From Streptomyces sp. NBRC 110035 (GTDB lineage Bacteria > Actinomycetota > Actinomycetes > Streptomycetales > Streptomycetaceae), in NCBI RefSeq assembly GCF_000829695.1, contig NZ_BBNN01000034.1, positions 1-64,000 on the forward strand: a stretch of DNA of 64,000 bases. Reading direction: 5' to 3'. How positions within the stretch are numbered: position 1 is the stretch's first letter; every line of letters begins with the position of its first letter. Below the pieces are notes generated by a model. The model saw only the letters and a program-made list of their open reading frames with translations, made no database searches and was not told where the DNA came from. Below are positions 1 to 64,000 of the stretch, piece after piece. The position numbers and the translations under genes are program-made.

Positions 1-387
<387 letters not shown>

Positions 388-485
388 CAGTTGCTCGCGT
401 CCACTGTGTTGGTTCTGAAACCACGAACGACCCCGTGTTCCGCCGTTTTTTCGGCGGGGTGCGGTGCGGTTGTCTGTTTCATAGT

Positions 486-604
486 GTTTCGGTGGTCATG
501 GCGTAGGGGAAACGCCCGGTTACATTCCGAACCCGGAAGCTAAGCCTTACAGCGCCGATGGTACTGCAGGGGGGACCCTGTGGGAGAGTAGGATGCCGCC
601 GAAC
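486..604 (+). rRNA. 5S ribosomal RNA
   Basis: A 119-nt 5S rRNA. It begins GTTTCGGTGGTCATGGCG and contains the universal CGAACCCGGAAGCTAAG core and the GGGAGAGTAGG 3' domain. It lies about 100 bases after the 23S end, in the usual 16S-23S-5S order. No tRNA follows it. Confidence 0.96.
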
Positions 605-615
605 AATTTTTGAGG

Positions 616-647
616 GAAAGCCCCGTGCCATTCGGCACGGGGCTTTC
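616..647 (+). terminator. rRNA operon terminator
   Basis: A perfect 14-bp inverted repeat (616-629 with 634-647) with a 4-base loop lies 11 bases after 5S. It ends the rRNA operon and separates it from the convergent DUF58 gene. Confidence 0.9.
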
Positions 648-696
648 TGCGTTTATTGGGGGCCTTGGGGCTGTGCGGCCCCCTCCCTCTCTCCTC

Positions 697-2007
697 TCAG
701 AGGCGTCCCGCTGCCTTCAAGGCGAGGTAGGCGTCTGCCAGGGCCGGTGCCAGGCCGTCCGGGGTTGCTTCGACGACTGTGACGCCGTGGCGGCGGAGTT
801 GTTCCGCAGTGCGGTCGCGTTCCGTCTGAGCCTGGGCTGCTGCCGCGGCCTCGTACACGGCGTCGGTGTTTCCACGGGCGTTGGACATCCGTGCCAGGTG
901 CGGGTCGGCGACCGAGGCGAGCAGGACCGTGTGGCGCTGGGTGAGCTGGGCCAGCACGGGGAGCAGACCCTCCTCTATGGGGGCCGCGTCGAGTGTCGTG
1001 AAAAGGACGATCAGGGAGCGGCGAGGGGCTGTGCGCAGGGCTGTGGCCGTGAGGCTTCGCGCATCGGTTTCGACGAGCTCCGGTTCGAGGACAGCCATGA
1101 CGTTGACCAGGGAAGGGAGGACGTCGCCTGCCGAACGGCCCTGGACGAGGGCGCGGAGGCGGCGGTCGTGGGCGAGGAGGTCGACGCGGTCGCCGGCCCG
1201 GGAGGCGAGGGCCGCGAGGAGCAGGGCCGCGTCCATGGAGGCGTCCAGGCGGGGAACGTCGCCGACCCGGCCCGCGGAGGTGCGGCCGGTGTCGAGGACC
1301 AACAGGATGTGCCGGTCGCGTTCGGGGCGCCAGGTGCGTACCGCCACGGCGGACTGCCGGGCCGTGGCACGCCAGTCGATGGAGCGGGTGTCGTCGCCGG
1401 GGACGTACGCGCGCAGGCTGTCGAACTCCGTGCCCTCGCCGCGGGTGAGGACGCTGGTGCGGCCGTCCAGCTCGCGCAGCCGGGCCAGTTTGGAGGGCAG
1501 GTGTTTGCGGCTGGTGAACGGCGGCAGCACACGGACCGTCCAAGGGACGTCGTGGGTGCCCTGGCGGGCGAGGAGACCGAGCGGGCCGTAGGACCGGACG
1601 GTGACACGGTCGGCCCGGCGGTCGCCGCGGCGGGTGGGGCGCAGCCGGGTGGTGACGCGCCGGCGTTCACCCGCGGGGACCGTGAGGCGGTGCCGGGAGG
1701 CTGCCACCTCGGTGCCGGGCTGCCAGCTGCTGGGGGGCCAGGCGTCACGGATACGGGCCCGGAGCGGTCGGCCGGACGTGTTGGTGACCGTCAGGGTGAC
1801 GTCGGCGCTGTCGCCCAGGCGTACGGAGGTGTCCCCGGAGCGGCTGAGGCCGAGCCGGCGTACGGGGGCGGCCAGGGCGAAGTCGCAGGCACAGGCCACC
1901 GCCAGGGGGGCGTTGACGGCGAGCAGGCCCGCCCAGCCCGGTTCCCAGAGACCGACGGGGAGAGAGCCGAGAGCCGCCAGGAGAGCGGCGCGTCCGGTGA
2001 GGGCCAT
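697..2007 (-). CDS. DUF58 domain protein (MoxR-associated)
   Basis: A 436-residue membrane-anchored DUF58 protein. Two hydrophobic segments lie at the N-terminus (about residues 8-45). They are followed by a beta-rich region and then the diagnostic DUF58 core GTEFDSLRAYVPGDD...IDWRATAR, with a vWA-like ILLVLDTGR strand after it. The start ATG overlaps the MoxR stop codon by one base (TGATG), so the two are translationally coupled. DUF58 proteins accompany MoxR AAA+ ATPases and are thought to act with them in envelope or complex maturation. The precise substrate is unknown. This is the last gene of a five-gene minus-strand cluster. Confidence 0.9.
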   Translation of the reverse strand: MALTGRAALLAALGSLPVGLWEPGWAGLLAVNAPLAVACACDFALAAPVRRLGLSRSGDTSVRLGDSADVTLTVTNTSGRPLRARIRDAWPPSSWQPGTEVAASRHRLTVPAGERRRVTTRLRPTRRGDRRADRVTVRSYGPLGLLARQGTHDVPWTVRVLPPFTSRKHLPSKLARLRELDGRTSVLTRGEGTEFDSLRAYVPGDDTRSIDWRATARQSAVAVRTWRPERDRHILLVLDTGRTSAGRVGDVPRLDASMDAALLLAALASRAGDRVDLLAHDRRLRALVQGRSAGDVLPSLVNVMAVLEPELVETDARSLTATALRTAPRRSLIVLFTTLDAAPIEEGLLPVLAQLTQRHTVLLASVADPHLARMSNARGNTDAVYEAAAAAQAQTERDRTAEQLRRHGVTVVEATPDGLAPALADAYLALKAAGRL

Positions 2008-2999
2008 CAGCGGGGAACGGGGACGTGGGCGAGGATCGCGTTGATGACCGAGTCGGTCGTGACGCCTTCCATCTCGGCCTCCGGGCGCAGCTGTACGCGG
2101 TGGCGGAGGGTGGGCAGGGCGAGGGCCTTGACGTCGTCGGGGATGACGTAGTCGCGTCCGGTCAGCCAGGCCCAGGCGCGGGCGGTGGACAGGAGGGCGG
2201 TGGCTCCTCGGGGGGAGACGCCGAGGGCGAGGGACGGCGATTCGCGCGTGGCGCGGCAGATGTCGACGACGTAGGCGGTGATCTCGGGGGACACCGTCGT
2301 CTTCGCCACCGCGGTGCGGGCGGTTTCCAGATCGGCTGCGGTGGCGACGGGGCGTACGCCGGCGGCGCGCAGGTCGTGGGGGTTGAAGCCCTCGGTGTGG
2401 CGGGTGAGGACGTCGATCTCGTCCTGGCGCGAGGGCAGCGGGATCGTGAGTTTGAGGAGGAAGCGGTCGAGCTGCGCCTCGGGGAGGGGGTAGGTGCCCT
2501 CGTACTCCACGGGGTTCTGGGTGGCGGCGACCAGGAAGGGGTCGGGGAGGGGGCGGGCGGTGCCGTCGACGGTGACCTGGCGCTCCTCCATGGCCTCCAG
2601 CAGGGAGGCCTGGGTTTTCGGGGGCGTGCGGTTGATCTCGTCCGCGAGGAGGAGGTTGGTGAAGACCGGGCCGGGCTGGAAGGAGAACTCGGAGGTGCGG
2701 GCGTCGTAGACCAGGGAGCCGGTGACGTCGCTCGGCATCAGGTCGGGGGTGAACTGGACGCGCTTGGTGTCGAGGTCGAGGGCCGCGGCGAGGGTGCGGA
2801 CGAGCAGGGTCTTGGCGACACCGGGAACACCTTCGAGGAGGACGTGTCCGCGGCACAGCAGGGCGACGGCGAGGCCGGTGACAGCGGGGTCCTGGCCGAC
2901 CACGGCTTTGGCGATCTCGGCGCGCAGGGCTTCCAGGGAGGCACGGGCGGCGGCCGGACCCCCGGTGTGCGCGGCGTTGTCAGTGGTCGGGTCCATCAT
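2007..2999 (-). CDS. MoxR-family AAA+ ATPase
   Basis: A 330-residue AAA_3/MoxR chaperone-like ATPase. Walker A is GVPGVAKT (57-64) and Walker B is LLLADE (about 116-121), followed by EINRTPPKTQ. The NPVEYEGTYPLPEAQLDRF stretch and the C-terminal lid domain are intact. The start is the first of two adjacent ATGs, because ATG at 2999 overlaps the stop of the upstream DUF4350 gene (ATGA). MoxR proteins use ATP to remodel or load cofactors on partner proteins. Here the partners are presumably the vWA-like DUF58 protein and the membrane proteins of the same cluster. Confidence 0.95.
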   Translation of the reverse strand: MMDPTTDNAAHTGGPAAARASLEALRAEIAKAVVGQDPAVTGLAVALLCRGHVLLEGVPGVAKTLLVRTLAAALDLDTKRVQFTPDLMPSDVTGSLVYDARTSEFSFQPGPVFTNLLLADEINRTPPKTQASLLEAMEERQVTVDGTARPLPDPFLVAATQNPVEYEGTYPLPEAQLDRFLLKLTIPLPSRQDEIDVLTRHTEGFNPHDLRAAGVRPVATAADLETARTAVAKTTVSPEITAYVVDICRATRESPSLALGVSPRGATALLSTARAWAWLTGRDYVIPDDVKALALPTLRHRVQLRPEAEMEGVTTDSVINAILAHVPVPR

Positions 3000-4192
3000 G
3001 GACGGCGTACCTCTCTTTCGAGGGCGTCGAGTCGGGCGGCGAGGGTGGTCAGGGCTGCGTCGTCGCCGGGTGGTGGGCCGAACAGGAGATCGTGCAGGGC
3101 CTGCCCGTCGCCGTGGAGGCGGGTGGACAGGGAGGGAAGCAGGGTCTCGGGCGTGTGGGCCCGGGACACGGGGACGCCTGCGAGAGGGGCGAGGCGCGTG
3201 CGGGTGGTGGAGCGCAGAGCGGTGGCCGCGCGGTCGCGGGCGTTCGCCTTGCGGTAGAGGCGGGCGCGGCCTTCGACGGTTTCGGAGGCGCGGATCGCGA
3301 CGGGGAGTCTTTCGGGGACGAGCGGGCCGAGCCGGCGCGCCCGCCACAGGGCGGCCAGGGCCGCCGCGACGAAGAGCTGCGCGGTGCCCCAGAGCCAGCC
3401 GGAGGGGAGCAGGTCGAAGAAGCTGCGTCGGCCCTCTTCCGAGGCGGCGGAGGCGTCGGCGAGGGAGGGGAGGTACCAGACGAGATGCGGGCGCGAGCCG
3501 AGGAGCTGGAGGGCGAGCGAGGCGTTGCCGTGCTCGTCGAGGCGGTCGTTGAGAAGGACGTCGGGGGCGCCGAGGAGGACGGTGTCGCCGCCCCCGGTGG
3601 CTGCCGGGATGCGCAGCAGGGTGGCCAGGCGCTCGCTGGGGTAGCACTCGTCTGCGTCGAGATGGGCGGTGGTGTAGCGCAGGCCGCCCGTGTCGGCGGA
3701 GCCCGCGCGGACGGCGGCGGGCAGGTCGCAGACCGGGTCGAGGGTCGAGCCGAAGCTGGTGGCCGGGTCGGCGATGACGCCCGGGGCCAGCCGGTCGACG
3801 GACGTGCTGCCGGCGGAGACCAGGACGGTGCGGCCGCCGGAGTCGGCGAACCCGGAGTGCAGCCGCGACTGCTGGCGGTGCGTCAGGAGGTCGGGGACGG
3901 CCACCAGGAGGGTCGTGTCGGGTTTCGCGGCGGCGGACGCCTCTTCCAGGGTGGTGACGACGCGCGTGTCCACGCCGCGGTCGGCGAGGAGTTCGGCGAC
4001 CGCGCGGCTGCCGTAGCGGTCGGCGGAGCGCGGGTCGAGTTCGCCGTGGCGGGCGTCGGAGCGGACCACGGCGATGACGACGGCTGCCACGGCCAGCAGC
4101 GCGAGTGCGAGGACGACGCCTCGCGCGCGGGTCCACACCTGGCGGGCGGTGGGCGAGGCCGAGGTGGGAGGGAGCGGGACCTCGGTCGTCAT
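2996..4192 (-). CDS. DUF4350 domain membrane protein
   Basis: A 398-residue protein with an N-terminal transmembrane segment (about residues 25-44). A DUF4350-like extracytoplasmic domain follows (SADRYGSRAVAELLADRGVDTRVV, with a GATase-like Rossmann fold in this family). A second membrane segment lies near FFDLLPSGWLWGTAQLFVAAALAALW, and then a cytoplasmic tail. The start ATG overlaps the stop of the DUF4129 gene (ATGA), and its own stop overlaps moxR in the same way. It is a standard member of actinobacterial MoxR/DUF58/DUF4129 clusters. The molecular function is not known. Confidence 0.87.
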   Translation of the reverse strand: MTTEVPLPPTSASPTARQVWTRARGVVLALALLAVAAVVIAVVRSDARHGELDPRSADRYGSRAVAELLADRGVDTRVVTTLEEASAAAKPDTTLLVAVPDLLTHRQQSRLHSGFADSGGRTVLVSAGSTSVDRLAPGVIADPATSFGSTLDPVCDLPAAVRAGSADTGGLRYTTAHLDADECYPSERLATLLRIPAATGGGDTVLLGAPDVLLNDRLDEHGNASLALQLLGSRPHLVWYLPSLADASAASEEGRRSFFDLLPSGWLWGTAQLFVAAALAALWRARRLGPLVPERLPVAIRASETVEGRARLYRKANARDRAATALRSTTRTRLAPLAGVPVSRAHTPETLLPSLSTRLHGDGQALHDLLFGPPPGDDAALTTLAARLDALEREVRRP

Positions 4193-4965
4193 CCGGCGGC
4201 TCCCTGACGGGCGTTGCCGCCCGTGTCGCTGTGGTTGTGGCTGCCGGCGGAGGCGCTCGCGAGCCGGGGCCTGGCCCGTTCCAGGTCGCGGTCGAGTTCG
4301 GTGAGCCGGCGGTACGCCTCCTCCGTCGCGGTGCGGCCGCCGTAGGTCACGTCGTCGAAGTTTTGGGCCGCGGTGTGCAGCCGGCCGGTGTGGGCGGGCA
4401 GGGCGCGGCCGGCCTCCGCGGCGGCCTCGTCGGCGGTGCGGCCGGGGCGGAGGTCGAGCAGGGCGCGTTCCTCCAGGGCGCGGACGAGGGCGCGCATGCG
4501 TTCCTGGACGGCCTGGTTCCAGTGGCCCTGGGCGGCGTGTGCCTCGGCGGCCGCGCGGTGTTCGGCGGAGCTGCGGGGGCGGTCGTCGAACAGGACGGGC
4601 GCGGAGGTCGGCCGGCGGCGTGGGGTGCCCAGGCGCCACCACAGGGCGCCCAGGACGGCAAGCACGGCGACGACGATGACGATCAGCCCGAGCGTGCCGC
4701 CGGGCGCGGCGGTGGAGGCGGCGTCGAACAGCTTGCCGACCCGTTCCCAGAAGGCGTCCAGGGCCCGCTGGAACCAGCTGGGGTCGTTCTCGTGGTACAT
4801 CTGCTTGGACAGTTCGCGCCGGGCCGCCTCCCGCGCGGGGTCGCGCGGGAGGGTGACGGGCGGTTCGCCGTCACCGCGCGGCAGTGCCAGGACGGCGCTG
4901 CCGGCGGCTTCGGGCAGTGTCGGCGCCGACGTGAGCACGGTGAGCACTCCCCCCGCGGTGTGCAC
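4189..4965 (-). CDS. DUF4129 domain membrane protein
   Basis: A 258-residue protein starting with GTG. It has an N-terminal hydrophobic stretch, an extracytoplasmic segment rich in charged residues, a central transmembrane helix (LIVIVVAVLAVLGALWW), and the cytoplasmic DUF4129 region (QAVQERMRALVRALEERALLDLRPGRTADE, then FDDVTYGGRTATEEAYRRLTELD). In this family the DUF4129 domain resembles transglutaminase-associated C-terminal regions. It begins four bases after the stop of the upstream membrane-protein gene and overlaps DUF4350 by four bases, so it belongs to the coupled MoxR cluster. The start codon choice is the least certain part. Confidence 0.85.
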   Translation of the reverse strand: MHTAGGVLTVLTSAPTLPEAAGSAVLALPRGDGEPPVTLPRDPAREAARRELSKQMYHENDPSWFQRALDAFWERVGKLFDAASTAAPGGTLGLIVIVVAVLAVLGALWWRLGTPRRRPTSAPVLFDDRPRSSAEHRAAAEAHAAQGHWNQAVQERMRALVRALEERALLDLRPGRTADEAAAEAGRALPAHTGRLHTAAQNFDDVTYGGRTATEEAYRRLTELDRDLERARPRLASASAGSHNHSDTGGNARQGAAG

Positions 4966-4969
4966 CCTG

Positions 4970-6289
4970 TCAGCTCCCCGGGACGGTGCCGGGCCCGTAG
5001 CCCTGGACGCCGGCGGCGCGGCCCAGTTCGAGGTCGAGGGCCTCGCGGCGGATGCGCTGGTCGATGTAGAGGAGCACGGTGACGCCGGCCGTGATCGGGT
5101 ACGTGATCATCGCGCCGATGACCGCGCCGATTCCGGTGATGATGAGGAACGTCCAGCCGATGTCGCCGCCGGCGCTGTTGAGGAAGCCGGTGACGCCGTC
5201 GCCGGTGAAGGCCGCGGCGATGAAGGTGAAGGGGATGATGATGATCGACGCGACGACGTTCGCGATGATCGTCGCGAGCAGCTGGATGCCGAAGATCCGC
5301 CACCAGGAGCCGCGCACCAGCTTCGCGGACCGGCTCAGCGCCTTGAGGACGCCCTGCTTCTCCAGCATCAGCGTGGGCGAGGCCAGCGAGTAGCGGATCA
5401 TCAGCCACAGGGCGACGAGGCCGGCGCCGATGATGCCCAGGACGGTGAGTGCCACCGCGCCTCCACCGCCGACCGCGGCGGTCATGACGAAGCCGGGTAC
5501 CGCGCCCACCGTGATGACGAGCACGGTGATCAGCAGCAGGCAGATCAGGCCGAACAGCCTCAGGATCTGGGGGCGGGCGTCGCGCCAGGCCTCGGCGGCG
5601 GTGACCGAGGTGCCGAGCACGGCGCGGCTGGTGACGGTGGTGAGCAGGGCGGTGGCGGCGACGGTGCCGATCAGGGTGACCATGAAGATCACCCCGCTGT
5701 TGAGCAGGGAGTCCCCCATGGCGGCGGTCAGTTCGTCGAGGGTCGCGCCCGGATCGCTGAGGGCCGCGGCGCTGGAGCTGTCCAGGAAGAACCCCTGGAC
5801 GAGGACTGCGACGACCTCGGTGAGGACGGCGACGGTCAGCGCGATGCCGAGGACGGTGCGCCAGTGGGTGCGCATGGTGGAGACCGCGCCGTCGAGGATC
5901 TCGCCCACCCCGAGCGGGCGGAGCGGGATCACACCGGGCTTGGCCGCGGGCGGGGGACCGCCCCAGCCTCCTCCCCAGGAGCCGTGACCGCCGTAGCCGC
6001 CAGGGCCTGCGTACCCGCCGCCGTGGCCACCGGGTCCGTGAGGGCCGGGCCCGGCCGGCGGCGGGGCGCCCCAGCCCGGCGGGGGCGCCTGGCCGGGGTC
6101 CGGGGTGCCGGGCCGGCCGGTGGGCGCGGACCACTGGCTCGGCGGCTGCTCCTTCGACCAGCCCGGACCCTGCGGGGCGGGCTGCTCGGGGTTCGGGCGG
6201 TCTGCGGGCGCGGCAGGTCCGGACGCATCCGGTCCCTGCCCTTCGGACGGGGCGGATCCGGGCGAAGCCCAGCCCGGAGTGTCGTTCAT
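4970..6289 (-). CDS. GPDPase-type membrane-domain protein
   Basis: A 439-residue protein. The first ~130 residues are a Gly/Pro-rich, disordered cytoplasmic region. The rest carries about six hydrophobic helices resembling the membrane domain found in glycerophosphoryl diester phosphodiesterase-like proteins of Streptomyces (start of domain PLGVGEILDGAVSTMRTHWRTVLG). No catalytic phosphodiesterase domain is visible, so enzymatic activity should not be assumed. An AAGGAGCGACG ribosome-binding site precedes the ATG. It is the first gene of the minus-strand cluster and is divergent from mtnA, with a 138-bp intergenic region. Confidence 0.85.
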   Translation of the reverse strand: MNDTPGWASPGSAPSEGQGPDASGPAAPADRPNPEQPAPQGPGWSKEQPPSQWSAPTGRPGTPDPGQAPPPGWGAPPPAGPGPHGPGGHGGGYAGPGGYGGHGSWGGGWGGPPPAAKPGVIPLRPLGVGEILDGAVSTMRTHWRTVLGIALTVAVLTEVVAVLVQGFFLDSSSAAALSDPGATLDELTAAMGDSLLNSGVIFMVTLIGTVAATALLTTVTSRAVLGTSVTAAEAWRDARPQILRLFGLICLLLITVLVITVGAVPGFVMTAAVGGGGAVALTVLGIIGAGLVALWLMIRYSLASPTLMLEKQGVLKALSRSAKLVRGSWWRIFGIQLLATIIANVVASIIIIPFTFIAAAFTGDGVTGFLNSAGGDIGWTFLIITGIGAVIGAMITYPITAGVTVLLYIDQRIRREALDLELGRAAGVQGYGPGTVPGS

Positions 6290-6427
6290 CGTCGCTCCTT
6301 CACGGTGCCCGTCCGCGGTCGCGGCGGCAGGTTCGCTGCCATCGTGCCATGGGGCGGTCGGCGACGGACCGGCCGAGGTGAGGGCTGCGCCTTCAATTGT
6401 CCGCGCTCCAGGGGGCAGACTGGCGGC

Positions 6428-7576
6428 ATGGCTGATCAGTACGCACACAGCGGCGACCACAAGCGGCCGACCGAGATCCCGGTGATCCGCTGGGAGGAGC
6501 CACCGGAGGGGCCCGTTCTGGTGCTCCTGGACCAGACCAGACTGCCGGCCGAGGAGGTCGAACTCGTCTGCACGGACGCCTCCGCGCTCGTGGAGGCGAT
6601 CAGCTCGCTCGCCGTACGCGGTGCGCCACTGCTGGGCATCGCGGGGGCGTACGGCGTCGCCCTCGCCGCCGCACGGGGCTTCGAGGTGGGCGACGCCGCG
6701 GCCGCGCTGGAGGGCGCCCGGCCCACCGCGGTGAACCTCGGCGTGGGGGTGCGCCGGGCCCTGGACGCCCACCAGGGCGTCCTCGCCCGCGGCGGTGATC
6801 TCCAGGAGGCGGCCGGGGCGGCGCTGGCCGCGGCGCGGCAGCTGCACCGGGAGGACGCCGAGGCCAGCGCCCGGATGGCCGGGCACGGCCTGGCGCTGCT
6901 GGACGAGCTGATGCCCGGCGGCGGGCACCGGATCCTCACCCACTGCAACACCGGTTCGCTGGTGTCGGGCGGAGAGGGCACGGCGTTCGCGGTGGCGCTG
7001 GCGGCGCACCGGGCGGGCCGGCTCAGGCGGCTGTGGGTGGACGAAACGCGTCCGTTGCTGCAAGGTGCTCGCCTGACGGCATACGAGGCGGCCCGTAGCG
7101 GCATGGCGTACACGCTGCTCACCGACAGTGCGGCGGGATCGCTGTTCGCGGCGGGCGAGGTGGACGCGGTACTGGTGGGGGCGGACCGCATCGCGGCCGA
7201 CGGCTCGGTGGCGAACAAGGTGGGGAGCTATCCGCTCGCGGTGCTCGCGCGGTACCACCATGTGCCGTTCATAGTGGTGGCACCGGTGACGACGGTCGAT
7301 CCCCGGACACCGGACGGGGCGTCCATCGAGGTCGAGCAGCGCCCCGGGCATGAAGTGACCGAGGTCACGGCACCGCAGGTGCCGGTGGCCGGAACCGAAG
7401 CGGGAGGCGGGATTCTTGTGGCACCCCTGGGGACCCAGGCGTACAACCCGGCGTTCGACGTGACACCACCAGAGCTGGTCACGGCGATCGTCACGGAGGA
7501 AGGTGCCGTCTCACCCGTGACGGCAGAGGCCCTGGCCGAGCTGTGTGCCAGGTCACGCCAGGTCACGAATAGCTAA
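6428..7576 (+). CDS. mtnA: S-methyl-5-thioribose-1-phosphate isomerase
   Basis: A 382-residue MtnA/eIF2B-alpha-like isomerase of the methionine salvage pathway. It converts methylthioribose-1-phosphate to methylthioribulose-1-phosphate. Family motifs visible are AVRGAPLLGIAGAYG (substrate loop), ILTHCNTGSL with the active-site cysteine, DETRPLLQGARLTAYE, and VGADRIAADGSVANKVGSYPLA with the catalytic aspartate. There is no clear ribosome-binding site. A CAGACT -10-like box lies 6 bases before ATG, which suggests a leaderless transcript. Only four bases separate its stop from mtrA, so read-through into the signalling operon is likely. Confidence 0.95.
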   Translation: MADQYAHSGDHKRPTEIPVIRWEEPPEGPVLVLLDQTRLPAEEVELVCTDASALVEAISSLAVRGAPLLGIAGAYGVALAAARGFEVGDAAAALEGARPTAVNLGVGVRRALDAHQGVLARGGDLQEAAGAALAAARQLHREDAEASARMAGHGLALLDELMPGGGHRILTHCNTGSLVSGGEGTAFAVALAAHRAGRLRRLWVDETRPLLQGARLTAYEAARSGMAYTLLTDSAAGSLFAAGEVDAVLVGADRIAADGSVANKVGSYPLAVLARYHHVPFIVVAPVTTVDPRTPDGASIEVEQRPGHEVTEVTAPQVPVAGTEAGGGILVAPLGTQAYNPAFDVTPPELVTAIVTEEGAVSPVTAEALAELCARSRQVTNS

Positions 7577-7580
7577 TGGG

Positions 7581-8270
7581 ATGATGTCGTTTATGAAGGG
7601 ACGAGTCCTTGTCGTCGACGACGACACCGCACTGGCCGAGATGCTCGGCATTGTGCTGCGTGGTGAAGGTTTTGAGCCGTCTTTCGTAGCCGACGGCGAC
7701 AAGGCGCTGGCCGCTTTCCGTGAGGCCAAGCCCGATCTGGTGCTGCTGGATCTGATGCTGCCCGGCCGGGACGGCATCGAGGTGTGCCGCCTGATCAGGG
7801 CGGAGTCCGGGGTGCCGATCGTGATGCTCACGGCGAAGAGCGACACCGTCGACGTCGTGGTGGGCCTGGAGTCCGGCGCCGACGACTACATCGTCAAGCC
7901 GTTCAAGCCGAAGGAGCTGGTCGCCCGGATCCGGGCGCGGCTGCGCAGGTCGGAGGAGCCCGCGCCGGAACAGCTCGCCATCGGCGACCTGGTGATCGAC
8001 GTGGCCGGGCACTCCGTGAAGCGGGAGGGGCAGTCGATCGCGCTGACCCCGCTGGAGTTCGACCTGCTGGTCGCGCTGGCCCGCAAGCCGTGGCAGGTGT
8101 TCACCCGGGAGGTGCTCCTCGAGCAGGTCTGGGGGTACCGCCACGCGGCCGACACCCGGCTGGTGAACGTCCATGTCCAGCGGCTGCGCTCCAAGGTCGA
8201 GAAGGACCCGGAGAAGCCGGAGATCGTGGTGACCGTCCGTGGAGTCGGCTACAAGGCAGGGCCGAGCTGA
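7581..8270 (+). CDS. mtrA: Response regulator MtrA
   Basis: A 229-residue OmpR/PhoB-type regulator. The receiver domain (residues 6-120) has the acidic pocket VVDDD, the phosphoacceptor Asp57 (LVLLDLML), the switch residue in MLTAKS, and Lys in YIVKPF. The C-terminal winged helix has LTPLEFDLLVALARKPWQVFTREVLLEQVWGY. It is nearly invariant in Streptomyces, where MtrA controls development and cell-envelope genes and represses antibiotic production. The start ATG at 7581 gives the length usual for the family. mtrB follows after one base. Confidence 0.97.
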   Translation: MMSFMKGRVLVVDDDTALAEMLGIVLRGEGFEPSFVADGDKALAAFREAKPDLVLLDLMLPGRDGIEVCRLIRAESGVPIVMLTAKSDTVDVVVGLESGADDYIVKPFKPKELVARIRARLRRSEEPAPEQLAIGDLVIDVAGHSVKREGQSIALTPLEFDLLVALARKPWQVFTREVLLEQVWGYRHAADTRLVNVHVQRLRSKVEKDPEKPEIVVTVRGVGYKAGPS

Positions 8271-8271
8271 C

Positions 8272-10458
8272 ATGTCCGGTGACAGTGCCGCTTCGGGCTC
8301 CGGCCGGTCCGGGGACCGACCGGAGCGGTCTGTCGGCCGGACGTCCGAGGGCCGCACCCCGAGGCGTTCCCGCTGGGGGCGCCTCCCGGCGGGCGGGCTG
8401 CTGCAGGGCGGAGTCCAGGGCAGCCCGGTCATCCGCCTGTTCGTGCGCTGGGTGCGCCGGCCGCTGCTGCCCGTCATGCGGCTGTGGCGGCGCAACATCC
8501 AGCTCAAGGTCGTCGTCACCACTCTGCTGATGTCGCTGGGCGTGGTCCTGCTGCTGGGCTTCGTCGTCATCGGCCAGGTGCGCAACGGCCTGCTGGACGC
8601 CAAGGTGAAGGCGTCCCAGAGCCAGGCCACCGGCGGGTTCGCGGTGGCCAAGCAGCGGGCCGACGAGGCCGCGAGCGGCACCGGGGAGGATCCGTCCGCG
8701 GTGGACGGGTCCTCGCAGAGCGTCATCCAGTGGATGAGCGACCTCGTGGAGTCGCTCTCCAGCGGCGGTCAGGGCGCCTTCGACGTGGTCACCCTGCCCA
8801 TGGGCGACGAGAGCGGCGGCGGGCGCGGGCCGCGCGCCTCCGGGCACGTCGACCCGGCCCAGAGCGTGCCCGGCGACCTGCGGGACCGGATCGACACCAG
8901 CACGGGGGCGACACAGCGGTACACGCGGATCGTCTACAGCGACGGCGCGGACTCCCAGCCCGGTCTGGTCATCGGCAAGCAGGTCAACGACCCCAACGGC
9001 GATCCGTACCAGCTGTACTACCTCTTCCCGCTGTCGCAGGAGGAGAAGTCGCTGAGCCTGGTCAAGGGCACGCTGGCGACCGCCGGTCTGTTCGTCGTCG
9101 TCCTCCTCGGGGCGATCGCCTGGCTCGTGGTGCGGCAGGTCGTGACGCCGGTGCGGATGGCGGCCGGGATCGCCGAGCGGCTGTCCGCCGGGCGGCTCCA
9201 GGAACGGATGAAGGTCACCGGCGAGGACGACATCGCGCGGCTCGGCGAGGCCTTCAACAAGATGGCGCAGAACCTCCAGCTGAAGATCAACCAGCTCGAG
9301 GACCTGTCACGGATGCAGCGCCGGTTCGTGTCGGACGTCTCCCACGAGCTGCGGACACCGCTGACGACCGTACGGATGGCGGCGGACGTCATCCACGAGG
9401 CGCGTGAGGACTTCGACCCGGTGACCGCGCGGTCGGCCGAGCTGCTCGCCGACCAGATCGACCGGTTCGAGTCGCTGCTCTCGGACCTGCTGGAGATCAG
9501 CCGCTTCGACGCGGGCGCGGCGGCCCTGGAAGCGGAGCCGGTCGACCTGCGGGTCGTCGTACGGCGTGTGGTCGGCGGGGCCGAGCCGCTCGCCGAGCGC
9601 AAGGGCACACGGATCAAGGTGGTCGGCGACCAGCAGCCCGTCGTCGCCGAGGCCGACGCCCGGCGGGTGGAGCGTGTCCTGCGCAACCTCGTCGTCAACG
9701 CGGTGGAGCACGGCGACGGCAAGGACGTCGTCGTCAAGCTCGCCGCAGCGGGCGGGGCGGTCGCCCTCGCCGTGCGGGACTACGGCGTCGGGCTCAAGCC
9801 CGGTGAGGCGACCCGGGTCTTCAGCCGCTTCTGGCGGGCGGACCCGGCACGCGCGCGGACCACCGGCGGCACCGGGCTGGGGCTGTCCATCGCGCTGGAG
9901 GACGCGCGGCTGCACGGCGGCTGGCTCCAGGCCTGGGGGGAGCCGGGCGGCGGCTCGCAGTTCCGGCTGACGCTGCCCCGGACGGCGGACGAGCCGCTGC
10001 GGGGCTCCCCGATACCGTTGGAGCCCCGGGACTCGCGCCGCAACCGCGGACTCGACGCCGCCGGTCTGCCGCACGGCGGCGGGGACGGCGAGAAACGGGC
10101 CACCCTGCCCGCGCCGCCCGCGGACACCGAGGGCTCTGCCCGCGCGGCCCGCGATCCGCTCGCCCCGCTGTCGGCCGCCGTGACACCCACGGCCGATCCG
10201 ACGGCACTGCCCGGCAACGGCGCACGCGTGGTGTCGCGGCCGGCAGCCGGCGCGCCGCGCCGGGAGGAGCCGGCGGGACCGGCCGCGGGAGACGCGGAGC
10301 CTGCCGCCGGGGGCACCGACGCCGCCGCGGATGACGACGCCGGTGACGTGGACGAACTGGATGACGTGGACGAACTGGACGGCCTGGACGATGCGGACGG
10401 TCCGGAAGGGCACGACGGCCTCGGAGGCAGGCAGGGGGAGGCTTCACGTGGGCGGTGA
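8272..10458 (+). CDS. mtrB: Sensor histidine kinase MtrB
   Basis: A 728-residue membrane histidine kinase paired with MtrA. The order is a variable cytoplasmic N-terminus, TM1 (about 90-112), an extracellular sensor domain, TM2 (about 268-290), HAMP, an H-box with the phosphorylated histidine in SDVSHELRTPLTT, and HATPase motifs NLVVNAVEHG, DYGVGL and GGTGLGLSI. An unusually long C-terminal tail (~150 residues) is Pro/Ala-rich and ends in an Asp/Glu/Leu-rich stretch (DELDDVDELDGLDDADG). The start lies one base after the mtrA stop. The 3' end overlaps lpqB by 11 bases. Confidence 0.96.
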   Translation: MSGDSAASGSGRSGDRPERSVGRTSEGRTPRRSRWGRLPAGGLLQGGVQGSPVIRLFVRWVRRPLLPVMRLWRRNIQLKVVVTTLLMSLGVVLLLGFVVIGQVRNGLLDAKVKASQSQATGGFAVAKQRADEAASGTGEDPSAVDGSSQSVIQWMSDLVESLSSGGQGAFDVVTLPMGDESGGGRGPRASGHVDPAQSVPGDLRDRIDTSTGATQRYTRIVYSDGADSQPGLVIGKQVNDPNGDPYQLYYLFPLSQEEKSLSLVKGTLATAGLFVVVLLGAIAWLVVRQVVTPVRMAAGIAERLSAGRLQERMKVTGEDDIARLGEAFNKMAQNLQLKINQLEDLSRMQRRFVSDVSHELRTPLTTVRMAADVIHEAREDFDPVTARSAELLADQIDRFESLLSDLLEISRFDAGAAALEAEPVDLRVVVRRVVGGAEPLAERKGTRIKVVGDQQPVVAEADARRVERVLRNLVVNAVEHGDGKDVVVKLAAAGGAVALAVRDYGVGLKPGEATRVFSRFWRADPARARTTGGTGLGLSIALEDARLHGGWLQAWGEPGGGSQFRLTLPRTADEPLRGSPIPLEPRDSRRNRGLDAAGLPHGGGDGEKRATLPAPPADTEGSARAARDPLAPLSAAVTPTADPTALPGNGARVVSRPAAGAPRREEPAGPAAGDAEPAAGGTDAAADDDAGDVDELDDVDELDGLDDADGPEGHDGLGGRQGEASRGR

Positions 10459-12304
10459 GCGCGCAGGGCGCGGCCGAGGGGCGCCGGCACGGATGATCGC
10501 GTACGCCACCAGCGGTGCCGTACTGCTGGCGGGGTGCGCCTCGATGCCCGACAGCGGGGATCTGCGGGGCGTGGAGTCCACGCCCCGGCAGGACGCGCAG
10601 GTGAGGGTGTTCGCGATGCCGCCGAGCGAGGACGCGTCGCCCGCACAGATCGTGCAGGGTTTCCTGGAGGCGCTGACCAGCGACGACGCGGACTACAAGA
10701 CCGCGCGTCAGTATCTGACCACCGAGGCGGCCCGGGCCTGGAAGCCCGAGCTGTCCACCACGGTACTGGCGGACGGGCCGGGTGCGCAGGCCGACCGGCC
10801 TGGCCGGGAGGACACCGGCGCGGTCTCCTTCACGCTGACCGGCGAGAAGGTCGCCACCGTGGACGCGCAGCAGGCGTACGCGTCCGCCACCGGGCCGTAC
10901 GGCAAGCTCGTGCATCTCACACGGGACGCGAAGAGCGGGCAGTGGCGCATCGACGGGGTCCCGCAGGGCGTCGTCATGGGAAAGTCGGACTTCCAGCGCA
11001 ACTACATGTCCGTCAGCAAGTACTACTTCGCCTCCACCACCTCGAGGGCCGCCGCGGACGGACCACCGATGGCGGTCGCCGACCCGGTGTACGTCCGCAG
11101 CCATGTGGAGCCCACCACCCAGATGGTGCGTTCGCTGCTGGGCGGTCCCACGGCCTGGCTCGACCCGGTCGTCAGGTCGAGCTTCCCCGCGGGCGCGGCA
11201 CTGCACGAGGACGCCGGGCCGCTGGCGGCGGACGACCACGGCAAGCTGACCGTGCCGCTCAACGACAAGGCGGCCGGAGCCGGTACCGGGCTGTGCAAGG
11301 AGATGGCCGCCCAGCTGCTGTTCACGCTGCGCGATCTCAGCCCCGCCGTGGACGAGGTCGAACTGCGGGCCGAGGGGAAACAGCTGTGCTCGCTGCCCCA
11401 GGAGGCGACCGAGACCGTGGCCGACCGGGGCTCGCTGGACAGTCCCGACTACCTGTACTTCCTCGACGAGGAGCACCGGCTGGTGCGGATCCCCGCCGGC
11501 GGCACCGCCACCCAGCCGGACCCGGTGCCCGGCGCGCTCGGCGAGGGCGAGACCTCGTTGCGGTCGGTGGCCGTCTCGCGGGACGAACGCACGGCGGCCG
11601 GGGTCACGCTCGACGGGCAGTCGCTGTACGTCGGCTCGATCGTGCCGGGCGGTTCGCTCGGGGAGCCCGTGCTGAGCAGCCGGGGCGAGTCCGAGGACGA
11701 CCGGCTGACCGCGCCCAGCTGGGACGCGCAGGGCGGTCTGTGGGTGGCCGACCGCGACCCCGCCGATCCGGGGCTGTTCCTGCTCGAGGAGGGTGGGGGC
11801 GAGCCGCTGGAGGTGCGCACTCCAGGCCTGGACGGGCGCATCCAGTCGGTCCGGGTGGCGGCCGACGGGGTCAGGATCGCGCTCGTCGTGGCCGAGGGCG
11901 ACCGGCGCTCCCTGATGATCGGACGGATCGAGCGGAGCGGGACGGAGGGGCCGGCCGGACCGGCCGAGAAGACAGGCGCGCGGCCCGCTGTCACCGTGCT
12001 GCAACCGAGGCCTGCGACGCCCGAGCTGGAGCAGGTCACCGCCATGTCGTGGACCGGCGACAGCCGGCTCGTCGTGGTCGGACGCGAGGAAGGCGGGGTG
12101 GAGCAGATGCGGTACGTCGAGGTCGACGGCTCCCTGCCGGAGGTCTCGCAGCCCGCAGCCCTGACGGGAGTCGAGGCGGTCGCCGGATCCGCCGACGAAG
12201 AGGTGCCGCTGGTGGCCCACTCGGTGGACGGGATCGTCCGGCTGCCGTCGGGGGCCCAGTGGCAGAAGGTGACGGAGGGGACCGCGCCGGTCTATCCGGG
12301 ATGA
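10448..12304 (+). CDS. lpqB: Lipoprotein LpqB
   Basis: A 618-residue lipoprotein and the third member of the MtrAB-LpqB system. In mycobacteria LpqB binds the MtrB extracellular domain and tunes MtrA phosphorylation. The GTG start overlaps the end of mtrB and has a GGGGGAGG ribosome-binding site. A signal peptide ends in the lipobox LLAGC with Cys30. A GerMN-type domain follows in the middle (QIVQGFLEALTSDDADYKTARQYLT, and DEVELRAEGKQLCSLP). The C-terminal half looks like a beta-propeller (LYFLDEEHRLVRIPAG, then repeated VAVSRDERTAAGV-type blades). It acts on the outer face of the membrane. Confidence 0.94.
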   Translation: MGGERAGRGRGAPARMIAYATSGAVLLAGCASMPDSGDLRGVESTPRQDAQVRVFAMPPSEDASPAQIVQGFLEALTSDDADYKTARQYLTTEAARAWKPELSTTVLADGPGAQADRPGREDTGAVSFTLTGEKVATVDAQQAYASATGPYGKLVHLTRDAKSGQWRIDGVPQGVVMGKSDFQRNYMSVSKYYFASTTSRAAADGPPMAVADPVYVRSHVEPTTQMVRSLLGGPTAWLDPVVRSSFPAGAALHEDAGPLAADDHGKLTVPLNDKAAGAGTGLCKEMAAQLLFTLRDLSPAVDEVELRAEGKQLCSLPQEATETVADRGSLDSPDYLYFLDEEHRLVRIPAGGTATQPDPVPGALGEGETSLRSVAVSRDERTAAGVTLDGQSLYVGSIVPGGSLGEPVLSSRGESEDDRLTAPSWDAQGGLWVADRDPADPGLFLLEEGGGEPLEVRTPGLDGRIQSVRVAADGVRIALVVAEGDRRSLMIGRIERSGTEGPAGPAEKTGARPAVTVLQPRPATPELEQVTAMSWTGDSRLVVVGREEGGVEQMRYVEVDGSLPEVSQPAALTGVEAVAGSADEEVPLVAHSVDGIVRLPSGAQWQKVTEGTAPVYPG

Positions 12305-12427
12305 GCGCTCGCCCGGCGGATGCCGGGCGGGGCTGAGGGGCCGCCGGCCGGGTGAAGGGTGTGCCGGCGGGCCGGGGAGTTTTCCACAGGGGTGGCCGGG
12401 CTCGGGGCGCCTTGGCACAGTGGGGCC

Positions 12428-13351
12428 GTGCGGGGCTGGTGGCAGGACCTCACCGACCTGGTGCTTCCGGCCGAGTGCGGCGGATGCGGCAGGCCTCGTA
12501 CGGTGCTGTGCGACCGGTGCCGTACGGCGCTCGGCGGTGCCGCGCCCCGCCGGGTGCGGCCGGAGCCGGAGCCGGCCGGGCTGCCGGTGACGCACGCGGC
12601 CGCCCGGTACGCGGACGAGGTGCGCGCCACGCTGCTGGCCCACAAGGAACGGGGCGCCCTGGCCCTGTCCCGGCCGCTGGGCGAAGCCCTGGCGGGAGCC
12701 GTGCGCGGGGGACTGCGGGAGGCGGCGGTGGTGCGGCCGGGCTCCGGCCAGCCCGGGGGGCCGCTCCACGGCGACCGGGGCCCGGTGCTGCTGGTGCCCG
12801 TGCCGTCCGCGCGGCGGGCCGTGCGGGCCCGTGGCCACGACCCCGCCCTGCGGATCGCCCGGGCGGCGGCGGGTGCGCTGCGCCGGCAGGGGGTACCCGC
12901 CTCGGTGCTTCCCGCGTTGCGGCAGCGGCGGGGCGTGGCCGACCAGTCGGGTCTCGACGCCCGGGAGCGGCATGCCAACCTCGCCGGTGCGCTGGTGGTG
13001 GCGCCGGGCTGTGGCCGGCTGCTGCGCGAGGGGCAGGTCGTCCTCGTGGACGACCTGATGACCACCGGGGCGTCGCTGGCGGAGGCGGCGCGTGCGGTGC
13101 GGACCGCGCTGCGGGCGCAAGCGGATCCCGGGGCCGATTCGAGTATGTCGGCGCCCGCGTTCGTGTACAGAGGCGAGACCTGGGAACGGTGTGGAGAACA
13201 GCGAAACGGACCGGCTCACCAGAGGGCGGGCCGGAGGTCCGGCCGGTCGGTGGGCACAGTGGGCGCGCACGGGGCCGACCGGCCCATTGACGTGAAGTGC
13301 GCTGCGGTTGTTGCGGCTTCAGCGGATTCTTTCGAAATGAGCCGGAACTGA
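12428..13351 (+). CDS. ComF-family phosphoribosyltransferase-like protein
   Basis: A 307-residue ComF-like protein. An N-terminal four-cysteine zinc knuckle (Cys17, Cys20, Cys28, Cys31) is followed by a type I phosphoribosyltransferase fold. The signature PRPP loop VVLVDDLMTTGASL lies near residues 200-213. ComF proteins bind DNA or PRPP and are linked to DNA uptake or recombination in other bacteria; the Streptomyces role is unclear. The last ~75 codons, after RTALRAQA, switch to codon usage unlike the rest (CAA, AGT, AGA, TGT, GGA, GAA, CGA), so the tail may be an extension through a lost stop. The GTG start is chosen because the zinc knuckle begins soon after it. Confidence 0.82.
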   Translation: MRGWWQDLTDLVLPAECGGCGRPRTVLCDRCRTALGGAAPRRVRPEPEPAGLPVTHAAARYADEVRATLLAHKERGALALSRPLGEALAGAVRGGLREAAVVRPGSGQPGGPLHGDRGPVLLVPVPSARRAVRARGHDPALRIARAAAGALRRQGVPASVLPALRQRRGVADQSGLDARERHANLAGALVVAPGCGRLLREGQVVLVDDLMTTGASLAEAARAVRTALRAQADPGADSSMSAPAFVYRGETWERCGEQRNGPAHQRAGRRSGRSVGTVGAHGADRPIDVKCAAVVAASADSFEMSRN

Positions 13352-13662
13352 AGGGGAACGTGCATCGTTGCAGGTAGTGAGAGCGTAAATTCACCTGAAC
13401 GGAGGTACGCGGTAGAAGAGGGTGACGACATCCGTCCGGGCGAGATATGTTCGGTTGTGAGGGAAAGCCGCAGGCCACACCTCTCGAATCCGAATGCCGT
13501 GCCACGGGTTTTTCGCAATCACCCGGGCCGGTGGACTGGGGATCTCGCTCCTGGGGGAGGAGGTGGAAGTCACCGAGTCCGAGGTTCCGGGGCCGACCGG
13601 AACCTGGTGCAAAAGGGAGACGCTCCGCACCGAGGCGGAGCGATCCGGGAACGGAGTTCTGC
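13352..13662 (+). other. Intergenic region upstream of hpf
   Basis: A 311-bp gap without a convincing gene. The base composition is less GC-rich than its surroundings in the first half (TAAATT, GATATGTT). It presumably holds the hpf promoters, which in Streptomyces respond to stress and stationary phase. I cannot assign a specific sigma factor from the sequence alone. Confidence 0.6.
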
Positions 13663-14355
13663 GTGGACATCGTCGTCAAGGGCCGCAAGACCGAGGTGCC
13701 CGAGCGGTTCCGGAAGCACGTGGCCGAGAAGCTGAAGCTGGAGAAGATCCAGAAGCTCGACGGCAAGGTGATCAGCCTCGACGTCGAGGTGTCCAAGGAG
13801 CCCAACCCCCGACAGGCCGACCGCAGTGACCGGGTGGAGATCACGCTCCACTCCCGCGGTCCGGTGATCCGGGCGGAGGCAGCGGCGAGCGACCCGTACG
13901 CGGCGCTCGACCTGGCAGCGGAGAAGCTGGACGCCCGACTGCGCAAGCAGCACGACAAGCGTTACTCACGGCGCGGCGCGCGCAGGATCTCGGCAGCGGA
14001 GGTGCCCGCCCACGTCCCCGACGCGGCGACACTCAACGGAACGGGGGCACTGTCCTCCCAGGAGAAGCAGGAAGCCGTCCCCACCAAGAAGATCAGCCCG
14101 CTGGAGGTGCAGGGCGAAGGGCCCCTCATCGTCCGCGAGAAGACCCACGTGGCCGCCCCCATGACCCTGGACCAGGCGCTCTACGAGATGGAACTGGTCG
14201 GGCACGACTTCTATCTGTTCGTCGACTCCGAGACCAAGGAGCCCAGTGTCGTCTACCGACGGCACGCCTACGACTACGGCGTGATCCACCTCAGCACGGA
14301 CACCATGGTCACGCACCCGCATGCTCCCGAGGCGGGCGGGACGCTCGGCGGCTGA
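13663..14355 (+). CDS. hpf: Long-form ribosome hibernation promoting factor
   Basis: A 230-residue long HPF (RaiA/YfiA family). An N-terminal S30AE domain (residues 1-105: MDIVVKGRKTEVPERFRKHV, then basic residues RKQHDKRYSRRGARR) is joined by a linker to the C-terminal dimerisation domain (MTLDQALYEMELVGHDFYLFVDSETKEPSVVYRR). The long form makes inactive 100S ribosome dimers in stationary phase. GTG is chosen as the start because the family begins MDIVVKGR and an ACGGAG site sits 7 bases upstream. A strong hairpin follows directly. Confidence 0.95.
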   Translation: MDIVVKGRKTEVPERFRKHVAEKLKLEKIQKLDGKVISLDVEVSKEPNPRQADRSDRVEITLHSRGPVIRAEAAASDPYAALDLAAEKLDARLRKQHDKRYSRRGARRISAAEVPAHVPDAATLNGTGALSSQEKQEAVPTKKISPLEVQGEGPLIVREKTHVAAPMTLDQALYEMELVGHDFYLFVDSETKEPSVVYRRHAYDYGVIHLSTDTMVTHPHAPEAGGTLGG

Positions 14356-14375
14356 CCGGGCCGGGTCACAGCTGG

Positions 14376-14420
14376 ACCGGTGCCCCTGGTGCGTGCATGT
14401 GCGCCCCCAGGGGCACCGGT
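14376..14420 (+). terminator. hpf terminator
   Basis: A perfect 14-bp inverted repeat (14376-14389 with 14407-14420) with a 17-base loop lies 20 bases after the hpf stop. It has no U-tract, which is typical of Streptomyces terminators. Confidence 0.8.
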
Positions 14421-14562
14421 GTGCGACCACTTCGCACCCCGAGCTGTCACCCCCGTGCCGTCCGGGCATGGAATCATGGCGGCAACGGCCCAAACGGTGG
14501 GCCGTTGCCTTGGGTTGGCGATGGCTCAGGACCACAGGCCACAGCCTTCAGGGGGAGGAACG

Positions 14563-15345
14563 ATGGCGGACAGCTTCGGACCGATGCATGGAAAGGACTC
14601 CGACGACGGCGACACCGGCAGGGGACCGGACACGCGCTCCAGGTACGGGGAACCGGCCGGCGAGTTGGCGAAGGAGCCGGAGCGGGAGCCGATCAGAGTC
14701 CTCGTGGTGGACGACCACGCGCTCTTCCGCCGCGGCCTGGAGATCGTGCTCGCGGCCGAGGAGGACATCCAGGTCGTCGGCGAGGCGGGGGACGGCGCGG
14801 AGGCCGTGGAGAAGGCCGCCGACCTGTTGCCGGACATCGTCCTGATGGATGTGCGGATGCCCCGGCGGGGCGGTATCGAGGCGTGCACCTCCATCAAGGA
14901 GGTCGCCCCCAGTGCGAAGATCATCATGCTGACGATCAGCGACGAGGAAGCGGATCTCTACGACGCCATCAAGGCGGGCGCGACCGGTTACCTCCTCAAG
15001 GAGATCTCCACGGACGAGGTGGCCACCGCCATCCGCGCGGTGGCCGACGGACAGTCGCAGATCAGCCCGTCCATGGCGTCGAAGCTGCTCACCGAGTTCA
15101 AGTCGATGATCCAGCGCACCGACGAGCGCCGGCTGGTGCCCGCGCCCCGGCTGACGGACCGTGAACTCGAAGTGCTCAAGCTCGTCGCCACGGGGATGAA
15201 CAACCGGGACATCGCCAAGGAGTTGTTCATCTCCGAGAACACCGTGAAGAACCACGTGCGCAACATCCTGGAGAAGCTGCAGCTGCACTCCAGGATGGAA
15301 GCGGTGGTCTACGCGATGCGGGAGAAGATCCTCGAGATCCGCTGA
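14563..15345 (+). CDS. Orphan NarL/LuxR-type response regulator
   Basis: A 260-residue response regulator. A ~45-residue charged N-terminal extension precedes the receiver domain (VLVVDDHALFRRGLEIVL, with the phosphoacceptor in DIVLMDVRMP and the K in YLLKEI). The C-terminal GerE/LuxR helix-turn-helix is LTDRELEVLKLVATGMNNRDIAKELFISENTVKNHVRNILEKL. The start ATG at 14563 has a GGGGGAGGAACG ribosome-binding site. No histidine kinase gene adjoins it, so its partner must be elsewhere. Its stop is only six bases from the stop of the convergent YcaQ-like gene, with no terminator hairpin between them. Confidence 0.92.
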   Translation: MADSFGPMHGKDSDDGDTGRGPDTRSRYGEPAGELAKEPEREPIRVLVVDDHALFRRGLEIVLAAEEDIQVVGEAGDGAEAVEKAADLLPDIVLMDVRMPRRGGIEACTSIKEVAPSAKIIMLTISDEEADLYDAIKAGATGYLLKEISTDEVATAIRAVADGQSQISPSMASKLLTEFKSMIQRTDERRLVPAPRLTDRELEVLKLVATGMNNRDIAKELFISENTVKNHVRNILEKLQLHSRMEAVVYAMREKILEIR

Positions 15346-15351
15346 GCGGAG

Positions 15352-16539
15352 TCAGGCGAGGGCGCGCGACAGTTCCCGGGTGAGTGGCTCGCGCAGCTCC
15401 GGCGGATCGACCCGCTCCACGCGGACGTCCGTGCAGTCCACCCAGCCCGCGGCCTCGACCAGGGCCTGCGCGACGGCCGGAACCGCCTTGGGGCCGTCCA
15501 GCGTGAGCTGCTTGGCCACCAGGGTGCGGCCCTCGCGGGCCGGGTCGACGCGGCCGACGAGCCGGCCACCGGCGAGCACGGGCATCGCGAAATAGCCGTG
15601 CACCCGCTTCTGCTTCGGAACGTAGGCCTCCAGGCGGTGGGTGAAGCCGAAGACCCGCTCGGTGCGCGCCCGCTCCCAGACCAGGGAGTCGAACGGGGAC
15701 AGCAGCGTCGTACGGTGGCGTCCGCGCGGAGGCGTGGCGAGGGCCTCGGGATCGGCCCAGGCCGGCTTGGGCCAGCCCTCGACCGCGACCGGCACCAGAC
15801 CCGAGTCGGCGATCACCGCGTCGACCTGATCGCCCTTGAGCCGGTGGTAGTCGGCGAGGTCCGCGCGGGTGCCCACGCCGAGGGACCTGCCGGCCAGGCG
15901 GACCAGGCGGCGCAGGCACTCGGCGTCGTCCAGCTCGTCGTGCAGCAGCGTGTGGGGGATCGCGCGCTCGGCGAGGTCGTAGACCCGCTTCCAGCCGCGG
16001 CGCTCGACGCACACCACCTCGCCGTACATTAGGGCCCGCTCGACGGCGACCTTGGCGCCGGACCAGTCCCACCACTCGCTGGTGCGCTTCGCGCCGCCCA
16101 GGTCGGTGGCCGTGAGCGGGCCCTGGGCACGGAGCTGCTCGACGACCCGGTCGTAGGCGCCGTCGGGGAGGTCGTGGTTCCAGTGCGGGCGGGCGCGGTA
16201 GGCGCGGCGGCGGAAGGCGAAGTGCGGCCACTCCTCGACCGGCAGCAGGCAGGCCGCGTGCGACCAGTACTCGAACGCGCGCGGCGGCTCGGACCCCGAC
16301 TTCCAGTACGCGTCCTCGACCGTCGCCCGGCCGACGGCGCCGAGGCGGGCGTAGGGGATCAGCTCGTGGGAGCGGGCGAGGACCGAGATGGTGTCGAGCT
16401 GCACCGCGCCCAGGTGACGCAGGACCCCCCGGACACCGGAGCGGCGGTCGGGGGCGCCCAGGAAACCCTGGGCGCGCAGGGCGATGCGGCGGGCCTCGGC
16501 CGCCGAGAGGTCCGTGGACGGACGAGGGAGGGTCGTCAT
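15352..16539 (-). CDS. YcaQ/AlkX-like winged-helix DNA glycosylase
   Basis: A 395-residue HTH_42/YcaQ-family protein. Members are DNA glycosylases that unhook interstrand crosslinks or remove bulky N-alkyl adducts. The catalytic Q-x-D motif of the family is visible as VQLDTISVLARSHELIPYARL near residue 45, and conserved blocks YWSHAACLLPVEEWPHF, RTLLSPFDSLVWERART and GYFAMPVLAGGRLVGRVDPA follow. The start is placed at MTTLPRPST (16539); in-frame codons further upstream lie in IS-like DNA and look non-coding. The IS110 element was inserted just upstream, so the native promoter may be altered. Confidence 0.88.
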   Translation of the reverse strand: MTTLPRPSTDLSAAEARRIALRAQGFLGAPDRRSGVRGVLRHLGAVQLDTISVLARSHELIPYARLGAVGRATVEDAYWKSGSEPPRAFEYWSHAACLLPVEEWPHFAFRRRAYRARPHWNHDLPDGAYDRVVEQLRAQGPLTATDLGGAKRTSEWWDWSGAKVAVERALMYGEVVCVERRGWKRVYDLAERAIPHTLLHDELDDAECLRRLVRLAGRSLGVGTRADLADYHRLKGDQVDAVIADSGLVPVAVEGWPKPAWADPEALATPPRGRHRTTLLSPFDSLVWERARTERVFGFTHRLEAYVPKQKRVHGYFAMPVLAGGRLVGRVDPAREGRTLVAKQLTLDGPKAVPAVAQALVEAAGWVDCTDVRVERVDPPELREPLTRELSRALA

Positions 16540-16643
16540 ACGTCCGCACGATAGAGGGCGGCACCGACATTGATGCTGATACTCGGGTTCCGGTGGTCGT
16601 GACCCGGGCACTGACTGACGTCCTGCTGGGCTGTCTTCGCGTT

Positions 16644-16693
16644 GTTCTGTCCGGCCGCCGGGGCCTGTTCTCATGGCTCCGGCCGGGCGGAAC
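16644..16693 (+). ncRNA. Candidate IS110 bridge-RNA structured region
   Basis: This long imperfect hairpin lies about 90-140 bases before the transposase start. The outer arms 16644-16656 and 16681-16693 pair over 13 bp with G-U wobbles. An inner stem (16660-16665 with 16675-16680) closes a 9-base loop. IS110-group recombinases use a structured 'bridge RNA' encoded in the non-coding left end to choose target and donor. This location and fold fit that role, but no target- or donor-matching loops could be verified here. Confidence 0.35.
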
Positions 16694-16784
16694 ATGACCT
16701 GAGGAGCTTGGTCAGAAGCCCCTTCAATGTCCTGTCTGCGCCACCCGGCCGGCGCCCACCTTCGGCTGGGAAGGCAGTATCAGC

Positions 16785-18000
16785 ATGACATCAGCGGTCG
16801 CGGACGACACCACGGACCAGATCGTGTTCGGCGGGGCCGACTCCCACGCCGACACCGTCCACGTCGCGGTCATCAGCGACAACGGCGGCCGTCTCGCCGA
16901 CGCCGAGTTCGCCACCACCGCCGCCGGATACGCGGCGGCCCTGGCTTTCCTGACCGCACACGGACGCGTCAGCGCGATCGGGGTGGAAGGCACCTCCTCC
17001 TACGGGGCGGGTTTCACCCGGACCGCTCGCACCCACGGACACCAGGTCGTCGAGGTCAACCGCCCCGACAGGGCCGAACGCCGCCGCACCGGCAAGTCCG
17101 ACCCGATCGACGCCTACGCCGCCGCCCGCGCCGCCCTGTCCGGACGAGCCGACAGCGCTCCCAAGGACGACACGGTCCTTGGGATACGCGCCCTGCACAA
17201 CGCCGCCCGCTCGGCGGTCAAGGCCCGCACCGCCGCGCTCAATCAGATCGGTCACGTCCTCATCACCGCCCCGGAGGCCGTCCGCGCGAAATACGGGCAG
17301 CTCAAGGGCACCGACCGGACCGAGGCCCTGGCCCGGCTGCGGCCGGCCGGCGACGCTCTTCACGTCGCGGTCCTCACCGCGCTGAGGAGTCTGGCCCGCC
17401 GCGTCAAAGAGCTCACCGCCGAGCACGAGGCGCTGACGAGGGCCCTGGATACCGAGGTCACCGCACACACCCCGGGCCTGCGGGCGGCCTACGGTGTCGG
17501 ACCCGACACCGCCGCGCAGCTGCTGGTCACCGCGGGCGGCAATCCCGAACGGATGCGGAGCGAAGCGTCCTTCGCGGCCCTTTGCGGAGCCGCCCCGGTC
17601 CCCGCCTCCAGCGGCCGCACGAACCGTCATCGCCTGTCCCGGGGCGGCGACCGGGCGGCCAACGCCGCCCTCTACCGCATCGCCCTGGTCCGCATGTCCA
17701 GCGATCCCCGCACCCGCGACTATGTGGCACGGCAGACCGCCGCCGGCCGAACCAAGAAAGGAGATCATCCGGCTGCTGAAACGGGCCATCGCCCGGGAGG
17801 TGTTCCGCTGCCTGACCACCACGGTCACCAGCCCCGACACAGCCGACCTGCGGCCCCTGCGACAGTCGAAGAACATCACCCTCACCGCAGCGGCCTGCCA
17901 CTTCGGAGTCTGGCCCGCCACGATCTCCACCCTCGAACGCGGAATCCGCCGAGACGACGACCTCGCCAACACCTACCGCGACTGGCTCACCGCCGCTTGA
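16785..18000 (+). pseudogene. IS110-family transposase, frameshifted
   Basis: The N-terminal DEDD/RuvC-like domain is readable from ATG 16785 (FGGADSHADTVHVAVI, VEGTSSYGAGF, KSDPIDAYAAARA). The Transposase_20 domain with its likely catalytic serine follows (LCGAAPVPASSGRTNRHRLSRGGDRAANAALYRIAL). At about 17757 the expected RTKKEIIRLLKRAIAREVFR is split by one extra base: the first frame reads on into nonsense to 18563, while the rest lies in the +1 frame and ends at 18000. The C-terminus has an unusual helix-turn-helix-like tail (LRQSKNITLTAAACHFGV...STLERGIRRDDDLANTYRDWL). A full product would be about 405 residues. The copy is probably inactive unless it uses +1 frameshifting. Confidence 0.85.
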
Positions 18001-18127
18001 CAGCAATAGGAGCATCAACGGCCGGGGCGGCGGACCGGACGGCGGGCGGTGACCTGTCCGGCGCAGACGGGCCGGGCGCAGGCACCGGCGGGAACCGCGG
18101 GACAGGACTTCGCGGAACAGGTTCCAG

Positions 18128-18173
18128 CCCGGCCTCCGCCCCGGCCCGGGGGCGGGCCGGGGCGGAGGCCGGG
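18128..18173. terminator. Strong hairpin, likely terminator
   Basis: A perfect 20-bp inverted repeat (18128-18147 with 18154-18173) with a 6-base loop sits in the ~300-bp gap between the IS110 element and the 3' end of the GNAT gene. It would terminate the minus-strand acetyltransferase transcript and also block read-through from the insertion sequence. The rest of the gap (18021-18307) is GC-rich with no gene that I can support. Confidence 0.7.
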
Positions 18174-18307
18174 AGCAACGCCGCAAGGGACCGGAAGCCG
18201 GTGGGGGAAGGGCCTCGCCCGGACCCGGACGCGTCGCCCGGTGCGTACGGGGCCGGTGCGGGGGGCCGGTGCGGCGGGCCGGAGGGGGTCCCGGGTCCGG
18301 CGGGCCG

Positions 18308-18877
18308 TCACTCCACGGCGGGCAGGTACGGGGCCGTCGCCGTGAGGCCCAGGTCGGACGGGAGCAGGGAGCCGATCCAGGAGTCGCGCAGCACCCCCCT
18401 GTTGTTGAGCCCGGAGCGCAGGGTCCCCTCGACGACGAAGCCCGCCCGTTCCGCCACCGCGCGGGAGGCCCGGTTGCCGACCTCGGCGCGCCATTCCACG
18501 CGGTCGACGGACATCTTCGTGAAGGCCCACCGCGAAACGGCGACCACTCCCTCGGCGACGTAGCCGTGGCCGCGGTGCTCCTTGACACCCCAGTAGCCGA
18601 TCTCCCCCATCCCCGGGGACTGCATGGTGAGGCCGAGCATGCCGGTGAGTTCCCCGGAGGGGAGGAAGGCGCCGAAGGTGAACATCGAACCGCTCGCCCA
18701 GCCGTTCGGGATCATCTCCTCCGTGAAGCCCCTCGCGTGCTCGGGGAGGTACGGGGAGGGAACCGTGGTCCAGCGCTGGATGTCGGCGTCCTGGCAGGCG
18801 GCGTACACGGCGTCGGTGTCCTGCGGGCCGACCGTGCGCAGCAGGAGACGGTCCGTGGTGAGGGTGACGGGGTCCAT
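18308..18877 (-). CDS. GNAT-family N-acetyltransferase
   Basis: A 189-residue RimJ/RimL-type GNAT acetyltransferase. The N-terminus LTTDRLLLRTVGPQDTDAVYAACQDADIQRW is typical of the Acetyltransf_3 group. The acetyl-CoA binding loop is EIGYWGVKEHRGHGYVAEGVVAVSRWAF, and VGNRASRAVAERAGFVVEGTLR is the conserved C-terminal part. The substrate is unknown; relatives acetylate N-terminal alanines of ribosomal proteins or small molecules. The start at MDPVTLTTDRL is chosen by family alignment, as upstream in-frame codons are poorly conserved in type. Confidence 0.88.
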   Translation of the reverse strand: MDPVTLTTDRLLLRTVGPQDTDAVYAACQDADIQRWTTVPSPYLPEHARGFTEEMIPNGWASGSMFTFGAFLPSGELTGMLGLTMQSPGMGEIGYWGVKEHRGHGYVAEGVVAVSRWAFTKMSVDRVEWRAEVGNRASRAVAERAGFVVEGTLRSGLNNRGVLRDSWIGSLLPSDLGLTATAPYLPAVE

Positions 18878-19154
18878 CGGCCGATTCTGCTCACGGAGGG
18901 GCGGGCGGCGCCAACCGTTTGCCGTACGTGAGGAAATGATCACCCTTCGCTCCATTCGACGGGCGGAGCGGCACCATCCGCAGCGGCCGGACGTTGTCCC
19001 TGTGAAGCAGCCGTGCAACAGATATGACGCTGCGCGCGGCCACCGTCACGGCAGGCCTCCCGACGTGGTGGGGTCCTCGCATACGATGGCCGTTGCTCAG
19101 CAGTGAAACGGAAACCGACCGTCCCAGGCCCGACCGGCAAGGAGACCACCCCCC

Positions 19155-21992
<2,838 letters not shown>

Positions 21993-22042
21993 CCGCTGCT
22001 CCACCGGGAGGCGTGAGCTGCCGGTGGAGGGACGGGCCGAGG

Positions 22043-22079
22043 CCGAGGGCCGGGCACCCCAGGGGTGCCCGGCCCTCGG
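22043..22079. terminator. Bidirectional terminator between secA and Rv3235-like gene
   Basis: A perfect 18-bp inverted repeat (22043-22060 with 22062-22079) with almost no loop lies between two convergent genes. It probably ends transcription in both directions. Confidence 0.8.
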
Positions 22080-22112
22080 GCGTCTACGGTGCCCGAGGGG
22101 GATGCCCGGGGC

Positions 22113-22898
22113 TCAGTGGCCGTGCGGGCGGGGCGGGCGGGGGCCGCCCAGCTCCACGGCGGTGCAGCGCCAGCGCAGGTCGCTGCCCTGTTCGAGGCGG
22201 AAGGCCATGGCCCGCAGCCTGTCCCCCGCACCGATCCGGGCGAACACCTCGAGAGCACCCTCGCGGGGGACGTAGTAGCCGATGTCGCGCACGACCGGCC
22301 GGGTACCGCGGGTGCGCAGTGGACCGCGCTCGGCGAGGTCCGCCAGCTCGTCGTAGGCGCGGCCCGCGGTGTGCCGGAGCATGGAGTGGACGGGCCGCTG
22401 ACCGCTCAGGACGGCGAGCAGCAGTTCGGCGAAGTGGTCGGTGGGGCGGGGCTGCGGGACGGGCCGTCGGGGGGTCTGGACGGGCACCCGGGGGGCGGCG
22501 GGAGCCGGCTCCCGCGCAGGGACGGCGGCCGGTCGGGGGGCGTCGGTGAGGTACGGCGGCCGGCGCGTGGCGGGACGCGGAGCGCGGGCGGGGACGGCCC
22601 TCGCAGCGCGCACGGACGCTTCCTGCGCGGGGTCCGCGGGCAGCGGCAGTGGCAGGCGACGAGGGCGTCCGGGCGTCGCCGGGGCTGTCGTGGCGAAGGA
22701 CGGCGGGCGGTTGTCGGCGGGGCGGGTGGAAGCGGTGCGGGGCGGGGGAGAGGGACGGTCCTCGCCGTGCGGCGGGGCGGGGGCGGCGCCTCCTGCGGGG
22801 ATGCGCGGCGGGGTGGTGCCGGTCGGGCGGCGCGTGTCGCGGCGGCCGGGAGGACGCGTGCCGGTGCGGCGCTGTGCCCTGGTCATGACCTTGTTCAT
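22113..22898 (-). CDS. Rv3235-family protein
   Basis: A 261-residue protein with a long Pro/Arg/Ala-rich, disordered N-terminal half. The compact C-terminal domain is of the Rv3235 family (HFAELLLAVLSGQRPVHSMLRHTAGRAYDEL, then VVRDIGYYVPREGALEVFARIGAGDRLRAMAFRLEQ...RWRCTAVELG). The gene is conserved beside secA in actinobacteria, but its function is unknown. The wholly basic N-terminus suggests nucleic-acid or membrane-surface contact, which is an inference only. An alternative start is the ATG four codons later. Confidence 0.82.
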   Translation of the reverse strand: MNKVMTRAQRRTGTRPPGRRDTRRPTGTTPPRIPAGGAAPAPPHGEDRPSPPPRTASTRPADNRPPSFATTAPATPGRPRRLPLPLPADPAQEASVRAARAVPARAPRPATRRPPYLTDAPRPAAVPAREPAPAAPRVPVQTPRRPVPQPRPTDHFAELLLAVLSGQRPVHSMLRHTAGRAYDELADLAERGPLRTRGTRPVVRDIGYYVPREGALEVFARIGAGDRLRAMAFRLEQGSDLRWRCTAVELGGPRPPRPHGH

Positions 22899-23258
22899 GG
22901 GACCCCGTTCAACGGGCCGGGCGGCGCCGCCGGCCGGGGGACCGGGGCGATACCAGGCAGTAACTTCGTGGTGGGGATCTTCTACGGGGCGACGCGGGGC
23001 GGCGGCAAGGAACCGTGAACCGTGTCGGGGCGGCCGGAGGGTTCACTTATCCGAGTGAACGACAGCCGGTCGGCCCCGCACGGGAGCGGGCGGACCGGGT
23101 GAATTCCGGGCCCGGAGTGGACGCCGCCGAGGGGGTGGGCAGCAACCCGATGGGGGACGCCCGCACGTATCCTGAAGGCCCACCTGGCCGGATGCGGCCG
23201 CCCCTCCCGGAGGTGTCCCGCGATCCCCGGCGGGCCCCCGACCACGAAAGCGGCCGAC
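22899..23258. other. Divergent intergenic region with palindrome
   Basis: A 360-bp gap between the divergent Rv3235-like and DUF6912-like genes, with no gene I can support. It holds the inverted repeat described separately at 23041-23060. A TATCCT -10-like box at 23168-23173 could serve the downstream plus-strand gene. Confidence 0.6.
23041..23060. promoter_or_regulatory. Perfect inverted repeat, candidate operator
   Basis: GTTCACT and AGTGAAC form a perfect 7-bp inverted repeat around a 6-base spacer, between two divergent genes. The size and spacing fit a dimeric repressor site, but no cognate regulator is adjacent. Confidence 0.45.
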
Positions 23259-23756
23259 ATGCGCGTCTACGTCCCCCTGACCCTCTCCGGTCTCGCCGAG
23301 GCGTACCGGACGGGAGAGCTGGGCGCGGGGCCGTTGCCCGCCTACGGCGTGACGCCCGCGCTGCGCGAGTGGTACCGCTCCGAGGACATCGAGGAACTGG
23401 AGTACGCGGCGCTGGGCCGTGCCGCGCTGGCCTCGCTGCGGCTGCTGGCGGCGGACGCCGGAGCCCCGCGACGCCGGGTCGTGGTCGCCGTGGACGTACC
23501 CGACCGGGCGGCCTCGGCCGATCCCGCCGGCCCCGGTGAGCTGCGGGTCGACGGTCCCGTACGGCTGGACCGGGCGGCGGCGGTGCACGTGGACGCGGCG
23601 GACGCGGAGTCGGACGTGACGTCGGCCGCGCAGGCCCTGCCCGCGGCCGACGCCGGGGACGCCGACGCGCAGTCCGCCGTGGACGGGGCGGAGGACCACG
23701 AACTGCTGTGGTATGCCACCCAGGAGATCCCGAACCTGGTGGGACCGACGGCCTAG
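23259..23756 (+). CDS. DUF6912-like conserved protein
   Basis: A 165-residue protein beginning MRVYVPLTLSGLAEAYRTGEL, as in a conserved actinobacterial family (DUF6912) usually found near secA. There is no signal peptide or membrane helix. The middle has a strand-rich RRVVVAVDVPDRAAS segment, and the C-terminus is acidic and ends DHELLWYATQEIPNLV, which is the most conserved part. The function is unknown. The ATG start matches the family N-terminus. Confidence 0.8.
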   Translation: MRVYVPLTLSGLAEAYRTGELGAGPLPAYGVTPALREWYRSEDIEELEYAALGRAALASLRLLAADAGAPRRRVVVAVDVPDRAASADPAGPGELRVDGPVRLDRAAAVHVDAADAESDVTSAAQALPAADAGDADAQSAVDGAEDHELLWYATQEIPNLVGPTA

Positions 23757-23867
23757 CCGCGACACCGAGGGGCGCGACGGTGTCCTCGTGTCGGCGTCGG
23801 CCGGGCGGGACACGGGGTTCGTCGTCGTGCTCGTGATCGTCGGATACGGCGCCGGCCTGCTGTTCTC

Positions 23868-24097
23868 CCCGATGATGCTCCTACCGGTCGTCAAGCGGTC
23901 TGGAGCCGGTCGCGGTGGTTGTCGGCGAGGTCGTCGCGGCGGACGCCGCGTTCGAGGGGGGAGAGATCTTCGAGGGGGGAGACCACGGCGGGCCGGACTC
24001 CGAAGCGGCGGGCTGCGGTGGTGAGGGTGGTGTTCTTCGACTGCCGCAGTGGCCGGAGGCCGGCCGATGCGGGGGACGGTGACCGTGGTGGTCAGTG
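23868..24097 (-). mobile_element. Decayed IS110 transposase tail
   Basis: On the minus strand this reads LRQSKNTTLTTAARRFGVRP...LERGVRRDDLADNHRDRLQTA, ending in TGA at 23891. This is a diverged copy of the C-terminal tail of the IS110 transposase at 17811-18000. Similarity starts at CTGACCACCACGGTCACC and continues past the stop into TAGGAGCATCA. No other transposase part remains. A 14-bp sequence (TTCGAGGGGGGAGA) is tandemly repeated inside it at 23951 and 23969, adding six codons. It sits immediately upstream of the HAD gene start and so may supply its promoter DNA. Confidence 0.75.
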
Positions 24098-24117
24098 GTG
24101 GCGGGTACTTTTTCTGC

Positions 24118-24783
24118 ATGGGGACGCACAGGGACGCGCACATCGTCTGGGACTGGAACGGCACGCTGTTCCACGACGTCGACGCGGTCATCGGGGCGAC
24201 GAACGCGGCCTTCGCCGAGCTGGGTCTGGAGTCGCTGACGCTGGAGCGGTACCGGGAGCTGTACTGCGTGCCGGTGCCGAAGTTCTACGAGCGGCTGATG
24301 GGGCGGCTGCCCACCGGGGCCGAGTGGGAGCTGATGGACGCGACCTTCCACCGGTACTACACCGAACACCGGGTGCGGTGCGCGCTCACCGAGGGCGCGG
24401 CGGAGCTGCTGGCCGGATGGACGTCGGCGGGGCGCAGCCAGTCGATCCTCAGCATGTACGGGCACGAGGACCTGGTGCCCCTGGTCCGGGGCTTCGGCAT
24501 CGAGCCGCACTTCCTGCGCGTCGACGGGCGGACCGGGCCGTCCGGCGGCGGCAAGGCGGAGCACATGGTGCGGCACCTCGGCGCGCTGACCGGCGTGGCC
24601 CCGGAGCGCACGGTGGTGATCGGCGATGCCGCCGACGACGCGCTGGCCGCGCGGCACGTGGGGGCGTCGGCCGTGCTCTACACCGGCGGCTCGCACAGCA
24701 GGGCGAGCCTCGAGGCGGTGGGGGTGCCGGTGGTGGACACGCTGGCGGAGGCCGTGGAGGAAGCGCGACGCCTGGCGGGCTGA
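24118..24783 (+). CDS. HAD-family hydrolase
   Basis: A 221-residue HAD-superfamily phosphatase. Motif I is VWDWNGTLFHD, with both catalytic aspartates replaced in spacing as DWNGT (nucleophile Asp, then the usual D+2 position is Asn). A cap domain follows, and motifs III/IV are GGGKAEHMVRHL and VVIGDAADDALAARHVG. The Asn at D+2 is unusual for a phosphatase, where Asp acts as general acid, and may mean altered chemistry. ATG 24118 is preferred over upstream codons because those lie in decayed IS DNA. The substrate is unknown. Confidence 0.85.
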   Translation: MGTHRDAHIVWDWNGTLFHDVDAVIGATNAAFAELGLESLTLERYRELYCVPVPKFYERLMGRLPTGAEWELMDATFHRYYTEHRVRCALTEGAAELLAGWTSAGRSQSILSMYGHEDLVPLVRGFGIEPHFLRVDGRTGPSGGGKAEHMVRHLGALTGVAPERTVVIGDAADDALAARHVGASAVLYTGGSHSRASLEAVGVPVVDTLAEAVEEARRLAG

Positions 24784-25288
24784 GCCGGGTGCCGGGCGCC
24801 ACGGCGAAGGGCTGACGGCGGGGGGAACGGACGACGGAGAACCCGGTGGCACCGGGGCGCACTGTGCAGAACGTCAAAGTTCCACCCCATGTTTTGTACA
24901 CATACGGCTCATGACGGGCCCCCCGCGGGGGGCGATAGCCTGGGTGGCGTGATCAGCGCGATAGCTCGCGGGGGCCTCGTCGTCCCTGCTGTGCGCCCGG
25001 CGAGCACGGACGACATCCGTGGCCGGGTGACGCTCGCTGGTCCTCGCGGGCGGGACGGGACCCGGAGGGTCCCCGGGACGCGCCGCATCCCCCGGGTCCA
25101 CACGTCGCGGAGAGCGATGTCACACCCGTCGGGCGCGTCGAAACGGGCAGAGAAGCCCCCGCTCGTCTCATCCTGCGGCATAGCGTCGGTACGGAGCGGA
25201 CACCCCGCCACGTACTACCGCACCGCGGGCGCAGAGACCGTACTTCCTTCTACGTCACGCAACGGCGCGCGACAGGAGCCAGAGGACA
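24784..25288. other. Region upstream of the glutamate dehydrogenase
   Basis: A 505-bp stretch between the HAD and glutamate dehydrogenase genes. It contains the possible small reading frame at 24949 (listed separately) and a GGGCCCCCCGCGGGGGGC hairpin at about 24917-24933. The first part (24880-24915) is AT-rich for this genome and could hold a promoter. Confidence 0.5.
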
Positions 25289-25350
25289 ATGCAGACCAAG
25301 CTGGACGAAGCAAAGGCCGAGCTGCTCGAAAAGGCTGCCCGGGTAGCTGA
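24949..25350 (+). CDS. Possible small protein ahead of NAD-GDH (uncertain)
   Basis: A 133-codon frame starting with GTG (VISAIARGGLVVPAVRPASTDDIRG...). A GATAGCCT box 6 bases upstream would suit a leaderless transcript. The first ~45 codons keep Streptomyces-like third-position GC; after that the sequence is Arg/Ser-rich and less convincing, and the frame overlaps the first 20 codons of the dehydrogenase gene. I do not recognise a domain. It may be a genuine upstream small protein or simply a chance open frame. Confidence 0.3.
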   Translation: MISAIARGGLVVPAVRPASTDDIRGRVTLAGPRGRDGTRRVPGTRRIPRVHTSRRAMSHPSGASKRAEKPPLVSSCGIASVRSGHPATYYRTAGAETVLPSTSRNGARQEPEDNADQAGRSKGRAARKGCPGS

Positions 25351-28300
25351 GAACAGCCCGGCCGGGGGGAAACTGCCGACCGGGACGACGGACAAGGGCA
25401 TGCCCGACCGGGACACCGTGCTCGCGTTCCTCCAGCGCTACTACCTGCACACCGCCCCGGAGGACCTTGTCGGCCGCGACCCGGTCGACATCTTCGGAGC
25501 AGCCGTCTCCCACTTCCGGCTGGCCGAGAACCGCCCCCAGGGCACGGCCAGTGTCCGGGTCCACACCCCGACCGTCGAGGAGAACGGCTGGACGTGCAGC
25601 CACTCCGTCGTCGAGGTGGTCACCGACGACATGCCCTTCCTCGTGGACTCCGTCACCAACGAGCTGACCCGGCAGGGCCGCGGCATCCACGTCGTCATCC
25701 ACCCGCAGGTGGTGGTGCGCCGCGACCTCACCGGCAAGCTGATCGAGGTGCGCGCCGAACCCGCCGGGGGGGAGCTGCCGCACGACGCCCACGTCGAGTC
25801 CTGGATCCACGTCGAGACCGACCGTGAGAGCGACCGCGGGGACCTCAAGCAGATCACCGTCGACCTGCTGCGCGTCCTGTCCGACGTCCGCGAGGCCGTC
25901 GAGGACTGGGGCAAGATGCGGCAGGCGGCGACCCTGCTGGCCGACGGCCTGCCCGACGAACCCGTCCCCGCCGACGTGCCGGGCGGGCAGGTCGAGGAGG
26001 CCCGGGAGCTGCTGCGCTGGCTCGCCGACGACCACTTCACCTTCCTCGGCTACCGCGAGTACCAGCTGCGCGACGACGACTCGCTGGCCGCCGTCCCCGG
26101 CACCGGCCTCGGCATACTGCGCTCCGACCCGCACCACCTCACCGACGACGGCCACCCGGTCAGCCCGTCCTTCGAGCGGCTGCCCGCCGACGCCCGCGCC
26201 AAGGCGCGCGAGCACAAGCTGCTCGTCCTGACCAAGGCCAACAGCCGGGCCACCGTGCACCGGCCGTCCTATCTGGACTACATCGGCGTCAAGAAGTTCG
26301 ACGCGGACGGCAATGTCGTCGGCGAGCGCCGCTTCCTCGGCCTGTTCTCCTCCGCCGCCTACACCGAGTCCGTCCGCCGGGTCCCGGTGATCCGCCGCAA
26401 GGTCGAGGAGGTCCTCGAGCGCGCCGGCTTCTCGCCGCACAGCCACGACGGGCGCGACCTGCTGCAGATCCTGGAGACCTACCCGCGCGACGAGCTCTTC
26501 CAGACCCCGGCCGACGAGCTCCGGGCCATCGCCACCTCGGTGCTCTACCTCCAGGAGCGCCGCCGTCTCAGGCTCTACCTGCGCCAGGACGAGTACGGGC
26601 GCTACTACTCCGCCCTCGTCTACCTCCCGCGCGACCGCTACACCACCGGTGTGCGGCTGAGGATCATCGACATCCTCAAGGAGGAACTCGGCGGCATCAG
26701 CGTCGACTTCACCGCCTGGAACACCGAGTCGATCCTCTCCCGGCTGCACTTCGTGGTCCGCGTCCCGCAGGGCACCGAGCTGCCGCAGCTCTCCGAGCAC
26801 GACCGCGAGCGCATCGAGGCCCGGCTCGTCGAGGCCGCCCGCTCCTGGGCCGACGGCTTCGGCGAGGCCCTCACCGCCGAACTGGGCGAGGAGCGCGCCG
26901 CCGAACTGCTGCGCCGCTACTCGGGCGCCTTCGCCGAGGGCTACAAGGCCGACCACACGCCGCGCGGCGCCGTCGCCGACCTGGTCCGCCTCGAACAGCT
27001 CGACGACGAGAAGAACTTCGAGCTCAGCCTGTACGAGCCGGTGGGCGCGGCCCCCGAGGAGCGCCGCTTCAAGATCTACCGCAAGGGTGAGGCCGTCTCC
27101 CTCTCCGCCGTGCTGCCCGTGCTCCAGCGGCTCGGCGTCGAGGTCGTCGACGAGCGGCCCTACGAACTGCGCTGCTCCGACCGCAGCGTGGCCTGGATCT
27201 ACGACTTCGGGCTGCGGCTGCCCAAGGCCCCCGGCGGCGCCGACTACCTCGGCGACGACGCCCGTGAGCGGTTCCAGGACGCCTTCGCGGCGACCTGGAC
27301 CGGCAAGGCGGAGAACGACGGCTTCAACACCCTCGTGCTGAGCGCCGGACTGACCTGGCGTCAGGCGACGGTGCTGCGCGCGTACGCCAAGTACCTGCGC
27401 CAGGCGGGCTCCACCTTCAGCCAGGACTACATGGAGGACACCCTCCGCAACAACGTCCACACCACCCGGCTGCTCGTCTCCCTGTTCGAGGCGCGGATGG
27501 CGCCGGAGCGGCAGGGCGCCGGGTTCGAGCTGGTGGACGCGCTGCTGGAGGAGCTCGACGCCGCCCTCGACCAGGTCGCCTCGCTCGACGAGGACCGCAT
27601 CCTGCGCTCCTTCCTCACGGTGATCAAGGCGACGCTGCGCACCAACTTCTTCCAGGAGACGAGCGGCGGCCGCCCGCACGACTACGTCTCCATGAAGTTC
27701 GACCCGCAGGCCATGCCCGACCTGCCGGCGCCGCGTCCGGCGTTCGAGATCTGGGTGTACTCGCCGCGGGTGGAGGGCGTGCACCTGCGGTTCGGCAAGG
27801 TCGCGCGCGGCGGCCTGCGCTGGTCGGACCGCCGGGAGGACTTCCGCACCGAGATCCTGGGCCTGGTCAAGGCGCAGATGGTGAAGAACACCGTCATCGT
27901 GCCGGTCGGCGCCAAGGGCGGCTTCGTCGCCAAGCAGCTGCCGGACCCGTCCGTGGACCGCGACGCCTGGATGGCCGAGGGCGTCGCCGCGTACAGGACG
28001 TTCATCTCGGCGCTGCTCGACATCACCGACAACATGGTGGCCGGCGCGGTCGTGCCCCCGGCGGACGTCGTCCGGCACGACGGGGACGACCCCTATCTCG
28101 TCGTCGCGGCCGACAAGGGCACCGCCAGGTTCTCGGACACCGCCAACGAGGTCGCCGAGGCCTACGACTTCTGGCTCGGCGACGCCTTCGCCTCCGGCGG
28201 CAGCGCCGGATACGACCACAAGGGCATGGGCATCACGGCCCGCGGCGCCTGGGAGTCCGTCAAGCGGCACTTCCGGGAGCTGGGCGTGGACACCCAGAGC

Positions 28301-30217
28301 CAGGACTTCACGGTCGTCGGCATCGGCGACATGTCCGGTGACGTGTTCGGCAACGGCATGCTGCTCAGCGAGCACATCCGGCTGGTCGCCGCCTTCGACC
28401 ACCGGCACATCTTCATCGACCCCACCCCGGACGCGGCCGTCGGTCACGCCGAGCGCCGCCGCCTGTTCGACCTGCCGCGCAGCTCCTGGGAGGACTACGA
28501 CACCGCCCTGCTGTCGGCCGGCGGCGGCGTGTTCCCGCGCAGCGCCAAATCCATCCCGGTCAACGCGCAGATCCGCGAGGCCCTCGGCATCGAGTCCGGG
28601 GTCACCAAGATGACCCCGGCGGACCTGATGAAGGCGATCCTCAAGGCGCCGGTGGACCTGCTGTGGAACGGCGGCATCGGCACGTACGTCAAGGCGGCGA
28701 GCGAGTCCAACGCCGACGTCGGCGACAAGGCCAACGACCCCATCCGTGTCGACGGCAAGGACCTGCGGGTCGACGTCGTCGGCGAAGGCGGCAACCTGGG
28801 CATGACCCAGCTCGGCCGGATCGAGTTCGCGCTGCACGGCGGCCGGATCAACACCGACGCCATCGACAACAGCGCCGGCGTGGACACCTCCGACCACGAG
28901 GTGAACATCAAGATCCTGCTCAACACCCTGGTCGCGGACGGCGACATGACGGTCAAGCAGCGCAACAAGCTGCTCGCCTCGATGACCGACGAGGTCGGCG
29001 GGCTGGTGCTGCGCGCCAACTACGCGCAGAACACCGCCATCGCCAACGCCCTGGCCCAGTCCAAGGACATGCTCCACGCCCAGCAGCGCTTCATGAAGTA
29101 CCTGGTGCGCGAGGGCCACCTCGACCGGGCCCTGGAGTTCCTCCCCGCCGACCGCCAGATCCGCGAGCGGCTGAGCGCCGGTCAGGGCCTGACCGGTCCG
29201 GAGACGGCCGTCCTGATGGCGTACACGAAGATCACGGTCGCCGACGAGCTGCTGCGCACCTCACTGCCCGACGACCCGTATCTCAGGGTGCTGCTGCACT
29301 CCTATTTCCCGGCCCCGCTGCGCGAGCAGTTCCCCGACCGGATCGACGCGCACCCGCTGCGCCGCGAGATCATCACGACCGTCCTGGTCAACGACACGGT
29401 CAACACGGGCGGTACGACGTACCTGCACCGGATGCGGGAGGAGACCGGCGCCTCGCTGGAGGAGATCGTCCGGGCCCAGACCGCGGCCCGCGCGATCTTC
29501 CGTGCCGCTGTGGTGTGGGACGGGGTCGAGGCCCTCGACACGTTGGTCGCGGCGGACGTCCAGACCCGGATCAGGCTGCACTCGCGCCGGCTGGTGGAGC
29601 GCGGCACGCGCTGGCTGCTGAACAACCGGCCGCAGCCGCTGGAACTCGAGGAGACGGTGACGTTCTTCGCCGAGCGCGTCGAGCTGGTCTGGTCCCAGCT
29701 GCCGAAGCTGCTGCGCGGCGCGGACCTGAAGTGGTTCCAGAAGATCCACGACGAGCTGACGGGCGTCGGCGTCCCCTCGGAACTCGCCACCCGGGTGGCC
29801 GGGTTCTCCTCAGCGTTCGCGGCGATCGACATCGTCTCGGTGGCCGACCGCATGGGCAAGGAGCCGCTGGACGTGGCCGAGGTGTACTACGACCTCGCCG
29901 ACCGGCTGCGCATCACCCAGCTGATGGACAGGATCAGCGAGCTGCCCCGCGCCGACCGCTGGCAGTCCATGGCCCGCGCGGCGATCCGCGAGGACCTGTA
30001 CGCGGCGCACTCGGCGGTCACGGCCGACGTGCTCGCGGCGGGCGACGGCACGGCGACACCGGAGCAGCGGTTCACGGTGTGGGAGGCGAAGAACGAGGCC
30101 ATCATCGGCCGGGCCCGCACCACCCTGGACGAGATCCAGAGTTCGGACACCTTCGACCTGGCGAACCTGTCGGTGGCGATGCGGACGATGCGGACGCTGC
30201 TGCGCTCGCACGCGTAG
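25289..30217 (+). CDS. gdh: NAD-specific glutamate dehydrogenase, 180-kDa type
   Basis: A 1642-residue large-type NAD-dependent glutamate dehydrogenase, the class first purified from Streptomyces clavuligerus. It oxidatively deaminates glutamate to 2-oxoglutarate and ammonium. ACT-like regulatory regions fill the N-terminal half. The catalytic Glu/Leu/Phe/Val dehydrogenase domain lies near residues 820-1230 ([43 protein letters not shown], with the substrate-binding lysines), followed by a Rossmann part ([17 protein letters not shown], and [18 protein letters not shown]). The helical C-terminus is complete. The ATG follows GGAGCCAGAGG. The gene is monocistronic and ends at a strong hairpin. 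Confidence 0.96.
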   Translation: [1642 protein letters not shown]

Positions 30218-30260
30218 GGCACCGCGCGTACGCGCACGGCCCGCCCACGGCTCACCACGC

Positions 30261-30300
30261 GCAGGGGCGCCCCGGACAGGATGGTCCGGGGCGCCCCTGC
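30261..30300. terminator. Terminator between gdh and ABC exporter genes
   Basis: A perfect 17-bp inverted repeat (30261-30277 with 30284-30300) with a 6-base loop lies between two convergent transcription units and can serve both. Confidence 0.85.
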
Positions 30301-30319
30301 GGCGTTGCGGTGCCGGTGC

Positions 30320-31207
30320 TCAGGCGGGCTTCGGAACGGGCTCGGGATCCGGCTTCGGCTCGGCCCCGGCCCCGGGCTCCGGCCCGGTCCTGGGCTTCGG
30401 CTTGGGCTTGCGGGCCTTGTCCGGGCCGCCGGTGAACTTCTCGTACTCCTTGAGGACCTCGTCCGTCGGGCCGTCCATGCGCAGTTCGCCGCGCTCCAGC
30501 CACAGCACGCGGTCGCAGGTGTCACGGATCGACTTGTTGCTGTGGCTGACCAGGAACACCGTCCCGGCGTGCTTGCGCAGCTCGCGGATGCGGCCCTCGG
30601 AACGCTTCTGGAAGGAGCGGTCGCCGGTGGCCAGCGCCTCGTCGACGAGGAGGACGTCGTGGTCCTTGGCCGCCGCGATGGAGAAGCGGAGCCGGGCCGC
30701 CATGCCGGAGGAGTAGGTGCGCATCGGCAGGGTGATGAAGTCGCCCTTCTCGTTGATGCCGGAGAAGTCGACGATCTCCTGGTAGCGCTCCCGGACCTCC
30801 TCGCGGGACATGCCCATGGCGAGCCCGCCCAGCATGACGTTCCGCTCGCCCGTCAGGTCGTTCATCAGGGCGGCGTTGACGCCGAGCAGGGAGGGCTGGC
30901 CGTCGGTGTAGATCCGGCCGTTCTCCACCGGGAGCAGGCCGGCGACGGCCTTGAGCAGGGTCGACTTGCCCGAGCCGTTGGTGCCGATGAGGCCGATCGC
31001 CTCACCCCGGTGGGCGACGAAGGACACGTTGCGCACCGCGTGGACCTTGCGCACGCCGGACGCCTTCTCGGTCTTGCGGCGGCGCACGATGCGGTTGAGG
31101 GCGGCGGTGGCGCTGCCGCGTCCGGCGCCGGTGCCGTTGACCCGGTAGACGATGTCGACACCGTCGGCGACGACGGTGGGGATCTTCTCGTCGGTGTTGT
31201 CAGCCAC
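30320..31207 (-). CDS. Polysaccharide ABC exporter, ATP-binding subunit (Wzt/TagH-like)
   Basis: A 295-residue ABC ATPase of the ABC-2 polysaccharide/teichoic-acid exporter group. Walker A is LIGTNGSGKSTLLKAVAG, the signature is YSSGMAARLRFSIA, Walker B is HDVLLVDEAL, and the H-loop is FLVSHSN. MNDLTGERNVMLGGLAMGM is typical of O-antigen and teichoic acid exporters. The C-terminus is a Pro/Lys repeat tail of about 35 residues, not a Wzt carbohydrate-binding domain. It starts with GTG and overlaps the permease gene by 8 bases. Together they probably move a lipid-linked glycan across the membrane; the cargo is unknown. Confidence 0.92.
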   Translation of the reverse strand: MADNTDEKIPTVVADGVDIVYRVNGTGAGRGSATAALNRIVRRRKTEKASGVRKVHAVRNVSFVAHRGEAIGLIGTNGSGKSTLLKAVAGLLPVENGRIYTDGQPSLLGVNAALMNDLTGERNVMLGGLAMGMSREEVRERYQEIVDFSGINEKGDFITLPMRTYSSGMAARLRFSIAAAKDHDVLLVDEALATGDRSFQKRSEGRIRELRKHAGTVFLVSHSNKSIRDTCDRVLWLERGELRMDGPTDEVLKEYEKFTGGPDKARKPKPKPRTGPEPGAGAEPKPDPEPVPKPA

Positions 31208-32126
31208 GGCCGTACCTCTCCTCAGCCTTCCAGAAGTAGATGAAGCCGATCACGCCGGCCAGCAGCGCCCAGCCCAGCGCGAACGCCCACACGTGGGCGG
31301 GCAGGTACGAGGAGCCGTAGCCGTCGATCAGCGCGAAGCGGACCAGGTCCATGTAGACCGCGGCGGGATTCCACTGCAGGACGTCGGCGAGCCAGTGGGG
31401 GACGTCCTTGTCGGCGAGCATCGCCGGGATGCTGAACATGACGCCCGAGGCGTACATCCAGGTGCGCAGCACGAACGGCATCAGCTGGGCCAGGTCCGGC
31501 GTGCTGCTGCCGAGGCGCGCGAAGATCAGCGCGAGGCCGGTGTTGAAGACGAACTGGAGCAGCAGCGCGGGGACGACCAGCAGCCAGGACAGGGCGGGCA
31601 TGCTGCCGAACGCCATCACCACGACGACCAGGACGATCATCGAGAACAGCAGCTGCTGGAGCTGCTGCAGCGCGAACGAGACGGGCAGCGCGGCCCGCGG
31701 GAAGTGCAGGGCCCGCACCAGGCCGAGGTTGCCGGAGATGGCCCGCACCCCGGCGAGGACCGAGCTCTGCGTGAACGTGAACACGAACACGCCCGTCACC
31801 AGGAACGGGACGTAGACGTCGCTCGGAATGCCCCGGCGGGCGCCCAGCAGCAGGCCGAAGATGAAGAAGTACACGGCCGCGTTCAGCAGCGGCGTGGCCA
31901 CCTGCCACAGCTGGCCGAGCTTGGCCTGGCTGTACTGCGCGGTCAGCTTCGCCCGGGAGAAGGCGAGGATGAAGTGCCGGCGCGCCCACAGCTCGCGGAC
32001 GTAGGCGGGCAGGGTGGGGCGGGCGCCGCTGACCGTGAGGCCGTGGCGGGCGGCGAGGGCGGGGAGGTCGTCCTCGGCGGCCGGGTGGACCGGTGCGGGA
32101 GGCGGTGTGTGGAGGACCTGACTCAC
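31200..32126 (-). CDS. Polysaccharide ABC exporter, permease subunit (Wzm/TagG-like)
   Basis: A 308-residue ABC-2 type permease with about six transmembrane helices (YSQAKLGQLWQVATPLLNAAVYFFIFGLLLG, then VYVPFLVTGVFVFTFTQSS, and LLFSMIVLVVVVMAFGSM). The cytoplasmic N-terminus carries RELWARRHFILAFSRAKLTAQYSQ, a coupling region typical of this group. GTG at 32126 is chosen over the longer frame because upstream codons fall in the regulatory region. It is divergent from a TetR gene and transcribed from a promoter flanked by TetR-type palindromes. Confidence 0.9.
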   Translation of the reverse strand: MSQVLHTPPPAPVHPAAEDDLPALAARHGLTVSGARPTLPAYVRELWARRHFILAFSRAKLTAQYSQAKLGQLWQVATPLLNAAVYFFIFGLLLGARRGIPSDVYVPFLVTGVFVFTFTQSSVLAGVRAISGNLGLVRALHFPRAALPVSFALQQLQQLLFSMIVLVVVVMAFGSMPALSWLLVVPALLLQFVFNTGLALIFARLGSSTPDLAQLMPFVLRTWMYASGVMFSIPAMLADKDVPHWLADVLQWNPAAVYMDLVRFALIDGYGSSYLPAHVWAFALGWALLAGVIGFIYFWKAEERYGRG

Positions 32127-32236
32127 ATCCGCTGCTTTCGCTAGGGGGTGGGGGAGACGGCGGGGTCGTGCGGTGCCGGGCTCCGCCCGGTGTTTCCCCG
32201 CGCATCGTCGCGCGTTCACCCACGTCGGGACGGCAC

Positions 32237-32251
32237 CGTATCGTCGCAACG
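32237..32251. promoter_or_regulatory. Palindromic operator, site 1
   Basis: This site fits the palindrome CGTNNCGNCGNNACG exactly. It lies just downstream of the exporter promoter -10 box (32254-32259) and covers the predicted transcription start (~32247), a position suited to repression. Confidence 0.65.
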
Positions 32252-32253
32252 CG

Positions 32254-32283
32254 AGCGTAGGCCGAACGCACGTCGGAACGCAA
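32254..32283 (-). promoter_or_regulatory. Predicted promoter of the ABC exporter operon
   Basis: Read on the minus strand, TTGCGT (32283-32278) and TACGCT (32259-32254) are separated by 18 bases. This is a good vegetative-type promoter lying between operator sites 1 and 2. Confidence 0.6.
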
Positions 32284-32284
32284 C

Positions 32285-32299
32285 CGTTTCGTCGTGACG
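32285..32299. promoter_or_regulatory. Palindromic operator, site 2
   Basis: A second exact match to CGTNNCGNCGNNACG, two bases upstream of the exporter -35 box. It could help repression by looping or block the polymerase alpha subunit. Confidence 0.65.
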
Positions 32300-32416
32300 G
32301 CCCGGGGGTCGGCCCGTCCTCTCCGGTCCCGGCCGGGTCCGTTCCGGTCCCGGCGCAGCTCCGCTCCCGTGCCTGTCTGTGCCGGATCGGTGTACGTGCT
32401 GTCGTCAGAACGGGTC

Positions 32417-32431
32417 CGTATCGTCGTCACG
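32417..32431. promoter_or_regulatory. Palindromic operator, site 3, in the tetR promoter
   Basis: A third exact match to CGTNNCGNCGNNACG. It fills the spacer just upstream of the TATGCT -10 box (32435-32440) of the tetR gene, whose ATG is only 7 bases past that box (leaderless). This predicts autorepression. Confidence 0.68.
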
Positions 32432-32447
32432 CCCTATGCTGGTCCGC

Positions 32448-33074
32448 ATGACGACGAACGCCGAGGAGCCCCAGCCGCCTCCGCGCCGCAGGGCCCCCGC
32501 CGGGGCCGCCGTACTGCGCGAGGACGTGACGGAGGCGATCCGGACGGCGGTCTTCGAGGAACTCGCGGCCGTCGGCTACGCGCGGATGTCCATCGAGGGC
32601 ATCGCGCGCCGCGCGGGTGTCGGCAAGACCGCCGTGTACCGCCGCTGGCGGTCCAAACTGCACCTGGTCCTGGACCTGGTCTCGGCGATCGCCGTGCAGG
32701 GCCTGCCCGCGCCGGACACCGGCTCCCTGGAGGGCGACCTGCGGCTGCTGTACGAGGTCACCTCACGCGCCCTGCGCCACCCCGTCGCCTCGCAGATCCT
32801 CCCCGACCTCCAGGCCGAGGCCGCCCGCAACCCCGACATCGCCGAGGCACTGCAGAAGGCGCTGCGGGAGGGCCAGGACGGGGTCGCCAAGGGCGTCGTC
32901 ACGGCGGCCCAGGAGCGCGGCGAGGTGCGCCCCGGCGTCGACCACGCCCTGGCCCTCGACCTGATCTCGGGCCCGCTGTACTGGCGCTCGGTCGTCATCC
33001 GCAACCCGACACTCCCGAAGGGCTACCTGGCAGCCCTGGCGAGGGCGACGACCGCGGCGCTCAGGGCGCTGTAG
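32448..33074 (+). CDS. TetR-family regulator of the ABC exporter
   Basis: A 208-residue TetR regulator. The N-terminal helix-turn-helix (residues ~25-70) is AIRTAVFEELAAVGYARMSIEGIARRAGVGKTAVYRRWRSK. The C-terminal ligand domain is of the TetR_C_16/AcrR-like type (HPVASQILPDLQAEAARNPDIAEALQKALREGQ). It is divergent from the exporter genes, and three matching palindromes surround both promoters, so it most likely represses itself and the exporter until a ligand binds. The ATG is nearly leaderless, with TATGCT centred ~10 bases upstream. Confidence 0.92.
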   Translation: MTTNAEEPQPPPRRRAPAGAAVLREDVTEAIRTAVFEELAAVGYARMSIEGIARRAGVGKTAVYRRWRSKLHLVLDLVSAIAVQGLPAPDTGSLEGDLRLLYEVTSRALRHPVASQILPDLQAEAARNPDIAEALQKALREGQDGVAKGVVTAAQERGEVRPGVDHALALDLISGPLYWRSVVIRNPTLPKGYLAALARATTAALRAL

Positions 33075-33107
33075 GGCAGGTGCCGGGGCGGAGGGCGCCC
33101 GCGCGGG

Positions 33108-34097
33108 TCAGCCGCGCCCCGCCGCCGGGTGCAGGCGCTGCCAGCCCTGCCAGGCCGAGGTGATCATGTCGTCGACGCTGTGGCGGGCCTTCCAGCCGAG
33201 TTCGGTGGCGGCGCGGTCGGACGAGGCGACGACGTCCGCCGGGTCGCCGGGGCGGCGGGGGGCGACCGTGGGCTGAAGGCCGTGGCCGGTGAGGACGTTG
33301 ATGCGGTCGATCATGCCCCTCACCGAGACGCCCTCGCCGCGGCCGATGTTGAGGGTGAGGTCCCGGCCGGGTGCGGCACGCAGCGCGCGCGCCGCGGCCA
33401 CGTGGGCCTCGGCCAGGTCGACGACGTGGATGTAGTCGCGGACGCAGGTGCCGTCCGGGGTCGGGTAGTCGTCGCCGAACACCCGCGGGGGCTCGTTCGC
33501 GGTCAGCCTCTCGAAGACCATGGGGACGAGGTTGTGGACGCCCGTGTCGGCGAGTTCCGGGCGCGCGGCGCCCGCCACGTTGAAGTAGCGCAGGGAGGCG
33601 GTGGACAGGCCGGTCGCCCGCCCCGTGGCGCGGACCAGCCACTCGCCGGCCAGCTTCGTCTCGCCGTAGGGGGACATCGGCAGGCAGGGGGTGTCCTCGG
33701 TGACCAGCCCGGCGCCGGAGGGCGGTGTGCCGTACACCGCCGCCGACGACGAGAACACGAAGGACGACGCCGCGTCCGCCGCCGTCACCGCCTCCAGCAG
33801 GACGCGCAGGCCCTCGACGTTCTCCCGGTAGTAGTGCAGGGGCAGTTCCACCGACTCGCCCACCTGCTTCTTCGCCGCCAGGTGCACGACGCCGGTGACC
33901 TCGTGGTCGGCGAGGGCGCGCGCCACCCGCTCGCCGTCCAGGACCGAGCCGACCACCAGCGGTACGCCGTCCGGCACGCGGTCGGGGATGCCGGTGGACA
34001 GGTCGTCGTACACCACCGTCCGTTCCCCCGCCTCGGTCATCGCGCGTACGACGTGCGCCCCGATGTAACCGGCGCCGCCGGTGATCAACCAGGTCAT
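33108..34097 (-). CDS. galE: UDP-glucose 4-epimerase
   Basis: A 329-residue short-chain dehydrogenase/reductase-type epimerase interconverting UDP-glucose and UDP-galactose. The NAD-binding motif is GGAGYIGAHV (7-16). The catalytic region is SSSAAVYGTP with the YGETK tyrosine-lysine pair, and RYFNVAGA and DYIHVVDLAEAH are GalE hallmarks. It lies beside the polysaccharide exporter, which suggests that it supplies UDP-galactose for an exported glycan; a role in galactose metabolism is equally possible. The stop is about 30 bases from the convergent tetR stop. Confidence 0.93.
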   Translation of the reverse strand: MTWLITGGAGYIGAHVVRAMTEAGERTVVYDDLSTGIPDRVPDGVPLVVGSVLDGERVARALADHEVTGVVHLAAKKQVGESVELPLHYYRENVEGLRVLLEAVTAADAASSFVFSSSAAVYGTPPSGAGLVTEDTPCLPMSPYGETKLAGEWLVRATGRATGLSTASLRYFNVAGAARPELADTGVHNLVPMVFERLTANEPPRVFGDDYPTPDGTCVRDYIHVVDLAEAHVAAARALRAAPGRDLTLNIGRGEGVSVRGMIDRINVLTGHGLQPTVAPRRPGDPADVVASSDRAATELGWKARHSVDDMITSAWQGWQRLHPAAGRG

Positions 34098-34187
34098 GTG
34101 CGGCCGTCCCCTCGTCGTTGGCCCCGTGGCGGTGCGGTGGGTGGTCGGTCTCCACCGTGTCTCCGGTCTCCGCCGTCCGTCAGGATC

Positions 34188-34694
34188 CTAGGCTTCGTTC
34201 GCCGCCGCCGTGTCCAGTGCGGTGGTGAGACGGTCCAGGCGGACCTTCAGGTCCTGGATCTCGTCGAGCCCGGATCCGGTCGCGGTGGCGATCCGGCGCG
34301 GGAGGTCGAGGGCCTGTTCGCGCAGCGCGAGGCCCTCCCCGGTGGGCCGTACCTCCACCGAGCGCTCGTCGCGCGCACTGCGTTCCCGACGGACCAGGCC
34401 GGCCGCCTCCAGCCGCTTGAGCAGCGGGGACAGCGTGCCGGAGTCGAGCCGCAGGTGCTCGCCGAGCGTCTTGACGGGCAGCGTGCCGTGCTCCCAGAGG
34501 GCCAGCATCACCAGGTACTGGGGATAGGTGAGGCCGAGGTCCTTGAGGAGTACGCGGTACAGGCCGTTGAAGGCGCGGGAGGCGGACTGCAGGGAGAAGC
34601 AGATCTGCTGGTCGAGGCGGAGCCAGTCGCCGGCGGGCCCGGGTGGCCGGGCGGTCGTCTCCGGGGCCGGTCCGGGGTTCGGGGTCGGTGTCAT
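34188..34694 (-). CDS. ohrR: MarR-family organic peroxide sensor OhrR
   Basis: A 168-residue MarR regulator. The redox-sensing cysteine is Cys32 in LDQQICFSLQSASRAFNGLY, as in OhrR proteins, which release DNA after oxidation by organic hydroperoxides. The winged helix is YPQYLVMLALWEHGTLPVKTLGEHLRLDSGTLSPLLKRLEAAGLVRRERSARDERSVEV. The ATG at 34694 has GGAG two bases upstream; an ATG at 34721 is possible but has no ribosome site and abuts the operator. It is divergent from ohr and surely controls it. Confidence 0.92.
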   Translation of the reverse strand: MTPTPNPGPAPETTARPPGPAGDWLRLDQQICFSLQSASRAFNGLYRVLLKDLGLTYPQYLVMLALWEHGTLPVKTLGEHLRLDSGTLSPLLKRLEAAGLVRRERSARDERSVEVRPTGEGLALREQALDLPRRIATATGSGLDEIQDLKVRLDRLTTALDTAAANEA

Positions 34695-34723
34695 GACTCC
34701 AGGGTAGCTCTTTCGAGCCATTT

Positions 34724-34737
34724 AGTTGTGCGCAACT
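34724..34737. promoter_or_regulatory. OhrR operator
   Basis: AGTTGTGCGCAACT is an inverted repeat (AGTTG/CAACT) between ohrR and ohr, followed by an overlapping AATTGTG half-site. It resembles known OhrR sites and could act on both promoters. Confidence 0.75.
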
Positions 34738-34828
34738 TAATTGTGTGCTTTGCTTGTGGTCGTGCGGAGGCCCGGACCACCGACGGACCGGCCTCCGCAC
34801 GACCACCACTCGAGAGGGAAGGGTTCCC

Positions 34829-35242
34829 ATGGACGCGCTCTACACCGCTGTCGCCACCGCCACCCACGGCCGCGACGGCCGCGCCGTCACCTCCGACGGC
34901 AAGCTGGACCTCGGCCTCAGCGCCCCCGTGGAGCTGGGCGGCAACGGCGAGGGCACCAACCCGGAGCAGTTGTTCGCCGCCGGTTACGCGGCCTGCTTCG
35001 GCAGCGCCCTCGGCCTGGTCGGCCGGGCCGCCAAGGTGGACGTCAGCGAGGCCGCGGTGACCGCCGAGGTCGGCATCGGCAAGCAGGGCGAGGGCTTCGC
35101 GCTCGCCGTGACGCTGCGCGTCGAGCTGCCCGACGCCGTGGACCAGGAGACCGGACGCAAGCTGGTCGAGCAGGCCCACCAGGTCTGCCCCTACTCCAAC
35201 GCCACCCGCGGCAACATCCCGGTCGAGCTCGTCATCGAGTAG
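34829..35242 (+). CDS. ohr: Organic hydroperoxide resistance protein
   Basis: A 137-residue Ohr/OsmC-type thiol peroxidase that reduces organic hydroperoxides. Both catalytic cysteines are present: Cys56 in AACFGSAL and Cys120 in QVCPYSNATRGN, along with the RVELP strand and the ENTNPE-like GTNPEQLFAAGYAA. GAGAGGGAAGGG precedes the ATG. It pairs with the divergent sensor gene ohrR. A bulged hairpin terminator follows. Confidence 0.96.
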   Translation: MDALYTAVATATHGRDGRAVTSDGKLDLGLSAPVELGGNGEGTNPEQLFAAGYAACFGSALGLVGRAAKVDVSEAAVTAEVGIGKQGEGFALAVTLRVELPDAVDQETGRKLVEQAHQVCPYSNATRGNIPVELVIE

Positions 35243-35270
35243 TCCACGGCACCGGTCCCGGCCCCGCTTC

Positions 35271-35302
35271 GGGCCCCGGCGCGCACGACGCGTCCGGGGC
35301 CC
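35271..35302. terminator. Terminator between ohr and the sugar ABC operon
   Basis: A 13-bp stem with one bulge (GGGCCCCGG-CGCG paired with CGCG-T-CCGGGGCCC) between convergent genes. Confidence 0.6.
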
Positions 35303-35314
35303 CTGCGCGGTACG

Positions 35315-36229
35315 TCACTTCACCGCGCCCGCCATCACGCCGGAGACGAACTGCCGCTGGAAGGCGAAGAACACGGCCAGCGGGATCACCATCGAGATGA
35401 ACGCGCCCGGTGCCAGCACGTCGATGTTGTTGCCGAACTGCCGTACCTGCGTCTGCAGCGCGACCGTGATCGGCTGGCTCCCGGAGTCCGTGAAGATCAG
35501 CGCGACCAGCATGTCGTTCCACACCCACAGGAACTGGAAGATGCCCAGCGAGGCGATCGCCGGCCCGCCCAGCGGCATCACCACCCGCGCGAACAGGCGC
35601 AGTTCGCCGGCGCCGTCCAGGCGGGCCGCTTCCAGCAGCTCCTTCGGGATCTCCGCGAAGAAGTTGCGCAGCAGGAACACCGCGAACGGCAGACCGAAGC
35701 CGACGTGGAAGAGGACCACGCCGACGACCGAGCCGAAGACGCCGATGGTGCCGAAGAGTTCGGCGATCGGGATCAGCGCCACCTGCACCGGCACCACCAA
35801 CAGCCCCACCACGCCCAGGAACCACCAGTCCCGGCCGGGGAACTCCATCCAGGCGAAGGCGTATCCGGCCAGCGAGCCGATCACCACCACCAGCACCGTC
35901 GCCGGGACGGTGATGTACACCGTGTTCAGCAGGGAACCGGTGATGTCGTCGTTCTCCAGCAGGGTCTCGTAGGCGCCGAAGGTGAGCTGCGACGGCTCGG
36001 TGAACACCGTCCACCAGCCGTCGGCGGCCATGTCCTGCGGGGTGCGCAGGCTGGCCAGCAGCAGACCGGTCGTCGGGACCAGCCAGAACAGGCCGACGAC
36101 GGTCAGGAAGACGCGTACCAGCCCGCCGCTCACCCCCTCGCCGAGCCTCGAACCCAGTGACCGCCCGGCCTTGACGGCACCGACAGGCGGCGAGGCCGCC
36201 TCGGTGGCACTGCCGGCGTCCGCGCTCAT
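35315..36229 (-). CDS. Carbohydrate ABC transporter permease (MalG-like)
   Basis: A 304-residue binding-protein-dependent permease with about six membrane helices. The EAA loop facing the ATPase is EIPKELLEAARLDGAGELRLFARVVMPLGGPAIAS. The C-terminus QRQFVSGVMAGAVK is the classical end of MalG/CUT1 permeases. The ATG overlaps the stop of the other permease gene by four bases. No ATPase gene is in the operon, so the system presumably uses the shared MsiK-type ATPase typical of Streptomyces sugar importers; that is an inference. Confidence 0.93.
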   Translation of the reverse strand: MSADAGSATEAASPPVGAVKAGRSLGSRLGEGVSGGLVRVFLTVVGLFWLVPTTGLLLASLRTPQDMAADGWWTVFTEPSQLTFGAYETLLENDDITGSLLNTVYITVPATVLVVVIGSLAGYAFAWMEFPGRDWWFLGVVGLLVVPVQVALIPIAELFGTIGVFGSVVGVVLFHVGFGLPFAVFLLRNFFAEIPKELLEAARLDGAGELRLFARVVMPLGGPAIASLGIFQFLWVWNDMLVALIFTDSGSQPITVALQTQVRQFGNNIDVLAPGAFISMVIPLAVFFAFQRQFVSGVMAGAVK

Positions 36230-37572
36230 CGCCGTACCTCCCGCCTCAGCCGCCGCACGTTGAACCACATCACCGGGATCACCAGAAGCAGCAGGAACAC
36301 CGCGATCGCGCTGGCGACGCCCGGCTGGTCCTCGGAGAAGCCCTTGCGGTACAGCTCCAGCGCGAGGACGTTGGCGTCGTCCTGGGAGGAGCCCGGCGCG
36401 ATGATGAACACCAGGTCGAACACCTTGAGCACATTGATCATCAGGGTGACGGTGACCACCGCCAGCACCGGCGCCAGCATCGGCACCGTGATCCTCCGGA
36501 ACACCTGCCACTCGTTGGCGCCGTCGACCCGTGCGGCCTCCAGCAGCTCCCGCGGCATGCCCGCGAGCCCGGCCGCGATCAGCACCATCGCGAAGCCCGC
36601 CCACATCCAGATGTACGAGCCGACGACGGCCGGCGTGACCAGCGACGGGCCCAGCCAGTCCAGGCCGTTGTACGGCTCCTGGAAGTTGCTCGCCGGCAGC
36701 CGGAGCCGTGCGCCGTCCGCCTTCGCCGACAGGGAGAACGTGCCGTCGGCGCCCGCCGTGGCCGTCTCCACCACCGTGCCGTCCCTGACCGCCTCGATCC
36801 TCATGCCGGGATAGCCCAGCTCGTCCGCGTCGACGCCGTTCAGCGTGCCGACGCCCTTGCCGCGGGTGAAGTCCTGCCAGGTCGTGCCGGTGATCCGGTC
36901 CGCCTTCGGCTTCGGCGCCGCGGCCCGCTCCGCGTCGTCCGGGAGCAGGTCCGGCGCGACACCGACCAGCGGCAGCGTGACGGCCTCACCGACGCTCACC
37001 GTCGCCCTGGTGACGAAGGCACCCCCGCCGGCCGCCTCCAGCGGCGACTCACGGCCGGGGTGGGCCTTCGGGTACGCCGACGCCTGGGCGAAGGTGTCGT
37101 GCACGCCCACCCACACCGCGTTCGCCACGCCCTTGTCCGGGTCCTGGTCGTACACCAGGCGGAAGATGATGCCCGCCGCCAGCATCGAGATCGCCATCGG
37201 CATGAAGACGACCAGCTTGAACGCCGTTCCCCACCGGATCCGTTCGGTCAGCACCGCGAAGACCAGGCCGAGCGCGGTGGCGACCGTCGGCGCGAACACC
37301 ACCCAGACGACGTTGTTCCTCAGGGCGGCGCGGATGCCGTCGTCGGTGAACAGGGCCCGGTAGTTGTCGAATCCGGCGAACCCGTCGCCGGACCGGTCGT
37401 AGAAGCTGCGGACGACGGAGTACCCGATCGGGTAGACCACGAGCGCACCGAGCAGCAGCAGCGCGGGCAGCAGGAACAGCGCCGCCACGGTGGTGCGGGT
37501 GCCGGTGACGCTCCTGCGCGGCCGGCGAGCGGCAGGGGCCCCGGAGGACCCCGCCGCCGTGTCCGACGCCAT
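36226..37572 (-). CDS. Carbohydrate ABC transporter permease (MalF-like) with large insert
   Basis: A 448-residue CUT1 permease, about 150 residues longer than most Gram-positive relatives. The extra segment (about 155-300) lies after the third membrane helix. It looks extracytoplasmic and beta-rich (ATVSVGEAVTLPLVGV, and IEAVRDGTVVETATAGADGTFSLSAKADGARLRLPAS), like a carboxypeptidase-regulatory or Ig-like fold. This position matches the P2 loop of E. coli MalF. The EAA loop is GMPRELLEAARVDGANEWQVFRRITVPMLAP. The gene starts eight bases after the stop of the binding-protein gene. Confidence 0.92.
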   Translation of the reverse strand: MASDTAAGSSGAPAARRPRRSVTGTRTTVAALFLLPALLLLGALVVYPIGYSVVRSFYDRSGDGFAGFDNYRALFTDDGIRAALRNNVVWVVFAPTVATALGLVFAVLTERIRWGTAFKLVVFMPMAISMLAAGIIFRLVYDQDPDKGVANAVWVGVHDTFAQASAYPKAHPGRESPLEAAGGGAFVTRATVSVGEAVTLPLVGVAPDLLPDDAERAAAPKPKADRITGTTWQDFTRGKGVGTLNGVDADELGYPGMRIEAVRDGTVVETATAGADGTFSLSAKADGARLRLPASNFQEPYNGLDWLGPSLVTPAVVGSYIWMWAGFAMVLIAAGLAGMPRELLEAARVDGANEWQVFRRITVPMLAPVLAVVTVTLMINVLKVFDLVFIIAPGSSQDDANVLALELYRKGFSEDQPGVASAIAVFLLLLVIPVMWFNVRRLRREVRR

Positions 37573-37579
37573 CGCCGGC

Positions 37580-39001
37580 TCAGTTCCCGTACGCCGCGGC
37601 CGCGCCGGCCTCCAGCTGCCGCTGGGCGCCCGCGATGTCCTTCGGGTTCTTCAGGAAGTCCTGGAGCGCCTTCCACTCGCCCTTGCCGGGGGTGCCGCCG
37701 AAGGCCTGCGGGGCCTGGTCGGACATGTCGAAGCGGAAGTCGTCCCCGGCGTCGACGAGCGCCCGGGCCATCTTCCGCTGCACCTCGTTCGGATACGCCG
37801 AGTTCGGCACGTTCCTGTTCGGCGAGAGGTAGCCGCCCAGCTTCGCCTGAACGCCGGCGGCGTCCGGGGAGGCGAGGAACGTCGCCAGCGCCTGCGCCGC
37901 CCTCGAGTCCTCGAGGATCACGGCCGCGTCGCCGCCGGACACCACGGGCGGGCTGTCACCGACCGCGGGGAACGGGAACACCTTCGCGTCCGTACCGACC
38001 TCCGCCTCGGTCTCGCCGATGTTCACCTGGACGAAGTCGCCCTCGTAGACCATGCCCGCCTCGGGCTGGTCGCCGCCGGTGAAGGTCTGCGTCACGGAGG
38101 CCGGGAACTCGGTCTGCAGGGCGCCGTCCGGACCGCCCGCCAGGTACTCCGGCTTGCCCCAGATCTCCGCCAGCGTGGTCAGCGCGTCCTTCACGGACGG
38201 GTCCGTCCACTTGATCTCGTGCGCGGCGAGCCGGTCGTACTTCTCCGGGCCCGCCTGGGAGAGGTAGATGTTCTCGAACCAGTCGGTGAGCGTCCAGCCG
38301 TCGGCGCCGCCGACCGAGAACGGGGTGACCCCGGAGTCGTAGACCGTCCGCGCCGTGCTGAGCAGGTCCTGCCAGGTGGCCGGCTCACTCGCGCCGGCGT
38401 TCTCGAAGACCTGGGCGTTGTACCAGATCAGCGACTTGTTGGCGGCTTTGTAGTAGACGCCGTACGGCGTGCCGTCGACCGAGCCGATGTCCTGCCAGCC
38501 CTGCGAGTAGTTCTTCTTGAGCTCCGCCTGCGCCTCGGCGCCCAGCGGCTTCGCCCAGCCCTTCTCCACGGCCTGCTTGACGGCGCCCGGCTGCGGCAGC
38601 AGCGCCACGTCGGGCGGTGCGCCGCCCGCGATCTTCGAACCGAGGAAGTTGACGATGGGGTCCTGGGCGGGAACGAACGCCACCTTCGCGCCGGTGCGCT
38701 TCTCGAACTCCGCGAGGACCTTCTTGAAATGGGCCTGTTCGGTGCCGGTCCACACGGCGGCGACCTCGAGGCTCTGGCCGTCGAGCCGGGGAAGGGTGAC
38801 GGTGGAGGCGGTCCCGTCGGTGCCGCCGCCCGGCTCGTCGCTGCCGTCGTCGTCGCCCCCGCACGCGGTGAGCGAGACCGCGAGCACGCCCGCGACCACC
38901 GCGGCCGCCGCCCTGACGGCCCTGCGGGTGCGGGGAGTTGCCGTTGCCGTGGGTGTACCGGACGACCTGTGTGCCCGGATGGTCCTGCTCGTCCTGCGCA
39001 T
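37580..39001 (-). CDS. Sugar-binding lipoprotein of an ABC importer
   Basis: A 473-residue extracellular solute-binding protein (family 1). A signal peptide ends in the lipobox SLTACGG with Cys47 as the lipid anchor. The mature part begins with a Gly/Asp-rich linker and then the MalE-like fold (VAAVWTGTEQAHFKKVLAEFEKRTGAKVAFV, and YGVYYKAANKSLIWYNAQVFENAG). The ligand is probably an oligosaccharide but cannot be named. ATG 39001 gives a proper basic signal-peptide start; a longer frame upstream is not needed. It is first in the three-gene operon. Confidence 0.93.
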   Translation of the reverse strand: MRRTSRTIRAHRSSGTPTATATPRTRRAVRAAAAVVAGVLAVSLTACGGDDDGSDEPGGGTDGTASTVTLPRLDGQSLEVAAVWTGTEQAHFKKVLAEFEKRTGAKVAFVPAQDPIVNFLGSKIAGGAPPDVALLPQPGAVKQAVEKGWAKPLGAEAQAELKKNYSQGWQDIGSVDGTPYGVYYKAANKSLIWYNAQVFENAGASEPATWQDLLSTARTVYDSGVTPFSVGGADGWTLTDWFENIYLSQAGPEKYDRLAAHEIKWTDPSVKDALTTLAEIWGKPEYLAGGPDGALQTEFPASVTQTFTGGDQPEAGMVYEGDFVQVNIGETEAEVGTDAKVFPFPAVGDSPPVVSGGDAAVILEDSRAAQALATFLASPDAAGVQAKLGGYLSPNRNVPNSAYPNEVQRKMARALVDAGDDFRFDMSDQAPQAFGGTPGKGEWKALQDFLKNPKDIAGAQRQLEAGAAAAYGN

Positions 39002-39258
39002 CACTGCCCCGTTCTTCGTACCTCGTCGAACGTCGAGCGCTGTCCCGTGCGCTCTGGTGTACGCCCGTGAGGTCGAGGGCGGCAAGAGCGCGTCCCGTGT
39101 CACGTCCGGGATCGTGACCGCGTCGTGACTCTCCGGGGCGGAGGAGTCCCGTCCGGACCCGCGGGAGCGAGTCGCACGCCCTCACCATCCATGGGATACA
39201 GGGGTGTTGAGGGGGTTGAGGGATTCCGCGGGTGGGGCTGGTGCGAGGGCCGTGACGG

Positions 39259-39286
39259 CCGGGGAACGGGGCGCGCCGCTCCCCGG
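39259..39286 (-). terminator. Weak hairpin after the FHA-ATPase gene
   Basis: CCGGGGA and TCCCCGG pair around a 14-base GC-rich loop just after the 3' end of the FHA-ATPase gene. The adjoining 292-bp gap (39002-39293) should also contain the sugar-importer promoter. It has two GTTGAGGG repeats (39214-39233) of unknown meaning. Confidence 0.35.
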
Positions 39287-39293
39287 GACCGGG

Positions 39294-42200
39294 TCACAGC
39301 AGCGACGGCACCTCGGTGGCCGCGACCTCGCGGGCCGCGCGTTCCAGCGCGCTGGCGAGCAGCGCCAGGTCGGTCGGGCCGTTGCCGAGTTCCCTGACCG
39401 TGCGACGGGCCGGCGGATCGCCCATGCGGTGCCACTCCAGCGGCACGACCGTGGGCCGCAGCGTCGCCGTGCGCGGGATGCGCCCGGTCACCCGCCCGCC
39501 CTGGAACGCGGTCACCCGGCCGTCCGGGTGGGCCAGACGCCCCCGGCCCGGAGCCGGTTCGCCCCCGCTCTCCTGGTTCGGCTCGAACGGGGAGGCGGTC
39601 CCGCGGCCCGGCGCCGACGCGTCCAGCGTCACGCGCAGGGCCGCGCGGCGCACCGGCTCGGTCTCCGCCGTACGGGCACCGGGCCCGGTGGCCGACACCA
39701 GGTGCACGCCCAGCCGTTCACCCTCCCGCGCCACCGCCTCCAGCGCCCGCAGCACCGACCCGGCGGCGGGCCGCCCCGGTGAACCGAGTGCGGGGGAGAC
39801 CAGCGCGTCCAGGTCGTCCACGACCACGATCAGCCGGGGCAGCGGCGGCGGGGCCTCGGCCCTGCGCAGGGCGGAGCCGGGCCGCAGCCGCAGCGTGGAA
39901 CTGCTGGGCAGGGAATCCAGGTCTCCAGGGTGCTCGCCGCCGCCGGTCGCGGGGCCGCGGGGCGCGGCCGCGCGCTGGGCGACCATACGGTCCGACAACT
40001 CGCGCCCGGTGTGCCACTCCACGAAGTCCGACCGGCCGAGGAGTTCGGCACGCCGCTTCAGCTCGGCGCTCAGCGACTGGGCGAACTCCCGCATCCGCAC
40101 CGGGTCGTTGGCGCTGAGATGCGTGGTGACGTGCGGTACGTCCGTACACACGCGCAGTCCGTCGCCCTGCCCGCCGCCGTGCCCGCTGTTCTGCCCGCCG
40201 CCCTGTCCGCCGTCCGTGGTGCCGGCGCAGCCGTCCACCAGCACGATGCCCAGCCGGTCCGGCCGCTCGGCCGCGGCCAGGGAGGCGACGACGGCCCGGA
40301 GCAGTTCCGTACGGCCACTGCCGGACGGGCCCTCCACCAGCAGATGCGGCCCGTCGGCCACCAGGTCGGCGGAGACCGGGCCACGCGGCCCGGCACCCAG
40401 CACCGCGCACACCCGGCCGCCGAGCCGCTCCTTGTCGTCGGCCGAGTCCGCCCAACGGGCCATCAGCGAGGCCGGGGTGGCGCGGGCCAGCCCCAACTCG
40501 TCCAGCAGCCGCGCCGACCGGGGCAGCGGCGCCGACACACGCGCGTGCCGCGTGCCGGAGGCGCCCGCCGTGCGCAACGGTGCCAGGGCCCGCGCGAACC
40601 GCTCGGCCCACGCGGGGGAGACCGCGTCGACCGTGGCCACCGTGCCGTGACCGACCGGGCCCGGTGCCGTCCCCGAACCGGTGGCGGCCACCCGCAGCAG
40701 CCGCAGGGTGGTCGCCACGTCCCCGCTGAGCAGGGCGACGGCACCGCACTCCCGGAACGCGGGCGTCACCGCGCAGGCCGCCTCGTACGTCTTCGTCACC
40801 GGGGAGGAGGCCGAGGCGGCGGCCGTCTCGGCGAGACACACCAGGTGGATTCCGGCCCGCGGCCCCTCCACCGCCAGCCGTGCCACCGCGTCGCGCACCC
40901 CGGGGTCCCCGGGGTCACCGTCCACGACGACCACGGTGTACGAACCGGCGAAGCCGCCCGCCGCACCGCCACCGGCGCTGTCGTCCCGGACCCGGGAGGG
41001 GCGCCGGGGGGTGCCCCGGTCGGCGCCGGAGGCCCGGGGCTGTTCGGGGATGAGCGGGGCGGACGAGGCGGATGAGGCGGATGGGGAGGCCGGGGCGGAG
41101 GAGGTGCGGGACGCGTGGTCGTGGTCCTCCAGGCGGCGCAGCAGCTCCTCGGCGCGGGCCGCCGCCTGTTCACGGTCGTGGGCGAGGAGCAGCCGGCAGT
41201 CCTGCCCGTGCCCCGGCCGCACGTGTGGCAGCCAGCCCAGCCAGGCCCATTCCGCGGTGCGCTCCTCCAGGGTGCGGGAGCGGTCGGCGGTGATCAGGAC
41301 GATCTCGAGCACGTCGGGGGAGTGCAGTGCGGCGAGCTGGGCCAGGACCGCGCGGGCCAGCCCGGTGAGCCGCTCGCGCGGACCGGCCAGGCCCAGCGCG
41401 CCCACCTCGCGCAGCCCCGACGTCACCGGTACGGCGGGCAGCAGGCCCGAACCGCCGGGCACCGCCCGGTCGGCCGTGCCGAGGCGTATCGCGAGCGCCT
41501 CCGGGTGGCCGGGCCCGCGCTCCCACAAACGGGGGCCGGGGCCCAGGGCGGTCAGCAGCAGGGTGGCGGGGTCGGGCCAGGTCTCGGGCGGTCCGGCCGC
41601 GGCGACGGCCGGTTCGGCCGGGACGGCACCGGCCGCCTCCTCACCGTACGGGTCCGGTCCGGTGCTCTCCGGCTCCGGACGCCCCCCGGCCAGCCGGCGT
41701 GCCCACGCCGAGAGCCCGCCGCGCCGGCGTCCGCCGGAGGGCTGCGGCGCGAGGTCGGCTTCGGCCGGATCGGTGCCGCGCGCCGGCGTGCCCCGGCGGC
41801 CGTCGGCGGGCCGGTCCCCGGGAGCGCCGGGCCAGGCGGTGAGCCCGCCGTCGGCACCGGACCCGGCGGGCGCGCCGGTACCGCCCGCGTGGGTGGCGGC
41901 CCCCGCCCCGGAGACCCGGCCGGACCCGTCGCCGGCCGGCCTCGGCTGCGACACCCGGCGCCCCTTGGGGACCCGCGGCACATCGCCCCGGGAAGCCACG
42001 TGGACCGTACGTCCGCCACTTCCGCCGTGGCGATCGGTGTTTCTGGAGCCGTAGCCGTAGCCGGTCTCGGAGCCGAGACCGGCACCGGCACCGGCATCAG
42101 CACCGGAGCCTGTGCCCGTGCCCGAACGGGGGCCGGGACCCGAATCCGAGCCGTGGGCCGAACCGGAACCCGGACCGGAACCCGGACCGGAGCCGGATCC

Positions 42201-43121
42201 TGTGTCCGAACGGGAGCCGGAAGCGGCGCCGGAGCCCGGGCCGTGGACCGAACCCGAACCCCAACCGCCCGTCCCGCGGTTCTCGGTCCCCGGGGCGCTG
42301 CCCAGGCCGGGTACCGGCGGGGCTTCCCCGGCGGTCCGGACCGCCGCGGAACCGTGGGCGTGGTGTGTCGGGCCGTCCGGCGGACGCACGGTCACCGACC
42401 CCGACCCCGCGCTCGCCTCCGCGCCCGAGGGCGGCTTGGTGGACGGCTCCGTGGACGGCTCCGGCACGCGGACGTGCCCCTCGCCGTCCGGCGTCGTCCA
42501 TGCCCGCGCCCCCGGCCCCGCGGCCGGGGTGAGCCGGAGGGCCGACTCACCGATCCGCAGCAGCGCGCCCGGTGCCAGACCGACCGGGCGGGAGCCCACC
42601 CGCCGGCCGTCCAGGGTCGTGCCGTTGGTGGAGCCGAGGTCGGCGACCGAGACCCTGCCGTCCGGGCCGACCGTCACCGCGCAGTGCAGCCGGGAGACGT
42701 CCGGGTCGTCGAGCGGCACATCGGCGTCGGCCGAGCGGCCGATGCGGATCTCGCCGCCGTGCAGCAGATGGACGCCGCCCGCGTCGGGGCCGGCGACGAC
42801 GTGGAGCCTGGTCGGGGCGTCGTCCAGCTCGGGATGCGGCTCGGGCTGGCCCGGGGTGCCCACGGCCAGCACCGCGCCGTCGATCAGGGGAGGCTCGCCG
42901 AGCGTGCAGCGCTGGGCGTCCAGCCGCTGGTCGCCGGCGTACAGCACCGGGGCGCCGGAGGAGCCCGGGGAACCGGAGGCGCTGTCGCCGCCGGAGACCG
43001 CGGAGGCCAGCGTGGCGGCCACCGCCGCCAGGGCCGTACCGGCGGGGGCGGTGACGACCACATGGCCTCGCGCGGGGGAGGGCGGGCCCAGCGGATCTAC
43101 CACGGTCAGCCGGATCTGCAT
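39294..43121 (-). CDS. FHA domain-FtsK/SpoIIIE (EccC-like) ATPase
   Basis: A 1275-residue multidomain protein. A ubiquitin-like N-terminal region (1-95) precedes an FHA phosphothreonine-binding domain (about 105-190, with IRIGRSADADVPLDDPDVSRLHC and DLGSTNGTTLDG). A ~350-residue Gly/Ser/Pro-rich disordered linker follows, and then FtsK/SpoIIIE-like P-loop regions. The visible nucleotide site is VEGPSGSGRTELLR, with Arg in place of the Walker A lysine, and IVVVDDLDAL as Walker B, so ATP hydrolysis may be impaired. It is divergent from Ser/Thr kinase genes, which could create its phosphothreonine ligand. It resembles the ATPases of type VII-like secretion, but no EsxA/B genes are nearby. Confidence 0.85.
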   Translation of the reverse strand: MQIRLTVVDPLGPPSPARGHVVVTAPAGTALAAVAATLASAVSGGDSASGSPGSSGAPVLYAGDQRLDAQRCTLGEPPLIDGAVLAVGTPGQPEPHPELDDAPTRLHVVAGPDAGGVHLLHGGEIRIGRSADADVPLDDPDVSRLHCAVTVGPDGRVSVADLGSTNGTTLDGRRVGSRPVGLAPGALLRIGESALRLTPAAGPGARAWTTPDGEGHVRVPEPSTEPSTKPPSGAEASAGSGSVTVRPPDGPTHHAHGSAAVRTAGEAPPVPGLGSAPGTENRGTGGWGSGSVHGPGSGAASGSRSDTGSGSGPGSGPGSGSAHGSDSGPGPRSGTGTGSGADAGAGAGLGSETGYGYGSRNTDRHGGSGGRTVHVASRGDVPRVPKGRRVSQPRPAGDGSGRVSGAGAATHAGGTGAPAGSGADGGLTAWPGAPGDRPADGRRGTPARGTDPAEADLAPQPSGGRRRGGLSAWARRLAGGRPEPESTGPDPYGEEAAGAVPAEPAVAAAGPPETWPDPATLLLTALGPGPRLWERGPGHPEALAIRLGTADRAVPGGSGLLPAVPVTSGLREVGALGLAGPRERLTGLARAVLAQLAALHSPDVLEIVLITADRSRTLEERTAEWAWLGWLPHVRPGHGQDCRLLLAHDREQAAARAEELLRRLEDHDHASRTSSAPASPSASSASSAPLIPEQPRASGADRGTPRRPSRVRDDSAGGGAAGGFAGSYTVVVVDGDPGDPGVRDAVARLAVEGPRAGIHLVCLAETAAASASSPVTKTYEAACAVTPAFRECGAVALLSGDVATTLRLLRVAATGSGTAPGPVGHGTVATVDAVSPAWAERFARALAPLRTAGASGTRHARVSAPLPRSARLLDELGLARATPASLMARWADSADDKERLGGRVCAVLGAGPRGPVSADLVADGPHLLVEGPSGSGRTELLRAVVASLAAAERPDRLGIVLVDGCAGTTDGGQGGGQNSGHGGGQGDGLRVCTDVPHVTTHLSANDPVRMREFAQSLSAELKRRAELLGRSDFVEWHTGRELSDRMVAQRAAAPRGPATGGGEHPGDLDSLPSSSTLRLRPGSALRRAEAPPPLPRLIVVVDDLDALVSPALGSPGRPAAGSVLRALEAVAREGERLGVHLVSATGPGARTAETEPVRRAALRVTLDASAPGRGTASPFEPNQESGGEPAPGRGRLAHPDGRVTAFQGGRVTGRIPRTATLRPTVVPLEWHRMGDPPARRTVRELGNGPTDLALLASALERAAREVAATEVPSLL

Positions 43122-43613
43122 CGCCGTGAGCGGTCCCTTCTGCGCGAGCGCCCGTGGTACGGAGGACGGGACCGCCCCGCGGTCCCCCACCGCGGACTTC
43201 CCCCACCACCACACGCGCACGTACGGCCAGTGCTTCCCGCATCCTCGCACCTGCCACCGACAACGCGCCCGCCTTCCCGCATCAAATGATCTTGATTGGT
43301 CGGCTCTGCCCTCAAAAGTGCCTGACCAATGAGTCGTGAATGATCGTTCCTCCGCCGCTTGAGATCGGTCACGTCCGGCCCCCGGCAACCAGGGGACCGG
43401 GTCGAGCGTCTTCCCTTCACACGTGTTGCCTCGCCTCGCACGGGGGCGGGCCCGTACAGGAGACGGGGAAGGAACCGGGAGGGAACCGGGAAGGAAGTCG
43501 TCGACGGTGTCAGGCCGGTGTCCCGCGCTGCGGCATTACAGTGGGGCGGAACATTTCCGAGCACGACGCATCACGGTGTACGCCAGCCAAGCAAGCAGCA
43601 GGGAGCGCATGAC
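43122..43613. other. Divergent intergenic region between FHA-ATPase and pkaA
   Basis: A 492-bp gap with no supported gene. It is AT-richer around 43270-43340, where the inverted repeat ATTGGTC/GACCAAT (43295-43330) lies. A TACAGT box near 43540 may be the pkaA promoter. Confidence 0.6.
43295..43330. promoter_or_regulatory. Spaced inverted repeat, candidate operator
   Basis: ATTGGTC (43295-43301) and GACCAAT (43324-43330) are perfect inverted copies with a 22-base spacer, about 170 bases upstream of the FHA-ATPase start. The two arms are about three helical turns apart (29 bp start to start). Confidence 0.35.
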
Positions 43614-45314
43614 GTGCGGCCGGTAGGCAGCAAGTACCTGCTCGAGGAGCCGATCGGACGCGGCGCCACGGGCACCGTCTGGCGGGCCCGCCAGCGGGAG
43701 ACCGCGGGGGCCGAGGCGGCAGTGCCCGGTCAACCGGGAGAGACCGTCGCGATCAAGGTCCTCAAGGAGGAGCTCGCGAACGACGCGGACGTCGTGATGC
43801 GTTTCCTGAGGGAACGCTCCGTCCTGCTCAGACTGACCCACCCCAACATCGTCCGGGTCCGCGACCTGGTCGTCGAGGGTGATCTGCTGGCGCTGGTCAT
43901 GGACCTCGTCGAGGGCCCCGACCTGCACCGTTACCTGCGCGAGAACGGCCCCTTCACGCCCGCCGGCGCCGCTCTCATGACCGCCCAGATCGCCGACGCC
44001 CTCGCCGTCAGCCACGCCGACGGCGTGGTGCACCGCGACCTGAAGCCCGCCAACGTGCTGCTCCAGCAGGGCGGCGGCGAGCTGCACCCGATGCTGACCG
44101 ACTTCGGCATCGCCCGGCTGGCCGACTCCCCGGGGCTGACCCGCACCCACGAGTTCGTCGGCACGCCCGCGTACATCGCGCCGGAGTCCGCCGAAGGCCG
44201 CCCGCAGACCTCCGCCGTCGACATCTACGGCGCCGGCATCCTGCTGTACGAGCTGGTCACCGGTCGCCCGCCGTTCTCCGGCGGTTCCGCCCTGGAGGTG
44301 CTGCACCAGCACCTGAGTGCCGAGCCGCGCCGCCCCTCCACGGTTCCGGACCCGCTCTGGACGGTCATAGAGCGCTGCCTCAGCAAGAACCCCGAGCAGC
44401 GGCCCAGCGCCGAGAACCTCGCGCGCGGCCTGCGGGTCGTCGCCGACGGCATCGGCGTGCACGTGAACTCCGCGCAGATCTCCGCCGCCGAGAACGTCGG
44501 CGTGCTCCTCATGCCCGACCCGGCGCCCGCCCCCGTGCCCGGCACCCCCGGCGCGCCCGGTTCCGCCGACCCGACGCAGGTGCTGCCGCACACCCAGGGT
44601 GCGTACGACCCCAACGGCGCGACCAGCGTCCTGCCGCAGACCGGCCCCCACACCGGCGCGGGCGGCCCCTCCGGCGCCGCCGACCCGACCGCCGTCATGC
44701 CCCCGGTACCACCCGGCTCGCCCGGCCAGGGCGGCCAGGGACAGTCCGGCCCCGACGACCCGCATCCCTGGCAGAACCAGATGCGCGCGGCCCGCGACCG
44801 CAACGATCAGACCCAGGTCCAGTACGTCGACCCGGGTGAGGACCCGCTGCGCCGTCGCCCCCAGCGGCAGGTCGCCCGGCCACAGCAACAGCCACAGCAG
44901 CCGCCGCGGCGGCGCCCGCAGTCCGGAACCGGCCCCGGACGGCCGCAGCCGTACCAGCAGGCGCAGCAGCCTCAGCAGTACGCCCCGCCCCCGCCCCCGC
45001 AGCCCCGGCCCCAGCGGTCGCGGCAGCCGGAGCCGCAGCGGTACACCCCGCCGCCGGAGCCGCGACGCCCCGCGCGCGAGCCCCGGCAGCGCGGCGCCAA
45101 CCCGATGCGCATCCCCGGTCTCGGCTGCCTGAAGGGCTGCCTGTTCACGATCGTCATCCTGTTCGTGGCGAGCTGGCTGATCTGGGAGCTGAGTCCGCTG
45201 CAGGACTGGATCGGCAGCGGCAAGGGCTACTGGGACCAGCTCACCGACTGGTTCGGCAACACGGTGGACTGGTTCCAGGACCTGGGCGATTCCGGTTCCG
45301 ACCTGCCGCAGTAG
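43614..45314 (+). CDS. pkaA: Serine/threonine protein kinase PkaA
   Basis: A 566-residue eukaryotic-type Ser/Thr kinase. The catalytic domain (about 8-275) has the glycine loop GRGATGTVW, VAIK with the catalytic lysine, HRDLKPANVLL, the DFG metal site (LTDFGIARL), and APE (YIAPESAEG). A long Pro/Gln/Arg-rich juxtamembrane region leads to one membrane helix near the C-terminus (GCLFTIVILFVASWLIW) and a short extracellular tail of ~45 residues. The GTG start has GGGAG 10 bases upstream. pkaB follows in the same direction, as in Streptomyces coelicolor. Confidence 0.93.
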   Translation: MRPVGSKYLLEEPIGRGATGTVWRARQRETAGAEAAVPGQPGETVAIKVLKEELANDADVVMRFLRERSVLLRLTHPNIVRVRDLVVEGDLLALVMDLVEGPDLHRYLRENGPFTPAGAALMTAQIADALAVSHADGVVHRDLKPANVLLQQGGGELHPMLTDFGIARLADSPGLTRTHEFVGTPAYIAPESAEGRPQTSAVDIYGAGILLYELVTGRPPFSGGSALEVLHQHLSAEPRRPSTVPDPLWTVIERCLSKNPEQRPSAENLARGLRVVADGIGVHVNSAQISAAENVGVLLMPDPAPAPVPGTPGAPGSADPTQVLPHTQGAYDPNGATSVLPQTGPHTGAGGPSGAADPTAVMPPVPPGSPGQGGQGQSGPDDPHPWQNQMRAARDRNDQTQVQYVDPGEDPLRRRPQRQVARPQQQPQQPPRRRPQSGTGPGRPQPYQQAQQPQQYAPPPPPQPRPQRSRQPEPQRYTPPPEPRRPAREPRQRGANPMRIPGLGCLKGCLFTIVILFVASWLIWELSPLQDWIGSGKGYWDQLTDWFGNTVDWFQDLGDSGSDLPQ

Positions 45315-45455
45315 TCCGGCGCTGCCGACGGCCCGGGGCGCTTCCGGCCGGTGTGTCGACGTGTCGACATCCGGCGGGTGATTTCCGGATCCCCGGTGAA
45401 GGTCGGCTTCCGGGGCGCGTAGCTTTGGCGGCAACACGCGTCGGTAGGAGCAGTC

Positions 45456-46706
45456 TTGGCACGGAAGATCGGCAGCCGGTACACCGCCCACCAGGTCCTC
45501 GGCCGGGGCAGCGCCGGCACGGTGTGGCTCGGCGAGGGGCCGGAGGGGCCCGTCGCCATCAAGCTGCTGCGCGAGGACCTCTCCTCGGACCAGGAACTCG
45601 TCGGACGCTTCGTGCAGGAGCGGACGGCGCTGCTCGGCCTGGAGCACCCGCACGTCGTCGCGGTGCGCGACCTGGTGGTCGACGGCAACGATCTCGCGCT
45701 GGTCATGGACCTGGTCCGCGGTACGGATCTGCGCACCCGCCTCGACCGCGAGCGCAGGCTCGCCCCGGAGGCCGCCGCGGCGATCGTCGCCGACGTCGCG
45801 GACGGCCTGGCGGCGGCGCACGCGGCGGGGGTCGTGCACCGGGACGTCAAGCCGGAGAACGTCCTGCTGGACATGCAGGGTCCGCTCGGCCCCGGCGGCT
45901 CGCACCGCGCGCTGCTGACCGACTTCGGTGTGGCCAAGCTCATCGACACCCCGCGCCGCACCCGTGCCACGAAGATCATCGGGACGCCGGACTACCTGGC
46001 TCCGGAGATCGTGGAGGGCCTGCCGCCGCGCGCGTCGGTCGACATCTACGCCCTCGCCACGGTCCTGTACGAGCTGCTCGCGGGTTTCACGCCGTTCGGC
46101 GGCGGACATCCCGGAGCGGTGCTGCGCCGCCATGTCACCGAGTCGGTCGTCCCGCTCCCCGGCATCCCCGACGAGCTGTGGCAGCTGCTCGTGCAGTGCC
46201 TGGCCAAGGCGCCCGCCTCGCGGCTGCGGGCCTCGGAGCTCGGGGCGCGGCTGCGGGAGCTGCTGCCCCTGCTGGCCGGGATGCCGCCGCTGGACGTGGA
46301 CGAGCCGGACACCGAGCCGGCGGAGCGGGAGGGCGACGAGACCCGGCCCTCCGGTCCGGCGCCGGCCACCGCGGAGCCCGCGCCGCGCCGCGGCGCCGTT
46401 CCGCTGGTGCCGGGCGCGAAGCCGGCCGACTCCAACCGGGACACCCATACGTCGATGCGGGTGCCGGCCCCGGACGAGCTGGCCGGAGGCGCCCGCGGCA
46501 CGGCCCGCGCGCCCCGCGCCAGCGGCGCCCGCCGCCCCGGCTCGGCCCGCAACCGCGCGATCGCCCGGCGGCGCCGGCTGGCCCTGGCCGCGCTGACGGT
46601 GACCCTGCTGGCCGCCGTCGGGGCGGGCGCCTGGCTGGCCGCCTCGGACGACGGGCCCGGAGCGGACCCGCGCGACTCGAACAACTCGGCCCCCGCCACG
46701 CCCTGA
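45456..46706 (+). CDS. pkaB: Serine/threonine protein kinase PkaB
   Basis: A 416-residue Ser/Thr kinase with motifs GRGSAGTVW, VAIKLLRED, HRDVKPENVLL, LTDFGVAKL and YLAPEIVEG. A Pro/Ala-rich linker follows, then a single C-terminal membrane helix (LALAALTVTLLAAVGAGAWLA), with a very short outer tail. It starts with a rare TTG, supported by AGGAG five bases upstream and by the kinase domain beginning at residue 5. It follows pkaA after 141 bases; the gap contains a possible separate promoter. Confidence 0.92.
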   Translation: MARKIGSRYTAHQVLGRGSAGTVWLGEGPEGPVAIKLLREDLSSDQELVGRFVQERTALLGLEHPHVVAVRDLVVDGNDLALVMDLVRGTDLRTRLDRERRLAPEAAAAIVADVADGLAAAHAAGVVHRDVKPENVLLDMQGPLGPGGSHRALLTDFGVAKLIDTPRRTRATKIIGTPDYLAPEIVEGLPPRASVDIYALATVLYELLAGFTPFGGGHPGAVLRRHVTESVVPLPGIPDELWQLLVQCLAKAPASRLRASELGARLRELLPLLAGMPPLDVDEPDTEPAEREGDETRPSGPAPATAEPAPRRGAVPLVPGAKPADSNRDTHTSMRVPAPDELAGGARGTARAPRASGARRPGSARNRAIARRRRLALAALTVTLLAAVGAGAWLAASDDGPGADPRDSNNSAPATP

Positions 46707-46792
46707 CCCCCGACTCGCCGCCCTGACCTGCCCCGACGCCCGCTACAGGCCCTGCGGACGGGCGTCCGGCATGGGCTGCTCGGACGAGCCGT

Positions 46793-46798
46793 TACGCT
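46793..46798 (+). promoter_or_regulatory. Predicted -10 box of prfB
   Basis: TACGCT lies 6 bases before the GTG of prfB, and there is no ribosome-binding site, so a leaderless mRNA is likely. Confidence 0.45.
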
Positions 46799-46804
46799 GG
46801 GGGT

Positions 46805-47911
46805 GTGGCAGTCGTCGATGTTTCCGAAGAGCTCAAGTCCCTCTCCTCGACCATGGAGTCGATCGAGGCCGTTCTGGACCTCGACAAGCTGAGGGCAGAC
46901 ATCGCCGTGCTCGAGGAGCAGGCGGCCGCTCCCTCCCTGTGGGACGACCCGGATGCGGCGCAGAAGATCACCAGCAAGCTCTCCCACCTCCAGGCCGAGG
47001 TCAGGAAGGCGGAGACGCTGCGCGGGCGGATCGACGATCTCGCCGTGCTCTTCGAGATGGCCGAGGAGGAGGACGACCCGGACACCCGCGCGGAGGCCGA
47101 GTCCGAGCTGACCAACGTCCGCAAGGCGCTCGACGAGATGGAGGTCCGGACCCTCCTGTCCGGCGAGTACGACGCGCGCGAGGCGCTCGTCAACATCCGC
47201 GCGGAGGCCGGTGGCGTCGACGCCGCCGACTTCGCGGAGAAGCTCCAGCGCATGTACCTGCGCTGGGCCGAGCAGCACGGCTACAGGACCGAGATCTACG
47301 AGACGTCGTACGCGGAGGAGGCCGGCATCAAGTCGACCACCTTCGCCGTGCAGGTGCCGTACGCCTACGGCACCCTCTCGGTCGAGCAGGGCACCCACCG
47401 GCTGGTGCGCATCTCGCCCTTCGACAACCAGGGCCGTCGCCAGACCTCGTTCGCGGGCGTCGAGGTGCTGCCCGTCGTCGAGCAGACCGACCACGTCGAG
47501 ATCGACGAGTCCGAGCTGCGGGTGGACGTGTACCGGTCGTCCGGGCCCGGCGGCCAGGGCGTGAACACCACCGACTCCGCGGTGCGGCTGACCCACCTCC
47601 CCACCGGCATCGTGGTCTCCTGCCAGAACGAGCGCTCGCAGATCCAGAACAAGGCCACCGCGATGAACGTCCTCCAGGCCAAGCTGCTGGAGCGGCGCCG
47701 CCAGGAGGAGCAGGCCAAGATGGACGCCCTCAAGGGCGACGGCGGCAACTCCTGGGGCAACCAGATGCGTTCGTACGTGCTGCACCCCTACCAGATGGTC
47801 AAGGACCTGCGCACGGAGCACGAAGTCGGCAACCCCGAGGCCGTGTTCAACGGTGAGATCCAGGGCTTCCTGGAAGCCGGAATTCGCTGGCGCAAGCAGC
47901 GGGAGAAGTAA
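46805..47911 (+). CDS. prfB: Peptide chain release factor 2
   Basis: A 368-residue RF2 that ends translation at UGA and UAA. It contains the stop-codon recognition tripeptide SPF ([15 protein letters not shown]) and the catalytic GGQ loop ([20 protein letters not shown]). The reading frame is continuous from the GTG, so the autoregulatory +1 frameshift of E. coli prfB is absent, as usual in high-GC actinobacteria. It ends at a classical U-tailed terminator. Confidence 0.97.
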
Positions 47912-48220
47912 CCCGGCGCGCGAACAATGCTTTGTCGACAAGGCAACTGCCGCCCCTGTGGCGGCAGTTGCCTTTTGTGTGTCGGAGAAGCCGGGGTTTT
48001 ACGTCACAATCACAGCTCCAACTCTCGGCAAAGTGCCTTTACCCGGACATCGCGTACGCAACGGCCTTGACGTTCATTTGAAAAATGGGAAAGGTGAGGC
48101 GCGGCATGCGTATCTCTGGGGCGCATGTGAACCGGGGGGCTTGCCTGTGGCAGTCGGCCCTGTTGATCACGGCCCCGAACGCAGCCTCATTGACGATCAG
48201 CTACTGGGGGTAGCACGCAT
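47912..48220 (+). other. Intergenic region after prfB
   Basis: A 309-bp gap. It contains the prfB terminator at 47940-47977 and then a stretch unusually low in GC (47975-48095). TTGACG (48067) and AAAGGT (48090), 17 bases apart, may be the promoter of the LAETG-protein gene. No gene is supported here. Confidence 0.55.
47940..47977 (+). terminator. prfB intrinsic terminator
   Basis: A perfect 15-bp stem (47940-47954 with 47960-47974) with a 5-base loop and a T-run (TTTTGTGTG). A canonical Rho-independent terminator, rare in this GC-rich genome. Confidence 0.9.
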
Positions 48221-48832
48221 ATGACGAAGAAGACGCGGATTCGCGTCGCACGCATCGCAGCCGGCGCAGTGGTCGCCGCGGGTGCATCGCTGATGGTGAC
48301 GGGCGTGGCCCAGGCCGACGAGGACCCCATCTGCGACATCGTGGTGACTCCGGACTGTGAGGAGGAGCCCGGCGAGGAGGAGCCCGGCGAGGGGGAGCCG
48401 GAGGAGCCTGTCGAGCCGGAGGAGCCCGTCGAGCCCGGGGAGCCTGTCGAGCCGGAGGAGCCCGGGGAGCCTGTCGAGCCGGAGGAGCCCGTCGAGCCCG
48501 TCGAGCCGGAGGAGCCCGTCGAGCCGACCGGGGAGCCGACGACCCCGGGCGGTGGCGGCAACGGTGACGGCAAGGGGAACGGCAACGGCGGCAACGCCGC
48601 CGACCCGGCCGGCGGCTCCGGCCCCTCCACCCAGGAGGAGGGCTCCTCGGCCCTCACCGACACGGGCGACGAGCCCGCCACGTCGGCCCAGGGCAGTGGC
48701 GAGGAGCTCGCCGAGACCGGTGCCGCCGAGATGACCTTCCTGGTCATCGGCGCCGCCACGATGATCGCCGGTGGCATCGGCTTCCGTGTGCTGCCGCGTC
48801 TCGCGGGCAGCCGCTCGGGTGCCGCTGCCTGA
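48221..48832 (+). CDS. LAETG-type cell-surface protein with Pro-Glu repeats
   Basis: A 203-residue secreted protein. An N-terminal signal peptide (MTKKTRIRVARIAAGAVVAA, cleaved after AQA) precedes a short region with two cysteines (ICDIVVTPDC), and then a highly acidic repeat of EEPVEP/GEPVEP units (residues ~45-105). A Gly/Asn-rich linker follows. The C-terminus has the sorting signal LAETG, a hydrophobic helix, and RVLPRLAGSR. LAxTG is the motif used by class E sortases in Streptomyces, as in long chaplins. It is probably linked to the cell wall, where the repeat would project it outward. GGGGG precedes the ATG. Confidence 0.85.
   Translation: MTKKTRIRVARIAAGAVVAAGASLMVTGVAQADEDPICDIVVTPDCEEEPGEEEPGEGEPEEPVEPEEPVEPGEPVEPEEPGEPVEPEEPVEPVEPEEPVEPTGEPTTPGGGGNGDGKGNGNGGNAADPAGGSGPSTQEEGSSALTDTGDEPATSAQGSGEELAETGAAEMTFLVIGAATMIAGGIGFRVLPRLAGSRSGAAA
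48357..48535 (+). repeat. Tandem Pro-Glu codon repeat
   Basis: Imperfect copies of the 18-mer GTCGAGCCGGAGGAGCCC, and shorter 9-base variants, encode the EEPVEP/GEPVEP tract of the LAETG protein. Such tracts vary in copy number between strains. Confidence 0.85.
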
Positions 48833-48936
48833 AGGTGACGGCGCGCGTACGCACCGTACGCACGGCAGGACGGAGGTCGAGGGGCTCGGAGCGGCGCATG
48901 CGCTCCGGGCCCCTCGGTCGTCCGTGCCGTGTGCCG

Positions 48937-49128
48937 TCAGGCGGTCTGGTGGGCGAGCAGCGCCACCGCCGCGACCAGTACCACCAGCAGCGCGATCAGC
49001 GCCGTCGGGTTCAGGCCCGCGAAGAAGTTCACCTGCTGCAGCCGCTCACGGTTCGCGCGGCACACCGGGCACCGGCCCTCGTTCACGGGTGCGGCGCAGT
49101 TGGCGCACACCAGCCGGTCGTACGTCAT
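48937..49128 (-). CDS. Small zinc-ribbon membrane protein
   Basis: A 63-residue protein. The N-terminus has two CxxC pairs (LVCANCAAPVNEGRCPVCRANRERL) forming a zinc ribbon. The C-terminus is a single membrane helix (LIALLVVLVAAVALLAHQ). The ATG at 49128 has an excellent GGAGGGCGAGCGC ribosome site, while the longer open frame upstream lacks one. The function is unknown. It is divergent from ftsE with a 291-bp gap, and its position next to ftsEX is conserved in Streptomyces. Confidence 0.8.
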   Translation of the reverse strand: MTYDRLVCANCAAPVNEGRCPVCRANRERLQQVNFFAGLNPTALIALLVVLVAAVALLAHQTA

Positions 49129-49419
49129 GCGCTCGCCCTCCTCGCGCCGGTTCCGGTCGGTACAACGCCCGCGACGACGCGAACGTTCCCCGTCCCACTG
49201 TGCCAGGTTCCGCGGGAATCGGCGCGGCCCTCCGTGCCCTGCCTCGCCCCCGCCCCCGGCCCCGTCCCGTCCGTCCTCTGTCGGCTTCCGGCGCACCGGG
49301 CGGGTGCACATCCGGCATATAGCGCGCAAGTGTCGCGCAACCCCGGCCGGTGACTGCGGGCGGCCTTCCGCTTCGCGTAAGGTCACGCACATCTACCCCC
49401 GGCGACCCGTGGTGCACCA

Positions 49420-50109
49420 GTGATCCGATTCGACAACGTCTCCAAGGCCTACCCCAAACAGAACCGTCCAGCCCTCCGGGATGTCACCCTGGAGGTCGAG
49501 AAGGGCGAGTTCGTGTTCCTCGTGGGGTCCTCGGGCTCCGGCAAGTCCACCTTCCTGCGGCTGATCCTCCGCGAGGAGCGGGCCAGCCACGGGCAGGTGC
49601 ACGTCCTGGGCAAGGACCTCGCGCGCGTCTCCAACTGGAAGGTGCCGCAGGTCCGGCGCCAGCTGGGGACGGTGTTCCAGGACTTCCGGCTGCTGCCCAA
49701 CAAGACGGTCGCCGAGAACGTCGCCTTCGCGCAGGAGGTCATCGGCAAGTCCCGCGGCGAGATCCGCAAGTCCGTGCCGCAGGTGCTCGACCTGGTGGGG
49801 CTCGGCGGCAAGGAGGACCGGATGCCCGGTGAGCTCTCCGGCGGTGAGCAGCAGCGCGTCGCCATCGCGCGGGCCTTCGTCAACCGGCCCAAGCTGCTCA
49901 TCTGCGACGAGCCCACCGGCAACCTCGACCCGCAGACCTCGGTGGGCATCATGAAGCTGCTCGACCGGATCAACCGGACGGGCACCACCGTGGTGATGGC
50001 GACGCACGACCAGAACATCGTGGACCAGATGCGCAAGCGCGTCATCGAGCTGGAGAAGGGCCGCCTCGTCCGTGACCAGGCACGCGGCGTCTACGGCTAC
50101 CAGCACTGA
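49420..50109 (+). CDS. ftsE: Cell division ATP-binding protein FtsE
   Basis: A 229-residue ABC ATPase that pairs with FtsX and activates peptidoglycan hydrolases at division sites. Walker A is [16 protein letters not shown], the signature is [14 protein letters not shown], Walker B is [13 protein letters not shown], and the H-loop is MATHDQ. It has a GTG start with no clear ribosome-binding site. A TAAGGT box ~40 bases upstream could be the promoter. ftsX follows after 29 bases. Confidence 0.96.
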
Positions 50110-50138
50110 CGAGGAACGGAAAGGCTTAACCCCACGCC

Positions 50139-51056
50139 ATGCGCGCCCAGTTCGTTCTGTCGGAGATCGGTGTCGGTCTCCGCCGCAACCTGACGATGAC
50201 CTTCGCCGTCGTCGTCTCCGTCGCCCTGTCGCTCGCCCTGTTCGGTGCCTCACTCCTGATGAGCGACCAGGTCACCAGCATGAAGGGCTACTGGTACGAC
50301 AAGGTCAACGTCTCCATCTTCCTGTGCAACAAGAGTGACGCCGAGTCCGACCCCAACTGCGCCAAGGGGGCGGTGACCGAGGACCAGAAGGGGCAGATCA
50401 AGGGCGACCTGGAGAAGATGTCGGTCGTCGACTCGGTCACCTACGAGTCCCAGGACGCGGCGTACAAGCACTACAAGGAGCAGTTCGGCGACTCCCCGCT
50501 GGCCAGTTCCCTCACGCCGGACCAGATGCAGGAGTCGTACCGCATCAAGCTCAAGGACCCGGAGAAGTACGAGGTCGTCGCGACCGCCTTCGACGGGCGG
50601 GACGGGGTGCAGTCCGTGCAGGACCAGAAGGGCATCCTGGACAACCTCTTCGGTCTGCTGAACGGCATGAACTGGGCCGCCCGCGCGGTGATGGCCCTCA
50701 TGCTGGTCGTCGCCCTCATGCTGATCGTCAACACGGTGCGTGTCTCGGCGTTCAGCCGTCGGCGTGAGACCGGGATCATGCGGCTGGTGGGTGCCTCGGG
50801 CTTCTACATCCAGGCGCCGTTCATCGCCGAGGCCGCGGTCGCCGGACTCATCGGCGGCACCCTCGCCTGCGGATTCCTGCTGGTCGGCCGGTACTTCATC
50901 ATCGACAACGGACTGGCGCTGTCGGAGAAGCTGAACCTGATCAACTTCATCGGCTGGGACGCGGTGCTGACTAAGCTTCCGCTGATCCTCGCCACCAGTC
51001 TGCTGATGCCGGCCCTGGCCGCTTTCTTCGCGCTGCGCAAGTACCTGAAGGTGTGA
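50139..51056 (+). CDS. ftsX: Cell division protein FtsX
   Basis: A 305-residue membrane protein of the FtsX/ABC type. An N-terminal TM helix (TMTFAVVVSVALSLALFGASLL) is followed by a large extracellular loop with two cysteines (FLCNKSDAESDPNCAKG), as in mycobacterial FtsX, and then three C-terminal helices (RAVMALMLVVALMLIVNTVRVSAF and onwards). The loop recruits a peptidoglycan hydrolase. A hairpin terminator follows. Confidence 0.96.
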   Translation: MRAQFVLSEIGVGLRRNLTMTFAVVVSVALSLALFGASLLMSDQVTSMKGYWYDKVNVSIFLCNKSDAESDPNCAKGAVTEDQKGQIKGDLEKMSVVDSVTYESQDAAYKHYKEQFGDSPLASSLTPDQMQESYRIKLKDPEKYEVVATAFDGRDGVQSVQDQKGILDNLFGLLNGMNWAARAVMALMLVVALMLIVNTVRVSAFSRRRETGIMRLVGASGFYIQAPFIAEAAVAGLIGGTLACGFLLVGRYFIIDNGLALSEKLNLINFIGWDAVLTKLPLILATSLLMPALAAFFALRKYLKV

Positions 51057-51067
51057 CTCTTGCCAAG

Positions 51068-51098
51068 AGGGGCGTACGGGCAACCGACCGTGCGCCCC
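51068..51098 (+). terminator. ftsEX terminator
   Basis: AGGGGCGTACGG pairs with CCGTGCGCCCCT (one G-U) around an 8-base loop, 12 bases after the ftsX stop. Confidence 0.7.
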
Positions 51099-51110
51099 TT
51101 CGCGCTGTCC

Positions 51111-51116
51111 TAGACT
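51111..51116 (+). promoter_or_regulatory. Predicted -10 box of ctpA
   Basis: TAGACT lies seven bases before the ATG of the S41 protease gene, implying a leaderless transcript separate from ftsEX. Confidence 0.5.
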
Positions 51117-51123
51117 CACCGGC

Positions 51124-52278
51124 ATGTCAGGTCGTGCCCCGTTCTGCGAGCCCCGTCGGATCCGCCGAGGGGGCGCCCTGACCTTGGTGTTCGCCGGTGT
51201 GCTCGTGGCCGGCGCGGCCACCGGCAACCTGCCCGCGCCCGCCGACCGGAAGCCCGCCGCGGGCAGTACCCCGTCGGCCGCTCCCGTCGGCCGCCACGCC
51301 GAGGTCGCCGAGGCGGCCGAGGAGGCCATGGCCGCGGGCACGTCCCCCGTGGAGGCCGCACGGCGCGCCGTCAGCCGCAGTGGGGACCGGTGGGGCGCCG
51401 TCTACTCCCCGGGCGAGTACGAGGACACCCTCGACGGCAGCTACACCGGCGTCGGCCTGTGGGCCCGGGAACGCTCCGGCCGCATCGAGGTGACCGGGGT
51501 GGGCGGCGACACCCCCGCGGCCGACGCCGGCATCCGTGCGGGCGACCTGCTGCGCAGCGTCGACGGCACGCCGGTCGACGGAAGGCCCGTCACCGAGGTC
51601 GTCTCCTTATTGCGCGGTGACGACACGGAGGAATCCGCCGGCACCACCGTCCGCCTCGGCCTGGAGCGCGGCACGCGCGCGTGGAGCGAGACCCTGCGCA
51701 GGGCCAGGCTCTCCCGCGACACCGTCACCGTCGACGAACTCCCCGGCGGGACCACCGTCGTCAGGGTCGGCGCCTTCACCAAGGGCTCCGGCGACGAGGT
51801 CCGGGCCGCCGTGCGCCGGGCCCCGGCCGACGCGGGCATCGTCCTCGACCTGCGCGGCAACTCCGGCGGCCTGGTCGCCGAGGCGGTCACCGCGGCCTCC
51901 GCCTTCCTCGACGGCGGCCTGGTCGCCACGTACGACGTCGAGGGCGAGCAGCGCGCCCTGCACGCCGAGCCCGGCGGCGACACCGGCAGACCCCTGGTCG
52001 CGCTCGTCGACGGCGGGACGATGAGCGCGGCCGAACTGCTCACCGGCGCCCTCCAGGACCGCGGACGGGCGGTCGTCGTGGGCTCCCGCACCTTCGGCAA
52101 GGGCGCGGTGCAGATGCCCGGCAGGCTGCCCGACGGTTCGGTCGCCGAACTGACCGTGGGCCACTACCGGACCCCGTCCGGCCGGGGTGTCGACGGCCGG
52201 GGCATCACCCCCGACCTGGAGGCCGAGGAGCAGGCCATCGAGCGGGCGGGCACGGTCCTCGCCGGACTCGGCCGGTAG
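51124..52278 (+). CDS. S41-family carboxyl-terminal processing protease with TTA codon
   Basis: A 384-residue CtpA/Prc-like protease. An N-terminal hydrophobic signal/anchor (GALTLVFAGVLVAGAATG) is followed by a PDZ domain (GVGLWARERSGRIEVTGV to RAGDLLRSVDGTPVDGRPV). The tail-specific protease core has the catalytic serine in DGGTMSAAELLTGAL and the lysine in RTFGKGAVQ. It would cleave extracytoplasmic proteins at their C-termini. Codon 162 (51607-51609) is TTA, which needs the developmentally controlled bldA tRNA in Streptomyces. The gene lies between ftsEX and smpB. Confidence 0.92.
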   Translation: MSGRAPFCEPRRIRRGGALTLVFAGVLVAGAATGNLPAPADRKPAAGSTPSAAPVGRHAEVAEAAEEAMAAGTSPVEAARRAVSRSGDRWGAVYSPGEYEDTLDGSYTGVGLWARERSGRIEVTGVGGDTPAADAGIRAGDLLRSVDGTPVDGRPVTEVVSLLRGDDTEESAGTTVRLGLERGTRAWSETLRRARLSRDTVTVDELPGGTTVVRVGAFTKGSGDEVRAAVRRAPADAGIVLDLRGNSGGLVAEAVTAASAFLDGGLVATYDVEGEQRALHAEPGGDTGRPLVALVDGGTMSAAELLTGALQDRGRAVVVGSRTFGKGAVQMPGRLPDGSVAELTVGHYRTPSGRGVDGRGITPDLEAEEQAIERAGTVLAGLGR

Positions 52279-52350
52279 CACGGCCGGGGGCACGGCCGTC
52301 GAAATCGGCTTTCCGCCGACCCCCTCCGTAGTGCCAAAATGGGCTGCACT

Positions 52351-52830
52351 ATGGCTAAGGAAAAAGGGCGCAAGCTGATCGCGCAGAACAAGAAGGCGCG
52401 GCACGACTACCTCATCATCGACACCTACGAGGCAGGCCTGGTCCTCACCGGGACCGAGGTGAAGTCGCTGCGCCAGGGCAGGGCGTCGCTGGCGGACGGC
52501 TTCGTCCAGCTGGACGGCAACGAGGCGTGGCTGCACAACGTGCACGTCCCCGAGTACAGCCAGGGCACCTGGACCAACCACAGCGCGCGGCGCAAGCGCA
52601 AGCTGCTGCTGCACCGTGAGGAGATCGACAAGCTGGAGTCCAAGTCCCAGGAGACGGGACACACCATCGTGCCGCTCGCCCTGTACTTCAAGGACGGCCG
52701 CGCGAAGGTGGAGATCGCGCTGGCGAAGGGCAAGAAGGAGTACGACAAGCGCCAGACGCTCCGTGAGAAGCAGGACCGGCGCGAGACCGAGCGGGCGATC
52801 TCGGCGGTCCGCCGCAAGCAGCGGGCGTAG
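52351..52830 (+). CDS. smpB: SsrA-binding protein SmpB
   Basis: A 159-residue SmpB. It binds tmRNA and delivers it to stalled ribosomes in trans-translation. Conserved blocks are [56 protein letters not shown] and [30 protein letters not shown]. The basic C-terminal tail that enters the mRNA channel is present. ATG 52351 matches the family start ([13 protein letters not shown]). The tmRNA gene lies directly downstream. Confidence 0.97.
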
Positions 52831-52860
52831 GGCGGACCCCGGGCAGGAGGGCCTGCCCGA

Positions 52861-52889
52861 GCGGCCTCCGGGCCGGCGGCGGAGGCCGC
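52861..52889 (+). terminator. smpB terminator
   Basis: A perfect 10-bp stem (52861-52870 with 52880-52889) with a 9-base loop, 30 bases after smpB and before the tmRNA promoter. Confidence 0.6.
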
Positions 52890-52936
52890 GGAGCGGCCGC
52901 GCGGGAATACGCTGGCACCGACCCGCGTTGGTCACG

Positions 52937-52942
52937 TACGAT
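52937..52942 (+). promoter_or_regulatory. Possible -10 box of ssrA
   Basis: TACGAT lies 46 bases upstream of the mature tmRNA 5' end. No good -35 match is at the expected distance. Confidence 0.35.
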
Positions 52943-52987
52943 GGGGATCGCACCTCACAGCGGGTGCACACCTTGAGAAATGAACAT

Positions 52988-53388
52988 GGGGATGATCGGT
53001 TTCGACAGCGGCTGTCGAAGCAGGGGAAGCGTGTCGAGGAAGCGGCCATGATCTCGTAAACCACAGGCCGAAAAAAATAATCGCCAATTCCAAGCGATCC
53101 ATCTCCCAGGGCGAGCTCGCCCTCGCTGCCTGATCTTCAGGTAGCGAGCAGCGGCTCCCCTACCAAAGGGAGTGTCAGCCCGGGGGTGTTCCCGACCCGG
53201 ATCCTGGCATCATTCAGGGAACTAAACCTTGATCCCGGTCACGGGGTGAAGAGGGAAATCCAACAGTGACTGAGCCCGTCGGAGACTTGTCCGCGTGATC
53301 TCCGGGGCTGAGAAAAGCACAGCGGACTGCACACGGAGAAGCCCTGATTCCGCACCGTTGGACGCGGGTTCGATTCCCGCCATCTCCA
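52988..53388 (+). ncRNA. ssrA: Transfer-messenger RNA
   Basis: A tmRNA of about 401 nt. The 5' GGGGATGATCGG pairs with the 3' CATCTCC in the tRNA-like acceptor stem, and GGGTTCGATTCCC is the T-arm. The 3' CCA is not encoded. The internal reading frame (53083-53133) encodes the proteolysis tag ANSKRSISQGELALAA followed by TGA; the ending LAA is the usual ClpXP signal. Together with smpB just upstream it rescues ribosomes stalled on mRNAs without stop codons. Confidence 0.96.
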
Positions 53389-53401
53389 CTTACCCCATGT
53401 G

Positions 53402-53439
53402 GGCACAGGCCCCGTCGCATCAGCGGCGGGGCCTGTGCC
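53402..53439. terminator. tmRNA / lacI bidirectional terminator
   Basis: A perfect 13-bp stem (53402-53414 with 53427-53439) with a 12-base loop just after tmRNA. It can also end the convergent LacI gene. Confidence 0.8.
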
Positions 53440-53503
53440 ATGCGCTCACGCACCGTGTCACGCGGTCGCGCGAAGGCCACGGCCGGGTGGCACGCCGGGC
53501 GGG

Positions 53504-54511
53504 TCAGGCCCGGCGCGGCCCCGTGCTGGCGCGCTCGGTCAGGCGGGGCGGCAGCAGCGTGGCCTGCGGTACGGGGGCGCCGGACAGTTTCCGTACCAGC
53601 AGGTGCACCGCGCGGGTGCCCAGCTCGGCGGACGGCACGGTGACCGACGTGAGCGGGACACGGGCCGAGGCGGCGACCGGCGCCGGGCAGACGGCGGTGA
53701 GGGAGAGGTCGTCGGGGACGCGCACGCCGAGTTCCGCGAAGGCGTCGATCAGCGGGTCGAGCAGCGGCTCGTTGTGCACGACCACCCCGGTCAGCGCGGG
53801 CTGCTCGCGCAGCAGCCGCTCGGCGATCGCGCGGGCCGCGCCCCGGCCCGGCGCGCACGGGTGCACCGCGGAGGCGATCCGGTGCCGGTCCGCCGCGGCC
53901 GTGAAGCCCTGCACGAGCCGGCGGGCGAACGCCGTCCGCCGGACGTACACCTCCGGTGGCGAGCCGACCAGCGCCACCGTCCGGTGCCCGAGCCGCACCA
54001 GATGGTCCACGCACAGCTCACCCGCCGCACCGAAGTCCAGGTCCACACAGGTCAGCCCGTCCGGTTCGGCCGGGACGCCGATCAGCACGGACGGCAGGGG
54101 CAGCGCGCGCAGTAACGGCAGCCGGGGATCCTGGAGCTGTAAGTCCATCACCACCAGCCCGTCCGCCAGCCCCGTCTCCGCCACCCGCCGGACGCCCTCC
54201 ACCCCCTCCCCCCGGGTGAGCAGCAGTACGTCGTGGTCGTGGGCGCGGGCGGCGGTGACCACCGACACCGCGAACTGCGTCACCACCGGCACGTGGACAC
54301 CGGAACGCACCGGCACCGCCAGCGCCAGCACCCGCGATCCGGCCCCGCCCGCGCCACGGGCACGGGCGTGCGTGCGGTAGCCCAGCTCGTGGACGGCGGC
54401 CTGGACGCGGCGCCGGGTCTCGTCGGAGATCGGCCGCTTGCCGCTGAGCGCGTACGACACCGTGCTGGGGGAGACCCCGGCGCGCCGGGCCACGTCCGTG
54501 ATCTTCACCAT
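53504..54511 (-). CDS. LacI-family regulator with two TTA codons
   Basis: A 335-residue LacI/GalR regulator. The helix-turn-helix (1-50) is MVKITDVARRAGVSPSTVSYALSGKRPISDETRRRV, followed by a sugar-binding periplasmic-protein-like domain. Codon 124 (54140-54142) and codon 133 (54113-54115) are both TTA, a very rare codon in Streptomyces, so translation should depend on the bldA tRNA. A perfect 16-bp palindrome lies ~60 bases upstream of its start and may be its own operator. The gene is downstream of, and codirectional with, an MFS exporter gene. The target sugar genes are not identifiable here. Confidence 0.92.
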   Translation of the reverse strand: MVKITDVARRAGVSPSTVSYALSGKRPISDETRRRVQAAVHELGYRTHARARGAGGAGSRVLALAVPVRSGVHVPVVTQFAVSVVTAARAHDHDVLLLTRGEGVEGVRRVAETGLADGLVVMDLQLQDPRLPLLRALPLPSVLIGVPAEPDGLTCVDLDFGAAGELCVDHLVRLGHRTVALVGSPPEVYVRRTAFARRLVQGFTAAADRHRIASAVHPCAPGRGAARAIAERLLREQPALTGVVVHNEPLLDPLIDAFAELGVRVPDDLSLTAVCPAPVAASARVPLTSVTVPSAELGTRAVHLLVRKLSGAPVPQATLLPPRLTERASTGPRRA

Positions 54512-54570
54512 CGGGGGTCCTTCACTGAAACCGGGTGCCGCTGCGGGAGGGGGTGTCGGAGCGAGGGAGT

Positions 54571-54586
54571 GTCGAAGCGCTTCGAC
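54571..54586. promoter_or_regulatory. Perfect palindrome, candidate LacI operator
   Basis: GTCGAAGCGCTTCGAC is a perfect 16-bp palindrome with the central CG step typical of LacI-family operators, ~60 bases upstream of the LacI gene. Confidence 0.7.
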
Positions 54587-54753
54587 GGGTGAAGGTATGT
54601 GCGGGCCGTGGAACCGTCAATGGGGTGCGCGGGAATCGGTGGGGCGGTTCGACGGCCCGAACCGCGGACCGGGTCGAACGGTGCCGAAAGGTCTGAACGG
54701 GAGATGCCCCGGCCGGTGGGAGAGGGAAAGGGGAGGAGGGAGGACCGTCGGCC

Positions 54754-56118
54754 TCAGGCACCCGGGCGGGCCGGGGAGGGTGCCCCGAACGGGCGGGGCC
54801 CCGACGGGCCGAGCAGGACGAGGGCGGTCAGCAGGGCCGTCGCGGCCGCCGCCACCGGGACCCCGTACCCGGCCGCCGCCGAGACGTGCTCCACCGTCCA
54901 TCCGCCGGCCGCGCTGCCGCAGGCGATCCCGCCGAGCAGGCCGGTCACCGCGAGGGTCATGCCCTCGTTCAGCCGGCCCTCGGGGGTGCAGCGCTGGACC
55001 AGGGTCATCGCCGTGACCATCGTCGGCGCCGTGGCCATGCCGGCCGGCAGGAGCGTGCCCGCCAGCAGGACGAGCGAGCCGCTGAGGGAGGCCGCGAGCA
55101 GCGGCAGCACCATCAGGGCGGTCATCGCCGCCAGGCACCACGGCAGCCGGGACCACGCGGACCCCGCCGGGCGCGTCGCCCCGTACACGAGCCCTGCCGT
55201 GAAGGAGCCGGCCGCCTGGAGGGCGAGCACCGCGCCGGCCGCCGGGCGGTGCCCCCGGGCGTCCGTGAACGCGACCGTGACGACCTCCATCGCGCCGAAC
55301 ACCGCGCCGGTCGCGAGACAGACGACGAGCAGCGGGCGCATCCCGGGCGCCCGGAAGGGGGCCCGGCCGCCCGGCGCGTGGCCTGCGGTCGGCGGTTCGG
55401 TGGAGCGCTGGGCGGTGAACAGCGTCACACCCGTCAGCAGCAGCACCGCCCCCACCAGCGTGCCCGCCTCCGGGAAGAGCGCCGTGCAGAGGAAGGCCGC
55501 GAGCACCGGCCCGAGCATGTAGCACAGCTCGTCCGCGGCCTGCTCGAAGGAGTTCGCGGTGTGCAGCGCCCCGGCGGCCCCGGGACGGCCCCGCAGCAGG
55601 TGCGCCCAGCGGGCCCGGGACATCCCGCCGGTGTTCGGCGTCGTGGCGGTGGCTGCGTGGGCGGCGAACAGGGTCCAGTCCGGGGTGCCGTGGCGCACGC
55701 AGAGCAGCAGCGCGAGAGAGCCGAGCACGGCGAACACCGTGGCGGGCAGGGCGACACGGGCCTGCCCGTGCCGGTCGACCAGCCGCGCGATCCAGGGAGC
55801 GGCCACCGCGGTCACCGCGAGCCCGGTCGCGACGACCGCGCCGGCCAGGGCGTACGAACCCCGTGTCACGGCGATCATCATGACCGCGCTCACGCTGAAC
55901 ATGCCCATCGGCAGCCGGGCGACAAGGTTCCAGGCCGTGAACGCGCGGGCGCCGGGCAGCGCGAAGAGGCTGCGGTACGGGCTCCGCCGCCGGGTGCGGC
56001 CGTCGTCCTTTCGGCCCCGCGGCGAGAAGTCGACGGCGACCAGGGTGTCGGCGGTGACCGTGAACAGAGGGGTGTCCCGGGAGGCCGGAGGGCGCCTGTG
56101 GAAGGTCGGTTGCGGCAT
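54754..56118 (-). CDS. MFS transporter
   Basis: A 454-residue major facilitator with about 12 hydrophobic helices. The N-terminus (GARAFTAWNLVARLPMGMFSVSAVMMIAVTRGSY, then ATGLAVTAVAAPWIARLVDRHGQARV) shows the MFS motif-A-like loop DRHGQAR. It resembles the Streptomyces 'MFS_1' drug-efflux group lacking a known substrate. MPQPTFHRR is taken as the start. It is divergent from a LysR gene with an 83-bp gap, so that regulator may control it. Confidence 0.88.
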   Translation of the reverse strand: MPQPTFHRRPPASRDTPLFTVTADTLVAVDFSPRGRKDDGRTRRRSPYRSLFALPGARAFTAWNLVARLPMGMFSVSAVMMIAVTRGSYALAGAVVATGLAVTAVAAPWIARLVDRHGQARVALPATVFAVLGSLALLLCVRHGTPDWTLFAAHAATATTPNTGGMSRARWAHLLRGRPGAAGALHTANSFEQAADELCYMLGPVLAAFLCTALFPEAGTLVGAVLLLTGVTLFTAQRSTEPPTAGHAPGGRAPFRAPGMRPLLVVCLATGAVFGAMEVVTVAFTDARGHRPAAGAVLALQAAGSFTAGLVYGATRPAGSAWSRLPWCLAAMTALMVLPLLAASLSGSLVLLAGTLLPAGMATAPTMVTAMTLVQRCTPEGRLNEGMTLAVTGLLGGIACGSAAGGWTVEHVSAAAGYGVPVAAAATALLTALVLLGPSGPRPFGAPSPARPGA

Positions 56119-56201
56119 GGCCCCACCGTCGCCCGGGCCCGCGGTGCCGGTCCAACACCTTCCCGGTACCGATTCACGCACCCGCGTTGTAGGTTCACGG
56201 G

Positions 56202-57170
56202 GTGCCCGCTCCCGCCCACCTCGACCCCCGGCTCCTGCGCGCCTTCGTCACCGTCGCCGAGGAGCTGCACTTCACCCGCGCCGCGATGCGCCTCTACGTC
56301 GCCCAGCAGGCGCTGAGCCGCGACGTGCGGCGGCTGGAACGGGAGCTGGGCAGCGAACTGTTCGTACGGACCACCCGGCAGGTGGCGCTCACCCCCGACG
56401 GTGAACGCCTGCTGCCGTACGCCCGCCGGGCCCTGGTCGCGCAGGACGATCTGCTCGCCGCCGCCGGACAGGCCCGGCCGCTGCTGGTGGACCTCAACTC
56501 CCCGGGACTGGCCACCGGGCGCCGCGTCCTGCACCGGGCCCGCGAACTCACCCCCGGTCACGAGCTGATGGCCCGCTACGAGAGCGGACTGACCTGGGCC
56601 GCGGGCGAGTTGACCGCGGGGCGGCTCGACGCGTCGTTCGGACGGTTCGCGGGGCTCCCCGAGGCGCTGAAGGCCGGGCTCGACCAGCAGCCCGTACGCT
56701 ACGAGCCGATGGCGGTGATCCTTCCCGAGGGCCACCGGCTGGCCGCCCTGGACCGGGTGCCGCTCGACGCGCTGGCCGGCGAGACCGTGTACGCCGGGGC
56801 GGGCAATCCGCGCACGCCCGAGTGGACCGACCTCGCGAGGCTGCTGTTCGAGGGGCGGGGCATCGACGTCGCGCCGCCCGCGCCCCTGGCCGTCGGTGAG
56901 GAGGAGTCCCAGCGGATCATGGCCCGTACCGGGCATCCGGTCCTCGCCGTGGTGGACTTCCCGCCGCTGCCTTCGATGGTGCTGCGCCCGCTGGTCGACC
57001 CCGTTCCGCTGTCCCCTGTGTCACTGGTGTGGCGAAAAGGGATGATTCACCCCGCTCTGGAGGGACTTCGTGGTGCGGCGGCCGAAATCGCCGCGGAAGA
57101 GGGCTGGTTGCGACGGCCCGCGAAGGGGTGGGTTTCGGACAGGGATCTCGATGTCATGAGTTCTCCGTGA
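56202..57170 (+). CDS. LysR-family transcriptional regulator
   Basis: A 322-residue LysR regulator. The N-terminal winged helix is LDPRLLRAFVTVAEELHFTRAAMRLYVAQQALSRDVRRLERELGSELFVRTTRQVALT, and the LysR_substrate domain follows. It has a GTG start. It is divergent from the MFS gene, with the usual arrangement for control of that neighbour. Its stop codon overlaps the first of the direct repeats ahead of matA. Confidence 0.92.
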   Translation: MPAPAHLDPRLLRAFVTVAEELHFTRAAMRLYVAQQALSRDVRRLERELGSELFVRTTRQVALTPDGERLLPYARRALVAQDDLLAAAGQARPLLVDLNSPGLATGRRVLHRARELTPGHELMARYESGLTWAAGELTAGRLDASFGRFAGLPEALKAGLDQQPVRYEPMAVILPEGHRLAALDRVPLDALAGETVYAGAGNPRTPEWTDLARLLFEGRGIDVAPPAPLAVGEEESQRIMARTGHPVLAVVDFPPLPSMVLRPLVDPVPLSPVSLVWRKGMIHPALEGLRGAAAEIAAEEGWLRRPAKGWVSDRDLDVMSSP

Positions 57171-57210
57171 TGTCTCATGGATGTCTCATGCCCGTCCGTG
57201 ATGTCTCACG
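57169..57210 (+). repeat. Three direct repeats ahead of matA
   Basis: GATGTCTCATG occurs at 57169-57179 and immediately again at 57180-57190; a third copy with one change (GATGTCTCACG) is at 57200-57210. A related GATGTCATGA is at 57150. The repeats lie 170-210 bases upstream of matA and may be binding sites for a regulator. Confidence 0.6.
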
Positions 57211-57265
57211 CCTGACACGAATCCACACCCGGGGAACGCGGGACCTCCGCGTACGCTACATTCGA

Positions 57266-57275
57266 TGCTCGAGCA
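57266..57275. promoter_or_regulatory. Palindrome in the matA promoter region
   Basis: TGCTCGAGCA is a perfect 10-bp palindrome about 100 bases before matA, next to a TACATT -10-like box. It may mark a second control site. Confidence 0.3.
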
Positions 57276-57376
57276 CAGTGTGATAAACGGGACGCTCGGA
57301 GCGGGCGGGGGACCATGTCCGGCGGCGCACGCCCAGGCCGCACGCGCACCCGGAACAGTCCCGTGGGGGAAAGAGC

Positions 57377-58852
57377 GTGCGCGTGGAGAAGTGGCGAGAA
57401 AACGCCCAACCTGAACGGTCCGAGGCCGAGGCCGAAGCCGCCCCGACCGGGGACGCCCGGCCCGCCCCCGGCGGTTCTGCCACCGACCGGGGAACGTGGT
57501 TCTCCCGGGACGTGCCCGGCCGCACCGCCCGTGCCGACGGGGCGGACGACGCCACCGCGGTGAAGGGAACCCCCGCCACACCCCACGCGGCCGGCCCGGA
57601 CGACCGGGCCGACCTGGAGCACCGGGTCGCCCCGGACGACGCGAAGGCCAGGACGACCACGATGAGCGCAACGCCCCCGCCGGGCGGCACGAGCAGGATG
57701 CCCGCACAGCGCGGGCCGGAGCGGGCCGCCCCGACGCCCCCGAGGGCCTTCGAGGACCCCGAAGAGACCAGGGCGCTGCGCATCAGGCCCCGTACTCCGG
57801 CCGAGGGGGGCGGTGGGTTCGACCGGACCGAGAGGTTCGAGAAGCCCGGGGCGCCCTTCTCCGCCCGCACCACCCCCGCACCCCCCTCCACCGGGGACAC
57901 CGGCTTCACCGCGCGCCTCTCCACCCAGGTCCCCGCGTCGCCCCGGCCGCCCCGTACTCCCCTGCGCGACCCCTGGCAGGAGGGGGCCGAGGCGACCGCG
58001 CCCGCCCCCGCGCCCACCAGGCCGGTGCCCGCAGTCGCGGAGACAGCCGCATCCGTAGTCGCGGACGCCGGTGCGACCGAGCACACCCACGACCCGCACG
58101 AGGTGACGGTCCAGCTCGACGCCGTGCAGTTCGGCGACGGCGTGCTGCGGGCAACGCCGGGCAGGCACCGCAGCGGCGCGGGCCGCGACGCCGCGGACGG
58201 ACCCGTGTTCGTCGACGAGTCGGGCCGCCGCAGCCGCCTCTACCGCCGGATCGGCCTGGCCGTCGGCCTGGCCTGCGCCGGGTACGCCGTTGTGATCGTC
58301 GCCACGCTGGTGTCCGGCAACTCCACCGCCCCCTGGATGCCCGTGCCCGGCCAGGGGAAGGAGCAGCCCGCCGGGAAGGTCGAGACCTCGCCGCGGCCCG
58401 CCGAGCCGGTCGCGTCGCCCAGTGCCGACCCGACCCCGGGCACCGGACCGACCGCGGGCGACCCCGGCGCCCCCGCCTCCCCCGACGCCGGCGTCCCCGC
58501 GGGCGGCGTGGCGACCGCCGGGGCCGAGTCCGGCGAGATCGCCGAGCCGTCGTCGACGCCGACCGGGACCGCCCCGGAAGCGGGCACCGGCACCGGCGGC
58601 TCCGCCACGACCGAGCCGGCCGATCCCCCGGCCGAGACGGAAACCGCCGACCCGCCGGCCTCGTCCGGCGGCACCGGCACCGATCCGGACACTCCCCCCG
58701 TGGAGGAGGGCCCCGGCGACGAGGAGCCCGCCGGCACCGACACGGTCGCCCAGGCGCCCCAGGCCCCGCCGGCCGTGGCCGCCGAGAACCCCGCCGCACA
58801 GCCCGCCCCGTCCCCCGCCCCCACCGCACCGTCCCCGGAGCACGCTCTCTGA
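57377..58852 (+). CDS. matA: MatA-like membrane protein of the mat locus
   Basis: A 491-residue, low-complexity protein. A Pro/Ala/Arg-rich cytoplasmic part (1-285) leads to one membrane helix (RRIGLAVGLACAGYAVVIVATLV, about 292-314), and a Pro/Thr/Ala/Glu-rich extracellular tail of ~175 residues follows. No enzymatic domain is visible. The position and coupling to matB match the mat locus of Streptomyces lividans and S. coelicolor, required for hyphal aggregation through poly-N-acetylglucosamine. It starts with GTG and has GGGGGAAAG upstream. Its stop overlaps the matB start by one base (TGATG). Confidence 0.75.
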   Translation: MRVEKWRENAQPERSEAEAEAAPTGDARPAPGGSATDRGTWFSRDVPGRTARADGADDATAVKGTPATPHAAGPDDRADLEHRVAPDDAKARTTTMSATPPPGGTSRMPAQRGPERAAPTPPRAFEDPEETRALRIRPRTPAEGGGGFDRTERFEKPGAPFSARTTPAPPSTGDTGFTARLSTQVPASPRPPRTPLRDPWQEGAEATAPAPAPTRPVPAVAETAASVVADAGATEHTHDPHEVTVQLDAVQFGDGVLRATPGRHRSGAGRDAADGPVFVDESGRRSRLYRRIGLAVGLACAGYAVVIVATLVSGNSTAPWMPVPGQGKEQPAGKVETSPRPAEPVASPSADPTPGTGPTAGDPGAPASPDAGVPAGGVATAGAESGEIAEPSSTPTGTAPEAGTGTGGSATTEPADPPAETETADPPASSGGTGTDPDTPPVEEGPGDEEPAGTDTVAQAPQAPPAVAAENPAAQPAPSPAPTAPSPEHAL

Positions 58853-61050
58853 TGGCCTCCCACTCCCGCCGCCCCGGGCCCGCGACCAGAGCCCGAGGCG
58901 GCTCCCGGCGTCGCCGTCTGCCCCTGCGCCTGCTGCTTCCGCTGCTCGTCCTCGTCGCCCTGTCGGCGATGCTGATGCTGCGCGGATACACGCACAGCGA
59001 GATCCTCGCCGACCACCGCGTCCAGCCGCCCGCCGCCACCGACCGGGTGCCGGAGAAGATCCTGGAGGGCGGCCCGGTCATCGACGCCCGGGAGGGGCGC
59101 GCCGAGACCCTGAGCGTGCCCGACCGCCGGCTGGTCCTCACCTTCGACGACGGACCGGACCCGACCTGGACGCCGCGCGTGCTGGACGTGCTGAAGAAGC
59201 ACGACGCGCACGCGGTCTTCTTCGTCACCGGCACCATGGCCTCCCGCCACCCGGACCTGGTCCAGCGCATGGTCGACGAGGGCCACGAGCTCGGCCTGCA
59301 CACGTTCAACCACCCCGACCTCTCCCTCCAGTCCAGGGAGCGCATCGACTGGGAGCTGTCGCAGAACCAGCTGGCGCTCACCGGCGCGGCCGGGGTGCGC
59401 ACCTCCCTCTTCCGCCCGCCGTACTCCTCCTTCTCCGCCGCCATGGACAACAAGTCCTGGCCGGTCACCGAGTACATCGGCAGCCTCGGGTACATCACCG
59501 TCGTCAACAACACCGACAGCGAGGACTGGCAGCGGCCCGGCGTCGACGAGATCATCCGCCGTGCCACGCCCGAGGACGGCGAGGGCGCCATCGTCCTGAT
59601 GCACGACTCCGGCGGCGACCGCAGCCAGACCGTCGCGGCGCTGGACCGGTTCCTGCCCGACCTGAAGGAGCGGGGCTACGAGTTCGCCAACCTCACCGAG
59701 GCCCTGGACGCGCCCGGCGCGATGACTCCGGTGACCGGCGCCGAGCTGTGGAAGGGCAAGGCGTGGATCTTCCTGGTCCAGGCCTCCGAGAAGATCACCG
59801 GCGGCCTGGTGGTGGGCCTGGCGGTCATCGGCACCCTGGTCATCGCCCGCTTCGTGCTGATGCTCCTGCTCTCCGGCATCCACGCCCGCCGGGTCCGCCG
59901 CAAGGGCTTCCGCTGGGGCCCGCCGGTCACCGAACCGGTGACGGTGCTGGTCCCGGCCTACAACGAGGCCAAGTGCATCGAGAACACCGTCCGTTCCCTG
60001 ATGGACAGCGACCACCCGGTCGAGGTCCTGGTCGTCGACGACGGTTCCAGCGACGGCACGGCCCGCATCGTCGAGGCCATGGGCCTGCCCAACGTCCGGG
60101 TGATCCGCCAGCTCAACGCGGGCAAACCGGCCGCCCTCAACCGGGGCCTGGCCAACGCCCGGTACGACATCGTCGTGATGATGGACGGCGACACGGTCTT
60201 CGAGCCGTCCACCGTCCGCGAACTCGTCCAGCCCTTCGGCGACCCGGGGGTGGGAGCCGTGGCGGGCAACGCGAAGGTCGGCAACAAGGACAGCCTCATC
60301 GGCGCCTGGCAGCACATCGAGTACGTGATGGGCTTCAACCTGGACCGCCGCATGTACGACGTCCTCGGCTGCATGCCGACGATCCCGGGCGCCGTCGGCG
60401 CCTTCCGCCGCTCGGCACTGGTCCCGATCGGCGGCATGAGCGACGACACGCTCGCCGAGGACACCGACGTCACCATGGCGCTGCACCGCGCCGGCTGGCG
60501 CGTGGTCTACGCCGAGAACGCCCGCGCCTGGACCGAGGCCCCGGAGACGGTCCAGCAGCTGTGGTCCCAGCGCTACCGCTGGTCCTACGGCACCATGCAG
60601 GCCATCTGGAAGCACCGCCGCGCCGTGATCGACAAGGGGCCCTCGGGCCGCTTCGGCCGTGTGGGCCTGCCCTTCGTCTCCCTGTTCATGATCGTGGCCC
60701 CGCTGCTGGCCCCCCTGATCGACGTCTTCCTGCTCTACGGCCTCGTCTTCGGCCCGACCGAGAAGACGATCACGGCGTGGCTGGGGGTCCTGGCCGTCCA
60801 GGCGGTCTGCGCGGCCTTCGCCTTCCGGCTCGACCGCGAACGCATGACCCACCTGATCTCGCTGCCGCTGCAGCAGCTCCTCTACCGCCAGCTCATGTAC
60901 GTCGTGCTGCTCCAGTCCTGGATCACCGCGCTCACCGGCGGCCGCCTGCGCTGGCAGAAGCTGCGGCGCACCGGCGTCGTCGAGGCGCCCGGCGGCTCGG
61001 TGCCGCGCCAGAACGCGCGGACCGACGACGATCGGAGGCCCGTGGCATGA
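58852..61050 (+). CDS. matB: MatB bifunctional polysaccharide deacetylase / glycosyltransferase
   Basis: A 732-residue membrane enzyme. An N-terminal TM helix (about 23-42) is followed by an extracellular NodB deacetylase domain (about 92-275; metal and catalytic residues in TFDDGPD, HTFNHPDLS, and RPPYSSF), and a second TM helix near 310-335. A cytoplasmic GT2 synthase domain follows (VPAYNEAKCIENTVRSL, VVDDGSSDGT, MMDGDTVF, EDTDVTMAL and QRYRWSYG), with C-terminal helices. It thus fuses functions that are separate in PgaB and PgaC, and makes and modifies a beta-1,6-GlcNAc-type polymer. The start overlaps matA (TGATG). Confidence 0.85.
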   Translation: MASHSRRPGPATRARGGSRRRRLPLRLLLPLLVLVALSAMLMLRGYTHSEILADHRVQPPAATDRVPEKILEGGPVIDAREGRAETLSVPDRRLVLTFDDGPDPTWTPRVLDVLKKHDAHAVFFVTGTMASRHPDLVQRMVDEGHELGLHTFNHPDLSLQSRERIDWELSQNQLALTGAAGVRTSLFRPPYSSFSAAMDNKSWPVTEYIGSLGYITVVNNTDSEDWQRPGVDEIIRRATPEDGEGAIVLMHDSGGDRSQTVAALDRFLPDLKERGYEFANLTEALDAPGAMTPVTGAELWKGKAWIFLVQASEKITGGLVVGLAVIGTLVIARFVLMLLLSGIHARRVRRKGFRWGPPVTEPVTVLVPAYNEAKCIENTVRSLMDSDHPVEVLVVDDGSSDGTARIVEAMGLPNVRVIRQLNAGKPAALNRGLANARYDIVVMMDGDTVFEPSTVRELVQPFGDPGVGAVAGNAKVGNKDSLIGAWQHIEYVMGFNLDRRMYDVLGCMPTIPGAVGAFRRSALVPIGGMSDDTLAEDTDVTMALHRAGWRVVYAENARAWTEAPETVQQLWSQRYRWSYGTMQAIWKHRRAVIDKGPSGRFGRVGLPFVSLFMIVAPLLAPLIDVFLLYGLVFGPTEKTITAWLGVLAVQAVCAAFAFRLDRERMTHLISLPLQQLLYRQLMYVVLLQSWITALTGGRLRWQKLRRTGVVEAPGGSVPRQNARTDDDRRPVA

Positions 61051-62375
61051 CCCACGGATACACGACCGGTACGGGCCCGGTGCCGGAGCCGGCCGGCCCG
61101 TACGGAACCGGGCGCACGGGAGACGCGCACGGCGTCCCGGAAACGCCGCTCGCGGTCCCGCGGCAGCGCACGACCGCGTCCGCGCCCGTACCGGACCCCG
61201 ACGCCCCGGCGGCCCCCGCGAAGCCCGGCCGTGACCGGTATCTCGACCTGCTGCGCTCCCTCGCCCTGGTCCGCGTGGTCGTCTACCACCTGTTCGGCTG
61301 GGCCTGGCTGACGGTGCTGTTCCCGTCGATGGGCGTGATGTTCGCGCTGGCGGGTTCGCTGATGGCGCGTTCGCTGAAGCGTCCGGCGGGGAGCGTGATC
61401 CGCAGCCGGGTCCGCCGTCTCCTGCCGCCCATGTGGGCGTTCGCCGTGGTCGTGCTGGCGATGATGTTCGCGAACGGCTGGAACCCGGCGAAGGACGACG
61501 GTTCCTGGGGTCTGATCGGGCTGTTCAACTACATCGTCCCGATCGGTGCTCCGCCCTATCCCTGGGAGCTCGGCTCCCCGTCGGGCCTGCTGGGCGACAC
61601 CTGGGCGGTGCAGGCCGCGGGCCCGCTGTGGTACCTGCGCGCCTACCTGTGGTTCGTGCTCGCCTCGCCGCTGCTGCTGTGGGCGTTCCGCCGGGCCCCC
61701 TGGCCGACCCTGCTCGCACCGCTGGCCCTGACGGCGGTCGTCGGCACCGGCCTGGTGACCATCCCCGGTGAAACGGGCAACGCGGTCACCGACTTCGCGG
61801 TCTACGGCGGCTGCTGGGTGCTGGGCTTCGCCCACCACGAAGGCATGCTGCAGCGGATCCCGCGGTACGTCTCGGTCTCCTGCGCGTCGCTGGTGATGGC
61901 CTTCGGCCTGTGGTGGGCGTCGAACCACCTGGGCCCCGACGGCTGGGACCTCAACGACATCCCGCTGGCCCAGGCGGCCTGGTCGTTCGGGTTCGTCGTG
62001 ATCCTGCTCCAGTACTCCCCGTCGTGGCGGGAACTCCCGGGCCGCCTGGCGCAGTGGGACAAGCTGGTGACCCTCTCCAACAACCGGGCGGTCACCATCT
62101 ACCTGTGGCACAACATGCTGATCATGGCGACCGTCCCGATCATCGACCTGCTGTACCGGCTCCCGTTCCTGCAGAGCGAGCGCGGGGCGGATGCCATCAC
62201 CAGCACGTACACCCTCTGGATGTTCGCCCTGATCTGGCCGCTCATCGGCCTGACGGTCCTCGCGGTCGGCTGGGTCGAGGACCTCGCGGCGAAGCGAAGG
62301 CCCCGCCTGTGGCCGAACGGCGCGAAGCGCTCCGCCGGAAAGGGGCCCGGCCGCCGCGCAGCCCGCCGGGGCTGA
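61047..62375 (+). CDS. Membrane acyltransferase of the mat operon
   Basis: A 442-residue acyltransferase-3 family protein with about ten membrane helices. The motif with the essential histidine and arginine lies near residues 65-80 (DRYLDLLRSLALVRVVVYHLFGW). It overlaps matB by four bases (ATGA), so it belongs to the same operon. In staphylococci, IcaC of the same family O-succinylates poly-N-acetylglucosamine. By analogy this protein may modify or export the Mat polymer, but this is inferred. Confidence 0.85.
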   Translation: MTHGYTTGTGPVPEPAGPYGTGRTGDAHGVPETPLAVPRQRTTASAPVPDPDAPAAPAKPGRDRYLDLLRSLALVRVVVYHLFGWAWLTVLFPSMGVMFALAGSLMARSLKRPAGSVIRSRVRRLLPPMWAFAVVVLAMMFANGWNPAKDDGSWGLIGLFNYIVPIGAPPYPWELGSPSGLLGDTWAVQAAGPLWYLRAYLWFVLASPLLLWAFRRAPWPTLLAPLALTAVVGTGLVTIPGETGNAVTDFAVYGGCWVLGFAHHEGMLQRIPRYVSVSCASLVMAFGLWWASNHLGPDGWDLNDIPLAQAAWSFGFVVILLQYSPSWRELPGRLAQWDKLVTLSNNRAVTIYLWHNMLIMATVPIIDLLYRLPFLQSERGADAITSTYTLWMFALIWPLIGLTVLAVGWVEDLAAKRRPRLWPNGAKRSAGKGPGRRAARRG

Positions 62376-62541
62376 CGACGACCCTCTTCCCGGGACTCCG
62401 CCTTCTTCGGCGACAGCGTCGGCGAGGGCGCCGGGCCTGCGGTCCACGTCGGCGCAGGTCTCGTCGAAGGGGTGCCGGCAACCCGTTACGTGTTCCGGCC
62501 GGGCCTGACGGCCCGGGTGGAAACAGAGATGTCCGCGGTGG
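62376..62541. other. Intergenic region after the mat operon
   Basis: A GC-rich gap between convergent genes. No gene or clear terminator is seen. Confidence 0.5.
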
Positions 62542-62781
62542 TCAGCCCGCGTCGGGCAGCGCCTCCGGGAAACCCCGCTCACCCGCCTTCCGCCGTGCCC
62601 GCTCCGTGTTGAACCGCCGGACCGTCTCCAGCCACCGCCACGGACGGATCTCGTCGAGGGCCAGGCCGGGACAGGCGAGCCGGTGGGGGACGCGGCAGGT
62701 GGCGCCGGGCAGGGGTTCGTCCAGGCCGCCGTTCCAGGCGGTGCCGTCGGTGTCGAGGTGCCAGCGGTGTCCGCCGGGCAC
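62542..62781 (-). CDS. Small hypothetical protein or remnant
   Basis: A possible 79-residue protein starting with GTG (PGGHRWHLDTDGTAWNGGLDEPLPGATCRVPHRLACPG). The composition is protein-like, with good third-position GC, two cysteines and many Trp/His residues. I do not recognise a domain. The start has no convincing ribosome site, and the frame remains open upstream to a stop at about 62869, so this may be the end of a larger broken gene. Confidence 0.4.
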   Translation of the reverse strand: MPGGHRWHLDTDGTAWNGGLDEPLPGATCRVPHRLACPGLALDEIRPWRWLETVRRFNTERARRKAGERGFPEALPDAG

Positions 62782-62868
62782 GAGAGAACCCCATGAGTGC
62801 CGACAGAGCCACTCGATGAATTGACCGCGGCTGCGCTCGCGTTGGCGTGCCGGTCCGGGAGCTCGGGT

Positions 62869-63060
62869 TCAGCTCGCGGTCGAGTCCCTGGTCAGCGCGT
62901 CCATGAAGAGGTCGACGAGCGGGCGGGCTTGCTCTTTGGTTCCGTGCTGCACGGAATAGGCGATGCCACCCATGAGGAGTAGGACATCGTCCGGGGCGGC
63001 GTCCGTTCGCAGGCTTCCGTCTCGGGCGCCGGCCGCGAGGAGGGTGGCGACAGCGTCGGT
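62869..63060 (-). pseudogene. C-terminal remnant of a TetR-family regulator
   Basis: Read on the minus strand, this piece ends LRTDAAPDDVLLLMGGIAYSVQHGTKEQARPLVDLFMDALTRDSTAS, a typical C-terminal helical region of TetR regulators (TetR_C_33 type). No helix-turn-helix can be found upstream in any frame; the sequence breaks down beyond ~63060 (frame changes and repeats such as GATGAGCGATGAGCG near 63200). It is best read as a truncated, non-functional copy. Confidence 0.6.
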
Positions 63061-63349
63061 AAGGAGTGTGCGGCTGTCGGAGTCCGGGCGTGGACTGCGC
63101 CTCGTCCAGGAGTGCGCCGACTCCTGGGGAGGGTGGGCCCTCGGCGGCAGCGTGCTGGGGTGCGGGGCCGGGAAGCTGCTGTGGTTCGAAGTGGGTGGGC
63201 GATGAGCGATGAGCGATGAGCGGTGAGCGCTGCGGTGAGGCTCGATCCTCCGCCAGGCGCCTCGGCCGCGCTTCCGCGACGGTGCGCCCCCGTGCGAAAC
63301 TGCCCCCTGTTGCGGAAGTGAACAGTGTGACCAGGGGGAGCGGGAACGG

Positions 63350-64000
63350 ATGAGCAAGCGGCAGATGCGCAAGATGCTGGGGCTGATGGCGGGCGGGGAG
63401 CCGGTGGAGCTCACCAGTGCGATGGCATCCGTGAAGAAACTCGCCCGACTCGCCTTCGTCGCGCAGCAGTTCGGGTACGAGTACGCAGACGTGCGCCAGG
63501 GCGGCGGGCAGAACGCCTCGCTCAGGATGCTGATCGTCCCCGACCCCTCCCCGCAGGCACGGGCGCGGGCCGCGCAGAACCGGGCCCAGTACCCGAACGC
63601 GGGGGACGGCGTCTCCCTGCCGCCGCTCGTGCCGGACGCCTTCGAGCTCCTCAAGGCCCGCATCAACTTCGACCTCACCGGCAAGAACGCCGAGAAGCGG
63701 ATGGGGTACGGGGCGCTCGGTCTTTCCATCGGCTGCGTGATCCTGGCCTACCGGTCCGGGGGCGCGTCGTCCGACTTCGTCGTGGCGGGCGTGATCTGGC
63801 TCCTCCTCATGACCGCCTTCGGCATCGGCTTCGTCGTCACCCGCAGGCGCAACGCCAAGTTCGCGGCCCGGCTCCGGGCGGCCGGGTTCACCCCGGTGAC
63901 GGACGAGACCGGCCGGGTGCGCTACCTGCCGCCGGGCGGACAGACGCCGGGGCACGGAAATCCGCTCGGCGGGAACCCGTACGGCGGCAACTCGTACGGC
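63350..64000 (+). CDS. DUF4191-like membrane protein, 3' end outside window
   Basis: The first 217 codons of a gene that runs off the right edge. It starts at ATG with a strong GGGGGAG site. The N-terminal region (MSKRQMRKMLGLMAGGEPVELTSAMASVKKLARLAFVAQQFGYEYADVRQ) is soluble. Two membrane helices follow (YGALGLSIGCVILAYR, and FVVAGVIWLLLMTAFGIGFVV). The end turns Gly/Asn/Tyr-rich (GGNPYGGNSYG repeats). I do not firmly recognise the family; DUF4191 is only a resemblance in layout. Confidence 0.7.
   Translation, partial: MSKRQMRKMLGLMAGGEPVELTSAMASVKKLARLAFVAQQFGYEYADVRQGGGQNASLRMLIVPDPSPQARARAAQNRAQYPNAGDGVSLPPLVPDAFELLKARINFDLTGKNAEKRMGYGALGLSIGCVILAYRSGGASSDFVVAGVIWLLLMTAFGIGFVVTRRRNAKFAARLRAAGFTPVTDETGRVRYLPPGGQTPGHGNPLGGNPYGGNSYG

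Follow-up and report, generated by a model that had tools for sequence, protein, structure and literature searches.

A coupled acyltransferase-3 gene in the mat locus of Streptomyces, with evidence for its repeated exchange between two types

In the window, i.e., the whole stretch of 64,000 nucleotides analyzed here, three genes follow one another head to tail on one strand in the order matA, matB, matC, with a gene for a LysR-type regulator on their 5′ side. The name matC was coined in the present analysis for the third mat gene; as a name of a Streptomyces mat gene it was not found in the accessible text of the open-licence PMC literature. The features are as follows.

56202-57170, + strand: gene of a LysR-type regulator (PF00126, 2.1e-22; PF03466, 8.9e-11)
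57377-58852, + strand: matA, GTG start, 491-aa protein
58850-58854, + strand: TGATG stop-start overlap of matA and matB
58852-61050, + strand: matB, fusion of a deacetylase and a family-2 glycosyltransferase; PNAG synthase/deacetylase
60976-61047, + strand: matB codons 709-732, the part of MatB in which identity tracks the matC type best; putative left edge of exchange
61034-61038, + strand: GGAGG, Shine-Dalgarno core of matC, within matB; similar core in 70 of 73 loci
61047-61050, + strand: ATGA overlap of matB and matC; 72 of 75 loci have the -1 offset
61047-62375, + strand: matC, 442-aa acyltransferase-3 membrane protein, type I

At the first junction, the TGA stop of matA (58850-58852) and the ATG of matB (58852-58854) have one base in common, and at the second the ATG of matC (61047-61049) is interlocked with the TGA stop of matB (61048-61050). 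Both overlaps had been claimed in a sequence-only reading of this DNA and are confirmed at these positions. The GGAGG core ends eight bases 5′ of the matC start. A consensus scan of 57100-62900, which is weak for Streptomyces, gave no promoter-like site and, on the + strand, no terminator-like site. From its position 5′ of mat, the LysR-type gene is a candidate mat regulator.

The coupling of the third gene, also claimed in that reading, is borne out by comparison across loci. Of the 75 mat loci from Streptomyces in which matC can be read, 72 have a matB-matC offset of -1 (ATGA or GTGA), two have +2 (TGATG), and one has neither. A second sample consisted of named loci, the best 80 of 590 confirmed by the MatC profile, all of them type I by identity (66-89%); two are cut at contig ends, and 77 of the other 78, all of which have matB, again show the -1 offset. 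A Shine-Dalgarno-like core precedes matC in 70/73 loci, as compared to 9.7% of random matB 14-mers. The matA-matB junction is looser than the matB-matC junction, with 32 of 78 loci at an offset of -1 or +2, 15 at +3 and 25 at another offset or with none found; the remaining 6 have no usable matA match. The matB-matC coupling is thus real and well conserved. A chance origin of the overlap was also considered and is ruled out by this conservation in both samples.

MatA has no match in Pfam or NCBIfam. A single hydrophobic stretch was read in it at about residues 292-312, and its C-terminal part is rich in Pro and Thr; matches in relatives are located mostly inside residues 190-490, and a matA match is present in 72 of the 79 mat loci defined below. 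MatB combines an N-terminal polysaccharide deacetylase domain (Pfam match 90-198, PF01522, 1.8e-37) with a C-terminal family-2 glycosyltransferase domain (residues 362-580, PF13641, 3.1e-35). Its best NCBIfam model is PgaC_IcaA (TIGR03937), with a score of 192.5 bits that is under the curated cut-off of 422.3, and its assignment to PNAG rests on the published work. There, in the passages available, the polymer is bound by mAb F598, is removed by dispersin B and requires MatA and MatB, and MatB is regarded as IcaA and IcaB within a single protein (PMC5972031). The methods applied to the polymer in that paper are antibody, dispersin B and periodate; its accessible text contains none of the strings "NMR", "succin" and "O-acetyl", and no report of an acyl group on Streptomyces PNAG was found in the literature to hand.

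By its sequence, MatC belongs to the acyltransferase-3 (AT3) family, as the sequence-only reading had it, matching PF01757 with 94.3 bits (9.5e-27) against a gathering cut-off of 31. In the published signatures of AT3/TmAT proteins, helix 1 is marked by DxxR-x10-H, helix 2 by FxxxxxL, helix 3 by RxxR and helix 9 by SxxxY (PMC9833829, PMC12423673, as far as these texts were available). In MatC, the first of these motifs corresponds to D67, R70 and H81, which are kept in 92 of the 93 MatC-family sequences, the sole exception (L071) having its start missing. R121 and R124 of the RxxR motif, F99 and L105 of FxxxxxL, aligned by eye to the published motif, and the pair Y352 and H355 are kept in all 93. 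The helix 9 motif reads A348-xxx-Y352 in 93/93 sequences, i.e., the Ser is replaced by Ala; since this Ser is not a constant of the superfamily and OatA can do without it, according to the sections of PMC12423673 at hand, its absence was not treated as defining. The residues D67, R70, H81, R121, R124 and Y352 fit those named in the available parts of PMC12423673 and PMC9833829. That MatC is a degenerate or dead enzyme was considered as well and is disfavored by the kept motif residues.

An AlphaFold2 model of MatC was built from 45 sequences (mean pLDDT 65, pTM 0.62) and consists of a low-confidence tail (residues 1-60) and ten long helices between residues 65 and 414. A Foldseek search of this model against the PDB gave nothing at E ≤ 0.001. 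Applied to the Foldseek list, VIA-align 2 superimposes residues 62-423 on human HGSNAT with Z 13.9 (rmsd 5.0, 284 aligned), followed by GWT1 at Z 11.0 and the next row at 5.6, values to be read with caution, since for helical models a Z of 14 is often reached even where no clear match or kinship is known. HGSNAT and GWT1 are transmembrane acyltransferases of the superfamily that PMC12423673 defines, in the portion of it available. The model thus resembles the ten-helix TmAT fold, the family match and the residues carrying more weight than the fold. A sequence search of solved structures with MatC, as a single sequence or as a profile, yielded no relative. With the TmAT superfamily (AT3 members OafB and OatA, HGSNAT, GWT1), MatC would share the ten-helix arrangement, DxxR, x10-H, RxxR and the TMH9 Tyr; it differs in the Ala at the position of the TMH9 Ser, in its coupling to a PNAG synthase gene, and in the SGNH domain, which a Pfam search did not find in MatC. 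Taken from sequence and model, MatC appears to have the features required of an acyl-CoA-dependent acyltransferase, and its gene linkage points to PNAG as the probable substrate.

This linkage was followed across 150 Streptomyces genomes, 145 of which have some MatB match at 1e-20. The main mat set comprises 79 full-length MatB matches of ≥70% identity (L001-L079), and a MatC match is present in 76 of these loci, being absent from L072, L073 and L076. Searching the same 150 genomes with MatC (E ≤ 1e-40) gave 128 matches, of which 118 are located directly 3′ of a listed MatB match. Among the other ten, six adjoin MatB (L247, L251, L252, L253, L254, L255), one is the second piece of a broken gene in genome G027, L249 ends at a contig edge, L250 is a lone fragment, and L248 has matA without matB. 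MatB accordingly adjoins 124 of the 128 MatC matches, and one further match is a piece of a gene already counted among them. At the paralogous MatB loci (L081-L120), a MatC match is found in 20 of 40; the 20 without one are mainly the distant loci L099-L114, whose MatB is 46-57% identical, together with L088, L097, L098 and L116 (56-62%). MatB is thus not always dependent on MatC, because three of 79 mat loci and half of the paralogous loci lack it. Nine MatB loci were retrieved from other genera within the family (L146-L148, L150-L155), each of them with a MatC relative, and a phylum-wide MatC search at E ≤ 1e-40 gave matches in six of 198 genomes, all of them Streptomyces. L080 (same place as L004), L094 (reading frame unsettled) and L079 (matC cut by the contig end) were left out of the counts; L007, with a broken frame, was counted for the overlap and left out of the trees, and L071 was kept despite its missing start.

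The sequence-only reading described the mat system as consisting mainly of two genes, which is half right, as the third gene is already in print: van Dissel's papers of 2015 (PMC4391728) and 2018 (PMC5972031) name SCO2961 as IcaC-like, each mentioning it once in the text available. It also occurs in the strain table of another paper, where, in the part seen, the table conflicts with the methods. Functional data on SCO2961 were not found in the open-licence PMC literature. The SCO2963-SCO2962-SCO2961 locus has the same order as the window, i.e., matA, bifunctional matB and an acetyltransferase/IcaC-like gene, and coupling of matA to matB is described for it; for the third gene, the passages of PMC4391728 and PMC5972031 at hand give neither a count of overlaps nor a check of residues, and no exchange of types. 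The earlier observation is therefore right and well conserved and its basic meaning already published, and the present analysis adds evidence that the acyltransferase at the coupled position has been exchanged repeatedly.

Like mat, the icaADBC operon of staphylococci brings together a PNAG-type synthase, a deacetylase and an AT3 protein; in mat, the synthase and the deacetylase are one protein, and an IcaD homologue is absent (PMC4391728, from the passages available). A survey of PNAG operons (PMC7112194) describes ica-type operons that lack icaC as well as fusions of a deacetylase with a glycosyltransferase; the accessible text does not contain the word "Streptomyces", and its fusions are in Gram-negative clades. 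The assignment of MatC and IcaC to one family holds as far as both carry PF01757, and kinship beyond this Pfam family was not detected with two IcaC proteins, encoded on plasmids of S. equorum and S. hominis; blastp gave an E value of 0.92, and hhalign, with no more than two rows for IcaC, a probability of 0.2. MatC has no NCBIfam match. As sequence similarity to the two IcaC proteins is below detection, calling MatC an IcaC "orthologue" is unproven; we retain, by analogy, that it may work like IcaC and do not assert that it is one. The further claim that IcaC succinylates PNAG turns out to be a suggestion that is not settled. In the sections available, PMC9558356 calls the role of IcaC, exporter (proposed first) or succinyltransferase, an outstanding problem, and PMC9833829 raises the idea that IcaC acylates the chain alongside IcaAD.

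A difference in type of the third gene between lineages, absent from the sequence-only reading, emerges from the trees. At the main mat locus, MatC forms two clades, type I (50 loci, SH-aLRT 95), which includes the MatC of the window, and type II (24 loci, SH-aLRT 99), the two being about 50% identical. Type II proteins are 49-53% identical to the MatC of the window, and their partner MatB proteins are 75-89% identical to its MatB. On the MatB tree, the MatC type changes at least nine times, at least six of these changes being forced by starred (supported) branches. The labels are still clustered on that tree, with 9 changes versus a shuffled mean of 21.1, and exchange would thus have been occasional. 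A single type II clade is rejected on the MatB data (p-AU 3.2e-8) and the MatB clade L059+L061+L062+L064 on the MatC data (p-AU 1.75e-4), both p-values being optimistic because the groups were chosen after the trees were viewed.

Pairwise DNA identities were calculated for matB, the last 900 bases of matC and the next 600 bases in 15 pairs, likewise picked after viewing the trees. They amount to 87/60/84% for L044 (I) and L049 (II), 93/62/80% for L059 (I) and L061 (II), and 90/62/79% for L004 (I) and L009 (II), as compared to 85/84/86% for the same-type control L044 and L046. Like DNA is found on both sides of a differing matC in three of the nine mixed-type pairs. Five of them (L005-L009, L001-L009, L001-L012, L015-L027 and L013-L017) have no like DNA 3′ of matC, and L020-L040 is too short for the 3′ comparison. 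The five unlike pairs are neutral on exchange, since two same-type pairs, L005-L004 and L013-L014 (first 600 bases), lack like 3′ DNA too.

Within MatB, residues 709-732 have a mean identity of 0.506 within a type and 0.383 between types; the 24 residues before 709 show 99% and 98% identity, and elsewhere in MatB the difference between the two values is 0.004-0.042. The sequences fit an exchange whose left edge is within the 3′ end of matB and next to a conserved anchor. Columns 709, 732 and 728 track the type best; for the best of the three, a sign test is not significant (median p 0.25). Same-type MatB pairs are also closer kin on average. The type-specific residues of MatC are not concentrated in the loops predicted to face outward, where we count 4 of 16. 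A paralogous mat class, whose MatC groups with type II (support 91 and 92), is a possible source of this type. The clues to polarity are opposed, as basal MatB rows carry type I and two loci of another genus carry a MatC on the type II side. From the sequences, matC appears to have been swapped repeatedly between two types at the coupled position, recombination being the presumed cause of the conflict between the MatB and MatC trees. The interleaving of two matC types on the MatB tree is new here, and type exchange was not found in the accessible open-licence PMC literature.

We consider it probable that matA, matB and matC form a coupled unit in which MatC acylates PNAG and matC occupies an exchangeable slot. 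This proposal joins the observed gene order, overlaps, family, motifs, linkage and tree conflict with the MatAB-dependent PNAG of the papers. The three genes would be translated as one unit, as the overlaps suggest. MatB would polymerize GlcNAc in the cytoplasm, extrude the chain and partly deacetylate it outside. MatC, as a ten-helix acyl-CoA-dependent AT3/TmAT acyltransferase, would be loaded with acyl-CoA from the cytosolic side and would pass an acyl group, acetyl or succinyl, to the polymer emerging from MatB, the coupling of matC to matB keeping synthase and decorator in step. The slot would hold either of two diverged MatC types, or none, behind similar matB genes, and types I and II may differ in product.

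The exchange part of this proposal has to be weighed against a history in which the two MatC types go back to an old tandem duplication followed by differential loss in the lineages, with no recombination. It likewise explains the interleaving on the MatB tree, and the opposed clues to polarity are compatible with it; we nevertheless regard it as rather unlikely, as no genome among the MatC matches from the 150 genomes has both types, and no second MatC match at type I identity occurs in the 24 type II genomes. Furthermore, each type fits the same overlap (-1 in 49/50 loci of type I and 22/24 of type II), and the identity of MatB 709-732 follows the type, a trend to be read with the closer average kinship of same-type pairs.

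With respect to the acceptor, MatC might instead acylate MatA, a lipid carrier or a different glycan of the envelope, the coupling to matB serving expression only. AT3 proteins do serve many acceptors (PMC9558356, in the part available), and the lack of a report of PNAG acylation in Streptomyces agrees with such a reading, but the near-invariable position of MatC matches beside MatB and the recurrence of the pairing at the paralogous loci (20/40) and in the other genera (9/9) make it unlikely. An alternative in which MatC is no enzyme at all but a channel or partner for PNAG export, as once proposed for IcaC (PMC9558356, same part), is compatible with the plasmid complementation of 2018, which used matAB only, in deletion hosts that keep SCO2961, as the construction reads in the accessible text (PMC5972031). 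It appears very unlikely in view of the kept catalytic and acyl-CoA residues, the acyltransferase-like model and the existence of mat loci without matC. In addition, synthases of the MatB kind extrude their own product. Of the two roles offered in the sequence-only reading, acylation or export, the former is thus favored, on the grounds of the kept acyl-CoA-site motifs and the likeness of the model to transmembrane acyltransferases.

Pellet formation by industrial Streptomyces is under the control of mat-made PNAG, and so is adhesion to hydrophilic surfaces. Should a coupled enzyme indeed decorate PNAG and be swapped between lineages, the chemistry of this polymer would be an evolvable and engineerable trait. 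More tentatively, and with less than even chances, the slot may act as a specificity cassette through which related Streptomyces make adhesion polymers that differ in acyl group, position or extent, altering kin recognition, hydrolase resistance or attachment. HGSNAT N-acetylates glucosamine. Since MatB frees amino groups and the best folds include HGSNAT, one of the types might go as far as N-acylating the amines thus exposed. The Oac and OacB proteins of Shigella are phage- or island-borne additions. In their serotype conversion, a replaceable membrane acyltransferase alters the surface glycan from one related strain to another (PMC12423673, from the passages at hand), a likeness that holds if the matC types differ; matC itself appears to be replaced inside a chromosomal operon with the overlap kept, any effect being putative.

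Natural type I, type II and matC-less loci of the harmless Streptomyces would allow a direct test of an IcaC-type role. In L044 and L061, a gene for an MFS transporter, NarK-like in our reading (PF07690 for L061), is found 3′ of matC, and in L076, a locus without matC, such a gene is located directly 3′ of matB.

The third gene, which we call matC and which encodes an acyltransferase-3 (AT3) protein, is absent from three mat loci (L072, L073, and L076). At L076, a gene for an MFS transporter lies directly 3' of matB, and this locus is an empty site that can be used for comparison. A mat locus of another Streptomyces genome (L248, G077) holds matA and a matC match over residues 108–435, while no matB match was found within the 7 kb fetched; either matB has been lost there or the assembly has a gap.

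It is also to be mentioned that the matC frame of Streptomyces genome G027 (L007 / L136) is disrupted, the rest of the mat locus being intact. The matC match is split into two pieces, reflecting either a sequencing error or decay.

Several Streptomyces genomes contain more than one mat-like locus, and additional paralogous matB–matC loci were found in the genus (L081–L087, L089–L096, L115, and L117–L120). The genome that holds the window has, elsewhere, a site (L256, C67:229000-236000) with two divergent genes about 1 kb apart:

1877-2869, minus strand, deacetylase-like gene (MatB match, 34%)
3856-5136, plus strand, AT3 gene

In PMC9764417, the matAB mutant is listed as a sco2961-2962 deletion in the strain table and as sco2963-sco2962 in the methods; the former entry could be misread as a matC deletion.

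Upstream of matA, the window carries the following gene:

56202-57170, LysR-type regulator gene, preceding matA

The LysR-type assignment is from Pfam, whereas SCO2964, which we assume from its position to be the counterpart, is placed in the IclR family in PMC4391728.
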